A DNA stretch of 38,402 nucleotides from Verrucomicrobiota bacterium. Lineage in GTDB: Bacteria; Verrucomicrobiota; Verrucomicrobiia; Verrucomicrobiales; DEV007. Location of the stretch: NCBI GenBank assembly GCA_018970725.1, contig JAGWVU010000046.1, positions 1 through 38,402 of the forward strand, in the 5' to 3' direction. Within the stretch, counting starts at the first letter, position 1; every line of letters starts with the position of its first letter. Below are positions 1-38,402 of this stretch, piece after piece. The notes beneath the pieces are model-generated. The model was not told the DNA's origin. It was given only the letters and a program-made list of their open reading frames with translations, and did not search any database. The position numbers and the translations under genes were made by a program.

Positions 1-629
1 CGCGCTTCCGAGATCAGTTGCTCCCTGGCCCGGTCGTCAGCCACCAGGCGCTCCAGCATCAACCGGTCCGCCCCGAGGATCAAAGTCGCCGACTCGGCTC
101 CCGACAAGAACTTCCGGACAAAGCCGGGCATCCCGCCGAACCACTCCGCCCCGCCCACATCCCGGCTCGTTTTGAGGGAACTCAACGTCGGCGTGACGGG
201 AAACTCTTTGGCCACGGCCGCCAGTTGGTCCCGGAAATCCCCTTCCGGGATGCGACCGGAAAAACTCAGGAGCAGATCCCGCGCCTCCACATGAAGCTCC
301 GGCGGCTCCGGATTGCCCAAGACCACCCGGTCCACAATGACGCCCGCCCTCAGGCCGGGGATCCTCCGCCCCTCCCCGTAGTGCAACAACCGGATGGCCC
401 GGTCCCGGACGTCCCGGTCTGCCGTGCCGCTCAAGAACACATCCAACTGGCTCGTCTCGACCTTCAGTCCGTCGAACATCCCGAGGTGGTCCGGGTGCCC
501 GAGAATCCCCTTCGCCTCCGCCTCCAGCTCAGCCAGCTCAACCTGGACGGCAGGCTCCCGCCAGGTGAAGACCGAGAGGATCAACACGACGAGAAAAAAG
601 ACGGTCGTAACAAAAAGTTTCATCGGCAT
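1..629 (-). CDS. Exported or membrane-anchored protein with BON/OmpA-like character, incomplete at the window edge
   Basis: An open frame runs from ATG at 629 (or the in-frame ATG two codons later at 623) off the left edge, so about 209 residues are visible and the C-terminus is missing. The start MKLFVTTVFFLVVLILSVF is a clear signal peptide or membrane anchor. The rest is charged and soluble, with a stretch of the type LDVFLSGTADRDVRDRA that resembles BON-like repeats found ahead of OmpA domains in envelope proteins. No OmpA peptidoglycan-binding domain is visible because the frame leaves the window. A role in the cell envelope is inference. It lies downstream of guaA on the same strand, 88 nt beyond the guaA stop, so read-through from that operon is possible. 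The coding strand is supported by the signal peptide; the plus-strand frame opposite has none and looks like a shadow. Confidence 0.6.
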   Translation of the reverse strand, partial: MPMKLFVTTVFFLVVLILSVFTWREPAVQVELAELEAEAKGILGHPDHLGMFDGLKVETSQLDVFLSGTADRDVRDRAIRLLHYGEGRRIPGLRAGVIVDRVVLGNPEPPELHVEARDLLLSFSGRIPEGDFRDQLAAVAKEFPVTPTLSSLKTSRDVGGAEWFGGMPGFVRKFLSGAESATLILGADRLMLERLVADDRAREQLISEA

Positions 630-717
630 GCCGCCCCTGCCTGCCTTCCTACCAGCAGGACTTCATCAAAAAGGAACGAAGTGAGCGCATTGGCAAGACA
701 AATTTAAGTCTCATTAA

Positions 718-2241
718 CTATTCCCACTCGATGCTGGCCGGAGGCTTGGTCGAAATGTCATACAAGACCCTGCTGACCCCGGGCACCCCATTCAAAATCC
801 GATTGGAAACCTCCGCCAGAAATTCGCCCGGCAACCGCACCCACTCCGCCGTCATCGCATCCTGACTGGAGACCGCCCGCAACACGACCGGGGTCTCGTG
901 CACCCGCTCATCCCCTTTCACCCCGACCGTCTTGCACGGCAGCGCCGCCGCATACGCCTGCCATACGGAATCGTAGAGCCCGTGCCGCCGCAGCGCCCCG
1001 ATGAAAATGGCATCCGCTTCCCGGATGATTTTCAGTCGCTCCGGCGTGACTTCGCCCGGACAACGCACCGCCAAACCCGGCCCTGGAAACGGGTGCCGCC
1101 CCAAGACCACCGGGTCCAACCCGAGCGCCCGCCCCAAGGCCCGAACCTCGTCCTTGAAAAGATCGGACAACGGTTCGAGAACCTTTCCCTGTCGCGCCAA
1201 CTCCATGATCTGAGACACCCGGTTATGATGTGTCTTGATCGTCGAGGCAATGGAACCACTCGTCGCGCTCTCGATGACATCCGGAAACAGCGTACCCTGG
1301 GCCAGAAGTTCGATTTCGCCGGCCGCGGAGAAGAAGACCTCGACGAACAACCGCCCGATGATCCTCCGTTTTTCCTCGGGATCGGCCTCGCCCTCCAAGG
1401 CCTTCAGAAACCGTTCCGCCGCATCGATCACCTCAATGCCGATGCCGATCCCCTCGAACTGGGCCACCACTTCCTCCACTTCGTTTTTCCGGAGCAATCC
1501 ATTGTCGACAAACAGACAACGCACATTCACCCCCGCTTCATGCAGAAGGGCGGCCAGCACCGTCGAATCCACGCCGCCGGAGACACCGCAAACCACCGCG
1601 CGCCCCGCCACCGTTTCCCGGATTTCCTCCACCAGACGGTCCTTGAAGGCGCCGATCTCAAAGCGCGCCGGCTCCCGGGCCGTCCCGAGGAAATTCGCCA
1701 GAATCCTGTCCCCCTGCTCCGAATGACTCACCTCCGGGTGAAACTGGATGCCGAACAAGCCTTCCCCCCATTGCAACGCCACGGGAATACCATCCTGATT
1801 CTCCGCCAGAACCCGCGCCTCGGGCGGTCGCTCGCAGGTGTCCGAGTGGCTCATCCAAACCTGGGAGGCCTCCACCCCGGCCATCAACCCGTCCCCGCAC
1901 ACGGGGCGAAGCAATGCCGGACCATACTCCCGGGTCGTCCCCGGATGAATCCGTCCGCCGCACTTCAGATTCAACAACTGCATCCCGTAACAGATCCCCA
2001 AAACCGGAACGCCATACGCCTTGAGACGCTCGAAGTCGATGTCCGGCGCCCCCGGCTCGGTCGTGCTCCGGGGCCCCCCGGAAAGAATGATGGCCGATGG
2101 AGCCCCGATCTCACCAATCCGCTCCGGTTGATGCAGCAACGCCTGATACCCGAGCTCCCGGATGCGGCGGACGATCAGTTGCGAGTATTGGGAGCCGAAG
2201 TCAAAAACGGCGATGGCGCGGTCGAAATGGGAAAAGGACAC
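718..2241 (-). CDS. guaA: GMP synthase, glutamine-hydrolysing
   Basis: It makes GMP from XMP, ATP and glutamine in the cytosol, the last step of guanine nucleotide synthesis. The class I amidotransferase domain comes first, with the nucleophile in GICYGMQLL (C84 from the chosen start) and the His-Glu pair in FHPEVSHSEQG. The ATP pyrophosphatase domain follows, with the P-loop SGGVDSTV, and the C-terminal dimerisation domain ends in the family tail KPPASIEWE. The frame extends up to a TTG at 2301, but the GTG at 2241 leaves nine residues before IAVFDFGSQ, as is usual for GuaA, and gives 507 residues. Neither start has a convincing ribosome site, although a GGGG precedes the TTG by seven bases. 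It is the last gene of the minus-strand operon, after guaB. Identity is certain; only the start is open. Confidence 0.95.
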   Translation of the reverse strand: MSFSHFDRAIAVFDFGSQYSQLIVRRIRELGYQALLHQPERIGEIGAPSAIILSGGPRSTTEPGAPDIDFERLKAYGVPVLGICYGMQLLNLKCGGRIHPGTTREYGPALLRPVCGDGLMAGVEASQVWMSHSDTCERPPEARVLAENQDGIPVALQWGEGLFGIQFHPEVSHSEQGDRILANFLGTAREPARFEIGAFKDRLVEEIRETVAGRAVVCGVSGGVDSTVLAALLHEAGVNVRCLFVDNGLLRKNEVEEVVAQFEGIGIGIEVIDAAERFLKALEGEADPEEKRRIIGRLFVEVFFSAAGEIELLAQGTLFPDVIESATSGSIASTIKTHHNRVSQIMELARQGKVLEPLSDLFKDEVRALGRALGLDPVVLGRHPFPGPGLAVRCPGEVTPERLKIIREADAIFIGALRRHGLYDSVWQAYAAALPCKTVGVKGDERVHETPVVLRAVSSQDAMTAEWVRLPGEFLAEVSNRILNGVPGVSRVLYDISTKPPASIEWE

Positions 2242-2349
2242 GGTCGGGTGGGATACGGGGATCGCAAGGGTCCAACATCCCCCAAACGGGAGAAGGTTCA
2301 ATGAAAGACCCCACGAGATTGCAACAAAAAAGAACCCGCCCGGCCTCCG

Positions 2350-3816
2350 TCAGAGTTTCATGCTCTGGTAATTCACCGGTTCCTCGGTGATGGTGATGTC
2401 GTGCGGATGACTTTCCCGCAAACCACCCGGCGTGATCCGGACAAACCGGGCGTTGCGGCGCAATTCCTCGAGGTTCGCCGCCCCGACATACCCCATCCCG
2501 GAGCGCAGCCCTCCGAGCAGTTGGAAAATCACATCCTCGAGGCGCCCACGGTAGGGAACCCGCGCCTCCACCCCTTCCGCCACCATTTTTCCGGAGGCGT
2601 TCTGCCCATACCGATCACTCGACCCCTTCCTCATCGCCTTCAAAGAGCCCATGCCGCGGTATTCCTTGAAGGTACGCCCCTGATACTGGACCGTGGCCCC
2701 CGGACTTTCCTCCGTCCCGGCAAGGATCGAACCCAGCATCACCGCATCCGCCCCGGCTGCCAGGGCCTTGACGATGTCCCCGGAGAACCGGATGCCGCCG
2801 TCCGCAATCACCGGAATCCCCCGGGGACGCGCTTCCTCCGCCACATTCAGGATGGCGCTGAGCTGGGGCACGCCAACCCCCGCAATGATTCTCGTGGTGC
2901 AGATCGATCCCGGGCCGACGCCAACCTTGACCGCCGAGGCCCCGGCATCGATGAGATCCCGGGCCCCTTCACGCGTCACCACGTTGCCCGCCACCACTGG
3001 AATCCGGCCCCCGGAAAGGTCGACGAGACTTCCGACCAATTCCATGACCCGCGAAGTGTGCCCCGTGGCGGCATCGATAAACAGCGCATCCGCTCCCGCC
3101 TGAATCAAGGCATGGGCCCGCTCCAGCGATTCCGGCCCGCTGCCCACCGCCGCACCGACCCGCAACCGGCCATGATCGTCCTTGGCCGAGACAGTAAAGC
3201 GTTGCCGCTTCTCAATGTCCTGGCTTGTGATCAACCCCACCAACCGGTTCTCCGCGTCCACCAACGGCAGCTTTTCAATCCGGTTGCGGAAAAGAATGGC
3301 CCGCGCCTCCTCCAGACTCGTCTCGCCATGACTCGTGACCAGCCGCTCCCGCGGGGTCATCACGTCGCCCACCCGGGTCGCGAAGGGATCCTCGATATAC
3401 CAGATGTCCCGGGTCGTCACCATGCCCTCCAGCTTGCCCTCCCCGTCCACCACCGGGAATCCGGCCACACCCCGGCGCTCCATGACCGCGACCAACTCAT
3501 CGATGGTCAACTCCTTGCCGACCGTGAAGGGATCCACGATGACCATGTTCTCGGACCGCTTCACCCGGGCCACAAAGTCAGCCTGAACCTCCACCGGACA
3601 ATTCCGGTGGATCACTCCGATGCCCCCCTCCCGGGCCAGAGCGATGGCCAGTTGATCCTCCGTCACCGTGTCCATGGCGGAGGAAATGATGGGGATGTTC
3701 AAGCCTATCCCCGCCGTCAGCAAGGAACCCAACTGCGCATCCCCGGGCACCACGGAGCTGGGACAGGGAACCAACAGCACATCGTCAAAACTGAGAGTCA
3801 ACTCAAACGGGGTCAT
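2350..3816 (-). CDS. guaB: IMP dehydrogenase
   Basis: It oxidises IMP to XMP with NAD+, the committed step to GMP, which the next gene guaA completes. The protein has 488 residues from ATG 3816 ([15 protein letters not shown]). Two CBS domains lie at about residues 95-205, inserted in the TIM barrel. The catalytic loop GPGSICTTR puts the active cysteine at about C306, close to the E. coli position. The mobile-flap segment [10 protein letters not shown] and the following RYGQ are intact. The frame continues upstream of 3816 for 34 codons, but that stretch is only the pyrF C-terminal region read in another frame, so the ATG is preferred. The start overlaps the end of pyrF by 14 nt, which indicates one transcript. 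The CBS pair normally binds adenine or guanine nucleotides and sets allosteric feedback; whether this one does is not visible. Confidence 0.97.
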
Positions 3817-4585
3817 CGGGGTTCGGGGACAAGGCTTGGCGGATCTCCCCGGCGAAGCGCTCGGCCGCCGCTCCGGGGGTTTCTCCTTCCGCAGGGAACA
3901 GAATGGCGCGGGAAACATTCACCAGCAAGGGCGCTTCACGAACAAATCCGGATTCGGACGTCAAGCGACGCAAATCCCCGCCTTGCGCCCCCAACCCGGG
4001 CAAGAGCAGGGGCACGTCCGCGATCTTTTGCAAAACACCGCCCGCATTCGTCAAGCCCACGACCAGACCGATGGCGTCCGAGCCCAGCGCCATCCCCTGG
4101 ATCAACTCGAAGACCGCCCGCCCGTCCTCCAACTTCCGAGTCTCCACCTCGCACGCGCCCGGATTGGAAGTCACCGCCAACAGGTAAACCCCCTTGTCCG
4201 GCCTCTCGAGAAACGGCTCCAGCGTGTCCGATCCCATGTAGGCGTTCAAGGTCACCGCGTCCGCCCCCCAAACATCATAACACGCCTTGGCATAGTAACG
4301 CTGGGTCTCCCCGATGTCGCCACGCTTCGCATCCAACAGGAACGGCACCTCTCCCGGGATCCAACCGCGGACCGACTCGAGCAGCCGGAAACCCTCGATC
4401 CCCATGGCCTCGAAATAGGCCACATTTGGCTTGAACGCCGCGGCAAACGGCAGCGTCTCCTCCACCACCCGCCTCAGGTGCTCCTCCGTTCCCACCCCGG
4501 TCTGCTCCCGGCGGGGGTCCAGGCCGACACAGAGGTGCGACCCGGTCTCCCCTTGGCGACGCCGCAGTTTGTCGAAGAATTTCAT
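3803..4585 (-). CDS. pyrF: Orotidine 5'-phosphate decarboxylase, type 2
   Basis: It converts OMP to UMP, the final step of pyrimidine synthesis. The signature DAKRGDIGETQ carries the catalytic Asp-Lys-Asp set and is typical of the longer type 2 PyrF proteins; the length of 260 residues agrees. Other family landmarks are CVGLDPR near the N-terminus, NAYMG in the middle and LLPGLGAQGGD near the phosphate site. ATG 4585 overlaps the TGA of the upstream gene as ATGA, a classic translational-coupling arrangement, so this start is preferred over the TTG six bases upstream. Its 3' end overlaps guaB by 14 nt. Sitting between an MGS-amidohydrolase fusion and guaB-guaA, it links pyrimidine and purine end-product enzymes in one transcript. 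Confidence 0.95.
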   Translation of the reverse strand: MKFFDKLRRRQGETGSHLCVGLDPRREQTGVGTEEHLRRVVEETLPFAAAFKPNVAYFEAMGIEGFRLLESVRGWIPGEVPFLLDAKRGDIGETQRYYAKACYDVWGADAVTLNAYMGSDTLEPFLERPDKGVYLLAVTSNPGACEVETRKLEDGRAVFELIQGMALGSDAIGLVVGLTNAGGVLQKIADVPLLLPGLGAQGGDLRRLTSESGFVREAPLLVNVSRAILFPAEGETPGAAAERFAGEIRQALSPNPDDPV

Positions 4586-5973
4586 GCCCAAGGCAAACGA
4601 CGGGACGCGATCTCCACGATCGCATCGATGTCATAAAAACGACAAGCCTCCATCAGCAGGCGGCACTCCACCCAAAGGTCCGCGTCGACAAACGGCATGA
4701 AAAGGTCCGCGATGTTATCGATCCCAAGATAGACCGGCACTCCCCTCTCGAGCAACCGGGGAACCGGGGCGATCGAATTGTGCAACGGCGCCTGCCGGTC
4801 GAGCGACTTCATGCTCAACGCGGCCGAGGGACAACAGATCACCTGCAAACCGGCGTCAAGCATGACCTTGATGACCCGCTCCTGCGTTTCAGCCGACTTC
4901 GCGGCCAGGGAAATGCAATGGACCCCGAAGACCCGGCCTTCCATCCCATGCTCCATGGTCTTCAACGCCAGCAACTCGGTCTCGTCTTCGTCCGGGTTGT
5001 TCTCTTGATCCACGTGGACATCCAGCGGCTTGCCCAACCCCTTCGCAATCTGCATCACGATGTCGAGATGCTTCTCGGGCTGCGGCCGGTCGCGGGACGG
5101 CAACCCGCCGACAAAATCCGCCCTCTCACAAGCTTTTTCGAAAAACTCCCGGGCCTTGGGATCCACCACCCCCTCGAGAGGCTGGGTGCCAATATCGATC
5201 CGGATCCGGTCCTGATAAGCTGCTTTCACATCGAGAGCCACCTCCAGCGGGAGCGTCTTCACGATGCTGTCGGCATCGACAAGCGTCCGGGTATATCGGC
5301 ACCCCTGATTGATCAGCCGCTCGACGCACATCGACATCCGCAGATAGAGGTCTTCGTAGTTGTAGTTCTCCTTGAGGAAGCGGTAGAGATACCACTTCTT
5401 CTGCATATCGCTCTGGCTCAGGACGAGGTTCTCCTGGTTGATGAGGAAGGCCTTGTCGAAATGCCCGTGATGGTTGGCGAATCCCCCCGCCCGCGCGATC
5501 CGGTCCAAACAGACGTCCCGGAGGTTCCAATCGTTGCCCCCACCGTCCACCGCCAGCGATCGGAGCAGGTAGTTCAGCTGCGTCTCGGAGACTTCCACAT
5601 CCGTGAACAACGGGATCTCCGACGTCACGGACAACGAGCGGATCACCCGGCTGTCGGACGACTCGTCGTAGTCGACATCCCCGGTCAGGATGTTGATCAC
5701 ACAGTCCAGCATCCGACCTTCCAACAGGGTGCGGATGTTCGGTTCCCCTCCCTCCGTGATCTTGCGCACCTCCCTCACCTCCACCCCTCGTTCGCCAAAA
5801 TAACGGGCCGTCCCCGGAGTGGCGAAAACTTCCACCTTGTGCCCGGCCAATCGCGCCACCAAAGGCAACAACCGCTCCTTGGCCGCCGGAGGACCAGCGC
5901 TGACCAGCATCCGCTTGACACTTTTGGTGCCCCGCAGCTTCAGACGGAATTCTTCGATCTCTGTCGCGTGCAT
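4582..5973 (-). CDS. MGS-like regulatory domain fused to a cytosine-deaminase-like amidohydrolase
   Basis: A 463-residue protein in two parts. Residues about 20-130 form an MGS-like domain of the CarB/PurH type: ATPGTA at 51-56, a KITEGG...I segment at 71-80, VINILTG at 92-98 and DSRVIR at 107-112 follow the CarB C-terminal domain closely. Residues about 160-463 form a metal amidohydrolase of the cytosine deaminase group: H169-G-H171-F-D173 for the HxHxD motif, H320 in VHVDQEN, H352 in GVHCISL and D419 in LGIDNIAD match the E. coli CodA set H61, H63, H214, H246 and D313. The position of the CodA catalytic Glu217 is taken by Q323, with E324 next to it. The reaction is therefore uncertain: deamination of a nucleobase is likely, but ring hydrolysis cannot be excluded. 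It is the first gene of an operon with pyrF, joined by an ATGA overlap. I do not recognise a named family with this architecture. Confidence 0.82.
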   Translation of the reverse strand: MHATEIEEFRLKLRGTKSVKRMLVSAGPPAAKERLLPLVARLAGHKVEVFATPGTARYFGERGVEVREVRKITEGGEPNIRTLLEGRMLDCVINILTGDVDYDESSDSRVIRSLSVTSEIPLFTDVEVSETQLNYLLRSLAVDGGGNDWNLRDVCLDRIARAGGFANHHGHFDKAFLINQENLVLSQSDMQKKWYLYRFLKENYNYEDLYLRMSMCVERLINQGCRYTRTLVDADSIVKTLPLEVALDVKAAYQDRIRIDIGTQPLEGVVDPKAREFFEKACERADFVGGLPSRDRPQPEKHLDIVMQIAKGLGKPLDVHVDQENNPDEDETELLALKTMEHGMEGRVFGVHCISLAAKSAETQERVIKVMLDAGLQVICCPSAALSMKSLDRQAPLHNSIAPVPRLLERGVPVYLGIDNIADLFMPFVDADLWVECRLLMEACRFYDIDAIVEIASRRLPWA

Positions 5974-6041
5974 GAAGGGAAACAGGGTTGGGCACAGGCG
6001 AACACTCCTGCCTCCCCGGCAAAGAGCGAATCGATCCTCCC

Positions 6042-6070
6042 ATCAGTCCTCTTTCCACCCCCGGTGTCAA
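6042..6070 (-). promoter_or_regulatory. Candidate promoter of the nucleotide operon
   Basis: On the minus strand a perfect TTGACA (6065-6070) is followed after 17 bases by ACTGAT (6042-6047). The -35 box is ideal and the -10 box matches TATAAT at only three of six positions. Transcription would start near 6035, leaving a leader of about 60 nt before the first gene at 5973. No riboswitch fold was recognised in that leader. Confidence 0.4.
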
Positions 6071-6104
6071 GCCTTGATTTTTGTCTTGTTAGGAGCGCCG
6101 TCTG

Positions 6105-6139
6105 CGCCGCCCGCCCACCATGGAGAAAGACGGGCGGCG
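6105..6139. repeat. Inverted repeat, 9-bp perfect stem
   Basis: CGCCGCCCG at 6105-6113 and CGGGCGGCG at 6131-6139 are perfect reverse complements around a 17-base loop. Neither strand has a T-run after the stem, so it is not a typical intrinsic terminator. It lies just upstream of the candidate operon promoter, where it could be a protein site or end transcription coming from the right. Confidence 0.4.
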
Positions 6140-6272
6140 AAGAGCGCCTGAGAGTCTGCTGACGGGGTGATTGTTGAAACTCCAGAAGCAGGAAGGGACG
6201 GCTGAGCAGGATGCAAGTGGGTTTTTCTACGGATGTGCGCCGATAAATAATGCCTGGAGATTTTGACCTCCC

Positions 6273-6286
6273 TTGTTCCGGAACAA
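6273..6286. promoter_or_regulatory. Perfect 14-bp palindrome, candidate operator
   Basis: TTGTTCCGGAACAA is a perfect palindrome ending 12 bases before the ATG of the broken rhodanese gene. Position and symmetry suit a dimeric repressor. The half-sites TGTTC and GAACA are separated by two bases. A TTGACC at 6263-6268 lies just upstream, but no good -10 box follows. Confidence 0.4.
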
Positions 6287-6298
6287 CCCGGTCATCCC

Positions 6299-6663
6299 AT
6301 GAAAGCCACCCCCGGCATCCTCATCGCCGCCCTCGCCGCGGCGGTTCCCGCTTCCGTCCGTGCCGATATCAGCCTCATTTCACCGCAGGACGCCAAGGCG
6401 CTCATTGAGAACGCCGACCCGGCAATGCGTCCCGTCGTTCTCGACACGCGCGGTGGCTACAAGGACTACTTCCGCGGCCAGAGGAAAGGATGACGTCGTG
6501 GTCGACGACGCACGGCCTCACCATGAATTCATCGGTGACGGTCGGATTTCACTGGGCCAGGCTGATGGACGAGAAGAACACCCACCTCTTCAAGCCCCTC
6601 GCCGAGGTGAAGAAGGATCTCGAAGCGGCCGGCATCCCTCCTGACAAAACCATTATTTACTGA
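6299..6663 (+). pseudogene. Remnant of an exported two-domain rhodanese (thiosulfate sulfurtransferase)
   Basis: The start is intact: MKATPGILIAALAAAVPASV is a signal peptide, followed by a rhodanese-like opening with VVLDTRGGYKDYFRG. The frame then stops at 6491-6493. A later part of a rhodanese resumes in another frame from about 6550 (HWARLMDEKN, then FKPLAEVKKDLEAAG, then DKTIIY) and stops at TGA 6661-6663. The very next codons read CGT, the start of the usual YCGT active-site loop, so the stop falls exactly before the catalytic cysteine. Most of the first domain and the connecting part are missing. At least a deletion with frame change and a second lesion are needed, so this is a dead gene. 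A short frame starting at the ATGA overlap (ATG 6490) could still be translated, but would lack the active cysteine. Confidence 0.7.
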
Positions 6664-6802
6664 TGCGGAACCCCGCGAAAAGGCGCATGGTAGGAATCCG
6701 TCTGGATCCGCGATCAATCGCTGCCCGCAGAGACCGGTGAGTGAGGTTGGGGCTGCGAGGCAAAGCAAGTAGGGAACATTCAGCGAGAGGAGCGGGCTCC
6801 GT

Positions 6803-8050
6803 TCACGGCTCCAGATGGTTGCGGTTGTTGCGCAGCGTCGGCCGCTCCGGTGGTTGCCATCCGCGCGGCGCGCCGAACTCGACGACGCTCTTGCCCGAGT
6901 TGTCGTGAATCCGGAGGTTGTCGGCGATGAGGCCGTTTTTGCTGTGGCGCCAGCAATGAATGGCAAGGCCCCCGCTCTTGATCACGTTCCCGATGACCTC
7001 ATACCCATCGAGATTGAAATTTGGTTCGATCGCCGTCACGGCAGTCTCCATGTAATTGTGATTGCACTTCACCCGGCGTATCTTCCCCCGGAAGGAAGGA
7101 TGGCCCAGAAGATAGCCGGCTCCGTTGGGATTCAGGGTCCTTGTGCGTTCGATGGTGATCGCCTCCGCATCGAAGGATTCCCCCTCCGTCACACCGCCTC
7201 CGGGGAGGAACTTCCCACTGTGCTCCCCATAACACATCACCGAACGGTTGGTATTGGTCATGGTGATGCCGGTCACGGTCACCCCCCTGACCCGTCCGTG
7301 AAGGAGAACGCAGGCGTTGATGTCTTTGACCAGAAAGCCGGGCTGGACATTGTGGCTGGCATTCATGTCGATCGTGCCTTTTCCGGAGATCCTCACGTTT
7401 TCAATGATCCCCGCCTGACGGCCGTGTCCGACGCGAATCCCGTAGGCTTCCGGACCGTCGTAGGTGACAAACCAGCGGCTGCCTTTGTTGTGCCCGGTCC
7501 GCCTCCCGAAGCGGATCTTGACCCCGTGGGCCAACTCCTGCCAATCCCCGGTCATTGCCACGCCCGCGTGCGGTGTCACGGCAAACGCACTCCCGCCCGG
7601 GGCGGGCTTCGCCGCCCCTTGCGGATTCTCCACCCCGAGGAAAACACCCCAAGCGAACGTGTCCGGACGCCCCTCCGCCCCCTCGGAGTCGGTCACGATG
7701 GTGAAGATGAGGGGTTGGCTGCGATCGAAGGTTCCCCCCACCTCCAGATCATCGAGTTTCTTCCCCGCATCCTGATCCGTCGTGATCTCCGGCGTCTCCT
7801 CAAGCCCGGTGGCCCCGTCCGCAAGCCGCAGGGTCGCCCCCTCCCGCAGTTCGATCTCGACCGACTTTTCCACATAAAGCAAGGCCCGGTGCCTCCCCGG
7901 CCGTTGGTCGTGGATTCCGGGGAGCAGAACGATCCGGTCTCCGGGAAGGGCGGCATCGAGCACCGCCTGCGGCGCCTCCCCGGGCCTGACGAGGTGTTCG
8001 GCGGCAGGAAGGAGGCTGATGAAGAGAAGGAAAGCGATGAGGCAACGCAT
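6803..8050 (-). CDS. Secreted right-handed beta-helix protein, probable polysaccharide-active
   Basis: A 415-residue exported protein; ATG 8050 gives the signal peptide MRCLIAFLLFISLLPAAEH, and the frame upstream of it lacks one. After LVRPGEAPQAVLDAALPGDR, which resembles the opening of many pectate-lyase-like and chondroitinase-B-like folds, come repeating beta-helix rungs: IENVRISGKGTIDMNAS, GVTVTGITMTNT, AITIERTRTLNPNGAGYLLG, IHDNSGKSVVEFG. The fold is supported; the reaction is not, because no family-specific catalytic set is clear by eye. It is divergent from an IclR regulator across 90 bases containing a palindrome, which suggests local control. Neighbouring sulfatases and a pectate lyase point to an acidic polysaccharide as substrate. 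A lyase, hydrolase or non-catalytic binding role are all possible. Confidence 0.75.
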   Translation of the reverse strand: MRCLIAFLLFISLLPAAEHLVRPGEAPQAVLDAALPGDRIVLLPGIHDQRPGRHRALLYVEKSVEIELREGATLRLADGATGLEETPEITTDQDAGKKLDDLEVGGTFDRSQPLIFTIVTDSEGAEGRPDTFAWGVFLGVENPQGAAKPAPGGSAFAVTPHAGVAMTGDWQELAHGVKIRFGRRTGHNKGSRWFVTYDGPEAYGIRVGHGRQAGIIENVRISGKGTIDMNASHNVQPGFLVKDINACVLLHGRVRGVTVTGITMTNTNRSVMCYGEHSGKFLPGGGVTEGESFDAEAITIERTRTLNPNGAGYLLGHPSFRGKIRRVKCNHNYMETAVTAIEPNFNLDGYEVIGNVIKSGGLAIHCWRHSKNGLIADNLRIHDNSGKSVVEFGAPRGWQPPERPTLRNNRNHLEP

Positions 8051-8113
8051 GGCGATGAGTTCGAAGGAGTCACTCAAAACACGATGCTCCCGCTTGCTGT
8101 TTGTCAGTTCAAC

Positions 8114-8128
8114 TTCATTTTGAATGAA
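8114..8128. promoter_or_regulatory. Palindrome between divergent genes, candidate IclR operator
   Basis: TTCATT-TTG-AATGAA is a 6-bp inverted repeat with a three-base spacer, extended by outer GTTCA and TGAAC. It is centred in the 90-base gap between the beta-helix gene (start 8050) and the IclR gene (start 8141). IclR-family proteins bind such palindromes and often repress themselves, so binding here could control both directions. Confidence 0.5.
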
Positions 8129-8140
8129 CAAACATCACTC

Positions 8141-8914
8141 ATGCCCGCTGCCGATCGCTACCGCGTCCCGATCCTCGACCGCTCCCTCGACTTGCTCGAA
8201 CTCCTCGCGGACCACCCGGACGGTCTCACCCTGACCGCCATGACGGATCGGCTGAAAATGCCGAAAAACAGTGTGTTCCGGATCGCCACCACCCTCACCC
8301 TGCGCGGATACGCGACGCGGGAGGAGGTGAGCAAGCTCTATCGCCTCAGTCCCAAACTATTGTCCTTGTCCCAACGGGGCTGCGGCGGAGAACGGATCGC
8401 CGTGGAGGCGGGTCCGATCCTCACCGCGCTCCGTGACGCCTCCCGGGAAACCGCGCTTCTCGGCACCTTGAGCGGCGGACAAGGGGTGGTGCTCGATCAA
8501 GTGCCTTCGCCCCAGCCGGTGAAGGTGGTGGTGGAGATCGGTCATTCCTTCCCCCTGCACACCGCGGCCCCGGCCAAGGCGATCCTCGCCTTTCTCCCCA
8601 GGGAAGAATGCGAGGCACGAATCGCCCTCCTGACCTTCCCGCGGTTCACCCGCCATACCCTGATCAGCGCCACGGCCTTCCGCCGGGAACTGGAGGAGGT
8701 TCGGAAGCTGGGAATCGCGGTGGATCGTGGTGAGGAGAGCGAGACCTTCGTCTGCGTGGCAGCGCCCGTCTTCGACCGTCACCGGCATCCGGTGGCCGCC
8801 CTGTGGATCAGCGGTCCGGCGGACCGGATGGGCGCGGAGAAGCGTCCCGCGTTGGGCGCGATCGTGAAGCATCATGCGGCCGAACTCTCGAAGCGGCTCG
8901 GTTGCCCGGATTGA
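8141..8914 (+). CDS. IclR-family transcriptional regulator
   Basis: A 257-residue regulator. Residues about 10-70 form the winged helix-turn-helix: LDRSLDLLELLADHPDGLT, the recognition-helix region MPKNSVFRIATTL, and the wing GYATREE. Residues about 85-255 form the IclR effector-binding domain, with the family segment FPLHTAAPAKAILAFL and the late VAAPVFDRHRHPVAALWISGP. IclR proteins bind small organic acids and often control sugar-acid or aromatic catabolism; KdgR of pectin degradation is a known member. ATG 8141 is preferred because the frame upstream merely reads through the intergenic palindrome. The effector cannot be read from the sequence. Position between the beta-helix gene and the haem-protein/sulfatase genes makes it the likely local regulator. 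Confidence 0.92.
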   Translation: MPAADRYRVPILDRSLDLLELLADHPDGLTLTAMTDRLKMPKNSVFRIATTLTLRGYATREEVSKLYRLSPKLLSLSQRGCGGERIAVEAGPILTALRDASRETALLGTLSGGQGVVLDQVPSPQPVKVVVEIGHSFPLHTAAPAKAILAFLPREECEARIALLTFPRFTRHTLISATAFRRELEEVRKLGIAVDRGEESETFVCVAAPVFDRHRHPVAALWISGPADRMGAEKRPALGAIVKHHAAELSKRLGCPD

Positions 8915-9009
8915 ACCCTGAATCGCAACCAGTCGAAAGAAACCGGGCGAAACCGAAGTGAAGAGGATGGATTTCGTCCCGGTCAATCCGAAACCTCATC
9001 CGATCCGAC

Positions 9010-9014
9010 AGGAG
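9010..9014 (+). promoter_or_regulatory. Ribosome binding site deciding the start at 9021
   Basis: AGGAG lies six bases before ATG 9021. It separates this ATG from an upstream in-frame start at 8958 that has no such site and would put 21 residues before the signal peptide. Good sites of this kind are rare in this window. Confidence 0.7.
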
Positions 9015-9020
9015 CCACCC

Positions 9021-11942
9021 ATGCAGATTGCCAGCCCTTGGAAGCCCCTCCTCGTCGGGGTCCTGTCGGCCCTTCTGTTATTCTCCCCCGCTCTCCCGGT
9101 TTCCGCCGCGGTGGACGCGGCGATTTGCGAGCAGGGATTGAACGATGCTGACGTGTGGCCGGAGAGACCCCCGGAGGCGACCGAGCGTTTTGTGATTCCG
9201 GCCTTTGCCCTTGATCGCCTGCCGGCGAAGTTTGTGGACGAAGGCCTGCGCGGGGAACGGCCGAGCCCCTCGTTGCTCCGCCTGACCGCCGAGGTTTCCC
9301 TGCCACCCGGGAACCACCGCTTCCTGATCCGTTCGCGCAGCGCCGCCAGACTCTTCATCGGTGATCGGCTCGCCGTGGAGACCCCGTTCGCCCCCAAATC
9401 AGGCGGTGACGGCTCCCAGAATCCCGAGCGTTTGGTGCCCCTCGATCTGGGCCCCGGTTACCGGTTCGCGCCGAACGGCGAATACGAGCGCATCGCATCG
9501 TTCTCCGTGCCCGCAGGTGGCCCGCTCACCGTGCGACTCGAGGCCTTCGCGGGCGGTCGCGAAAACAAGATGCCCCGGCGCGTCGAACTCGGCGAGACGG
9601 TCGCTGCGATTGCCCTCGAGGGAACGGACGTCTGGCGCGTTCTCGGACCGGAAGGCCCTGGGTTCGCCTACACCGATGCCGACTGGGCGACCTATCAGGA
9701 GCGGACGCACCGGGATCTTGACCAGCTCGAAGCGGCCACGCGCCGCAGGCTCCGGACAGCCGGTGACGTCCTTTGGCAGGATCGCCGAGCCGCCGCCAGG
9801 CAATGGTTGGCGGCCACGACGGAGCAACCGGTCCCGGCTGCCGGCGGGGACCCGCATCCCATCGACCGTTTCCTCGGCGCCAAGCTGGCGGCAGTCGTGG
9901 CCCAGCAGGGCAACCCGGACTTGTCCGGCCCCGGCGCGATCGATTATTTTCGTGACATCAAACCGCTCCTCGACAGCCGCTGCCTCGAATGTCATCGGGG
10001 GGAGCGGGCCAAGGGACGTCTGCGCCTTGATTCCCGCGCCGGTCTGATGGCAGGGGGAACGAGTGGGCCGGCGGTCATCCCCGGCGATCCCGCGCGAAGC
10101 GAAATCTTCCGCCGCATTACCCACGGCGATCCGGATGAGATCATGCCGCCCAAGGGCGCCCCCCTGACCACGGAGGAGACGATCCGGCTGGCCCGTTGGA
10201 TCCAGCAAGGCTTGCCATGGCCGGACTTCCCCTTGGTCCGACGGGAGCCGACCCGCCTCTCGGACGATCTCAGCTTCCTTCGCCGCGTCACGCTCGATAC
10301 CGTCGGCGTCCCTCCCAGCGTGGCGGAGATTGAGGTTTTCCTTGCGGATCCGCGGCCCGGGAAGCGCGCTGCGGTGGTGGATCGACTGCTTGCGGACCCG
10401 CGTTGGGTCGATGCCTGGATGCCCCTTTGGCAGGATCTGCTGGCGGAAAACCCGAACATTCTCAATCCCACCCTGAACAACACCGGACCGTTCCGCTGGT
10501 GGCTGCGCGACGCTCTGTCCGATGATCTTCCGCTCGACCGGATGGTCACCCAGCTGGTGTTGCAAGGCGGATCTTCCTCCACCGGCGGCCCGGCCGGTTT
10601 TGGCGTCGCGTCCCAGAACGACGCCCCGTTCGCGGCCAAGGGCACCATTCTGACCGCAGCCTTCCTCGGGGTGGAGACCAAGTGCTCCCGCTGCCATGAT
10701 TCTCCGACCGGCTCGACCAAGCAGGAGCAGCTTTTCCAAATCGGGGCCATGCTGGCCTCGGGGCCGATCGATGTGCCGGTCACCAGCAGCGTCGATCCGG
10801 TGAAATTGCATGCCGGGGGACGGAAGCCACTGATCGAGGTCACGCTCAAGCCCGGGTCCAAGGTGGAGCCGGTCTGGCCATTCGGTTCCTTCCTCCCGGC
10901 ATCCCCCGGCGTCCCTGCGGCAAACCCGCGGGAGCGACTTGCCTTCCTCCTGACCGCCCCGGAAAACGAACGATTCGCCCAAGTCTGGGTCAACCGGATT
11001 TGGGCCCGTTACATGGGGCGCGGCATCGTGGAGCCATTGGACGATTGGGAGAAGGGCGCGCCTTCCCATCCGGAACTGCTGCGTTGGCTGGCTCGCGAGT
11101 TTGTCCGCGCCGGCTATCAGGTCAAGCCGATTGCCCGGCTCATCCTCACCTCGACCGCCTACCAACGCGCCACGGACCCGGCCTTGCGGGCCCCCGATCC
11201 GCTTTACACCGCCCCGGAACCCCGCCGTCTGCTGGCCGAGCAGGTGGTCGACTCGATGATCTCCGGAACCGGGAAACCGGTGCGGTTGGAACCCCTCTGT
11301 CTCGATCTCAACGGCCGCAGGGACATCAAGAACTCCACGCACTTGGGAACGCCGGGCCGGGCCTGGATGATGGCCTCGCTCTCCAACGAACGGGACCGTC
11401 CCAGCCTTTCCCTTCCCCGGCTTCAGGCCATGACCGACGTGCTTGCTGCGTTCGGATGGCGTGGAGCGAGGCAGGATCCGGCCTCCGTGCGCGACACCTC
11501 GCCGAGCGCCCTGCAAGCCGCCATTCTCGCGAACGGGGTCCTCACCCGTTGGGTGACGCGTCTCAGTGAGGATCACCCGATCACCCGGGCGGCAGTCGAA
11601 GCTACCTCCGCAGAGGGCTTGGTCGACCATCTCTACCTCCGCCTTCTGAGCCGTCGCCCGGAAGCCGCGGAGCGGGAGCGCCATGCGGCCTATCTCCGCG
11701 ATGGCTTTGCGCAGCGATTCATCCCGAACCCGGTTCCGGTCGCCCGGCCGCACACGCCGCCCAAGTTCGTCACGTGGACGAATCATCTTCTGCCGGAGTC
11801 GAACCTGGCCAAGCAGGAACTGGCGCTTGAAGCCGAGCGGGGTGATCCTCCCACCCTGCGGCTTACCACGTCCTGGCGCGTCCGATGCGAGGACGTCATC
11901 TGGGCTCTCCTCAATTCCCCCGAATTTCTTTACCGTTCCTGA
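9021..11942 (+). CDS. Secreted di-haem PSCyt1/DUF1549/DUF1553 protein
   Basis: A 973-residue exported protein. An N-terminal signal peptide (about residues 1-30) is followed by a beta-rich part with PA14-like character (about 85-230). A planctomycete-type cytochrome c domain carries C321-L-E-C-H325 in [14 protein letters not shown], and MPPKGAPL lies downstream with a possible methionine ligand. DUF1549 (about 400-600) carries a second haem motif C555-S-R-C-H559. DUF1553 fills the C-terminal part (about 660-973), ending [11 protein letters not shown]. The family is abundant in planctomycetes and Verrucomicrobia beside sulfatases; its biochemical role is not established, and an oxidative or electron-transfer role is inferred from the two CxxCH motifs. 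The DUF1501 gene starts inside its stop codon (TGATG), so the two are co-translated partners. The length is normal for the family. Confidence 0.9.
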
Positions 11943-13216
11943 TGCTGATGCCCTCGAGACGCCGATTTTTTCAACTCTCCGGCGCCGCCGCCCTCGGCAG
12001 CGCCGCGCCCAGAGCGACCGCCGCCCTCCTGAAACCCGGTCGGGCCGAGCATTGCATCTTCATTTGGCTTGGCGGAGGCATGGCCCAGATTGATACGTTC
12101 GACCCCAAAGCCCTTGGCGACGCCAAATCGAAGCCCTCGAAGGCCGGAAGCTATTACCCCTCCATTGAAACCGCCGTGCCGGGCGTCCGCGTGACGGAAC
12201 ATTTGTCCCAGACGGCGAGGCTGATGGAACGGATCACGGTCTGCCGCACCGTCAATCACCGGGTCATCGACGAGCATGCGTTTGCCACAAATCTGGTCCA
12301 TACCGGGCGCACCCTCAGCGGCAATGTCATTTATCCGAGCATCGGCAGCATCGTAGCCTACGAACGGGGGGCCGCCAACCCGGAGGTGCCGGCTTACATG
12401 CTGATCGGGTATCCGAATGTGAGTCGTGGTCCGGGCTTTCTCGGCGCGAAAAGTGGCTTCGTCTATCTGACCGATACCGAGTCCGGCCCCGCCGGGTTCA
12501 CCCGCCCTGACGATGTTTCTCCCGAGCGGGCCGCCGCCCGGGCCGGACTGTTGGAACCCCTGCGCCGCCGCTTTCCCGTAGGCTCCGCGCCGTGGGAGTA
12601 TCAAGAGGCACAGTCCGACGCCCTCCGGATGGCCGGGCCGGGATTCATGCGCAATTTCCAACTCTCCGACGAACCCGGCAGCCTGAGGCAACGGTATGGA
12701 GGCGAGTTCGGCCAGCGCTGTCTTCTCGCCCGCCGCCTCGTCCAAGCCGGGGTTCGCTTCATCGAGGTCTCGCACAACCTCAACTTCATCAACGGAGCCG
12801 GCTGGGATACACACAACAACGGCCAGCTCCAGCAGCACGTCCTGATTCGCGAACTCGATACCGCATTCTCCGCCCTGATCGAGGATCTTGAGCGGCAACG
12901 CCTCCTCGACCGGACCCTGATCGTCATCGGAACCGAGTTCGGACGTCCCGCGGCCTTCGATGGAGGCGGCGGGCGCGGGCACCAAGGCACGGCGTTCTCG
13001 CTCGTCCTTGCCGGCGGCGGTCTCAATCACCTCGGGGCTTACGGAGCGACCGATGACCTGTGCAAACTCCCCGTGGAATCTCCCGTCGGCATCCCGGATT
13101 TCCATGCCACCATCCATGCCGCCCTCGGCATCGATCCGGCGAAAGAACTGCTCGACGGCAGCCGTCCGGTGCCCATCACGGACGGTGGTGTTCCCATCGC
13201 GCGCCTGTTTTCATGA
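11942..13216 (+). CDS. DUF1501 protein, Tat-exported partner of the di-haem protein
   Basis: A 424-residue protein of the DUF1501 family, related to the sulfatase/alkaline phosphatase fold. The start has a twin-arginine signal, [10 protein letters not shown], followed by a hydrophobic stretch, so it is probably exported folded. Family landmarks are [19 protein letters not shown], the central VRFIEVSH...GWDTHNNGQ and [13 protein letters not shown]. The last segment, with [10 protein letters not shown], matches the usual place of metal-like ligands in the family. ATG 11942 overlaps the TGA of the upstream gene by one base; ATG 11948 would shorten it by two residues. The function of DUF1501 proteins is unknown; constant pairing with DUF1549/DUF1553 suggests a complex. 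The stop codon abuts that of the convergent sulfatase. Confidence 0.9.
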
Positions 13217-14320
13217 ACCGGTCCCGCGCTCCCCACCGCTGATCCGGGTGAGCTTGAGGTGCTTCAAGTCAATTCCCGGCGCCGCGAGGCATTCGATCGC
13301 AATCTCCCCGCGCCCGGGCACCAACTCGAGAAACCCGAGTGTCCGTTCGGCCCAGCGGCGGTCGCGATAGCGGGTCCGCCCGTCGGCATCGCGGTGCCTG
13401 AGCGGAATTTCAGGGGCCTCGGCCGCCGGGAGCAAGGCTTCGACAGTTTGCCCGTTCCCTCCGACACGCACGACCGTGTCCTTCACCGCACCGTAAGCCA
13501 AACCCACCTCATAACGACCCGCCGTGGCCACGTCCACCGGGAAGACCACCCGGCCCTTGGGGTCGGACCAACCCGTGATCCAGTCATTCGCGAAACCGGG
13601 CCCGCTGGCGAAACGGAGCGGCTTGCCCAAGACCGCCTGCGGCGCATGCAACTCCACCGGATTGTGCGCTTCATGCCCGACCGGCAGGGGAAACCTTTGC
13701 CGGCCGTCCGCCGCGATGTCCGCGAACCAGGCGTCGTAGGCGGCCGCCAGGTGCCGGACCAGATCGGGATGCTCTGCTGCAATATCCTTCTCCTCTCCGG
13801 GATCCGCTTTCATATCGTAAAAATGCCACGCTCCCGCGCCGCTGTCGTTGGCACGAGCCCCCGAACCGCCCGCCGGTCCCTTGATTTCCCGCACCAAGCG
13901 ATGCCTTGCGGTCCGCACCGCCCCGGGAAATTTGTTGGTTTCGTCGATCGGATTATGCCACTTCCCGATGCAGGCAGTGCGATAGCCATTGGCGCCGAAT
14001 GCTTCCGCCAGCGTCACCTCGGAGGGCTTCATCGCTTCCTTGTTGTGGGTCACGCCATGGACGCCGGTCCGCAAAGGCCAGCGTCCCGTGAGCAACGAGG
14101 CCCGGGTGGGCGCACAGAAGGAGTTCACATAAAATCGGTCGAACCTCACCCCCTCACGCGCCAAACGATCAATATTCGGCGTTTTCAGGTGCGGATGATC
14201 GTGGATCGAAAAATCGCCGTATCCCTGGTCATCGGTGATGATCAGCAGGACGTTTGGCTGCGCGGGCGAAGCCGCTTGCAGCAGGAGGGATATTGCGAGA
14301 ACAAGATGGCGCAGGCGCAT
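13211..14320 (-). CDS. Sulfatase-like protein with the centre of the catalytic domain missing
   Basis: A 369-residue exported protein. The signal peptide (residues 1-20) is followed by [15 protein letters not shown] with the first metal aspartates (D30, D31) and by the formylglycine motif C69[10 protein letters not shown]. After IGKWH (residues 118-122) the text jumps, within about ten residues, to [13 protein letters not shown] and [15 protein letters not shown], which belong to the end of a sulfatase. The middle, normally some 200-250 residues with the second pair of metal ligands and the catalytic His/Lys, is absent. The remaining C-terminal part (about 230-369) is beta-rich and may bind carbohydrate. 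The frame stays open, so the deletion is in-frame. It is probably inactive as a sulfatase; a binding role is possible. It follows the other sulfatase after 12 bases. Confidence 0.75.
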
Positions 14321-14332
14321 GGGTGAGGGAGG

Positions 14333-15754
14333 TTATTTCCGGAAAGACTGACGAAGATCCAACCCGTCGCCAAGTTCGGTGGATAGCGAGAGGAGCCGCC
14401 CGAACAACGCGTCTTTTGTGGCAAGGTGCGCCGGATGGGAAGCCAGATCGGTCTTTTCCAACGGATCCTCCTTGAGATGATAAAGCCGCAGCACGCCGGC
14501 CTTGGGGTAAGCGATGAGTTTCCAGCCATCGACCGTGATGGAGCGCTGGAGATCGAGATAGGCTCCATAGATCGGGGAATGTTCCGATGTTTGCCGGCGC
14601 CCATCGATCAAGGGCAGCAGGCTCTTGAAAAAGAGATGGTCAGGACTTGGGGCGCCACCGATCTCGAGGGCGGTCGCCATGGCGTCCTGAAGGTAGATCG
14701 GTGAATCGTTCTTCACGCCCCCCGGCACGCCCGGCCCCGCCACCAGAAAGGGAACCCTCACGCTGTGATCATAGAGGTTTTGTTTACCAAACAATCCGTG
14801 GTGCCCCACCGCCAGTCCGTGATCCGCGGTGAAGAAGATCCATGTATTGTCCACCTGACGGTTCGCTTCAAGGGCATCGAGAATCCGCCCGATCTGATCG
14901 TCCATGTGGCTGATGAGCGCATAATATTCCCTGCGATGCACCCTCACCGCCTCCTCCGTGCGTGGCATCGGCGCGAGGTATTCATCGCGCAATTGATGCG
15001 AACATCCGATGGCATCCTTGTAGGGATACTCCGGGAGAAAATTCCCCGGCAGGGCAATCCGGCTGGCTGGGTAACGTTCGAGAAACGCCTCCGGCGCCTG
15101 CCGCGGATCATGCGGTGCGTTGAACGCGGCATAGATGAAGAACGGTTTTTCCTGACGAGCCGCCTCGTTGAGAAAACCGATGGTGTTTTCCCTGACCACT
15201 TCACTCCAATGGGTGCCTCCCTCCCAGAATCCCCCGAGCGACCGGTCTGAGGAACTCCACGCATCGGCGACCCCGGCGAGCGGACGATTGTAGGCGGAGG
15301 GAACGGTCTTTGGCATTCCGGCCCGCTCGTCCTTGACTTGGTCGAAACACAAGGCCGCTTCGGTCTCGACGTGCCACTTCCCTGTCATGAACGTCCGGTA
15401 GCCCGCCCGGGCCATCAACTGAGGCCAGAGAACTCCCTTTTCACGCTCGGCATCCGTCTCATGGTAGACCGCCCGGGCGTCCCAAACGCTCCGTCCCGTG
15501 AGCAGCATGGTGCGGCTGGCCACGCACACCGCACCGCTCCACGACCCCATGTTGCAGGCGCGGGTGAAGGTGATCCCCCGGGCGGCCAGACGATCGAGGT
15601 TCGGTGTGTCGATGTCCGTCAACCCGAAGGCCCGCACCGCTTCGTAGCAATGGTCATCGGCAAACAGGAAGAGGATGTTCGGCTTCGCTGCACCGTGGCA
15701 GGGGACACACGCCACCAACGCCAGAACCAACGGGATGAGGGAACGGGGGTTCAC
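14333..15754 (-). CDS. Secreted sulfatase with CxAxR-type active-site motif
   Basis: A 473-residue sulfatase that should cleave sulfate esters, probably from polysaccharide. The GTG at 15754 is chosen because GGAAGG lies just upstream and it directly starts the signal peptide; the TTG at 15781 would add nine residues. Metal aspartates are in LFADDH (D33, D34). The nucleophile motif is C77-V-A-S-R with TMLLTG behind it; proline is replaced by alanine, a variant that formylglycine-generating enzyme is known to tolerate. TGKWH, AAFNAPHDPR, FTADHG and the basic GKQNLYDHSVRVPF complete the S1 sulfatase set. The length is normal. It is co-transcribed with the shortened sulfatase downstream and divergent from a pectate lyase. 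The exact sulfate ester cannot be read from the sequence. No sulfatase-maturation enzyme is in the window. Confidence 0.9.
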   Translation of the reverse strand: MNPRSLIPLVLALVACVPCHGAAKPNILFLFADDHCYEAVRAFGLTDIDTPNLDRLAARGITFTRACNMGSWSGAVCVASRTMLLTGRSVWDARAVYHETDAEREKGVLWPQLMARAGYRTFMTGKWHVETEAALCFDQVKDERAGMPKTVPSAYNRPLAGVADAWSSSDRSLGGFWEGGTHWSEVVRENTIGFLNEAARQEKPFFIYAAFNAPHDPRQAPEAFLERYPASRIALPGNFLPEYPYKDAIGCSHQLRDEYLAPMPRTEEAVRVHRREYYALISHMDDQIGRILDALEANRQVDNTWIFFTADHGLAVGHHGLFGKQNLYDHSVRVPFLVAGPGVPGGVKNDSPIYLQDAMATALEIGGAPSPDHLFFKSLLPLIDGRRQTSEHSPIYGAYLDLQRSITVDGWKLIAYPKAGVLRLYHLKEDPLEKTDLASHPAHLATKDALFGRLLSLSTELGDGLDLRQSFRK

Positions 15755-15881
15755 CCCGCCACCTTCCGCCGGAAACGCCAAACAGCAAACCCGACTTCCG
15801 CAGAGGCAGACAGACCCGTCGATCAGTGGAGACCCGCGGTTTTCCCTCCCGCTTCCCTTCTTCCGGCGGTTAACAGAACCC

Positions 15882-15911
15882 TTGACCGCCCCCGCGCCCC
15901 CTCGCTAGGAT
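15882..15911 (+). promoter_or_regulatory. Candidate promoter of the pectate lyase gene, with almost no leader
   Basis: TTGACC (15882-15887), 18 bases, TAGGAT (15906-15911). The -10 box ends nine bases before ATG 15921, so transcription would begin two or three bases before the start codon. No Shine-Dalgarno site is present. Confidence 0.45.
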
Positions 15912-15920
15912 TCCGTTCCC

Positions 15921-17288
15921 ATGCGGTCCGCCCTCGCCCTGCTCGCCCTCCCGCTCTTCGTCTCTGCCGCCCCGCCCTTGCTGCCGTCCTTCCCCGGAGC
16001 CGAGGGATACGGTCGCTTTGCCAAAGGCGGCCGGGGCGGTGATGTCTACATGGTCACCAATCTGAACGACAGCGGAGAGGGCAGTCTGCGGGAAGCCATC
16101 CGGTCGAAAGCCAAAGGCACCCCGCGCACCGTGGTCTTTGCCGTGGCCGGCACCATCAAGCTGAAGAAGACGCTTCAGCTTGAGGAGGTCCACGGTCTCA
16201 CCTTGGCCGGCCAGACGGCTCCCGGCGGGGGCATCGCGCTGCGCGATCACGGGGTCGAGTTCAGGCGCTGCTCGGACCTGATCGTGCGCCACCTCCGGTT
16301 TCGCCTTGGAGACAAAACGAAAACGTCTGAGGATGTGATCGGGTTCGGCCCCGAGGAGGGAACCTGCCGGGATGTCATCCTTGATCACGTCACCGCCACC
16401 TGGGGGATCGATGGCATCATGGATGTCTACGCCGCTGAACGGTTCACGATGCAATGGTGCCTTTTCGGCGAAGCCTTGAATGACAGCACCCACTACAAAA
16501 AGGAGCCGCACGCGATGCTCATGTCGTTCCGCAAGATCAAGGGAAACATCAGCATCCATCACAACCTGCTCTTCAGCAGCCGGGACCGTCATCCCACGCT
16601 GGGGGGCTACCCCCCTCCACATAGCAGCGCGGAGGCGGTCTTCGATTTCCGGAACAATGTGATCTACAATTGGGAGGGTTCCTGCAATCTCGCCACCGGG
16701 CGTTTCAACCTCGTCGCCAACTATTGGCGGCCCGGTCCGGACACGGACTTCAAACGCGATCCCTTCCCCATCGCCCCCAAGGCCGAGGCGCAGAATGTGA
16801 CGACCGGCTTCCTCGGGGGCAATTTCTTCGAGTGGAATCCGGCCTGGACCGCGGACAACTCCGCCGCCTTCCAGTGGGGCACCCGCGGGGGGAAATACAT
16901 CGGCGAAGTCACCCGGGAGAAATTCACCCAACCCGGGGAAGTCGTGCCGGAGGCCGACCGACCGCATACCCGGACAGCCTCCGCGGCTTACGATGAGGTC
17001 TTGCAGAGCGCCGGAGCGAACCGCCCCCGCGACGCGGCGGACCGACGCGTCATCGCGGGGGTGAAGGATCGCTCGCACCGCCGGATCGATTCCCAAGACG
17101 AAGTCGGCGGCTGGCCGGAACTCGAATCCGGAATGGCGGCACCCGACACCGACCGGGACGGCATGCCGAACGCCTGGGAGACAAAGAACGGCCTCAATCC
17201 AAACGACCCCGCCGACCGCAACCTTGTCCGGGCGGACGGGTACACCCAGTTGGAACATTATTTGCACGAACGGGCCGGCGACGCCTGA
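15921..17288 (+). CDS. Secreted pectate-lyase-like polysaccharide lyase (PL1 type)
   Basis: A 455-residue exported protein with signal peptide MRSALALLALPLFVSA. The opening FPGAEGYGRFAKGGRGG, then VTNLNDSGEGSLREAI and VVFAVAGTIKL, is the classic start of bacterial pectate-lyase beta-helices. The rungs ILDHVTATWGIDG, MQWCLFGEALN and ISIHHNLLFSSRDRHP follow, the last with the Arg of the usual catalytic region. A final segment, DTDRDGMPNAWE then GLNPNDPADRN, is a calcium-binding thrombospondin-type-3-like repeat common in secreted Verrucomicrobial enzymes. Family members cleave polygalacturonate by beta-elimination with calcium; the true substrate could be another uronate polymer. It is divergent from the sulfatase pair, which suggests a sulfated uronate polymer, but that link is inference. 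Confidence 0.87.
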   Translation: MRSALALLALPLFVSAAPPLLPSFPGAEGYGRFAKGGRGGDVYMVTNLNDSGEGSLREAIRSKAKGTPRTVVFAVAGTIKLKKTLQLEEVHGLTLAGQTAPGGGIALRDHGVEFRRCSDLIVRHLRFRLGDKTKTSEDVIGFGPEEGTCRDVILDHVTATWGIDGIMDVYAAERFTMQWCLFGEALNDSTHYKKEPHAMLMSFRKIKGNISIHHNLLFSSRDRHPTLGGYPPPHSSAEAVFDFRNNVIYNWEGSCNLATGRFNLVANYWRPGPDTDFKRDPFPIAPKAEAQNVTTGFLGGNFFEWNPAWTADNSAAFQWGTRGGKYIGEVTREKFTQPGEVVPEADRPHTRTASAAYDEVLQSAGANRPRDAADRRVIAGVKDRSHRRIDSQDEVGGWPELESGMAAPDTDRDGMPNAWETKNGLNPNDPADRNLVRADGYTQLEHYLHERAGDA

Positions 17289-17364
17289 CCCTCCATCAGA
17301 CGGAGCAGGCGTGGCCTCTCCTGCCTGCGGATAATCCTTTCCCGGTCCCCCAGCTTCGTTCATC

Positions 17365-17745
17365 ATGCGCTCCATGCCCATCTACGGCACCGCCCTGCTC
17401 TCCCTTTGCCTCCTCGCCGGCCTCTCGTTAGGCCGGGCGTTTGGTGCCCTGCTCCGGGTGGACTCGGACATCGGAGGCGTGGGGATCGCCATGATCCTGC
17501 TCATCCTCGGCTCCGGGTTCCTGCAGCGGCGCGGACTGATGAAAGAGCCGTCGGCGAGCGGCATCCTCTTCTGGGGGCAGATGTATGTGCCCATCGTCGT
17601 GGCCATGGCCGCCACCCAGAACGTGCGCGGTGCCCTCGCCGGGGGACTGATGGCCGCGACCGCCGGACTGGCTGCGGTCGCCCTCTGTTTTGGGCTCGTT
17701 GCCGTGCTCGCCCGGAAACAGCCCGCCAACCAGAAGCTCCCATGA
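17365..17745 (+). CDS. madL: Malonate transporter, MadL subunit
   Basis: A 126-residue membrane protein, the small subunit of the two-part MadL-MadM malonate carrier, which imports malonate with sodium in the best known example. Four hydrophobic helices are visible: IYGTALLSLCLLAGLSLG, GGVGIAMILLILGSG, MYVPIVVAMAA and GLAAVALCFGLVAVLA. Segments such as GGVGIAMILLIL and the FWGQMYVPIVVAMAATQNV stretch follow the MadL family closely. ATG 17365 or ATG 17374 could be the start; the latter begins directly with the family-like MPIYG. Its TGA overlaps the ATG of madM (ATGA), so both subunits are translated together. Confidence 0.88.
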   Translation: MRSMPIYGTALLSLCLLAGLSLGRAFGALLRVDSDIGGVGIAMILLILGSGFLQRRGLMKEPSASGILFWGQMYVPIVVAMAATQNVRGALAGGLMAATAGLAAVALCFGLVAVLARKQPANQKLP

Positions 17746-18488
17746 CCCTCGTGGAGGCAGTTTTCACCAAGAACAACCTTCTCACGGCCTTCGCGCTCGT
17801 CGGTGGCCTCATGCTGGTTTCCTATTGGGCCGCCGGAACGCTGACCCGGGACCGGCTCCACGGCAGCGCCATCGCGATTCTCCTCGCTCTCGTTCTCGCG
17901 GCGCTCGCCGGCGGGAAGAACGGGCTGGCAGATCTCCCGGTCTTGTCCGGGCTGGGGCTCATGGGCGGCGCCATGCTGAGGGATTTCGCCATCGTGGCCA
18001 CCGCGTTCGGCGCCCGGCTTGAGGAATTCATCAAGAGCGGCTTCATCGGAATGCTCTCCCTCTTCACCGGGCTCCTCGTTTCCTTCGTGGCGGGCGGCGC
18101 GGTGGCCGTTGCCTTCGGTTATCGGGACCCAGTCAGCATCACCACCCTCGGGGCGGGTGCCGCCACCTACATCGTCGGCCCGGTCACCGGCACCGCCCTG
18201 CACGCGGACAGCGAAGTCATCGCCCTGAGCATCGCCGCCGGTTTGGTCAAGGCCATCGCCGTGATGATCGCCACGCCTCTCCTCGCCAAATCCATCGGCC
18301 TGGACAATCCCCGCGCCGCCATGATTTTCGGGGGGCTTATGGGAACGAACAGCGGCGTCATGGCGGGCCTTGCTGCCACGGATCCCAAACTGGTTCCTTA
18401 CGGAGCCATGACCGCCACCTTTTACACCGGGCTCGGCTGTCTCCTCGGTCCCTCGCTCTTTTTCCTCATCGCCCGCTTCTTGTTCTGA
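17742..18488 (+). CDS. madM: Malonate transporter, MadM subunit
   Basis: A 248-residue polytopic membrane protein, the large subunit of the malonate carrier. About seven or eight hydrophobic segments cover nearly the whole length, from LLTAFALVGGLMLVSYWAA to GPSLFFLIARFLF. The part VSITTLGAGAATYIVGPVTG and the later FGGLMGTNSGVMAGL match the glycine-rich conserved segments of MadM. It starts in the stop codon of madL and ends two bases before matB, so the three genes form one transcript. No biotin-dependent malonate decarboxylase genes, which accompany MadLM in fermenting bacteria, lie nearby. Confidence 0.88.
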   Translation: MTLVEAVFTKNNLLTAFALVGGLMLVSYWAAGTLTRDRLHGSAIAILLALVLAALAGGKNGLADLPVLSGLGLMGGAMLRDFAIVATAFGARLEEFIKSGFIGMLSLFTGLLVSFVAGGAVAVAFGYRDPVSITTLGAGAATYIVGPVTGTALHADSEVIALSIAAGLVKAIAVMIATPLLAKSIGLDNPRAAMIFGGLMGTNSGVMAGLAATDPKLVPYGAMTATFYTGLGCLLGPSLFFLIARFLF

Positions 18489-18490
18489 CC

Positions 18491-19975
18491 ATGTCCGATC
18501 TCCCCTTTGTGGCCCAAGCCCGCTCGTTTGGTGATGGGGTTGCCTTTCGCACCGCAACCTCCCTCCACACCTACCGCCAAATCCTCGATCATTCCGCCGC
18601 CCTCGCCGTCGCCTTGCTCGACGGCACGCCGGACTTGTGCGAGGCCCGCGTCGCCCTACTCGTCACGCCGGGCTTCGAGCATACCGCCACCCAATGGGCC
18701 ATCTGGCAAGCGGGCGGCATTGCCGTGCCCATCTGCTTGTCCGCCACCGAACCGGAGTGGGAATACGCCCTGACCGATTCCGAAGCCACCATTCTGGTCG
18801 CCGATCCGGTTCATGCGGCCAGAATCACGCCGCTCGCCCGCAGACTCGGTCTCCGTCTTCTCGATGCGACCCAGCCCGCCCCGGCCATCCCGATCGATCT
18901 TCCGCGCATCGAACGCGACCGGCGCGCCATGATCCTCTACACCAGCGGCACCACCAACAAGCCCAAGGGCGTCGTTACGACCCACGCCAACATTCAAGCC
19001 CAGATCGAAAGCCTCGTGCAGGCTTGGGAATGGAGCGCCCGGGACCGGATCCCGATGTTCCTCCCCCTGCACCACATCCACGGGATCATCAACATCATCG
19101 GTTGCGCCTTGTGGACCGGGGCCGTGGTGGAGCCGTTCGCGCGCTTCGATCTGCCCTTGATCCTCGACCGCGTCCGCGCTGACGCTTACACCGTCTTCAT
19201 GGCGGTCCCCACCATCTATGTGAAGCTCATCGAGGCCATCGAAGCCTCGGCGCCGGGGGATCGGGAGGCCATCACGTCCGCTTTCCGCCGCCTGCGCCTC
19301 ATGGTCAGCGGCAGCGCCGCACTCCCCGCCTCCGTTCATCAGCAATGGACCGCCCTCACAGGTCAGGCATTGCTCGAGCGTTATGGCATGACGGAGATTG
19401 GGATGGCCCTTTCCAATCTTTATCGGGGCGAACGCAGACCGGGCTTCGTCGGCACGGCCCTGCCCGGCGTCGAAGTCCGGCTCAAAGCGGAACACGGGCC
19501 TGTCATCACCGCAGAACATGAACCGGGCGAAATTCAGGTGCGCGGTCCGGGCGTGTTCCAAGGTTACTGGAATCGACCGGAAGCCACGGCGGAGAGTTTC
19601 GAGGACGGCTGGTTCCGCACTGGGGACATGGCGGTTCTTGAGAAGGGCTTTTTCCGCATCATGGGGCGTCTCAGCGTCGATATCATCAAGAGCGGCGGCT
19701 ACAAACTCAGCGCGCTTGAGATCGAGGCCGCCCTCCTCGAACATCCGCTCATCGCCGAATGCGCCGTGGTCGGTCTTCCCGATGACACCTGGGGAGAGGC
19801 GGTCTCCGCCGCCGTTGTCCTGAAGGACGGTTCCCTGGCCCTGCCCGAACTGCGTGCCTGGTGCAAGGACCGTCTCTCCACCTACAAAATTCCCCAGCGG
19901 CTCAAAGTGGTTTCCGAACTACCGCGCAATGCGATGGGCAAACTCACCAAGCCGGCGGTCAAGACGCTTTTCTGA
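18491..19975 (+). CDS. matB: Malonyl-CoA synthetase (acyl-CoA ligase family)
   Basis: It would activate malonate with ATP and CoA to malonyl-CoA in the cytosol. The protein has 494 residues of the ANL superfamily: the P-loop YTSGTTNKPKGV, the segment LHHIHGIIN, MVSGSAALP, the adenylate motif YGMTEIGMALSN, GERRPGFVGTALPGVEV, the hinge region GRLSVDIIKSGGYKLSA, and near the C-terminus the catalytic lysine in PRNAMGKLTKP. GRLSVDIIKSGGYK and RLMVSGSAALP are characteristic of MatB among the acyl-CoA ligases. The start ATG 18491 lies two bases after the madM stop. No malonyl-CoA decarboxylase (matA) is present here, so the product could go to fatty acid synthesis or be decarboxylated by an enzyme encoded elsewhere. 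Confidence 0.88.
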   Translation: MSDLPFVAQARSFGDGVAFRTATSLHTYRQILDHSAALAVALLDGTPDLCEARVALLVTPGFEHTATQWAIWQAGGIAVPICLSATEPEWEYALTDSEATILVADPVHAARITPLARRLGLRLLDATQPAPAIPIDLPRIERDRRAMILYTSGTTNKPKGVVTTHANIQAQIESLVQAWEWSARDRIPMFLPLHHIHGIINIIGCALWTGAVVEPFARFDLPLILDRVRADAYTVFMAVPTIYVKLIEAIEASAPGDREAITSAFRRLRLMVSGSAALPASVHQQWTALTGQALLERYGMTEIGMALSNLYRGERRPGFVGTALPGVEVRLKAEHGPVITAEHEPGEIQVRGPGVFQGYWNRPEATAESFEDGWFRTGDMAVLEKGFFRIMGRLSVDIIKSGGYKLSALEIEAALLEHPLIAECAVVGLPDDTWGEAVSAAVVLKDGSLALPELRAWCKDRLSTYKIPQRLKVVSELPRNAMGKLTKPAVKTLF

Positions 19976-20051
19976 AAGAGGTGGTGCAGGTTGGTCAGCC
20001 CGTCCATGATCCGCCGGTTGCGTGGCGGGCTGGGTGAGGCGATCATTCCCC

Positions 20052-20813
20052 ATGGCCTTACTCGCGGATATCGTGACCCATGTCGACCGGCTTTTGCGGA
20101 CGGCGGAGATCCCGGACTACCCCGGGGCGCTCAACGGCTTGCAACTGGAAAACTCCGGCCGCGTGACCCGGATCGCCGCCGCGGTGGACGCCCATTTTCC
20201 CGTGGTGGAAAAGGCGATCGCCGCCGGGGCGGATCTTCTCTTGGTTCACCACGGCCTCTTCTGGTCCGGGACCCAGCCGATCACCGGACCGCTGCACCGC
20301 AAGCTCAAGCTGGCGATGGACCGGGATCTCGCCATCGTCAGCCAGCATCTTCCCTTGGACGCGCATCCCCAGTTCGGAAACAACGCCCTGATCGCTCTCG
20401 CTCTCGGCCTCGATCCCCTTCAGGCCGCGCCCGCCTTTCCTTTCAAAGGCACTCCCTTGGGCTGGCAATTCGAGGTGGAGATGAACCGGGATGTCCTCGT
20501 CCGGCGCCTCCGCAAGGCGATCGACGCCCCGGTGCAATTGTGCCCGGGCGGCCCCCGGACGACGCGCCGGATCGGAATCTGCTCCGGCGGGGCGGGGAGC
20601 GAAATCGCTGCCGTGGCGGCCGCCGGAATCGATACGTTCATCACCGGGGAGGGCCCCCACTGGAGTTACACCGCGGCGGAGGAGTTGGGCGTCAACCTGC
20701 TCTACGGAGGCCACTATGCGACGGAAACCTTCGGCGTCCGGGCTCTCGCCGCGCATCTGGCCGCGGAATTCAACGTGGAATGGGTTTTCATCCACCATCC
20801 CACTGGCCGGTAG
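20052..20813 (+). CDS. Nif3-like dinuclear metal centre protein
   Basis: A 253-residue member of the Nif3/YbgI/GTP cyclohydrolase I type 2-like family, which forms toroidal hexamers with two metals per subunit. The metal site is supplied by LLLVHHGLFW, SQHLPLDAHP and, near the C-terminus, GEGPHWSY and GGHYATETFG. The middle of the family protein is the short form, without the inserted PII-like domain. The cellular role of the family is unresolved. ATG 20052 (MALLADIV) is chosen; the GTG at 20022 would add ten residues without family support. It is convergent with the glycosyltransferase gene, only seven bases separating the two ends. Confidence 0.9.
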   Translation: MALLADIVTHVDRLLRTAEIPDYPGALNGLQLENSGRVTRIAAAVDAHFPVVEKAIAAGADLLLVHHGLFWSGTQPITGPLHRKLKLAMDRDLAIVSQHLPLDAHPQFGNNALIALALGLDPLQAAPAFPFKGTPLGWQFEVEMNRDVLVRRLRKAIDAPVQLCPGGPRTTRRIGICSGGAGSEIAAVAAAGIDTFITGEGPHWSYTAAEELGVNLLYGGHYATETFGVRALAAHLAAEFNVEWVFIHHPTGR

Positions 20814-20820
20814 ACGCCTG

Positions 20821-21573
20821 TCAGTCCTTGAAACGGATCGTGAAGCGCCGGGAATTGAGCCAGCGCACCCCGAACATGTCCTCCGTGGCGGGCACCGCCC
20901 GGCGCAATCCTCCCCCGTATTTGCTCTCCCCGTGCTGGCGGGCCCGATGGTGCACCGGGACTTCAACGACCCGGAACCCGGCCGCCTTGACCAAGGCCGG
21001 AATGAAACGGTGCATCCCCCGGAAAGGCACCAAGGCTGCCCGACAGTCCCGGCGCATCGCCTTCAACGTGCAGCCGGTATCCCTTACCCCGTCACCGGTG
21101 AACCGGCTCCGGACCGCGTTGGCAATGCGGCTTTGCAACCGCTTGAAGCCGGAGTCGCGACGATTCGCCCGATAACCGCAAACCAGATCCGCCTCGCCCC
21201 GCTCAATCGCCTCCATGAGGCGAGGGACGTCCGCCGGATCATTCTGCAAGTCCCCGTCCAGCAGGGCGATGACCTCGCCCCGGGCCGCCATGATCCCGGC
21301 GAACATGGCCGCGCTTTGACCCGTGTTGCGGGCAAATTCCAAAACCCGGACCCTGGCCCCGGGGCGGATCCGGGAGACCGTTGCATCGCTGGACCCGTCA
21401 TCGACGAGGATCAACTCATAATCGAGGTGCGCCAGGGCGGCTTCCACCTCGATCTGTAACGGGGCTACGTTTTCCTCCTCGTTGAACAAGGGGATGACGA
21501 CGGACAATCGCGGGGAATTTGAACTGGGATCCAAGGCAAACGGGGTCGGAGCGACCCTGACAAAAGCCGCCAA
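20821..21573 (-). CDS. Family 2 glycosyltransferase, dolichol-phosphate-mannose-synthase-like
   Basis: A 250-residue GT-A enzyme that transfers a sugar from a nucleotide sugar, usually to a polyprenyl phosphate in this subgroup. Family motifs: LSVVIPLFNEEENV, ELILVDDGSSD, FARNTGQSAAM, the metal motif LLDGDLQNDP, and DTGCTLKAMRR near the acceptor site. The end HHRARQHGESKYG is typical of the DPM1/GtrB group. No transmembrane helices follow, so it is the soluble or peripheral form. The start is uncertain: TTG 21573 is the longest, and TTG codons nearer to LSVVIP are possible. It is divergent from the LolA-like pair, with 79 bases between. Confidence 0.85.
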   Translation of the reverse strand: MAAFVRVAPTPFALDPSSNSPRLSVVIPLFNEEENVAPLQIEVEAALAHLDYELILVDDGSSDATVSRIRPGARVRVLEFARNTGQSAAMFAGIMAARGEVIALLDGDLQNDPADVPRLMEAIERGEADLVCGYRANRRDSGFKRLQSRIANAVRSRFTGDGVRDTGCTLKAMRRDCRAALVPFRGMHRFIPALVKAAGFRVVEVPVHHRARQHGESKYGGGLRRAVPATEDMFGVRWLNSRRFTIRFKD

Positions 21574-21618
21574 CGACCGCCCGTGTCAATGAAAACACCG
21601 GGGATGACGCTGGTTTTG

Positions 21619-21646
21619 TTGAGAAACGCGTCTGAAAGCCTATCGT
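21619..21646 (+). promoter_or_regulatory. Candidate promoter of the LolA-like pair, apparently leaderless
   Basis: TTGAGA (21619-21624), 16 bases, TATCGT (21641-21646). The -10 box ends six bases before ATG 21653, so transcription would begin at or next to the A of the start codon. No ribosome site is visible. Confidence 0.4.
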
Positions 21647-21652
21647 CCCATT

Positions 21653-22366
21653 ATGGCCCACTTCAAGAACCTCCTCACGCTCTGGCTCCTTCTTCCGGTC
21701 CTGCTGCCCGGCGCAGCCTTCGCCCAGACCGCTTTCGGCAAGCCCTTGGATCAACTCACCCCGGACGAAATCCTTCGTTTGGTCCGCGCCAGCTACACCT
21801 TGCACGACCGGGATTTCGACGCCCGTCTGCGCAAGGACTTCGACTTCGTGCCGTTCAAACTATCTCTCAAACCGAATTATCTGAGGTTCAGGTTTGAAAA
21901 TCCTCCCCAAGCCATCCACCTCGAGACCGACAAACCGGAATTGGCGCTGCGGGAGGTTCTCCCCGGCAAGAACGAACCGGTCCCGCCGGAACGCTACGGC
22001 GAAGGCGTGAGGGGCACGGATGTGACCTATGAAGATCTCGCGATGCGGTTTCTCTATTGGCCGAACGCCCAAGTGTTGGGTCAGGAGACCATCAAGACGC
22101 GCGATGCCTGGAAGCTGAAGCTGACCAACCCGGACGCCAAGGGGCCTTACGGGCATGTGCTGGTCTGGATCGACAAGGCGAGCGGCGGCATGATCAAGAT
22201 GGAAGGTTACGACCGCGGAGAGTCGCCGAAGCTGCTCAAGGACTTCGAGGTGAGCCACGGCAAGAAAATGGACGATGTTTGGATCGCCGACGTGATCCGC
22301 GTCCGATCGTTCAACGGAGCCGACAAAGTGGGCACCACCTGGCTGGAAATTCTCGATCTCAAGTGA
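21653..22366 (+). CDS. Exported LolA-fold outer-membrane-lipoprotein-sorting-like protein, first copy
   Basis: A 237-residue protein with signal peptide MAHFKNLLTLWLLLPVLLPG ending at AFAQ. The mature part has the alternating strands and the motifs of the outer membrane lipoprotein-sorting family (LolA/LolB-like fold): YLRFRFENPPQAIHLET, VTYEDLAMRFLYWP, then WKLKLTNPD, VLVWIDKASGGMIKMEGYD and IADVIRVRSF. VTYEDL followed by a Trp-rich strand is typical of the wider family. It probably binds a lipid or lipoprotein in the periplasm; no cargo can be named. The next gene starts in its stop codon (TGATG) and encodes a diverged relative. Confidence 0.8.
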   Translation: MAHFKNLLTLWLLLPVLLPGAAFAQTAFGKPLDQLTPDEILRLVRASYTLHDRDFDARLRKDFDFVPFKLSLKPNYLRFRFENPPQAIHLETDKPELALREVLPGKNEPVPPERYGEGVRGTDVTYEDLAMRFLYWPNAQVLGQETIKTRDAWKLKLTNPDAKGPYGHVLVWIDKASGGMIKMEGYDRGESPKLLKDFEVSHGKKMDDVWIADVIRVRSFNGADKVGTTWLEILDLK

Positions 22367-23007
22367 TGCGCCAACGTCTCGCCATCGGGCTGCTTTCGCT
22401 GCTCCTCGCCACGGCACTGCGGGCCCAGACCCCGGAGCAATTGTTGACCCACGCCCGGCATTCCATCGGTTCCATGAACGGCACGTTCGAGGGCTGGATG
22501 ATCGTCGGCAACGGCCAAACCAAGGTTCCCTTCCTTGTCACCGCGAAGAGAGACGGCACGTTCACCTACAAGTTCTTCGACCCCGCTGAGTCCCTCCCCA
22601 TCCGCGTGGGAACACCGGCGGGCATCGACCCCGAAAAGTTCTCCCGCGTGATCCGGAACACCGGCGTCACCCCGGAGGATCTTTCCCTCTGGCAACTGAG
22701 CTGGCCCAGCGCCCGGCCGATCGAGGATAAGATGTCCAACGGGCTCAAATTCCATGTGGTCACGGTGGCCAATCCATCCGACAAGGGCGTCTACGGTGCC
22801 GCGGAAATCTGGATTCACCAGAAAAGCCTCGCCCTCTTCCGCATCGACGCCTTCGACCGGTCCGGCAAACTGGCCCGCAAGATGGAGGTGCAGAAGATCC
22901 GCAACTTCGGAGAGCAACGGATCGCCGAACAGATGAGACTCTCCACGTTCTCCGGAGGCAAGAAAACCGCCTCGACCTACGTCCAGCTCGTCAACCAACG
23001 GAATTGA
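22366..23007 (+). CDS. Exported LolA-fold protein, second copy
   Basis: A 213-residue relative of the upstream protein with signal peptide MRQRLAIGLLSLLLATALRA. Equivalent landmarks occur in the same order: VTPEDLSLWQLSWP for VTYEDLAMRFLYWP, FHVVTVANPSDKGVYG for WKLKLTNPDAKGPYG, AEIWIHQKSLALFRIDAFD for VLVWIDKASGGMIKMEGYD, and a final TYVQLVNQ. The N-terminal half is much more diverged. The start ATG 22366 uses the A of the upstream TGA, so the pair is translationally coupled. A periplasmic heterodimer or two chaperones with different cargo are both possible. Confidence 0.8.
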   Translation: MRQRLAIGLLSLLLATALRAQTPEQLLTHARHSIGSMNGTFEGWMIVGNGQTKVPFLVTAKRDGTFTYKFFDPAESLPIRVGTPAGIDPEKFSRVIRNTGVTPEDLSLWQLSWPSARPIEDKMSNGLKFHVVTVANPSDKGVYGAAEIWIHQKSLALFRIDAFDRSGKLARKMEVQKIRNFGEQRIAEQMRLSTFSGGKKTASTYVQLVNQRN

Positions 23008-23070
23008 TTTCCCGTTGCGGGCTTGTCACCCCGCCGCTTTGGGTGCATCGGTTGCGCCGTGGAGCGGAAC

Positions 23071-24168
23071 ATGGATGCAACCCGGGAAACAAGGATCGAA
23101 GTGGAGCTGGGCGATCGTTCCTACCCGGTCATCGTGGGCAGCGGTCTGTTGGCCCAAGCGGGGGCGTTGAGCCGCGGGTTCGCCGCCACCGGGGGCCGCA
23201 AGGTGGCCCTCGTCACGGATTCCCATGTCGCTCCCCTGCACGCGGACACCGTCCGGATGTCGCTCGGCGAGGCGGGCTATGAAGTGGATTCAATCGTCGT
23301 GCCGGCCGGCGAAGCCTCCAAGTCCATGGATCAGGTCACCCGGGTCTGCCGGGAACTGCATCGGGCCGGGCTCGACCGCGGCTCATTCGTCGCCGCGCTC
23401 GGTGGAGGCGTGATCGGCGATTTGGCCGGGTTTTGTGCGGCCATCTTCAACCGGGGAATTCCCTTCGTCCAGCTTCCAACCACCGTTGTCAGCCTGGTCG
23501 ACAGTTCCGTCGGGGGCAAGACCGGGGTCAATCTGCCCGAGGGCAAGAATCTGCTCGGAGCCTTTCACCAGCCCGCCGGGGTCATTGGCGACGTGGCGAC
23601 ACTGGCGACCCTGCCGCCGCGCGCCTACCGGGAAGGCTTTGCGGAAATCATCAAACACGGCGCCATCCGGGATCGGTCGATGCTGGGGAACCTGGGGACG
23701 TTCCGGGACAGTTTGCACGGGATCGATGCCTTGATCCTGCGCAACGTGGCCATCAAGGCAAGGATCGTGAAGGAGGATGAGCGGGAGACCAACGGCACCC
23801 GCGCCCTGCTCAATTTCGGCCACACCATCGGCCACGGGATCGAGTCCGCCGCCGGGGGTGCCCTGCTCCACGGCGAGGCCATCAGCCTCGGCATCAAGGC
23901 CGCTCTCGGACTTTCCGTCGCCAAGGCCGGTCTCCCCCGCGCGGACGCCGAACTCGTGATCGACCTGTTGCGGGCGTTCGACCTCCCGCTCAGTCTGGAC
24001 GCCCGGTTTTCCGCGGACCGGATTCTCGAGAAATTGGCCCGGGACAAGAAATTCGTCGACGGGGCCATCCGTTTCGTGCTTCTCCGGGGTTTGGGAGACG
24101 CGTTTGTGAGTTCCGACGTGACCCGGGAAGAGATCGCCCGGGAAGTGAGCCGGTTGTTCCCCGGCTGA
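23071..24168 (+). CDS. aroB: 3-dehydroquinate synthase
   Basis: It converts DAHP to 3-dehydroquinate in the shikimate pathway, using NAD+ and a divalent metal. The protein has 365 residues from ATG 23071, which has GGAG six bases upstream; the frame extends 16 codons further without family support. The NAD-binding loop GGGVIGDLAGFCAA, the PTTVVSLVDSSVGGKTGVN segment, and the metal histidines in EIIKHG, FGHTIGHGIES and LLHGEAISLG are all intact. The C-terminal DKKFVDGAIRFVLL is also as in the family. It stands with dprA in the same direction, 18 bases apart, with no pathway relation between them. Confidence 0.96.
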   Translation: MDATRETRIEVELGDRSYPVIVGSGLLAQAGALSRGFAATGGRKVALVTDSHVAPLHADTVRMSLGEAGYEVDSIVVPAGEASKSMDQVTRVCRELHRAGLDRGSFVAALGGGVIGDLAGFCAAIFNRGIPFVQLPTTVVSLVDSSVGGKTGVNLPEGKNLLGAFHQPAGVIGDVATLATLPPRAYREGFAEIIKHGAIRDRSMLGNLGTFRDSLHGIDALILRNVAIKARIVKEDERETNGTRALLNFGHTIGHGIESAAGGALLHGEAISLGIKAALGLSVAKAGLPRADAELVIDLLRAFDLPLSLDARFSADRILEKLARDKKFVDGAIRFVLLRGLGDAFVSSDVTREEIAREVSRLFPG

Positions 24169-24186
24169 AGGCAGTTGCCCCCGACC

Positions 24187-25278
24187 ATGGACGCCCGGAC
24201 CGCCTTCTTCGTTCTCGCCCTGCTTCCGGGGATCGGCCCGCGGCGGATCCAGGCCCTGCTCGCGGTCTTCGGGGAGCCGCAACGAATCCTCACCGCATCG
24301 GAGAACGAGTTGCGCCGGGTGGTCGGCGGGACCTGCGCCGGGGTCATCGCCAAATGGAAGCGGGACGGTTCCCATGAGGAGGAGGAAGCCTTGCTGCGCG
24401 CCCGGGGTTGGAACTACCTCACGTGGGCGGACGAGGCCTACCCGGCGCTCTTGCGGGAAATCCACAGCCCCCCGCTGATGCTCCAGATTTGGGGCGAAGT
24501 GCGGCCCTCGGATTTTCCGGCGGTGGCGGTGGTGGGAACCCGGCGCACCACCCCCTACGGAAGGGATTGCGCCCGGCTCTTCACCGCCGGACTGGTCCAG
24601 AGCGGCTTCACCGTCGTCAGCGGTCTGGCCCACGGGATCGATACGGTGGCGCACGAGGCGGCCCTGGCGGCTGGCGGTCGCACCCTTGCCGTCCTCGGAA
24701 GCGGTCTGGCCGAGGTCTACCCGAAGGAGAATCTGGCGCTGGCGGAGCGGATCGCGGCGAACGGAGCCGTCGTCTCCCAGTATCCTTGCCGCACCCAGCC
24801 CGACGCCCGGCAGTTTCCGCAACGCAACCACACGGTGAGCGGGATGAGCCACGGCCTTCTCGTAGTGGAGGGCAACGCCCGGAGTGGTTCCATGCTCACG
24901 GCTCTGGCGGCGATGGAACAGGGGCGCACGGTCTTTGCCGTGCCCGGCCCGATCGACCGACAGGGAAGCATCGGCCCCCATCGGCTCATCCAGGACGGGG
25001 CCAAGCTTGTCATGACGGTCGAGGACATGGTCTCCGAACTCCCCGAGCCGCCCCGGAAACAGACCGGGGAAAGCGCCGGGACCGCCGCAATTCCACCCGG
25101 TTTGGAAGGCGACGAACGCAGAATTTATGAGCTTCTGGACTTCGAAGGACTCACCATAGATTCCATTGCTGAAAAAACCGATTTGCCCTCGTCTAGGGTG
25201 TCTTCTACTCTCCTGCGCCTTGAAATCCGGCAGTTGATTCGCAAAAACCCCGGAATGACCTTTTCAAGGCGTCATTGA
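24187..25278 (+). CDS. dprA: DNA-processing protein DprA
   Basis: It binds incoming single-stranded DNA during natural transformation and loads RecA. The 363-residue protein has an N-terminal helical part with the helix-hairpin-helix-like LLPGIGPRRIQALLAVFG (residues about 10-30). The extended Rossmann domain has VVGTRRTTPYGRDCA, VVSGLAHGIDTVAHEAAL, AVLGSGL and the ligand region FPQRNHTVSGMSHGLLVVEG with SGSMLTA. A C-terminal winged-helix domain starts at about 305 (YELLDFEGLTIDSIAEKTD). ATG 24187 is chosen; TTG 24175 is an in-frame alternative with a weak AAGG. No other competence gene is in the window. Confidence 0.95.
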   Translation: MDARTAFFVLALLPGIGPRRIQALLAVFGEPQRILTASENELRRVVGGTCAGVIAKWKRDGSHEEEEALLRARGWNYLTWADEAYPALLREIHSPPLMLQIWGEVRPSDFPAVAVVGTRRTTPYGRDCARLFTAGLVQSGFTVVSGLAHGIDTVAHEAALAAGGRTLAVLGSGLAEVYPKENLALAERIAANGAVVSQYPCRTQPDARQFPQRNHTVSGMSHGLLVVEGNARSGSMLTALAAMEQGRTVFAVPGPIDRQGSIGPHRLIQDGAKLVMTVEDMVSELPEPPRKQTGESAGTAAIPPGLEGDERRIYELLDFEGLTIDSIAEKTDLPSSRVSSTLLRLEIRQLIRKNPGMTFSRRH

Positions 25279-25320
25279 TCCGATCCGCCGTCTGGCACGT
25301 TCCCCCTCTCGCACCTCCCT

Positions 25321-27900
25321 ATGTCGAAAACACTGATCATCGCAGAAAAGCCCAGTGTGGCCCTCGACTTGACCCGGGCCCTCGGCAAGTTACCCGAGGT
25401 CGGGAAGTTTGAGAAGGTGGAGGTTTCCAAACGGGACAGCTACCACGAGAGCGAGAACTTCATCGTCTCCTCGGCGGTCGGACACCTCGTAGAACTCTGC
25501 ATGCCCAATCAACAGACGGGCGCCAAGTTGAAGTGGAGCTTCGAGCACCTGCCGATCATGCCCGAGAGCTTCGAGCTGCAGCCGATCGAGGACAGCAAGC
25601 CGCGCCTTCAAATGCTGATCAAGCTGATGAAGCGGAAGGACGTGGGCACCATCATCAACGCCTGTGATGCCGGCCGCGAGGGGGAACTCATCTTCCGTTA
25701 TCTTGTCCAGATCGCCGGGGTGAACAAGCCGATGAAGCGGATGTGGATGCAGTCAATGACCAATCAGGCGATCGTCGATTCGTTCCGCCACCCGCGGAGC
25801 GACGAGGAGATGCGTCCGCTGGCCAATGCGGCGATGTGCCGCTCGGAGAGCGATTGGTTGGTTGGAATCAACGGAACCCGGGCCATGACGGCATTCAATT
25901 CCCGTTACGGGGGATTTACGAAGACCCCGGTGGGTCGGGTGAAGACGCCGACCCTTGCCATTCTCGTGGAGCGGGAAAACCAGATCCTGTCGTTCGTCCC
26001 CCGGGATTACTGGGAGGTGCAGGCCGATTTCGCCGTCAAGGCGGGGATCTACCAGGCCCGTTGGTTTGATGAGGCCTTCAAAAAGGAGGAGGACGACCAC
26101 GACCGGGCCGAACGGATCTGGGACCGGACCCTGGCGGAAGCCATCGTGGCGCGCTGCCGGGGAAAACAGGGCGAGGTGGAGGAAAAGAAAAAGCCGCGCA
26201 AGGAGTCCGCCCCCCTCTTGTATGACCTCACCAGCTTGCAACGGGAGGCCAACGGGCGCTTCGGCTTCAGTGCCAAGCGCACCCTCGAACTGGCCCAGCG
26301 CCTCTACGAAAAACACAAGGTCCTGACCTATCCCCGGACCGACTCCCGCTTTCTCCCGGAGGATTATGTCACCGTGGCGGCCGAGACCATGAAAAAGCTC
26401 TCGGGTGGTGCGGCGGCGCTCGGCGACAACGCCAAGCACGCGGCCAAAGCCCTCGCGAACGGTTGGATCCGGCCGAACAAGCGCACGTTCGACAACACCA
26501 AGGTCAGCGATCACTTCGCCATCATTCCGACCGGGGAACTGCCCGGAAAGCTCGAGGACGTGGAGTTCAAACTTTATCAGATGGTACTGCAACGGTTCAT
26601 CGCCGTCTTCTTTCCGGCCGCCGAATTTGAACTGACCACCCGGATTACCCGGATCGCCCGGGACGCGTTCAAGACCGAGGGCAAGATCATGCTCGCTGCC
26701 GGCTGGCGCGAGGTTTACGGGGGTGAAGTCGGGTCGGAAAAGGACAAAATCCTCGTCGCCGTGGCTCCGTCGGAGAATGCCATGGCGGAGAGGGTCGAGA
26801 CCGAGGCCAAGGTCACCAAACCACCCGCCCGCTACACCGAAGCCACCATCCTCTCCGCCATGGAAGGTGCCGGGAAGCTGGTGGACGACGAGGAATTGCG
26901 CGCCGCAATGTCCGAACGGGGGCTCGGCACCCCGGCCACCCGGGCCGCCACGCTGGAAGGCCTCATCGCGGACAAATACGTGATCCGGAGCGAGAAGGAT
27001 CTCATCCCCACCGCGACCGGGCGGAAGCTCATCGAACGGCTCCAGGAGATCGGGGTCGATATCCTCGCTTCCCCCGAGATGACCGGCCAATGGGAGCACA
27101 AACTGAAGCGGATGGAACACGGCGAACTGCGCCGCGACACCTTCATGGCGGAGATCCGGCAGCTGACCGACGAGGTTGTGGCCAAGGCCAAGACCTCCGC
27201 CCGCGATGCCAAGGAGCGGACGTTTGATCCGCTGGATGTCCCCTGCCCGATCTGCGCCACCCGCCCGTTGCGCCAGGAGGAAGGCTCTTACCGGTGCACC
27301 GCCTGCAAGTTCTCCATCTGGAAGACCATCGCCAGCCGGCCCATGCAGGAGGGAGAGATCGTGGAATTGCTCACCCGGAAGTTCCTCGCGCCGATGGATG
27401 GCTTCCGCAGCCGCCGCGGCGATGAGTTCTCCGCCGCGCTGGAAATCGGTGAGGATGGCAAGGTCGGATTCGTCACCGAGAAAAGTCAGGAGCGGGAGCG
27501 CGAGGCCGGGGAGACAGACCGGCAGGACAACGTCGTGGCCCGGTGCCCGATCTGTCAGAGCACCATCCACGACACAGAGACCGCCTACGTGTGCCGGAAC
27601 CATGCCCGGACCAAGTGCAAGGCCCGGCTCCCAAAGGAAATGTGCAAGCGCCTGCTGGGTCCCGGGGAGGCCCGGGCTTTCTTTGAAGAGGGCCGCACGC
27701 CACTCATCACCGATTTCATCTCCAAACGAAACCGGCCCTTCAAGGCCCATCTCGTGCTCAATCGGGAGGGGAACCGGTTGTTCAGCTGGGAATTCCCTCC
27801 CCGTGAAGGCAAGGGCGGGGACGAGACCGGCGGTGGCAAGGCTCCCGCCAAGAAAGCCGCGCGGAAGGCCCCTCGCAAGTCGGGGCCGCCCCGTTCCTGA
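25321..27900 (+). CDS. topB: DNA topoisomerase III, type IA, with zinc ribbons and basic tail
   Basis: An 859-residue type IA topoisomerase that cuts and rejoins single strands to resolve recombination or replication intermediates. The TOPRIM domain has LIIAEKPSVA and the metal site NACDAGREGELIFRYL. The active tyrosine is Y337 in LTYPRTDSRF. ATILSAMEGAGKL and RGLGTPATRAATLEGLI are the usual later motifs. The C-terminus carries a four-cysteine zinc ribbon (CPICATRPL...CTAC), a topoisomerase III C-terminal repeat, a second cysteine cluster (CPICQSTIH...C...C) and a Lys/Ala-rich tail of the kind that binds DNA. These additions make it longer than E. coli TopB, as in other Verrucomicrobia and Bacteroidetes. 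It stands alone, 42 bases after dprA. Confidence 0.95.
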   Translation: MSKTLIIAEKPSVALDLTRALGKLPEVGKFEKVEVSKRDSYHESENFIVSSAVGHLVELCMPNQQTGAKLKWSFEHLPIMPESFELQPIEDSKPRLQMLIKLMKRKDVGTIINACDAGREGELIFRYLVQIAGVNKPMKRMWMQSMTNQAIVDSFRHPRSDEEMRPLANAAMCRSESDWLVGINGTRAMTAFNSRYGGFTKTPVGRVKTPTLAILVERENQILSFVPRDYWEVQADFAVKAGIYQARWFDEAFKKEEDDHDRAERIWDRTLAEAIVARCRGKQGEVEEKKKPRKESAPLLYDLTSLQREANGRFGFSAKRTLELAQRLYEKHKVLTYPRTDSRFLPEDYVTVAAETMKKLSGGAAALGDNAKHAAKALANGWIRPNKRTFDNTKVSDHFAIIPTGELPGKLEDVEFKLYQMVLQRFIAVFFPAAEFELTTRITRIARDAFKTEGKIMLAAGWREVYGGEVGSEKDKILVAVAPSENAMAERVETEAKVTKPPARYTEATILSAMEGAGKLVDDEELRAAMSERGLGTPATRAATLEGLIADKYVIRSEKDLIPTATGRKLIERLQEIGVDILASPEMTGQWEHKLKRMEHGELRRDTFMAEIRQLTDEVVAKAKTSARDAKERTFDPLDVPCPICATRPLRQEEGSYRCTACKFSIWKTIASRPMQEGEIVELLTRKFLAPMDGFRSRRGDEFSAALEIGEDGKVGFVTEKSQEREREAGETDRQDNVVARCPICQSTIHDTETAYVCRNHARTKCKARLPKEMCKRLLGPGEARAFFEEGRTPLITDFISKRNRPFKAHLVLNREGNRLFSWEFPPREGKGGDETGGGKAPAKKAARKAPRKSGPPRS

Positions 27901-27901
27901 G

Positions 27902-27925
27902 CTTCCGGCCCGGGAAGGCCGGGAG
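27902..27925 (+). terminator. GC-rich hairpin right after topB
   Basis: CTTCCGGCC (27902-27910) and GGCCGGGAG (27917-27925) form a nine-pair stem with one G-T wobble and a six-base loop, beginning two bases after the topB stop. An A-run, not a T-run, follows, so it is not a standard intrinsic terminator; it may still end or stabilise the topB message. Confidence 0.35.
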
Positions 27926-27927
27926 AA

Positions 27928-27943
27928 AATCAAGATATTGGGC
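27928..27943. promoter_or_regulatory. NrdR-box-like site, distal
   Basis: The core CAAGATATTG (27931-27940) matches the remembered NrdR-box core CWATATATWG at nine of ten positions. Its reverse complement differs from the proximal site at one base. Confidence 0.5.
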
Positions 27944-27960
27944 TCACTTTCACATTGACG

Positions 27961-27976
27961 CCACAATATGTTGATG
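27961..27976. promoter_or_regulatory. NrdR-box-like site, proximal
   Basis: The core CAATATGTTG (27964-27973) matches CWATATATWG at nine of ten positions and ends 20 bases before the nrdR start codon. It lies 33 bases from the distal site, about three helical turns, close to the known spacing of paired NrdR boxes. Confidence 0.55.
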
Positions 27977-27992
27977 GAAATCTCAGCCGTTC

Positions 27993-28493
27993 ATGCGTTG
28001 CTTGAAGTGCCAGAGTGTCGAGGACAAGGTGATTGATTCCCGGATGTCCAAGGACGGGGACCTGATCCGCCGGAGGCGGGAGTGTCTTCAGTGCGGTCAC
28101 CGGTTCACGACCTACGAGCAGCTCGAGCAGACCGAATTGCGCGTCATCAAGCGCGACGGCACCCGGGAGTCCTTCAGCCGGGCCAAACTTCTTTCCGGGC
28201 TGGTCAAAGCCTGCGAGAAACGTCCGGTCTCCATCGACGCCCTGGAGTCGGCGACCGACTCGGTGGTGCAGGAACTCACCTCCACCGGGATGAAGGAGAT
28301 TCCCACGCGCCTGATCGGGCCCATCGTGATGCGGGAGCTGCAAAGCATCGATCCCGTGGCCTACGTGCGCTACGCCAGCGTCTACCGGCAGTTTGAAGCC
28401 GTCGGAGAGTTCATCGATGAGATCCAATCCTTGGAGCGCCTGCCAAAGGCCAGCAAGGATCAGCCCGAGCTTTTCGCTCCGGTCGGCAGCTGA
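27993..28493 (+). CDS. nrdR: Transcriptional repressor NrdR
   Basis: A 166-residue repressor of ribonucleotide reductase genes that senses ATP and dATP. An N-terminal zinc ribbon has CLKC and CLQC pairs with the basic RRRRE between (residues 3-45). An ATP-cone covers about 46-140, beginning RVIKRDGTRESFSRAKL and ending VAYVRYASVYRQF. The C-terminal tail is short. The length agrees with the family. Two NrdR-box-like sites lie upstream, so it probably represses itself. No nrdA, nrdB or nrdJ gene is in the window. A hairpin separates it from topB. Confidence 0.97.
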   Translation: MRCLKCQSVEDKVIDSRMSKDGDLIRRRRECLQCGHRFTTYEQLEQTELRVIKRDGTRESFSRAKLLSGLVKACEKRPVSIDALESATDSVVQELTSTGMKEIPTRLIGPIVMRELQSIDPVAYVRYASVYRQFEAVGEFIDEIQSLERLPKASKDQPELFAPVGS

Positions 28494-28517
28494 ATTTTCT
28501 GTTTTTTCTTTCCTTCG

Positions 28518-28556
28518 CCACACCCACCCCAACACCCTAACACACACACCAACATT
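28518..28556 (+). other. 39-base tract without a single G, CA-rich
   Basis: From 28518 to 28556 the plus strand has no G and consists mostly of CA and CCC units, in an otherwise GC-rich window. It lies between the nrdR stop and the next start. C-rich, G-poor, unstructured RNA is the usual form of a Rho-loading site, so it may end the nrdR transcript; this is inference. Confidence 0.4.
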
Positions 28557-28590
28557 GATCTCTCTTGCCGAACAGTTGCCCGTCCTCAGG

Positions 28591-29115
28591 ATGCCCCGGG
28601 GAGAAGTTGTCCGCTACGAAGAGTCCTGGTTCCTCAACATCATCGAGGAAGCCGCCCGGCGCGCCGGCATCAAGGACGTCTGGTTTGCCGAGCACATCGC
28701 CCGCGGCATTGTCATCTATCTCCGGGAACGTTTCCCCCAGTCGTCGATCGGCATCGAAGAACTCTTCGAGAAGATCTCCCAGACGCTCCACGTGGTCGGC
28801 TTCCCGCAGATCGCCCGCGAATTGGAGCCGTCCGCCCCTCCGGCGGTGACCAGTTTGGAGTCGCTGGCCTCGCAGGCGGGCAACGCTTTCGAGTTGAGCT
28901 TCTTCCAGTTGCTCGGCGCGGCCCTGCGTGACGCCCGGGCCCGCGGCTCCGTCCAGATCCATTGCGCTGGGCTCAGTCCCGCCGTGACCCGCCTCTGCCA
29001 GGCCAAGCGCTGGGGCCGCCGCTGCGAGGTGCTCCGGGATGAGATCCTTGCCTTCGTGGCCAGCGAGCTCGCCGGGTCCGAGTCCCGCGGAAGGTTCTCC
29101 GCCATCGTCTCCTGA
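28591..29115 (+). CDS. Unrecognised 174-residue protein with ATP-cone-like N-terminus
   Basis: I do not recognise a named family. The chosen ATG 28591 has only a weak AGG directly before it; an in-frame TTG at 28555 is an alternative, and the frame stays open through the G-free tract upstream. Residues about 8-78 run ESWFLNIIEEAARRAG, AEHIARGIVIYLRE, GIEELFEKISQTL, VVGFPQIAREL. This order of helices and hydrophobic positions resembles an ATP-cone, but the usual basic N-terminal nucleotide-binding strand is poor. Residues about 85-174 are an alpha/beta part with VQIHCAGLSPAVTRLCQAKRWG. It has no signal peptide or membrane segment. It stands between nrdR and a HIT gene, 16 bases before the latter, all in one direction. 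Confidence 0.7.
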   Translation: MPRGEVVRYEESWFLNIIEEAARRAGIKDVWFAEHIARGIVIYLRERFPQSSIGIEELFEKISQTLHVVGFPQIARELEPSAPPAVTSLESLASQAGNAFELSFFQLLGAALRDARARGSVQIHCAGLSPAVTRLCQAKRWGRRCEVLRDEILAFVASELAGSESRGRFSAIVS

Positions 29116-29131
29116 CCGCCGACCGCCCCCC

Positions 29132-29476
29132 ATGACGATCTTCCAAAAGATCATCGATCGCGAAATCCCCGCGGATATCCTCCATGAGGACGAGCGCTGC
29201 ATCGTGTTCCGGGATATCAGCCCGCAGGCGCCCGTTCACCTGCTCATCGTTCCCAAGAAGCTGATTCCCCGGGTGGGTGAGGCGTTGCCGGAGGACGAAG
29301 CGGTCCTCGGTCACCTCCTCCTCACCGCGGCTGCGGTCTCGACCCGGTTGGGCCTCAATTCGAGCACCGAAGGCTTCCGCCTCGTCATCAACAATGGCCG
29401 GGCCGGCGGGGAGGCTGTTCCCCATCTCCACATCCATCTTCTGGCCGGGCGTCAACTCGGCTGGCCCCCGGGTTGA
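29132..29476 (+). CDS. HIT-family nucleotide hydrolase or transferase
   Basis: A 114-residue HINT-type protein that hydrolyses nucleoside phosphoramidates or related adenylates; the physiological substrate is usually unknown. The opening TIFQKIIDREIPADILHED and AFRD-like IVFRDISPQAPVHLLIVPKK are the family start. The catalytic triad motif is H98-L-H100-I-H102-L-L, preceded by NNGRAGGEAVP. The length is normal. ATG 29132 is chosen over an upstream GTG or ATG that would add residues without family support. It follows the ATP-cone-like gene closely and precedes the tRNA. Confidence 0.93.
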   Translation: MTIFQKIIDREIPADILHEDERCIVFRDISPQAPVHLLIVPKKLIPRVGEALPEDEAVLGHLLLTAAAVSTRLGLNSSTEGFRLVINNGRAGGEAVPHLHIHLLAGRQLGWPPG

Positions 29477-29572
29477 AGATCAATTCCACCCAATTTCCCC
29501 TTGCATCCAGCCGTCATCGGCGCAAGTTCCCCTCCCGTCTTTGGAACGGGGCTTCTGTTCCGCAGCATTTGA

Positions 29573-29644
29573 TCCGGCATAGCTCAGCGGTAGAGCGGGT
29601 GGCTGTTAACCACTAGGTCGTAGGTTCGAATCCTACTGCCGGAG
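29573..29644 (+). tRNA. tRNA-Asn (anticodon GUU)
   Basis: A 72-nt cloverleaf. The acceptor stem TCCGGCA pairs with TGCCGGA. The D arm is GCTC-AGCGGTA-GAGC, the anticodon arm GGTGG-CTGTTAA-CCACT with anticodon GTT at 29605-29607, the variable loop AGGTC, and the T arm GTAGG-TTCGAAT-CCTAC. The discriminator base is G, as expected for Asn. CCA is not encoded, so it must be added afterwards. Confidence 0.97.
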
Positions 29645-29651
29645 TTTTTTT
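29645..29651 (+). terminator. T-run directly after tRNA-Asn
   Basis: Seven T residues follow the discriminator base at once. Together with the GC-rich stems of the tRNA they could end transcription; no separate hairpin is seen. Confidence 0.4.
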
Positions 29652-29673
29652 GAGCAGTCTCTCTCCCCGGCCT

Positions 29674-29700
29674 TTGCATTTCCCCGCGAGCAGCTAGAGT
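29674..29700 (+). promoter_or_regulatory. Candidate promoter of the beta-propeller gene, apparently leaderless
   Basis: TTGCAT (29674-29679), 15 bases, TAGAGT (29695-29700). The spacer is short. The -10 box ends seven bases before ATG 29708, so the message would start at or next to the start codon. Confidence 0.3.
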
Positions 29701-29707
29701 GGGCCGG

Positions 29708-30985
29708 ATGAAGTTTCCAAGCCCCGGCCCCCGCCTGTTGGTTCTCCTTCCGCTCTGTCTCCCCGTCCACCCACTCATGGCGGCCAACTGGCCCCAGTGG
29801 CGCGGTCCCGAGGGCACCAGCCTTGCGCTTCCCGGCACCTACCCGACCCGTTTCTCCCCCAGCGAGAATGTCCTTTGGAAAATGAAGCTCCCCGGGGTCG
29901 GCAGCAGCACCCCGGCGGTCTGGGAGGATCGGATTTTCGTGACGTGTGGAATCGAGGGAGAGGACGGAGCCCTGGCTTTGGATTGGGCAGGAAAGGAGAT
30001 CTGGCGGGTTAAACTCGGTCCCGAGCGCGCCGGCAAGCACAAGAACGGCAGCGGCTCCAATCCCTCGCCAATCACCGACGGGAAGAGCGTCATTGTCTAT
30101 TACAAGAGCGGCACTGTCGCTTCGCTGGCGCTCGACGGAAAGGTCAACTGGCAGACCAACCTGCAAAAGCGTTTCGGTGAGGATACCCTCTGGTGGGACC
30201 TTGGCACCTCACCCGTTTTCGCGGGGGGATTGATTGTCATCGCGGTGATGCAGGAGGGCGCTTCCTACGTCGTGGCGCTCGATCCGACGAACGGCGAGGT
30301 CGCGTGGAAGGTCGACCGAACCTTTCCCGTGCAAAAGGAGAGTGGCCAATCCTACACCACCCCCTGTGTCACCCGGATCGATGGCCGGGAGACGTTGGTC
30401 ATTTGGGGGGCGGACAAGCTGACCGGCCATGATCCAGCGGACGGACGGCTCCTTTGGACCTGCGGGGGATTCAATCCGGAGGACAAGCCGATGTGGCGTG
30501 TCATCGCCTCTCCCGCGATGGTCGATGGCGTGGCCGTGGTGCCTTACGGCCGCACCAAATTCACCGCCGGGGTGAAACTTGGCGGCAGCGGGGACATCAC
30601 CTCCAGCGCCCGGTTGTGGGAGCGCAACGACCTCGGCTCGGATTGTCCCACCCCCGTCGGGCGGGATGGCCGGGTCTATCTCTTGTCCGACCGTGGCCAA
30701 ATCCATTGCCTCGACGCCAGAACCGGGCGGGACCTTTGGAGCGGGGCCATTCCCCGGTCCTCCGCGAACTACTACGCCTCCCCCATTCTGGCGGGGGATC
30801 TCCTCTACTGCTCCCGTGAGGATGGATCGGTGGCGGTCGTCAGGGTCAGCGACACCGGAATGGAAGTCCTTTCCCAAAACGAAATGGGCGAGCGCATCGT
30901 GGCCGCTCCCGTGCCGATCCGGGACCGTTTGTTGATCCGCGGGGTCGATCACCTCTTTTGTCTGGGCACGAAGCAAGGGAGCTGA
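29708..30985 (+). CDS. Exported PQQ-type beta-propeller protein
   Basis: A 425-residue exported protein with a signal peptide ending near HPLMAA. The mature part begins NWPQWRGPEGTS, the usual opening of Verrucomicrobial and planctomycete PQQ-like propellers. Blades follow with recurrent LDxxxGxxxWxxxL patterns: ALDWAGKEIWRVKL, ALDGKVNWQTNL, ALDPTNGEVAWKV, GHDPADGRLLWTCGG, CLDARTGRDLWSG. These match the PQQ/BamB repeat. No dehydrogenase active-site residues are recognised, so it is more likely a binding or scaffold protein than a quinoprotein enzyme. ATG 29708 is used; GTG 29699 is an in-frame alternative. Confidence 0.85.
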   Translation: MKFPSPGPRLLVLLPLCLPVHPLMAANWPQWRGPEGTSLALPGTYPTRFSPSENVLWKMKLPGVGSSTPAVWEDRIFVTCGIEGEDGALALDWAGKEIWRVKLGPERAGKHKNGSGSNPSPITDGKSVIVYYKSGTVASLALDGKVNWQTNLQKRFGEDTLWWDLGTSPVFAGGLIVIAVMQEGASYVVALDPTNGEVAWKVDRTFPVQKESGQSYTTPCVTRIDGRETLVIWGADKLTGHDPADGRLLWTCGGFNPEDKPMWRVIASPAMVDGVAVVPYGRTKFTAGVKLGGSGDITSSARLWERNDLGSDCPTPVGRDGRVYLLSDRGQIHCLDARTGRDLWSGAIPRSSANYYASPILAGDLLYCSREDGSVAVVRVSDTGMEVLSQNEMGERIVAAPVPIRDRLLIRGVDHLFCLGTKQGS

Positions 30986-31036
30986 ATCCCGCCTTTACAA
31001 ATCGCCCGGTGTGGGTTCTCATCGCCCATCCACCCG

Positions 31037-31399
31037 ATGGACGCCGAGCTCCAAGAACTTCTCCCCTCGCTGAGCGTCACCATCGCCTTTGCGATATCCC
31101 TGATGGTGGTGGCCCGTCAGGAGGAGGGCTATCAATGGTGGAAAGCCCTGATGGTGGTGGTTTTTGGCGCCTTCACCGGGGTTGGCTCGGAACTGGCCAT
31201 TCAAGCGGCGGGCACTCCCCTGCTTCAAACTGTGCTGGCGGTGTTCAGCCTGCTCGCCGTGGTCGCCGCCATTGCGCTTCCGGCCCGCTTCTGGTTGCTC
31301 ATGAGCTGGCGTGATTCCCTTCTTGTGGGGCTCGGTTATGTCTTCGCCCAGGCCGTCGTTTCCGTTGGCCTCGTCTATCTTCAGGACCATTCTTTTTAG
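31037..31399 (+). CDS. Small four-helix membrane protein, unrecognised
   Basis: A 120-residue protein with four hydrophobic segments: VTIAFAISLMVVA, ALMVVVFGAFTGVGSELAI, TVLAVFSLLAVVAAIALPA and SLLVGLGYVFAQAVVSVGLVYL. The loops are short, with EEGYQWW after the first helix. I do not recognise a family. ATG 31037 is the first start in the frame. It precedes the membrane-anchored ATPase by 107 bases in the same direction; a functional link is possible but the sequence does not show one. Confidence 0.7.
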   Translation: MDAELQELLPSLSVTIAFAISLMVVARQEEGYQWWKALMVVVFGAFTGVGSELAIQAAGTPLLQTVLAVFSLLAVVAAIALPARFWLLMSWRDSLLVGLGYVFAQAVVSVGLVYLQDHSF

Positions 31400-31442
31400 C
31401 ATTGCAACAGGTTCCCACGCAACCACGGTCGGGAAATTCCGC

Positions 31443-31472
31443 TTGATTCCGGGGGAGATCGGCTCCTAGGGT
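31443..31472 (+). promoter_or_regulatory. Weak candidate promoter before the membrane-anchored ATPase
   Basis: TTGATT (31443-31448), 18 bases, TAGGGT (31467-31472), 34 bases before ATG 31507. The -10 box is poor, but has the same TAGG form as the one before the pectate lyase gene. Confidence 0.25.
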
Positions 31473-31506
31473 GACCATCCTGCCATCCCTCCAAAATCCT
31501 GACCCA

Positions 31507-32748
31507 ATGACCAACGAGTGTTTTGTAGTCGCCTTCGTCAGTGGGAAGGGAGGGACCGGCAAAACAACGTTGACGGCAAACTTCGCCGTCGAACTGGCGA
31601 GCGCCTCGCGGGCCCGCCGGGGGGATATTCTGGAGTCCAAGAACCGTGTGCTGGTGATCGACAACGACTACGCCACGGGCGGGGCCTCCTACCTTCTGGC
31701 AGGCGGCGAACGGCTTCGCTCCGGAGCGGAGAGTTCGATGATCCAGCCCACAAGCTGTTTTTACGACTGCTATTCCAATCACATCCCGCCCTCTCAGGTG
31801 ACCCCGTTGCGTCTCCTTTTTGAGGACAAAACCGTCGGCGAGTTCCAAGTCGATGTTCTCCTCAACAGCCTCGCCTGGTGGAAGGCTCCCCTTCCCGGTT
31901 CGATGAGCGAGGAGGAGCAGATCGAGATTGTCCTGGAACCCCATGCGGAGGGATTCATCGATCGCAACCTGCTGCCCTACTACGAATCGTTGATGGAGCG
32001 TTTCCGCGCGGAATACGACTACATCATCATCGATTCCCGTGGCGGGGCGGATACCCGAGCCTCCGTGGCCGCCGTGGTCGCCGATTCCATTGTGATCGTG
32101 ACCGAGCCCGGTGACGTGGCCGGGAAGCAGGACATGAGCTTCGTCCAGTCCCTCCGCACGCTCTCCCAACAGATCGGACGAAGCGTCGGCGGCGTCAGCC
32201 TCATTTACAACCGGGTCCTCGACAGTGAACGTGACCAACGTCGGGAGAGGCGGCCCGGCGATCTCACGGTGATCGGGCGCTTGCCGATCAGCGAAACCGT
32301 GGTTCAATGCTACCGCAACACCGAGCTGGTCTTCGAACGCAAACCCCTCGATCCGTTTTGCATCGAAGCGGTCCGCGCCTTCGCGGCCCGTTTCCCCGGG
32401 GAGATCGGCCTTTGCCAGTTGCGCAGCAAACGGGCCAAGACCCTTCTGGCCATCCGCCAAACGGCCCACCAAGCCGGCCAAATTCTGACCCGGCTCGTGG
32501 TTTTCGTCACCCTCTCGCTCGGCATGTGGCTCTTCATGCTCCAAGGGAGGCCGACCATTCCCTGGCTCGGCGGGATCGTGCCCTTGGTTCTCTTCAGCGG
32601 TGGCGTGCTGGTGGCCACTGCGGTCACCGAGACCATTACCGCCGAGCGCCAGAGCGCCCGGGTGATCTGGATCCTGTTGGGAGTCACGGCCCTGCTTCTG
32701 GGCTCCTTTCTCGCGCTGAACCTGAGTGTGCTCATCGGAAAATTGTGA
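31507..32748 (+). CDS. MinD/ParA-type ATPase with a C-terminal membrane anchor
   Basis: A 413-residue protein. The deviant Walker A is SGKGGTGKTTL with signature lysine K14 and K19. VLVIDNDYATGG (D52, D54) is the A' motif and YIIIDSRGGAD (D176) the switch/Walker B region. Between Walker A and A' a charged segment SASRARRGDILESKN lengthens the usual loop, and residues about 60-150 do not match plain ParA. After the ATPase domain come three hydrophobic helices at about 326-347, 352-375 and 388-410. Relatives place proteins at cell poles or surfaces, or partition DNA, by ATP-dependent dimer cycling. Here the membrane is reached through the protein's own helices and not an amphipathic tail. No ParB or parS is nearby. 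The GTG of the Smr gene overlaps its stop. Confidence 0.85.
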   Translation: MTNECFVVAFVSGKGGTGKTTLTANFAVELASASRARRGDILESKNRVLVIDNDYATGGASYLLAGGERLRSGAESSMIQPTSCFYDCYSNHIPPSQVTPLRLLFEDKTVGEFQVDVLLNSLAWWKAPLPGSMSEEEQIEIVLEPHAEGFIDRNLLPYYESLMERFRAEYDYIIIDSRGGADTRASVAAVVADSIVIVTEPGDVAGKQDMSFVQSLRTLSQQIGRSVGGVSLIYNRVLDSERDQRRERRPGDLTVIGRLPISETVVQCYRNTELVFERKPLDPFCIEAVRAFAARFPGEIGLCQLRSKRAKTLLAIRQTAHQAGQILTRLVVFVTLSLGMWLFMLQGRPTIPWLGGIVPLVLFSGGVLVATAVTETITAERQSARVIWILLGVTALLLGSFLALNLSVLIGKL

Positions 32749-33068
32749 GCGCCTCCGATCCGGATGACGAACCGGAGGCGGTCCGCATCCCGATCAGCGG
32801 CGAGATCGATCTCCATCAGTTCCGCCCCTCCGAGGTTCCCTCCCTGCTCCACGAATACTTTCGGGAGTGCCGGCGCCTCGGCATTCTCAGCGTCCGCGTG
32901 GTGCATGGGAAAGGCACCGGGACCCTCCGGACCCGGGTCCATCACCTCCTCAAGGGGCATCCCTCCGTGGTCGGCTTCCGCACCGGACGCGAACACGAGG
33001 GCTCCTGGGGGGCCACCATCGTCTCCCTGCTCCCTTGGACGCCCGAGGAGGAAGATTGCGCAAGCTGA
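32745..33068 (+). CDS. Smr-domain protein (stand-alone)
   Basis: A 107-residue protein made almost wholly of an Smr domain, the nuclease-like domain also found at the end of MutS2. IDLHQFRPSEV is the LDLH motif, VRVVHGKGTGTLR the HGxGxG motif, and VVGFRTGREHEGSWGAT the last strand region. Stand-alone Smr proteins are DNA- or RNA-binding, some with endonuclease activity on stalled ribosome messages; which applies here is open. The start GTG 32745 overlaps the ATPase stop (GTGA), so they are co-translated. A longer in-frame reading upstream lies inside the ATPase gene and is a shadow. Confidence 0.88.
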   Translation: MSASDPDDEPEAVRIPISGEIDLHQFRPSEVPSLLHEYFRECRRLGILSVRVVHGKGTGTLRTRVHHLLKGHPSVVGFRTGREHEGSWGATIVSLLPWTPEEEDCAS

Positions 33069-33091
33069 ATGGATGCTGCTATGTTAAATTG

Positions 33092-34012
33092 ATGATTCCC
33101 CAACCCCCTGCTCTGATTTTCCTTTGCCTTGCCTTCGCCTCCGCGGGCTCGTCTTCATGGCTCACCGCGCAGGAGAGCGCGGCGAAACCCAGGGAGTATC
33201 CGTTCGGTCCCGATTCGACGCGCCGTCAGGACGTCCCGCAGGGAACCGTCACCAAGCACATCTGGAAGAGCACCGTCTTCCCCAAGACGATCCGGGAATA
33301 TTCCGTCTACGTCCCGGCCCAATACGATCCCAAGGGCACCGCCGCGGCGGCCCTCATGGTCTTTCAGGACGGCCATGCCTACGCCGATGAAAACGGTCAA
33401 TTCCGCGTCCCGGCGGTCTTCGACAACCTCATTGCCGCCGGGGAGATGCCGGTCACGATCGGGATCTTCATCAATCCGGGTTGGTTCGCGGAGCGGTTGG
33501 ACGCACCGCAAGGTTGGAGGCCACCTCAGGGAGTCGGCAGCAACCGCAGCGTGGAATATGATTCCCTCAATGGGGACTACGCCAGATTTCTCGAAACGGA
33601 GATTCTGCCCGAGGTTGGCAAAACCCACCGACTGACCAACGACCCGGCCAAGCGAGCTGTTTGCGGGATCAGTTCCGGCGGAATCTGCGCCTTCACCGTG
33701 GCCTGGGAGCGCCCCGATCTCTTCCGCAAGGTCCTCAGCCATGTGGGCAGTTTCACCAACATCCGCGGCGGAAACTCCTACCCATTTCTGATTCGCAAGA
33801 CAGAGCGCAAACCCCTTCGGATCCTTCTTCAGGATGGAGCGAATGACCTCGACAACGAGCACGGGAACTGGCCTCTGGGCAACCGGGAAATGGCCGCCGC
33901 CCTGAAATTCTCCGGCTATGAGGTTGACTTCGTCTTTGGCGAGGGCGGCCACAACGGGAACCATGGAGGGGCGATCCTGCCCGATTCCCTGCGCTGGCTG
34001 TGGCGCGAATGA
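33092..34012 (+). CDS. Secreted esterase of the enterochelin-esterase/D type
   Basis: A 306-residue alpha/beta hydrolase with a signal peptide ending at about LTAQ. The opening part IWKSTVFPKTIREYSVYVPAQYDP, ALMVFQDGHAYA and the nucleophile elbow G192-I-S194-S-G196 are those of the putative esterase family (PF00756). The acid is probably in LQDGANDLDN and the histidine in FGEGGHNGNHGG. Members include feruloyl and acetyl-xylan esterases and siderophore esterases, so removal of acyl groups from polysaccharide is a reasonable guess, given the nearby lyase and sulfatase genes. The start ATG 33092 directly begins the hydrophobic stretch. It is convergent with the broken Uma2 gene. Confidence 0.85.
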   Translation: MIPQPPALIFLCLAFASAGSSSWLTAQESAAKPREYPFGPDSTRRQDVPQGTVTKHIWKSTVFPKTIREYSVYVPAQYDPKGTAAAALMVFQDGHAYADENGQFRVPAVFDNLIAAGEMPVTIGIFINPGWFAERLDAPQGWRPPQGVGSNRSVEYDSLNGDYARFLETEILPEVGKTHRLTNDPAKRAVCGISSGGICAFTVAWERPDLFRKVLSHVGSFTNIRGGNSYPFLIRKTERKPLRILLQDGANDLDNEHGNWPLGNREMAAALKFSGYEVDFVFGEGGHNGNHGGAILPDSLRWLWRE

Positions 34013-34021
34013 CCTTTGAGG

Positions 34022-34588
34022 TCAATCCATCACATAGAGGTCCATGACCGGGTGGGAGAAGCCGATCGAATCGAGGCGGATCATTCCATCCCCGGTCCGG
34101 GCGACCAAGCCCCAATTGGCGTCCCGGCGGTAAAGCCAGACTTCCGGATGTTTCGGGTCCTGACTGATGACCAGATACTCTTCGAGCGTGGGGATCTGCT
34201 GGTAGGCGAGCAATTTCTCCCCGTGATCGCTCTTCTATTCGGTCATGACCCCGACGATGATCCTCGGACGCTGCCTGTAGGCCGCTTCACGGTCTGATGG
34301 ATCACAGACCACCATGATGTCCGGGTAATAGAACAGATCCTTCTGGTTGAGATGCAACCGGACCTTCATGTCCCCTTTGAAAACCATGCATCCCCTGCCA
34401 CGATGGTGGGCCAACATGGCGGCAATAAGGTTGCCCGGCACAATCTCATGCTGCCCGGTGGCCCCCGCTATCGCGAACACCTGCCCGTTGATGTAAACAT
34501 GCCGCTTCTCAGCAAGCTCCTCACCGGAAAGATATTCCTCCACCGTGATGAAATCAGGATCCATCGCTTGATAGGGCGAAGTCCCCAT
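34022..34588 (-). pseudogene. Uma2-family nuclease gene broken by an in-frame TAG
   Basis: ATG 34588 opens MGTSPYQAMDPDFITVEEYL, then RHVYINGQVFAIAGA, PDIMVVCDPSD and RPRIIVGVMTE, where TAG stops the frame at 34235-34237. The same frame then continues KSDHGEKLLAYQQIP, TLEEYLVISQD, VWLYRR to a natural stop at 34022. Both halves belong to one Uma2 (DUF820) PD-(D/E)XK-type protein of about 188 codons. In addition the usual IVEV(L/V)SP motif reads IVGVMTE, losing the glutamate of the presumed catalytic set. No frameshift is needed. The lesion is recent: everything else is intact. Confidence 0.8.
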
Positions 34589-34902
34589 GACAGAGCCTTA
34601 CCTTCTTCCAGGCAAACTGTCCACTCCGCCGGAGAAAAGTTGCCCCCCTGCGAAGGCTTCACCATCCTCCGCCAGACACGGTTTGGCGTTGAGTAGCGGG
34701 CCCCATCATGGAATAGGGACAGAGGCAAGTCATTTCCCCGTCGCGACAACTTTCACTTTCAGCGGCAGGCCCTTGGCCCGGGACCTTGCGGAAGATTCTC
34801 TGTCAGACTTCGGGCCCGGCGGAAGTGTATGGATGGGAAGCGTTTTCCCCCGCTGCCCTCGTCACGCCCCCTCCCTGATGGGCAACACCAGACTGATCTT
34901 CC
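34589..34902. other. Intergenic stretch of 314 bases with nothing recognised
   Basis: Between the start of the broken Uma2 gene and the start of the DUF1592-class gene I see no convincing gene, tRNA, repeat or strong promoter. A plus-strand frame crosses it, but its composition (Pro/Ser/Arg-rich, no motif) and its overlap with the next gene mark it as chance. Confidence 0.5.
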
Positions 34903-37350
34903 ATGACGCAACTCCTCCGCGCCTCACTCCTGTGCTTTCTCTGCGCTGCATCCCCGGCCCCGCTGTCCTCCCTTCGCGCCGCGGATTCCCTTGATCCTTT
35001 CCTCCAAACCCATTGCCTCCGCTGCCATGGTCCGGAAAAAGAAAAGGGGGACCTGCGCATCGACCGCCTCTCCCGGGATTTCAAGATCGGTGCGGACACG
35101 CATCTCTGGGCGGAGGTGATCGAGCAAATCAATTCCGGGGAGATGCCTCCAGAAGAGGAGCAGCAACCGACCCAAGTCGAGATTGCGGAGTTCGTCGCCA
35201 AGCTGGACGGACTCATGAAAGAGGGCCGGGCGGCGCGAATGGCGTCCCGCCCGACCGTGGCCCATTACCGGCTGAGCCGCAAAGAGTATCAAAACACCGT
35301 CTATGACCTTCTTGGTGTCCGCTACGATCCTGCCAAGCCGGGCGAACTCAATGAGGATCCCCTCTGGCACGGCTTCGAACGGATCGGATCCGAATTGTCC
35401 CTTTCACCCTCGCACGTCGACCGCTACTTCCGTGCCGCCGGTCTGGTGTTGGAGCGCGCTTTTCCAGAGACCATCACCGAATCCCGCAAGGTGCGCAAGA
35501 CAGCGGCGGACCTGCGCTACGGAGGTGGCAAGGAGCAACAGGCGGCTCTTGATCGCTTCGGCATCAAACGCCCCTTGCGCTTCCTTTTGTTCCCCGGTCG
35601 CATTGAAAACGCCCTCTCGCCCCATTGGTTCGGACCGACCGGCCCTGAGCAAAGCGGTCTCTACAAGCTGCGGATCCAAGCGAGCGGCATCCGACCGCCC
35701 GGGGGCCAGACCGCTCATCTCAGCATCGGCAAGCGGACCAGCGAAGAAACCGTGGACGGGCGGATTGAGTTTGATATCACCGCGCCGGAAGACAAGCCGC
35801 AGGTCCATGAATTCGAGATCTTCCTCGAAATGCCCGAGACTCTCGAGTTCTGCGTGGTCTCCACCAACGTGGTCGACCGCCGTTCGGGCGCAGCCTTCCG
35901 CAACGCGATCTCGAGTCGCGGTGGCTACATCTTCACCCATAGCAGCGAGACCATGCTTTTGAATCCAAACGCGCCCCAGATGTTTGACGACAAGGGAAAC
36001 GGCCTGTTTTCCACCGTGCTGCTCGATTGGATCGAGTGGGAGGGGCCGCTCGTGTCGGAGGCGGAAAAATCGCGCCGCCACAACGTGTTCCCGCCGGATG
36101 ACGCAGCGCCGGAGGTTGTTGCGGCCCATTTGCAGAGCTTCGCGGAGCGTGCCTGGCGTCGCCCGGTGAGGTTGGAGGAGCTGGCGGTTTACCTGAAGTC
36201 TTATCGCGAAGAGCGCGAGGCGGGAGAAAGTCTCGCGGCTGCCTATCGCCTCGCCCTCCAGGGGGTCCTCACCTCCCGCCATTTCATCTACATGGTCGAG
36301 GGTGATCCGGAGGCCCGTGAAAAACTCAACGATTCGGAACTCGCCACACGGCTCTCCTACTTCCTGTGGAGCTCGATGCCGGACGAAGCGCTTTTCACTG
36401 CAGCGACCAATGGCCTGCGTACAGGCGAAGGCCTGGGCAGGGAGGTGGATCGCCTCCTCGCGGACGGCAAAGCAAACCGTTTCATCGATGATTTCTCGCG
36501 CCAGTGGCTGCAATTGCATCGGGTGGGCATGTTCCCGCCGGACAAGAAACTCTATCCAACTTACGATGATTGGCTGGAGGAAAGCCTGCGCAACGAACCG
36601 GTGGAGTTTTTCCGCGAGCTGTTCACCCGCAATCTTCCCATCGACGCCTTCATCGATTCCGATTGGACCATGGCGAATGGGCGCCTCTGCGAGTTCTACG
36701 GTCTGCCGCAGCCGAAGTCGGGCGGTTTTCAGCGCGTCTCGCTGAAGCCTGAGGATCACCGGGGCGGTCTCCTCACCATGGGCGCGGTGCTCGGGCTCAC
36801 TTCCGATGGCACGCGCCATCGTCCCGTGCACCGGGGCGTATGGCTCAGTGAGGTCGTGCTCGGCAAGACACCGCCGCCTCCACCCGCGAACGTCCCGGCG
36901 ATCGAACCGCCCACCCCACAAAGCCCCAAGGCCACGTTGCGTGAAAAGATCGAGGCGCACCGCAACGACGCCAACTGCGCCGCCTGCCACGCGAAGATTG
37001 ATCCACTCGGCCTTGCCTGGGACAACTACGACGCGATCGGCCAGTGGCGCACGCGGGAGAAAGTGGCTGCGGGTGTTGGTGAGGATCCCCACATCAATCC
37101 AGCCGGCACCCTGCCCGACGGTCGCCCTTTCAAGGATGCCAACGAGTTCAAGCAACGCCTTCTCGAAGATCGCGACAAGGTCGCCCGAGCCTTCATCGAA
37201 CATCTCTGCACCTACGCGCTGCGCCGCGTGCTCACCTTCGACGACGAGGACGATCTCAAAGCCATCCAAGCCGAAGCGAAGAAGGACGGATACAAAATCA
37301 AAGACATCGTCCGCGCCGTGGCTCTTTCCGATTTGATGAAAAAGCGCTGA
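34903..37350 (+). CDS. Secreted di-haem DUF1587/1595/1592/1588/1585 protein
   Basis: An 815-residue exported protein with signal peptide to about SLRAA. A cytochrome-type opening has C38-L-R-C-H42 ([13 protein letters not shown]) and the later MPPEEE with a possible methionine ligand. DUF1587 begins near [19 protein letters not shown]; a beta-rich carbohydrate-module-like part lies at about 225-330; DUF1595, DUF1592 ([16 protein letters not shown]), DUF1588 ([24 protein letters not shown]) and DUF1585 (RRVLTFDD) follow. The second haem motif C692-A-A-C-H696 is in the [11 protein letters not shown] segment. Like the DUF1549/1553 group, it is typical of planctomycetes and Verrucomicrobia and of unknown reaction. 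The DUF1552 gene follows after 23 bases in the same direction, as usual for this class. Confidence 0.9.
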
Positions 37351-37373
37351 AGCAATCTACCACTCCACCCTCC

Positions 37374-38402
37374 ATGAACATCCAATCCCAATCCTGGCTC
37401 CTCAATCGCCGCCATGCGCTCAAGGCGCTAGGCAGTTTCATCTCACTGCCCATGCTGGAGTGCATGGTCCCGCTGCGGGCGGCTGAAAAAGCCATTGCGG
37501 CGACTCCGAAACGCAGCGCCTTCATCTACCTCGCCAACGGGGTGCACTCGCTGAACTACCAGATCCTGACAGCCGGGCGCGACTATCAGTTTTCCCGTTC
37601 CCTCAAGCCGCTGGAAAAACATCGCGAGGTCATCACGCCGATCAGCGGGCTCCATCATCCGGGCGCGTTGGCGCATCATCACGGCTGCATCAACGTCTGG
37701 CTCACCGGCGGCAAGATGGGGCCCTCGGACCGCAACACCATCTCGGTGGACCAGAAGATGGCGGAGATCACCGCGCCGCACACAAGGTATCCCTCGATGG
37801 AGATCGCCCTCACCGGTTCCTCACTCGCCTGGACCGCCGATGGTGTCCAGTTGCCCGCGCTGCGCCGTTGCAGTGAGATTTTCGCCTCGCTCTTTGAGGA
37901 GCCGAAGGGCGGCAAGGACGCTCAACGCCGGGCCCTCCGCCGCAAGGGCAGCGTGCTCGATGCCAACCTCGCGGAAGTGCGCCAGCTCGAGCATAAAATG
38001 GGTGCGGAAGACAAGGGACGGATGGAGCAATATCTCACCTCCGTGCGCGAGGCGGAGATCCGCACGCGCCGGGCCGATGCGTGGCTCGACACGCCGTTGC
38101 CGGTCATCTCCGACGCTGATCGCAAGCACACCAATCGCGACATCGCCGCCGCCATGGCAGGCGATTATTTCCGCACGGTGTATGACCTCATGGTGCTCGC
38201 GTTTCAGACGGATGTGACCCGCGTGGCCACCTTCAGCCTGGGAGGTGAGGGCGATGCCTTTTCCATCCCGGAAATTGGCATCACCGAGTCACGACACCAG
38301 CTCAGCCACCACGGCGGCGATGCTGGTTATATCGAGAAACTCACCAACTATGATACCTTTGCCATCGAGCAGTTCGGCTACTTCCTGACGCGTCTCAAGG
38401 AA
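37374..38402 (+). CDS. DUF1552 protein, Tat-exported partner, incomplete at the window edge
   Basis: The frame from ATG 37374 runs off the right edge; 343 residues are visible. [10 protein letters not shown] is a twin-arginine signal, followed by a hydrophobic FISLPML. The mature part begins [16 protein letters not shown], with [17 protein letters not shown] and VWLTGG, then [12 protein letters not shown] and [11 protein letters not shown] near the visible end. These are standard DUF1552 landmarks. DUF1552 proteins are distant relatives of DUF1501 and always accompany DUF1592-class haem proteins; their function is unknown. The missing part should be about 90-110 residues by family length. Confidence 0.9.

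Follow-up and report, generated by a model that had tools for sequence, protein, structure and literature searches.

The two NrdR boxes that precede nrdR in this Verrucomicrobiota genome very probably constitute the operator of an autoregulated nrdR unit, likely with the next gene, orf3, as a member, and a second, predicted operator of the same repressor precedes nrdB-nrdA. NrdR is the repressor of ribonucleotide reductase, the maker of DNA building blocks, and the subject here is the operator of its own gene. For Verrucomicrobiota, it provides a clean example, by computation, of NrdR autoregulation, and one genome offers two predicted operators that differ in spacing and promoter register. 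The promoter geometry, the split between 32-bp and 33-bp spacing, and the reductase-like gene after nrdR are additions to the preliminary description of this DNA. Below, the window denotes the whole analyzed stretch of 38,402 nucleotides.

The box pair and the probable promoter of nrdR

The features of the window discussed here are as follows.

25321..27900, plus strand: topB, the upstream neighbor; NF006032 match of 1124 bits
27928..27943, plus strand: NrdR box 1, 16 bp, with the core CAAGATATTG at 27931-27940; read from the sequence and ranked first by the profile
27955..27960, plus strand: probable -35 element TTGACG, directly 5' of box 2; TTG register seen in relatives
27961..27976, plus strand: NrdR box 2, 16 bp, with the core CAATATGTTG at 27964-27973; identified from the sequence, the profile, and relatives
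27978..27983, plus strand: probable weak -10 element AAATCT, assigned by eye on the alignment of relatives; TAnnnT-like in several of them
27993..28493, plus strand: nrdR, 166 aa, Zn-ribbon and ATP-cone; TIGR00244 match of 197.2 bits (cut-off 124.65)
28555..29115, plus strand: orf3, 186 aa, ATP-cone-like N-terminal half and NrdD-like C-terminal half, outside any curated family
29132..29476, plus strand: HIT-domain gene, which follows orf3 in many relatives; PF01230 match of 87.8 bits

The assignment of nrdR is further supported by its two domains (PF22811, 71.5 bits; PF03477, 73.0 bits). The boxes start 33 bp apart, which leaves 17 bp between them; box 2 ends 16 bp before the nrdR start at 27993, and only 27 bp separate the end of topB from box 1. 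Both boxes fit the published core pattern C.[AT].A[AT].[AT].G, which we took from the methods of PMC12051234. For an NrdR operator we looked for a box distance of 14-17 or 24-27 bp and for a pair that precedes nrdR or a reductase gene and is kept in orthologs; here the distance is 17 bp, the pair stands before nrdR, and it recurs in 21 of 32 upstream regions of the family. The preliminary description had placed two boxes at 27928-27976, 33 bases apart and just before the nrdR start. Direct reading of the sequence returned exactly this interval, and the coordinates bear out the spacing.

Taken singly, such boxes are unremarkable: a 14-letter consensus with up to two mismatches has one match in the window vs. 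4.3 expected. Against the classic 16-letter consensus, both pairs are imperfect, the nrdR pair matching at 22 of 32 positions and the nrdB pair at 23 of 32. An Rfam search yielded no match.

The position of box 2 relative to the probable promoter is regular. In 24 of 26 family nrdR pairs the first base of a TTG, in most cases part of TTGACA or TTGACG, stands exactly 6 bases upstream of box 2; several relatives have a hexamer after the box that is TAnnnT-like or weaker. With a TTGAC -35 element immediately before it, box 2 fills the probable spacer between -35 and -10, and NrdR bound there should therefore exclude RNA polymerase. The leader of the nrdR transcript likely begins only a few bases before the ATG, with the start expected at about 27985-27993. 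A scan with the sigma-70 consensus reported no promoter at the nrdR site.

At five loci of relatives (L018, L019, L023, L027, and L150) the stretch from box 2 to the nrdR ATG contains an inverted repeat, such as GTCTC-N6-GAGAC. It overlaps the expected -10 element and transcription start, is incomplete in the window, and may be a site of a further regulator.

The predicted operator before nrdB and conservation in relatives

The whole genome (4,915,303 bases, 4.9 Mb) was searched with a sequence-only profile, R1, built from 42 operators of the same family with the genus of the window excluded; these 42 of the 65 sites from relatives are all those of the family minus three (both sites of G006 and the nrdR site of G011). 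At E<=10 only two places were found, each also seen on the opposite strand. The first rank is the nrdR site itself (29.0 bits, E 4.6e-6), and the second is a site before nrdB on another contig (C94:39310-39355, minus strand; 22.4 bits, E 5.7e-4). The scan scored 150 of 240 first-look candidates, so that weaker sites may have been missed. The loose published pair pattern, restricted to the one spacing of this site, occurs 13 times in the forward genome vs. 19 times in the reversed control, and therefore cannot be used alone. A strict pair pattern, devised after the boxes had been seen, finds one place in 4.9 Mb and none in the reversed control; it missed the nrdB pair because core positions 2, 4, 7, and 9 vary in the clade. 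Within the genome, only the full profile discriminates.

The nrdB and nrdA genes form one operon; no other reductase gene of class I or II was found in this genome, which also lacks an identifiable NrdD. The earlier remark that no reductase gene is nearby was right, since nrdB and nrdA lie on a contig other than the window, and the genome search that it proposed for the same pair before reductase genes has now found one at nrdB. The promoter register of this second operator is different: in 23 of 27 nrdB pairs a TTG stands at -8 or -9 from box 1, often with a TA-containing hexamer after box 1, which places the upstream box in the nrdB promoter spacer. The nrdB operator ends 164 bases before nrdB (region L003:10146-10360, minus strand), and the nrdB leader should therefore be long, unlike the very short leader expected for nrdR. 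A tRNA-like sequence, recognized by eye, is located upstream of nrdB (L003, about 10660-10760, minus strand).

Conservation was assessed by counting pairs with the published pattern at a box distance of 14-17 and comparing the counts with dinucleotide shuffles. In the same family, including the genus of the window, a pair was found in 21 of 32 nrdR upstream regions (0.08 expected), 19 of these 21 at distance 17, and in 26 of 29 nrdB regions (0.26 expected), with 22 of 27 pairs at distance 16. In the other families of the order the counts are 7 of 19 for nrdR (0.04 expected) and 7 of 11 for nrdB (0.06 expected). The nrdR regions come from 57 genomes, of which four had no nrdR and two (G052 and G055) were left out, giving 51. 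The nrdB regions come from 46 genomes, reduced to 40 by setting aside two fragments (G027 and G033) and four cases with no start (G003, G040, G042, and G046); G005 and G028, whose nrdB start is misplaced, still count in the denominators, both among the 29 family regions. No published-pattern pair is present in 11 of the 32 family nrdR regions and in 12 of the 19 from other families of the order, and autoregulation is therefore not universal.

A score-based pair finder gives the same division of spacing: 33 bp in 22 of 26 family nrdR pairs, and 32 bp in 20 of 27 nrdB pairs, one other nrdB pair being at 33 bp. The Fisher test for 33 bp vs. any other spacing at nrdR and nrdB gives P 7e-10, which overstates the case because the relatives are not independent. 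In the operator alignment, core positions 1, 3, 5, 6, 8, and 10 are C, A, A, T, T, and G, respectively; two of these are conserved at >=90% in one box and the rest are nearly all invariant. Positions 2, 4, 7, and 9 are variable. Both boxes of the window fit the conserved positions, and the mismatches left by the nine-of-ten core matches of the preliminary description coincide with positions that are variable in the clade.

The NrdR of the window is 95% and 93% identical to the proteins of two genomes from the same genus. One of these records, CAMCXS010000104 (93% identity), bears the title Akkermansia muciniphila, which looks wrong given that identity to loci labeled Akkermansiaceae is only about 60-63%. 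Six genomes of family f4 (G038, G041, G045, G048, G051, and G054) show no orf3 and no convincing nrdR pair but have nrdB pairs, and they are a natural comparison group.

Two other explanations of the box pair have to be weighed. The first is that the conserved DNA is a promoter, i.e., a -35 element with an AT-rich spacer, and that its likeness to NrdR boxes is a by-product. Box 2 does lie in the promoter spacer, next to a strongly conserved -35 element. However, box 1 is outside the promoter and is conserved too, the same box pattern is found before nrdB with the promoter in another register, and at both nrdR and nrdB such pairs greatly exceed what dinucleotide shuffles give, so that we consider this explanation very unlikely. 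It is more improbable still that NrdR binds the sites chiefly for the sake of topB or as weak storage, with control of nrdR incidental. In favor, topB does end only 27 bp before box 1, and a connection of NrdR with topA has been drawn in P. aeruginosa, although PMC12051234 questions it. Against this, topB is transcribed toward the sites and they are located 3' of it, the pair accompanies nrdR even at loci with no visible topB neighbor, and its register is fixed relative to a TTGAC element that points into nrdR. An operator serving topB was accordingly rejected on orientation, synteny, and promoter register. A topB match was found at 12 of 110 nrdR loci; at some loci the upstream flank is short.

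Thus, an operator of NrdR itself is the preferred reading, and the self-regulation proposed earlier is supported, as a prediction, by the pair at nrdB, the out-of-genus profile, and conservation in the family. From the computed sites, spacing, conservation, and two profile matches, we infer NrdR binding and repression as follows. At high dATP, an NrdR tetramer loaded with ATP/dATP would bind both boxes, three helical turns apart; residues matching K53 and K65 of E. coli NrdR are kept in 31 of 31 aligned NrdRs. The same repressor would act before nrdB-nrdA in the other register, where the promoter spacer is occupied by the upstream box and the downstream one follows the -10 element, and the tetramer would block RNA polymerase at both nrdR (together with orf3) and nrdB-nrdA. 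With the second operator before nrdB-nrdA, the predicted NrdR regulon thus consists of nrdR and the class I reductase operon. Since nrdR would be under its own control, the supply of repressor would be capped.

The reductase-like gene downstream of nrdR

The computed gene order common among relatives is nrdR-orf3-hit. The start of orf3 is a TTG codon picked by homology, and the protein has no NCBIfam and no significant Pfam match. It stands directly downstream of nrdR at 100 of 110 nrdR loci (eight are without it and two are too short) and for 90 of 99 distinct nrdR sequences (eight without, one unknown). In a phylum sample of 288 genomes this short form was found in 37 at E<1e-30; among the matches listed, all 30 immediately follow nrdR at a distance of 28-192 bases. 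Other classes of the phylum have a long form, about 330 aa in length (90 matches at E<1e-13). Among the matches listed for it (53), 31 lie <=150 bases downstream of nrdR, four about 1.9 kb away, and 18 elsewhere. In G149, G152, G172, and G219 (genus g99) the long form is found 1.9 kb downstream of nrdR with something between. Four genomes among the matches listed have the long form with nrdR not found (G090, locus L263; G102, locus L262; G248, locus L265; and G269), and either nrdR was lost or these assemblies are incomplete. Near long-form genes (30 loci), profile R1, which was trained on the family of the window, found no site at E<=1.

How closely orf3 is tied to nrdR bears on its control. 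The gap between the genes is 61 nt in the window, long enough for a separate promoter; a terminator scan of the gap found none, but shuffles give only 0.6. Of 109 loci tested for both features, 37 have the nrdR box pair (35 with orf3 and two too short to tell), 64 have orf3 but no detectable pair, and the eight without orf3 are also without the pair. Given 35 vs. 64 orf3 loci with and without the pair, the link between operator and orf3 is suggestive only. One may then suppose that orf3 has its own promoter and an unrelated role and merely adjoins nrdR, a reading for which the 61-nt gap, the 64 of 109 loci without a detectable pair, and the long-form genes found elsewhere (18) or at 1.9 kb (4) all speak. 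Constant adjacency of the short form to nrdR in the matches listed (30 of 30) and the ATP-cone and NrdD-like parts, which tie orf3 to the same pathway, argue against it, and we regard it as rather unlikely. More probably, orf3 belongs to the nrdR unit and is co-transcribed with it, and NrdR would therefore set the amount of its product too.

The resemblance of orf3 to reductases was examined with two alignments, A2 for the short form (60 of 101 orf3 loci) and A4 for the long form (14 of 16 long frames, the two left out being shorter). The AlphaFold2 model of orf3, computed with 60 sequences, has a mean pLDDT of 88.3. For residues 5-93 the seven best rows of the fold search are ATP-cones of NrdR, NrdA, NrdB, and NrdD with Z 9.7-10.4; the NrdR chain 9a6n, an integrative model, is matched by residues 5-92 with Z 10.4 and rmsd 2.3 over 84 residues. 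The best Foldseek E-value for this half is only 1.1e-3. Residues 96-186 match NrdD 8p23 (Z 9.3, rmsd 2.0, 90 residues, 18% identity), and the comparison with 4col gives Z 9.6 over 91 residues in a range starting at 21. Rows for p97 in the fold search of the C-terminal half reach Z 6.1-6.5, below the NrdD rows. Helical models can reach such Z values by chance, and fold alone is therefore insufficient.

Sequence comparison points to NrdD. Against a profile of 30 NrdD frames from the phylum, picked by similarity, the N-terminal half of orf3 aligns with the ATP-cone (score 42.5, P 1.3e-5) and the C-terminal half with columns 587-643, a piece of the barrel (score 32.0, P 5e-4), the halves following in the same order as in NrdD. 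In controls, 100 column shuffles gave maxima of 22.6 and 19.8 and reversed profiles 15.4 and 14.9 for the N- and C-terminal halves, respectively. An earlier alignment of 28 NrdD rows, less clean because it was made of the longest frames with at least three very short rows and possibly wrong frames, gave 28.3 and 33.6; the maxima of 120 shuffles were 17.9 and 14.3, and reversed profiles scored 11.8 and 18.8. Single-sequence comparisons are weak, both with one NrdD (P 0.0085 for the C-terminal half and 0.28 for the N-terminal half) and for the short-form halves with the NrdA of the same genome (P 0.2 and 0.026). The class III reductase model PRK07111 of NCBIfam weakly matches two of 60 short-form members (best E 0.0056), and class III models match two to four of the 14 long-form members each (best E 2.8e-7). 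A PDB sequence search with the orf3 profile returned one chance-level match.

The ATP-cone model PF03477 (gathering cut-off 25.8) does not match orf3 itself and gives E<=1 for nine of 60 short-form members (best 0.0017); of two long-form proteins compared with the same cut-off, one passes (40.6 bits) and another fails (17.7 bits). The N-terminal part of the long form is similar both to NrdR (P 7.4e-6) and to the N-terminal part of the short form (P 1.9e-18). A direct hhalign comparison of the short-form profile with NrdR showed no similarity, so the assignment of an ATP-cone to the short form is based on the fold, the similarity to NrdD, and the long form. By sequence, the C-terminal part of the long form resembles neither NrdD nor the corresponding part of the short form; descent of this part from NrdD was considered on a fold match of Z 7.6-7.8, a common range, and is not claimed.

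The orf3 position aligned with K65 of NrdR is W in 60 of 60 sequences and that of K53 is hydrophobic in 60 of 60; in this alignment, made by eye over the hairpin, the nucleotide-contact lysines of the NrdR type are absent from orf3. The glycyl-radical domain and the full barrel are also absent from the 186-aa protein; in the NrdD of locus L218 the glycyl-radical match (693-792) is outside the parts aligned with orf3 (50-123 and 519-639). With the lysines replaced and the glycyl-radical part missing, orf3 looks non-catalytic, and canonical nucleotide binding has probably been lost. Thus, orf3 looks like a non-catalytic reductase derivative made together with NrdR. As to its role, we hypothesize that the product, made along with NrdR, would most likely target NrdR oligomers or the class I reductase. 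Tentatively, orf3 may found a family of reductase-derived non-enzymes, in which an ATP-cone fold with seemingly lost nucleotide contacts mixes into NrdR oligomers or docks on the class I reductase, thereby coupling enzyme activity to the state of the repressor; one operator would set both NrdR and its partner, and the long form would do likewise in other classes of the phylum. This is a speculative scenario, possible but doubtful on present evidence. If it is true, and what remains of one reductase class has been retained beside the repressor of another, NrdR would have a protein co-regulator. Such a co-regulator is unmentioned in the literature searched, which included PMC9669993 and few subscription papers and in which no ATP-cone companion of NrdR was found.

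Comparison with known systems

As an NrdR operator, the site is of a known type with a geometry specific to the lineage. PMC4989314 reports conservation of NrdR in the PVC superphylum and, for Waddlia, a predicted consensus motif of NrdR; a search at the level of titles and beginnings of abstracts found nothing on NrdR boxes in Verrucomicrobiota. The box profile of PMC9110341, based on 935 sequences from GTDB genomes, may already include such sites. The same source describes frequent control by NrdR of its own gene and, in other species, the transition of NrdR to a DNA-binding tetramer at high dATP. The paired boxes of S. coelicolor nrdRJ and of E. coli nrdHIEF, nrdDG, and nrdAB show the same pattern, with about three helical turns and promoter overlap.

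The difference lies in the spacing. According to PMC12051234, two boxes are required and 15-16 bp separate them in most bacteria, as is common in the systems above, whereas the distance in the window is 17 bp. The binding data given there for a 17-bp spacer, with KD of 45 nM for E. coli, 21 nM for S. coelicolor, and 1 nM for L. monocytogenes NrdR, indicate that binding in these three species is as good or better at this distance; for S. pneumoniae NrdR it is about 8-fold worse (340 nM at 17 bp vs. 41 nM at 16 bp). Repression in vivo in E. coli is reported for spacers of 15-17 bp (PMC12051234). Here, the nrdR and nrdB pairs of the same genomes mostly differ by 1 bp and in the box that occupies the promoter spacer.

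For orf3, three known proteins offer a comparison. Both halves align in order with class III NrdD, but orf3 has 186 aa vs. about 630-820 for most NrdD frames. Its N-terminal half shares the fold of the ATP-cone of NrdR (PF03477), but orf3 has no Zn-ribbon; in E. coli NrdR, K53 and K65, the counterparts of which are replaced in orf3, contact nucleotides (PMC12176259). The third is the ATP-cone of L. blandensis NrdB (5olk; PMC5794259), which is among the best fold matches of the N-terminal half and regulates the reductase from outside the catalytic subunit; unlike orf3, it is fused to the radical-generating subunit.
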